Assembly (NCBI GenBank): GCA_003551785.1
Contig: PUNP01000633.1
Coordinates: 1-9,082, forward strand
From: Candidatus Brocadiaceae bacterium
GTDB taxonomy: Bacteria; Planctomycetota; Brocadiia; SM23-32
Direction: 5' to 3'
DNA length: 9,082 bases
Translations under genes and position numbers: made by a program
In this document: positions 1 through 9,082 of the stretch, one piece after another
Position numbering within the stretch: position 1 is the stretch's first letter
Layout of the letters: every line of letters starts with the position of its first letter
Notes under the pieces: generated by a model
Databases searched by the model: none
What the model was told of the DNA's origin: nothing
The model's input: the letters and a program-made list of their open reading frames with translations, nothing else

Positions 1-1592
1 ATGCGCTTGTTGATGGAGAGAGAAATTCACAGCAGTTGTGCGTATCCAATGAATCCACCCTTGACGCAATGGTCGAGAAAACACGTCAATATTTCAGTGC
101 AAATTCCCAAAGTCGATGGATCACGATGGGGACCCATCGCGGTTCTCATTGCGAGTGTGACGGCTGTGAGGCGCTCGACCCGCAAAAAGGGGGATATGGG
201 CCTTTTACCGGCGGTCGCAATGTGACCGATCGCTATATTTATTTTTATAACAGGGTGCTGGCGGAGATTGAAGATGAGTTTCCTGACCGACGGATATCTT
301 TGCAGATGGTGTCTCCCCATGTATTGCCCCCGGTGAATCAACGTGGCAAGCCGAATCTCGATGTTATAGTTTGGACCAACGGTTACTGCCGTATTCATGG
401 TGCCGGCAACCCGAATTGCCCTGAAAGGATGATGGTCTCGCGACGCACCGCGCGCTGGGTGGACAAACTTGAAGGCCGATATTATGAGCGCACGTCATGG
501 GGCAATGTTGCCGGTCCCGGTTTTATATTCCCCCTCGTCCACCGCTATAGAAAAGAGTTGCCCGAATATTACCGCCACGGCGTTCAGGGATTCAGAATCG
601 CATCATACAGCAACTGGGTGAGTGAGAATCCCTCAGCTTTTATAGGTGCACGTCTGCTGTGGGACCACGATGCCCACGTCGATTCACTGCTTGAGGAGTT
701 TTATGGTAACTTTTACGGTCCCGCCGAGATTCCTATGCGTCGTTATCACGAATTAATAGAGCATACCGCCGAAAACGCCGATTACCACACGGGCACTGCG
801 ATCGATATGCCGCACATTTACCCGGCAAAAGTGCGCAAAAAAGCCAGTGAATATCTTGATGAAGCGTTCGAGCTTGTAGAACCCGAAAATATATTTCACA
901 GCAGAATCTCGAAGGTGCGACTCGCGCTTGATTATCTTGAGGCCTTCGTTGAAATGCAGGAGTTGAAGAACCGCCACGACTACTCCGGTGCGGTCCAAGC
1001 TCTTGACCGTGCCCTTTCACTCAATAAAAGTCTGAGTGAAGATTACGAATTTCCACTGCTCATGAACCGCAGTGCAAATTACCTTAAGCGTTTTTTTGGA
1101 AATACACTCAGGGAAGCCTATCAACGCACTGAAATCGAAGGCGAACTCGTTGTGGGGATGGATGACGTCTGGGAGTTCCTGATCGACCCGGATAAAATTG
1201 GAGAGGATATGGCGTATCACAGTCCGGAAACAACCGGCGGTAACTGGCGGGACATTAAATCATGGAGTTCCTCGTGGAGTAATGAGGGGTTGCGATATTA
1301 TCGAGGCGATGCATGGTATCGTCAACATGTTCAAATGCCGGACGGATTACGGAATCGGACTGTCAAGCTTTGGGTTGGTGGCGTTGATGAGCGAGCCAGA
1401 GTATGGGTCAACGGACAGAAGCTCGGAGACAGCCCCGTTGGGGCATTTCGTCCTTTCGAGTTTGATGCGACCGGAGCGGTCCGGCCGGGGGAGAACAATT
1501 TAGTTGTCATCCGGGTGGGTAACCATCAAACTCAGGAGGTAGGTACCGGCGGACTGCTGGCGCCGGTGTTTTTTTATACACCGGTTGAATAG
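1..1592 (+). CDS. DUF4838 domain-containing protein, 3' part (5' end outside window)
   Basis: The reading frame is open from position 3 to the stop at 1590-1592 (529 residues) with no start needed inside the window. The residues before the first possible start (TTG at 36) already read like family sequence (QQLCVSNEST), so the gene is truncated by the window edge. DUF4838 proteins are large, mostly exported proteins of polysaccharide-degrading bacteria, related in layout to alpha-glucuronidases; their reaction is not established. Visible here are a C-x-C-x2-C cluster encoded at 150-167, the segment WTNGYCRIHG at about 376-405, and Trp/Tyr-rich barrel-like sequence up to about 700. A helical region follows (about 700-1130). 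The end (about 1290-1590) is a beta-sandwich like the GH2 sugar-binding domain, with VKLWVGGVDERARVWVNGQ and PGENNLVVIRV. It lies 84 bp upstream of the next start and could share a transcript with it. The family call is from recalled motifs, not a search. Confidence 0.8.
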   Translation, partial: ALVDGERNSQQLCVSNESTLDAMVEKTRQYFSANSQSRWITMGTHRGSHCECDGCEALDPQKGGYGPFTGGRNVTDRYIYFYNRVLAEIEDEFPDRRISLQMVSPHVLPPVNQRGKPNLDVIVWTNGYCRIHGAGNPNCPERMMVSRRTARWVDKLEGRYYERTSWGNVAGPGFIFPLVHRYRKELPEYYRHGVQGFRIASYSNWVSENPSAFIGARLLWDHDAHVDSLLEEFYGNFYGPAEIPMRRYHELIEHTAENADYHTGTAIDMPHIYPAKVRKKASEYLDEAFELVEPENIFHSRISKVRLALDYLEAFVEMQELKNRHDYSGAVQALDRALSLNKSLSEDYEFPLLMNRSANYLKRFFGNTLREAYQRTEIEGELVVGMDDVWEFLIDPDKIGEDMAYHSPETTGGNWRDIKSWSSSWSNEGLRYYRGDAWYRQHVQMPDGLRNRTVKLWVGGVDERARVWVNGQKLGDSPVGAFRPFEFDATGAVRPGENNLVVIRVGNHQTQEVGTGGLLAPVFFYTPVE

Positions 1593-1663
1593 AGTTATGA
1601 TGAAAAATGTCAATATCAAAACTTTAATTGTCTTTTTTTCCCCGCTTTACCTTTTAATATGTT

Positions 1664-1669
1664 GAGGAG
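1664..1669 (+). promoter_or_regulatory. Strong Shine-Dalgarno site deciding the 1677 start
   Basis: GAGGAG lies 7 nt before the ATG at 1677. This is the best ribosome-binding site in the window, and it favours 1677 over the in-frame ATG at 1659, which would place the site inside the coding region. The large protein beginning near 2032 has no comparable site, which suggests that 1677 was the original start of that gene. Confidence 0.65.
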
Positions 1670-1676
1670 ATTAAGC

Positions 1677-1841
1677 ATGATTTGTGAAAAAAAAGGAAGA
1701 TCAAAGAAAACAGGTGTTTTGACATCCGCATGTCTGATAGCTTTCCTGATAATGCTCCAGGCGGGGCTTGCCGTCGCATTAATCTCGGCGTTACGCGTTA
1801 CAGCGCCGACAGGCGCCCCGTTTTCAGAGCGACGTCTCTGA
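1677..1841 (+). CDS. Short signal-peptide-like ORF, probably the severed N-terminus of the large downstream protein
   Basis: This 54-residue ORF starts at an ATG behind a strong GAGGAG site. Residues 1-12 are basic (MICEKKGRSKKT). A hydrophobic run of about 22 residues follows (about 14-35), ending in AGLAVA, an acceptable signal peptidase I-type boundary. The last part (about residue 38 on) is encoded by the palindromic cluster starting near 1788 and ends at a TGA inside a perfect hairpin, so it is unlikely to be native protein sequence. The simplest reading is that this was the secretion signal of the 1380-residue protein downstream, which lacks one, and that inserted DNA shifted the frame and separated them. 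The signal frame (1677, 0 modulo 3) and the large frame (2032, 1 modulo 3) differ, and stops intervene. The alternative is an independent small membrane peptide. No family is recognised. Confidence 0.45.
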   Translation: MICEKKGRSKKTGVLTSACLIAFLIMLQAGLAVALISALRVTAPTGAPFSERRL

Positions 1842-1856
1842 AAATGCGTAGGCGCT
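1788..1856. repeat. Palindromic repeat cluster, left part (two hairpins)
   Basis: A tandem 7-mer GCGTTAC (1788-1794 and 1795-1801) precedes a GCGCC/GGCGC hairpin with a 4-nt loop (1803-1816). Next comes a perfect 9-bp stem TTTTCAGAG/CTCTGAAAA with a 6-nt loop (1821-1844). AGCGCC (1802-1807) can alternatively pair with GGCGCT (1851-1856) and enclose the second hairpin. Such density of hairpins is typical of REP-like extragenic palindromes or remnants of small mobile elements. The copy number elsewhere in the genome is unknown. Confidence 0.6.
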
Positions 1857-1861
1857 TAGAT

Positions 1862-2010
1862 AGGATTTAACTGCACCATCTCCGAAAAGGTTGCAACAGG
1901 TTCGTAGTGTGCCCTTTTAAGGGCACCAGAGTCCGAAAATTGCTACGCACACCCTGGGACGCTTGAAACCGTCCACTACGAGCCGGGTTTTCGGAGAGGA
2001 TTTAACTGCA
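1862..2010. mobile_element. MITE-like nested inverted repeat flanked by a 14-bp direct repeat
   Basis: The 14-mer AGGATTTAACTGCA occurs perfectly at 1862-1875 and again at 1997-2010. Between the copies lies a nested palindrome. Its outer arms are CTCCGAAAA (1880-1888) and TTTTCGGAG (1988-1996), next TCGTAGTG (1902-1909) and CACTACGA (1974-1981), and then the compact hairpin GTGCCCTT/AAGGGCAC (1909-1926). A second TCCGAAAA lies at 1932-1939. The right outer arm abuts its direct repeat exactly; the left is offset by 4 bp (CCAT). The layout fits a non-autonomous insertion with target duplication, or a repeat-mediated duplication. No transposase is present. The repeats are seen directly; the mobile-element reading is inference. 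Confidence 0.5.
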
Positions 2011-2031
2011 ATTTGGAGACTGAATTTGATA

Positions 2032-5000
2032 ATGAATACTTTTTTTGAAGAAAAAGAGAGAGCATGGTGGAATGATAAGTGGACGTATCGTACAAGCGTT
2101 GTCAGACCGAGCCCGTGGGATATGGATGGAGAGGTACCGGTTGAGGCTGCTGTGGATTTCCCGAAACTCCTGGATGAAGCAGGGGGGAAAGAACGTTTCG
2201 ATCCGTGTTCGGTAAGGGTCGTATGGCCCGGACAAAATGGAAAAAAGCCATGCGAAGTTCCCGCCGTATTGCGGGAGGAATATGATGTGCATAGTAACCG
2301 CAAGCTGCAATATGTTGCATGGAAAGCGAAGGTGGAAGCAGGGATGGCCGGGATTTACGATATCTATTTCGATGTCCGGGAAAAAGGAATACCGCAGTCC
2401 GTATCCGCAGTTGAGCCGCCGCCTGATAACATCATTGATAACCCGAGGTTTCGATCCGATGGAAGCGGCGCTCCCGGGGGGTGGGAACTGGACGGAGACG
2501 GTGCAGTTTATTTCAGATGTGAAGGTGAAGACGCCAAAAACGTCGGCATGTGTATAATGCGCAGCGGAAAAGATACGACCAGACTGCAGAAGGCGGCTGC
2601 CGTGCGCCAGCGGTTGGATGTGCGCGGCTATGCAGGTGTGCCGGTGCTTTTTGAAGCCGACCTGCTCGCCCGAACGGGACTGCTCGGAAAGCCCGTAACC
2701 GTGGAAATCGAACAATACAGGGAAGACGGGAGCCGCATAATGGAATATGCCGTGGACCCGCGATGGCTTACGATCGAGCTGGCCGAAGGGCACGAGGTGA
2801 GGTTTTCCGAGCGTGGACGGTTGAATCCGGAGGCCGCTGAGGTGGTTGTGCAATTCAGATTCTGGCTGGATGTAGAAGAAAGCTGTTTTGGGAAAAAGCC
2901 TGATCCTGCGGAACTGGCCGCTGAAATACTGCTTGACCGCGTGCTTCTGCGTCCGGGCGAACTCTGGCCGTGGCCCGCGGCTTCCGACGGTATGTTCGCC
3001 GAGGGGGCTTTGGAGAAAGCGCCGTTTAACAGGTCCATAGCCCTGACGGATAAGAGACGTTTTGCTTTTACTGGCGCTTCGGCCGGTACTATATCAAAAG
3101 GCAGCCTTAATCCCGACCGGCGGTCTGTCCACTGGGGCCCCGTTCGAGGTACGATGGAATTTTACGTTAAATCTCTCTGGAATTGGGATGACGGACTGGA
3201 GCACCTGTTTTTTGAGGGCGTTTCCAGGGGCAGAGATGTCAATGGACAGCAGTCAAGTTTGCGGAAGTGCGGGGCGGAGGATGATAATATGCTGACGTTC
3301 AGCATTGCTGACTCTTCGCGCAGGGTACATACCGTAGCGGGCAGAGCGGAGTTTCAAAAGGGATGCTGGCATCACCTGGCGGTCACGTGGGACCATCCCG
3401 AAGGGCGTCTGCAACTTTTTTTCGACGGACGTAAAATCGCTGACGAATCCGGAAATGCGCCATGGCCTTCAACAGATGATCCGCTGGACCCCGAAATATC
3501 AGAAGGAGTCGGCATAGCTCCCGGTGACCGGCGCAGTATTCCTATGCAGCTTGTATTCGGCGGCGATCTTATGTTTGAAAGAGATTCTGCCAGGGTTTAC
3601 ATGGATGAACTGCGTATATCGGATATTGTGCGGTATTCAGGGGATTTCGAGCCTGAATTGCGGGAATATGAACTTGACGAACATACCAGAGCGTTGTTTC
3701 ATTTCGAGAATACCTGTCGGGGCACCCATTACGGTGACGACCGGGTTATAGAGGTTTTTCACACCCATCCTGAGCAACCCCTGCGGGAGACCGCTCCTCT
3801 GGAGCGCATAGAAGGGGGGAAGCTATATTCTGAGAGCGTTTCGGTGGCTCCTTATGCCAGGGATGAGTTATTTGAGAAAAATCGAGCGGGTAATAATACC
3901 GACAGAAAGTTGCCGGAAACGCTTCATCCGGACCCCCGTTTTGTTGAATACCGGCCGTGTTATTGCCGACGCATAGTTTCCGATACGAGTGAGCAGCCGG
4001 CTTTGGAGGTAAAAGGAGACCTGTCCCCGCTGATGCGGTGGGAAGCTTTCAGCCGTGCAGAAGACGATGATGCAGGGGATACAAAGGTGCCGCGATGGCG
4101 TGCCAATGACAATGTCGTGCCTTTTACCTATGAAAGTCTGTGCAATACACTTGCCCCTGGTGTAAGAGACGACACTGAATTGGCCGAAAAAGTGTTCAGT
4201 TACTGTATGGATGTTACCCGTTATTTCAACGCAAGTATGATAGGTGAGGAGATTTATGGCCGGCCCCTGCCGGTGCGCTATCACCTGATCCGCATGCTCA
4301 ACATTTACTATTCACATCAGTGTGGCCCTCTGAACTATCCCCTGCGTAAGCTTTTTATTCTGAAAGGGATATCTTCCAACGATTATGTGGGAACGGGACA
4401 TCAGTACCAGCAGGCTCACTTCAAAGGCGGCTGGCGGCTGTTCGACATGTCGAAACGGCTGTACTGGCTGGACAGAGATAATGAGTCGATCATCGGCGTT
4501 CGGGACGTACATGAAGACCCCTGGCTTATGGTTCGGGATTCCGGCAATCATAAAGCGTTTATACCCGGGAGGCCTCATTCCGCCCGGTTCCCGGACAACC
4601 CGCAGCCGTACTTTGATAAAGCGCCGAGTCTGAATGAATATCGTTATCCTCTAAAACCCCGGGTACCTCATCGCATCGAAATGAAGCTCCGCGGCGGCGA
4701 AAAGGTGTGGATGGGCTGGCATAATGAAGGCCTCTGGATGCGCAGAAACCGAAAAGGCCGGCCGCTGCATCCCGGTTTCGTGCCTCCCGCCTACGGCAAC
4801 GGTGCTGTCAGCTATGAATTAGTGAAAGATGGAGGGGCGGCAAATTTGACGAATTTTGATTTCCATACAACCGCCTACGGGGGGTTTTTAACACCGGCAG
4901 GTAACGGAAATGCGGAACTGCGTTATAGTATGCTTTGTCCTTACGTGCTGGCAGGGCTTCTGATAAATGGAAGCTGGGAAGGTGTCCCCAAAGGAAAACT

Positions 5001-6174
5001 TTCAATAAGTCTCAGTATCGACGGGGGCGCGAATTTCGAGAGTGTATGGTGCAATGATTCGGAAAGCGGGGATATTGATCTCGATATCTCCGACCGGATA
5101 GCCGGCCGCTATGATTATGTGCTGCGGCTAAAGGCGGACGCAGGATGTGAAACGGGCCGCATCGAGGGGCTTCACATCCGCAGTCCGTTCGTCTGTTCAC
5201 ACCTCTCGCTTCCTGGACGGCTCAAAAGGGGACGGAACCGGATTGAAATGGTGGGTGGGCCGGTGGAAAAGCCGGTAACGGCCGAGCTCGCCTGGACCGA
5301 GCGTCATTTGAGCAAACTCGGCATTCAGATGCCCGGACTCTCCTATTACGATCCGGCCGGAGATTATCACAGGAATCTTCTGATAGTTAAACCCGGCGAA
5401 CGGCGCAAGCTCGATGTGGAGCTGCTCGGCCGGAAGATGAGCGGAACAGTTACTCTCGAGGGCCTTCCAGAAAGTTGGCTGCAAGGCCCCGCAGAGATAG
5501 AAACTGTCAAGAAAGAAGGAGAAAGCGCCGGTGTGTCATTTGATATACAAGTGCCGGATATGCCCGAAGGTGAGATGCGATCGTTCAAGGTGAGGGTCAA
5601 TGACGGTTCTGTAGAACCGCGCCTGGCTGAGGGAATTCTCTTAATCGGTCGAACTGCTCTGGTGCGCGGGGCCGAAGATGCACCGATTAAGGATGGGAAT
5701 CTGGAAATACGTAAGGATGCAGCTTTGCACGGTGGGGCAAAGGTGCAATTTAACGGCAGCGGTAAATTAGGGTTTAATTTGAAAGCGCCTGAAAAAGGGC
5801 GATACGCCGCCTGGCTGCGCATGCGTCGCATAAAAGATACCGAAAATGCATTGACCCTCAGGGTTGGTGATCAGGCCGGACGCAGGATTAACCTGCATTT
5901 GAAACCCTGTGATTGGGGAAATTCGGAAAGGGCGAACACAAAAATGACCAGTTACGAGAGGAACCTCCCCGATAAAGGCACTTCGCACTGGGGCTGGTAT
6001 CGAATAGCCGATATCGAATTAGATGCCGAGGCTGAGGAGTCTATGGTTGTTGAGGCCGAAGAAGGTATGGAACTGGATGCGCTGGCCGTCGTGCCGCAGA
6101 CGGAGGAAATGGGCCTGGCCATGATGAATCTTACTCAAAACTGGAACTTTATGCCCTGGGATCGCCCCTTTTAA
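2032..6174 (+). CDS. Large multidomain protein with LamG and transglutaminase-like core (putative glycan-associated)
   Basis: From ATG 2032 this is 1380 residues. In-frame TTG codons at 2026 (GGAG 7 nt upstream, at 2015-2018) and at 1963 are alternative starts, but 1963 lies in repeat DNA. No start gives a signal peptide. Domains, numbered from 2032: residues 12-105, a Trp-rich beta domain opening WWNDKWTYR, like DUF2341-type domains; about 130-330, a carbohydrate-binding-like beta region; about 364-537, a LamG/concanavalin-like lectin domain (WHHLAVTWD, LQLFFDGRKI, VYMDELRISD); about 700-810, a transglutaminase-like core with candidate triad Cys764 (HQCGPLNY), His790 (GTGHQYQ) and Asp805 (GGWRLFDMSK); about 870-1080, beta-rich; about 1113-1205, Ig/NEW3-like; about 1225-1375, a possible CBM-like sandwich. 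The family suggests cleavage or cross-linking at thioester or amide bonds, but the substrate is unknown. It probably once used the secretion signal at 1677. The gene is intact over its length. Confidence 0.8.
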   Translation: MNTFFEEKERAWWNDKWTYRTSVVRPSPWDMDGEVPVEAAVDFPKLLDEAGGKERFDPCSVRVVWPGQNGKKPCEVPAVLREEYDVHSNRKLQYVAWKAKVEAGMAGIYDIYFDVREKGIPQSVSAVEPPPDNIIDNPRFRSDGSGAPGGWELDGDGAVYFRCEGEDAKNVGMCIMRSGKDTTRLQKAAAVRQRLDVRGYAGVPVLFEADLLARTGLLGKPVTVEIEQYREDGSRIMEYAVDPRWLTIELAEGHEVRFSERGRLNPEAAEVVVQFRFWLDVEESCFGKKPDPAELAAEILLDRVLLRPGELWPWPAASDGMFAEGALEKAPFNRSIALTDKRRFAFTGASAGTISKGSLNPDRRSVHWGPVRGTMEFYVKSLWNWDDGLEHLFFEGVSRGRDVNGQQSSLRKCGAEDDNMLTFSIADSSRRVHTVAGRAEFQKGCWHHLAVTWDHPEGRLQLFFDGRKIADESGNAPWPSTDDPLDPEISEGVGIAPGDRRSIPMQLVFGGDLMFERDSARVYMDELRISDIVRYSGDFEPELREYELDEHTRALFHFENTCRGTHYGDDRVIEVFHTHPEQPLRETAPLERIEGGKLYSESVSVAPYARDELFEKNRAGNNTDRKLPETLHPDPRFVEYRPCYCRRIVSDTSEQPALEVKGDLSPLMRWEAFSRAEDDDAGDTKVPRWRANDNVVPFTYESLCNTLAPGVRDDTELAEKVFSYCMDVTRYFNASMIGEEIYGRPLPVRYHLIRMLNIYYSHQCGPLNYPLRKLFILKGISSNDYVGTGHQYQQAHFKGGWRLFDMSKRLYWLDRDNESIIGVRDVHEDPWLMVRDSGNHKAFIPGRPHSARFPDNPQPYFDKAPSLNEYRYPLKPRVPHRIEMKLRGGEKVWMGWHNEGLWMRRNRKGRPLHPGFVPPAYGNGAVSYELVKDGGAANLTNFDFHTTAYGGFLTPAGNGNAELRYSMLCPYVLAGLLINGSWEGVPKGKLSISLSIDGGANFESVWCNDSESGDIDLDISDRIAGRYDYVLRLKADAGCETGRIEGLHIRSPFVCSHLSLPGRLKRGRNRIEMVGGPVEKPVTAELAWTERHLSKLGIQMPGLSYYDPAGDYHRNLLIVKPGERRKLDVELLGRKMSGTVTLEGLPESWLQGPAEIETVKKEGESAGVSFDIQVPDMPEGEMRSFKVRVNDGSVEPRLAEGILLIGRTALVRGAEDAPIKDGNLEIRKDAALHGGAKVQFNGSGKLGFNLKAPEKGRYAAWLRMRRIKDTENALTLRVGDQAGRRINLHLKPCDWGNSERANTKMTSYERNLPDKGTSHWGWYRIADIELDAEAEESMVVEAEEGMELDALAVVPQTEEMGLAMMNLTQNWNFMPWDRPF

Positions 6175-6217
6175 TGTACGTGGTGCTCTCATTTTATCTC
6201 TCGATCTTTGCCCTCAT

Positions 6218-6246
6218 TTGACAATGACATGACGGCAAGATAAAAT
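6218..6246 (+). promoter_or_regulatory. Sigma-70-type promoter for the oxidoreductase gene
   Basis: TTGACA at 6218-6223 and TAAAAT at 6241-6246 are separated by exactly 17 nt. The -35 box is perfect and the -10 box is one mismatch from consensus. Transcription would start near 6253, giving a leader of about 100 nt before the ATG at 6351. This is the only clear promoter in the window and makes the oxidoreductase the first gene of its own unit. Confidence 0.7.
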
Positions 6247-6257
6247 CTACGAACGCT

Positions 6258-6285
6258 TTACAGTGAATATTTACTGTAATTTTTT
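6258..6285 (+). promoter_or_regulatory. Inverted repeat plus T-run just after the promoter (operator or attenuator)
   Basis: TTACAGT (6258-6264) and ACTGTAA (6273-6279) form a perfect 7-bp inverted repeat around an 8-nt AT-rich centre and are followed by six T residues. Placed about 5-30 nt after the predicted transcription start, it could be a repressor operator overlapping the initially transcribed region, or a weak intrinsic terminator acting as an attenuator. The sequence alone does not decide. Confidence 0.4.
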
Positions 6286-6310
6286 CAAAAGTTTCAAAAT
6301 TGAACTTTTG
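6286..6310 (+). repeat. Second leader inverted repeat
   Basis: CAAAAGTTTCAA (6286-6297) faces TTGAACTTTTG (6300-6310). The arms match over 11 positions with one extra T on the left. It sits directly after the first inverted repeat and 40 bp before the oxidoreductase ATG. It may be an mRNA hairpin or part of a protein-binding site. The 9-mer TTTCAAAAT (6292-6300) recurs at 6344-6352 across the start codon. Confidence 0.35.
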
Positions 6311-6350
6311 AGCAATACAATTTACTCAGTTTTTTTTGGATAATTTCAAA

Positions 6351-7688
6351 ATGGATAAGCCCAAAAAACGTTATGCTCAGGTAGGCTTAGGAGGGCGTTC
6401 GAGAATGTTTCGTAACGCTATAGTTGACAATTTCTCTTACAACAGCGAGATTGTGGGATTATGTGACCTTAATCAAGGGCGCCTGAAATTGGCGCAAGAA
6501 GACCTGTCAGAAGAAGGCTATGATGTCCCTGGTTATTTACATGATGATTTTGACAAGATGGTAAAAGAAACTCGGCCGGATTGCATAATAGTCACCGTTA
6601 AAGATTGCCATCATGATGATTATATTTGCCGTGCTATGGAACTTGGATGTGACGTTATAACTGAAAAACCCATGACAACTGATGCCGAAAAATGTAAAAA
6701 AATCCTGGCGACAAAAGAAAAGACCGGCAGAAAGGTGACGGTTACTTTCAATTATCGTTATGCTCCTCCCAGAACACAGGTAAAAGACCTTTTAATGTCA
6801 GGCTTAATCGGTGAAATACTTTCAGTTGATTTTCATTGGATGCTAGATACACGTCACGGCGCCGATTATTATCGAAGGTGGCATCGCAATAAGGTTAACT
6901 CAGGTGGTTTGCTGGTTCATAAAGCAACCCATCACTTCGATCTCGTTAATTGGTGGCTTTCCACCATTCCCCAAAGCGTCTATGTTTCAGGACACCGAAG
7001 ATTTTATACTCCTTCAACAGCTGATAATGTGTATGGACTGAAAAACCGTACTGAAAGGTGTCATACATGCCCGGAAAGCGAAAAATGTCCATTCTGCCTG
7101 GATTTAGCTGCGAATGAACGTCTAAAGAAACTTTATCTGGATTGTGAAAAACATGACGGCTATTTCCGTGATCGCTGTGTATTTGCCGAAGATATCGACA
7201 TTGAAGATTCTATGAACGTAGTCGTTGATTACGAAAACGGTGCAAAATTAACCTATTCCTTGAATTCGTTCAGCCCCTGGGAAGGGTATCTCATTGCCTT
7301 TAACGGCACCCGGGGACGACTGGAGCATAAGTGTCAGGAAAAGGTGTATATCAATGCAGACGGTACAGTCCCGGGAGCTTTGGAAAAAGATGGAACCAAT
7401 ATTCATATTTTCCCCCAAAGAGAAGCCGCCTACGAAGTGGAGGTGTGGACCGGTGAAGGCGGGCATGGGGGGGCCGACCCCGTGATGCTGTCTTACATCT
7501 TTGATCCCGATTCACAGGAGGAGGACAAGTATCTGCGCGCTGCCGATGAACGCTCCGGTTCCTATTCCATACTCACCGGTGTTGCAGGTAATAAATCCAT
7601 AGAAACGGGACAGCCCGTCAAAATTTCCGACCTGGTCAGCAATGTGGGTATGCCCGATTATCCGGAAATGCCTAAGGAAACATGTTGA
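6351..7688 (+). CDS. Gfo/Idh/MocA family oxidoreductase with Cys-rich insert
   Basis: This is a 445-residue NAD(P)-dependent dehydrogenase-type protein, probably oxidising or reducing a sugar, sugar acid or cyclitol in the cytoplasm. The N-terminal Rossmann fold shows VGLGGRS at residues 11-17. The family EKP motif is at 105-107. The substrate-domain segment SGGLLVHKATHHFD (184-197) supplies candidate active-site residues Lys191, His194 and Asp197. Residues 237-249 carry C-x2-C-x5-C-x2-C, with further Cys265 and Cys276, so this is a subfamily with a putative metal-binding insert. The end (GGHGGADP, then ETGQPVKISDL) is typical and complete. ATG 6351 is chosen because the Rossmann strand follows at once; an in-frame TTG at 6336 is possible, and the ribosome-binding site is weak. 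It has its own promoter at 6218. The 5' half is more AT-rich than the 3' half. The exact substrate cannot be read from the sequence. Confidence 0.9.
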   Translation: MDKPKKRYAQVGLGGRSRMFRNAIVDNFSYNSEIVGLCDLNQGRLKLAQEDLSEEGYDVPGYLHDDFDKMVKETRPDCIIVTVKDCHHDDYICRAMELGCDVITEKPMTTDAEKCKKILATKEKTGRKVTVTFNYRYAPPRTQVKDLLMSGLIGEILSVDFHWMLDTRHGADYYRRWHRNKVNSGGLLVHKATHHFDLVNWWLSTIPQSVYVSGHRRFYTPSTADNVYGLKNRTERCHTCPESEKCPFCLDLAANERLKKLYLDCEKHDGYFRDRCVFAEDIDIEDSMNVVVDYENGAKLTYSLNSFSPWEGYLIAFNGTRGRLEHKCQEKVYINADGTVPGALEKDGTNIHIFPQREAAYEVEVWTGEGGHGGADPVMLSYIFDPDSQEEDKYLRAADERSGSYSILTGVAGNKSIETGQPVKISDLVSNVGMPDYPEMPKETC

Positions 7689-7709
7689 AATTTAATGTTT
7701 CTGTGAATC

Positions 7710-7750
7710 AACTGGCTCCACCGAGCATAGGGCGCAGTGGAGCCGGTTTT
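7710..7750 (+). terminator. Terminator-like stem-loop after the oxidoreductase
   Basis: AACTGGCTCCAC (7710-7721) pairs with GTGGAGCCGGTT (7737-7748) over 12 bp, including one G-T wobble, around a 15-nt loop. The right arm and its flank end in four T residues (7747-7750). The strong stem 21 nt after the stop fits an intrinsic terminator. The short T-run suggests leaky termination, with some readthrough into the CapA-like gene. Confidence 0.5.
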
Positions 7751-7788
7751 ACGGTGTTCAATGAATATTCCTTGATAAAGAGCTTGGT

Positions 7789-9078
7789 ATGACTAAATTC
7801 ACAGCAGTCGGGGATTATCTGGTGCAACGCCGGTTCCCGGGTGAATACAGCGGCTTTGCCGCTGTAAGAGAGTTTGTCAGAAAAGGTGATATGCGTTTTT
7901 TTAACCTTGAAACCACTCTTCATAGTGGAGACTGTTTTGCCTCTCAACATTCAGGCGGCTCATGGCTCCGGGCCGATCCCGAAGTCCTGGAGGAAGCGAA
8001 AAACTTCGGATTTAACATCGTGTCCTTTGCCAACAACCACACCATGGATTTCTCCTACGACGGCTTGAAAAAAACACTCGATGCAGTGAACGAATCGGGT
8101 TTGCCGAATGCAGGAGTGGGACTGAATCTGGCCGAAGCATCCGCTCCGGCCTATCTGGATACACTCGCCGGTCGGATAGCCCTGATCAGCGTCGTGTCTT
8201 CCTTGAAACCACAATCGATGGCCGGTGAGCAGTCACGACGCATTATTGGCCGGCCGGGGGTCAACGGCCTGCGCACAGAAGAAAAATATCTGGTGACCCG
8301 GGAACAGATGAAGTTCATCAAACAGCTTGCTGAACAGACAGGCATGAATTCCGGGTTAGATATATCCCGTGCCGAAGGATATTTGCCTGAACTGCCTGAG
8401 GGAGTATTTAAACTCAAGAACATCCTTTTTGAAGTTAGTGAAGAAACAAAAAGGATTATCTCTGTCAATGAAAAGGACATGCAGCGGATCGAAAAAACGA
8501 TCTATGATGCACAGCTCCAGGCGGATTATATCGTCGTTTCGCTTCACGCGCATGCCGTGAAGGGGGAAAACAAAGAAACCCCGGATGATTTCATTAAAGA
8601 CTTCGCCCGCCGCTCCATCGATCATGGCGCCCATGCTGTTATCGGGCACGGCCCCCACCTCCTGCGCCCCATCGAAATATACAAAAGGCGCCCGATCTTC
8701 TATTCGCTCGGCGATTTTGTGCTCCATATCGAGAATGTTCCGTTCGCCCCCGAAGATTTTTATCTGAAGTATGGCCTGAATTCCGATGATACTATGCATG
8801 ACCTGTTCAAGAAACGATCCGCTGATTTCACGCGCGGCCTTCAGACTCAACCTGAAATGTTTGAGACGGTCATTCCCTATTGGGAGATGCAGGACGGCGT
8901 TCTGCAAAAGCTTGAATTGCTACCAGTCGAATTGGGGTTTGGGATGCCTCGTTCACAAAGCGGATGGCCGAGACCGGCGAAGAATCTTGATTTTGTCAGA
9001 CGGCTTTGCGAGATGTCCGCCCCGTATGGCACGGATATGAATATCGATAACGGTATTGTGAAAGTGAAGGTAAAATGA
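7789..9078 (+). CDS. CapA/PGA_cap-family protein (metallophosphatase-like fold)
   Basis: This complete 429-residue protein starts at ATG 7789, with AAAGAG (7777-7782) 6 nt upstream. Conserved family blocks appear in order: GD at residues 8-9, FNLETTL with Asn39 and Glu41, ANNHTMD with Asn82, Asn83 and His84, SLHAHAVKGE with His253 and His255, IGHGPHLLRPIE with His287 and His290, and FYSLGDF at 304-310. These match the calcineurin-like metal-binding layout of PGA_cap proteins, named after CapA of poly-gamma-glutamate capsule synthesis; most members have other or unknown roles. The usual HWG-type motif appears here as HAHA. The protein begins directly in the catalytic fold with no signal peptide or membrane anchor, so a cytoplasmic location is likely and a capsule role doubtful. 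No capsule ligase genes (capB, capC) are in view. A downstream ATG overlaps its stop, suggesting translational coupling. Confidence 0.85.
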   Translation: MTKFTAVGDYLVQRRFPGEYSGFAAVREFVRKGDMRFFNLETTLHSGDCFASQHSGGSWLRADPEVLEEAKNFGFNIVSFANNHTMDFSYDGLKKTLDAVNESGLPNAGVGLNLAEASAPAYLDTLAGRIALISVVSSLKPQSMAGEQSRRIIGRPGVNGLRTEEKYLVTREQMKFIKQLAEQTGMNSGLDISRAEGYLPELPEGVFKLKNILFEVSEETKRIISVNEKDMQRIEKTIYDAQLQADYIVVSLHAHAVKGENKETPDDFIKDFARRSIDHGAHAVIGHGPHLLRPIEIYKRRPIFYSLGDFVLHIENVPFAPEDFYLKYGLNSDDTMHDLFKKRSADFTRGLQTQPEMFETVIPYWEMQDGVLQKLELLPVELGFGMPRSQSGWPRPAKNLDFVRRLCEMSAPYGTDMNIDNGIVKVKVK

Positions 9079-9082
9079 CCGG
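9075..9082 (+). CDS. Possible start of a further gene, overlapping the CapA-like stop
   Basis: ATG at 9075-9077 overlaps the TGA at 9076-9078 in the classic 4-nt ATGA arrangement, with GAAGG (9066-9070) 4 nt upstream. Only two complete codons lie in the window, so nothing can be said about the product. Confidence 0.3.

Follow-up and report, generated by a model that had tools for sequence, protein, structure and literature searches.

A large LamG/CBM-like protein without an export signal and its palindromic leader in a Candidatus Brocadiaceae bacterium

Organization of the locus

The stretch of DNA analyzed here, hereafter the window, comprises 9082 nt and encodes a DUF4838/glycosidase-like protein, a 1380-residue LamG/CBM-like protein that lacks a signal peptide, an oxidoreductase of the Gfo/Idh/MocA family and a PGA_cap protein (Table 1). 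The DUF4838 gene and the large gene are separated by a leader (positions 1593-2031) that contains a short open reading frame (ORF) with a signal-peptide-like N-terminus and an array of palindromic repeats; the repeats are located between the two genes if the true start of the large gene is at position 2026 or 2032.

Table 1. Genes and sequence elements of the window, with the evidence for each assignment
Feature	Position	Strand	Evidence
DUF4838/glycosidase-like gene, 5' end cut by the window edge	3..1592	+	Pfam DUF4838, E 3.7e-26; GH2 sugar-binding domain, E 2.6e-11
GAGGAG, Shine-Dalgarno-like site 7 nt before ATG 1677	1664..1669	+	sequence
54-aa ORF, signal-peptide-like N-terminus, orphan	1677..1841	+	KD10 3.12; shuffles; protein search
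Hairpin, 6-bp stem TCGGCG/CGCCGA	1785..1809	.	sequence; predicted fold
Long hairpin, inner stem TTTTCAGAG/CTCTGAAAA, contains the stop of the short ORF (1839-1841)	1811..1857	.	predicted fold
14-nt direct repeat AGGATTTAACTGCA, left copy	1862..1875	+	exact repeat
Composite palindromic element, about 120 nt, with 10-bp terminal inverted repeats (1879-1888/1988-1997)	1879..1997 (about 1876-1999)	.	
GTAG-tagged hairpin (REP-like), 8-bp stem	1904..1926	+	
Second GTAG-tagged hairpin, inverted, 5-bp stem, head-to-head with the first	1957..1979	-	
14-nt direct repeat, right copy	1997..2010	+	exact repeat
GGAG, 7 nt before TTG 2026 and 13 nt before ATG 2032	2015..2018	+	sequence
1380-aa LamG/CBM-like protein without signal	2032..6174	+	Pfam Laminin_G_3, E 3.7e-8; homolog alignment
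Gfo/Idh/MocA oxidoreductase gene and PGA_cap protein gene	also in the window	+	

The structural model of residues 560-1100 of the large protein (mean pLDDT 69.8) was compared to known structures using Foldseek, which retrieved CBM35/CBM6 beta-sandwiches with E-values of about 1e-4 and low TM-scores, along with other beta-sandwich proteins, and the family profile yielded weak matches to CBM35-type chains (E 0.014-0.042). These predicted-structure and profile matches are consistent with a carbohydrate-binding, normally exported protein, short of proof.

The short ORF, which would encode 60 aa if begun at ATG 1659, starts with the sequence MICEKKGRSKKTGVLTSACLIAFLIMLQAGLAVA, in which a basic n-region is followed by a hydrophobic core and a c-region ending in AVA. 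Once our filter was applied, it was the sole ORF on either strand of the window that combined a Shine-Dalgarno site with a signal-like N-terminus. Among 2000 dinucleotide shuffles of positions 1593-2031, such an ORF appeared in 7 at a hydropathy of at least 2.5 and in 2 at a hydropathy of at least 3.0. A protein search with the 54-aa sequence, which depends on shared 5-residue words, found nothing beyond the copy in the window itself; we attribute an NCBIfam hit to MerT (E 0.047) to chance similarity between hydrophobic segments.

The palindromic stretch is strongly structured: the predicted fold of positions 1770-2035 has an energy of -92.1 kcal/mol versus the shuffle mean of -76.5 (z -3.58), and none of the 200 shuffles folded as well. 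Two local hairpins are followed by the composite element, which is flanked by the two 14-nt direct repeats; an exact direct repeat of this length was absent from all 2000 shuffles, and only one of 5000 contained GTAG-tagged hairpins paired head-to-head with the GTAG on the outside.

An earlier note on this DNA, made from the sequence alone, had described several of these features, and the description largely stands. The Shine-Dalgarno site and the signal-peptide-like N-terminus at 1677 exceed the shuffle expectation; the signal frame ends within a hairpin, as claimed, with its stop codon in the 3' arm; and the signal and mature frames indeed differ (0 for the ORF at 1677 and 1 for the large ORF at 2032, modulo 3). 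The stretch from about 1788 to 2010, reported as palindromic throughout, is largely so, with a start nearer to 1785, and is not a single palindrome.

Copies of the repeats were sought widely. The window contains no second pair of GTAG hairpins, and no RAYT transposase was identified among its five ORFs scanned with Pfam. No convincing copy of the repeats was found in 17 genomes, 72 fetched loci, plasmids, phages or viral contigs: there was no match in plasmids and phages; the viral contigs gave a single 17-nt match, judged by eye to be due to chance, and none to the GTAG arm; and the 72 loci contained only matches of 14-17 nt. The 17 genomes belong to the order of G002, a genome that encodes a fragment of a close homolog of the large protein (see below), and 5 of them contain 7 short matches. 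Of these, 5 were examined at the locus level; by eye, none coincides with a palindrome, and each lies inside an open frame of 231-675 aa. Rfam gave no match to the window at the gathering score, riboswitches and group I/II introns included, and a search with positions 1590-2080 gave a single hit, below threshold, to a miRNA family (E 0.74). A scan for promoters and terminators produced hits at chance level.

The export signal in the family and its absence from a small group

The homolog set consists of 38 proteins including the protein encoded in the window (P0001). A hydrophobic leader is present within the first 45 residues in 33 of the other 37. The homologs without a leader are P0002 and P0003, both counted among the 37; P0022, the called start of which falls inside the signal shown by its near kin P0015; and P0038, a 993-aa protein with 62% coverage. 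At the level of genomic loci, a signal-like leader directly precedes the W..RT motif that opens the mature part in all 19 cases with a readable N-terminus (15 loci, namely L042-L050, L061, L071, L072 and L086-L088, together with L031 and L051, and L096 and L098); one of these, L061, corresponds to P0010, at zero distance in the tree. Among distant relatives, with 22-28% identity, a leader is found within 60 residues of the first methionine in 17 of 19, the exceptions being L036 and L075, in which translation may not begin at the first methionine of the open frame. Judging from these sequences, export looks ancestral in the wider family. The statement of the earlier note that the giant protein looks exported is thus well founded with respect to the family at large, given the 33 proteins and 19 loci. 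Comparison of orthologs, proposed there as a check, has a mixed outcome: a similar signal is joined directly to ERAWWNDKW-like sequence in the same 33 proteins and 19 loci, and is missing in P0002 and P0003.

P0002 and P0003 are the two closest homologs of the window's protein, with 55% and 53% identity, respectively. None of the three proteins has a hydrophobic leader as called, the starts of P0002 and P0003 being machine calls. Together they form one side of a branch with an SH-aLRT of 100 in trees of 48 and 50 rows, and the same grouping was recovered in a careful 23-row tree (100/100, and 100% of 200 bootstrap trees), in which two misframed rows with very long branches, L025 and the C-terminal piece L097, carry no weight. 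The trees are unrooted, with midpoint drawings, one of which places the midpoint on the group's own branch, and the signal-bearing distant relatives are absent from them; the direction of change, that is, loss of the signal by the group, is read from the fact that these distant relatives carry the signal. Since the signal is near-universal outside the group, the loss maps to the stem of the group, and because the two closest homologs, at 53-55% identity, are also devoid of a signal, the loss appears to be older than such divergence.

The called starts in the group are located in the same place. The initial methionine precedes a shared aligned tryptophan by 11, 12 and 11 residues in P0001, P0002 and P0003, respectively, and the residues around this methionine differ (MNTFF, MNSDA and MRQSE); conservation of the position of the methionine with divergent flanking residues suggests a start codon rather than a chance internal methionine. 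In the window, TTG 2026 and ATG 2032 are both in frame with the large ORF, and ATG 2032 is preceded by an AT-rich stretch (GC 0.316 at 2013-2031). The earlier contention that the giant protein has only weak initiation sites is overstated: the GGAG at 2015-2018 lies ahead of both TTG 2026 and ATG 2032, and the position of ATG 2032 also matches the called starts of the two closest homologs.

Additional members of the group were sought in the phyla of G002 (288 genomes), G001 (251), G007 (40), G586 (294) and G006 (337), in the class (193, then 345 genomes) and order (17) of G002, in the class of G006 (197), and in 7 + 7 individual genomes. The only recognizable match came from G002, in the form of a C-terminal fragment of 259 aa that lies at the end of a contig, is 89% identical to P0003 and does not extend to the start; the viral contigs contained no relative of the large protein. 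Cysteine content was considered as a marker of location and rejected, given that the group (1.10-1.38%) is not separated from the other proteins (mean 1.06, sd 0.22, n 33); seven mostly conserved cysteines that are missing in the group were dropped as well, several of them being missing also in signal-bearing relatives.

How the protein came to be without a signal

In our view, the group probably lost its N-terminal export signal long ago. The large gene would then be translated from its own start, ATG 2032 or TTG 2026, giving a product without a Sec signal that is probably cytosolic. The leader would have collected REP-type repeats, that is, the head-to-head GTAG pair embedded in the longer inverted and direct repeats, as well as the two hairpins, and also holds the short orphan ORF with its signal-like start. 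A single old loss accounts for all three proteins and a fresh insertion in the window for just one of them, so that the old loss is the simpler reading; given such a loss, there is no need to invoke an inserted palindrome for the missing signal.

The short ORF itself most likely represents what is left of the 5' end of a different exported gene, which the repeats would have cut off; that it encodes a small membrane peptide is less likely. The fact that the ORF is intact points to something recent or under selection and is the best argument for a recent event. Speaking against an old loss, P0002 and P0003 have starts assigned by the database, and an intact Shine-Dalgarno site and signal ORF exactly upstream of a gene from a signal-bearing family make a strong coincidence, at 7 of 2000 shuffles.

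A recent event could have taken the form suggested in the earlier note: the gene in the window would have carried the signal at 1677 in frame until recently, when insertion of the palindromic DNA cut the signal off, leaving a protein that is now cytosolic or silent. Such severing would fit the direct junction of signal and mature part in nearly all homologs outside the group, an orphan signal ORF that is intact and rightly placed, and palindromes that begin a few codons past the likely cleavage site. It also implies that P0002 and P0003 lost their signals independently or have miscalled starts, and it requires up to three independent losses versus one. Because these nearest homologs group with the window's protein, are equally without a signal and start at the aligned position, and because a ribosome-binding site and a start are present after the repeats, we regard fresh disruption as unlikely. 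Should the severing be recent after all, the large gene would add to those disrupted by REP-type repeats; if the group is truly cytosolic, a family of large proteins of the polysaccharide-binding type would have moved from the outside to the inside of the cell. The locus illustrates how a severed or switchable secretion gene can be mimicked by a palindromic leader that adjoins a signal-like ORF, and comparison of starts across near relatives is needed to tell the mimic from the real thing.

Alternatively, the 54-aa ORF could be a functional small membrane or leader peptide, the ribosomes translating it meeting the hairpin at 1811-1857 and controlling the folding of the leader and initiation at 2026/2032, in a form of translation-coupled control. 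The good Shine-Dalgarno site and the hydrophobic segment, both above chance, the stop codon inside a hairpin and the strong structure of the leader are all compatible with this scheme, which nevertheless seems quite improbable to us: the search by shared 5-residue words detected no homolog of the peptide, and the leader matches no Rfam family at the gathering score. It is more doubtful still, and indeed very improbable, that in this group the signal was split off as a separate short ORF before the structured leader and is kept by selection, such that its translation would bring the mRNA to the membrane or gate the large protein.

The remaining suggestion of the earlier note, a switchable secretion element in which the palindromic segment would be excised or skipped by ribosome bypassing, so that some members of the population would make the mature protein with the signal attached, can draw on the structured DNA between direct repeats, the difference between the frames and one 8-nt repeat pair in a register compatible with joining, but hardly deserves credence, because loss across the long direct repeat removes 135 nt, which keeps the phase and does not bring the frames together, and spares the stop at 1839, which lies outside the deleted part, no other suitably placed repeat exceeds 8 nt and 8-nt repeats in the joining register occur in 210 of 2000 shuffles, no intron was found by Rfam at the gathering score, and relatives without a signal make a switch unnecessary. 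Bypassing in particular has its precedent in gene 60 of phage T4, where the gap is roughly 50 nt. The window resembles that system in having a structured non-coding gap between two frames, and differs from it in that the gap is far longer (about 250 nt), no take-off and landing pair is clearly supported, and the relatives start past the gap.

Comparison with REP-type repeats

Parts of the survey of GTAG repeats by Di Nocera et al. (2013, PMC3733652) describe a layout like that of the composite element as a head-to-head REP dimer (REPIN), include the PVC group among the hosts of GTAG REPs, and note that many of the REPs assigned to the NH2 terminus of ORFs could in fact be extragenic, translation beginning further downstream. 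Compared with the dimers as described in those parts of the survey, the window similarly contains two opposed GTAG-tagged hairpins with the GTAG on the outside, separated by 30 nt and, if the large gene starts at 2026 or 2032, located between unidirectional genes; the stems, of 8 and 5 bp, differ, which makes the pair a heterodimer. In contrast to the dimers in the same account, the pair sits within a longer inverted repeat between 14-nt direct repeats, and one of its loops is 8 nt long. By and large, the locus looks like a common instance of a leader with REP-type repeats, combined with the loss of a signal in a small group, and the repeats are presumably mobile or multi-copy. Among the titles and abstract openings covered by a literature search, there was no paper on a signal peptide severed by REP DNA. 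The Rickettsia palindromic elements and intragenic REPs, as portrayed in parts of the same survey (PMC3733652), resemble the window in that palindromic DNA occurs at or close to the end of a gene that encodes the N-terminus; those elements, however, encode amino acids inside ORFs, whereas the repeats in the window contain stop codons and are not in frame, and the start that comes after them has a position common to the closest relatives.

Cysteines and invariant residues of the large protein

All three unsignalled proteins, namely the LamG/CBM-like protein of the window (P0001, encoded at 2032-6174) and its two closest homologues (P0002 and P0003), lack the cysteines that are kept in most of the family at P0001 positions 209, 279, 379, 579, 737, 895 and 1086, and have in common the cysteines at positions 285, 725 and 1055. 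Several of the family-conserved cysteines are also absent from some signal-bearing relatives.

Across the 29 aligned rows, one cysteine, one histidine and one aspartate (C764, H790 and D805) show no variation, an arrangement reminiscent of a transglutaminase-like triad; the Foldseek search with the predicted model of P0001 residues 560-1100 did not show such a triad.

Neighboring genes

Genes downstream of the large protein in the window
Gene	Positions	Detail
Gfo/Idh/MocA oxidoreductase	6351-7688	8000 homologues scored
PGA_cap-type protein, after the oxidoreductase	7789-9078	Pfam E 5e-56

By eye, no signal-like start was seen in the PGA_cap-type protein. In a locus of a PVC-group genome (L002, 865-3213), a DUF4838 gene (Pfam E 9e-31) comes after the C-terminal piece that is closest to P0003, and the start of this DUF4838 gene appears, by eye, signal-peptide-like; thus, the window's pairing with DUF4838 is found again here, with the order reversed.
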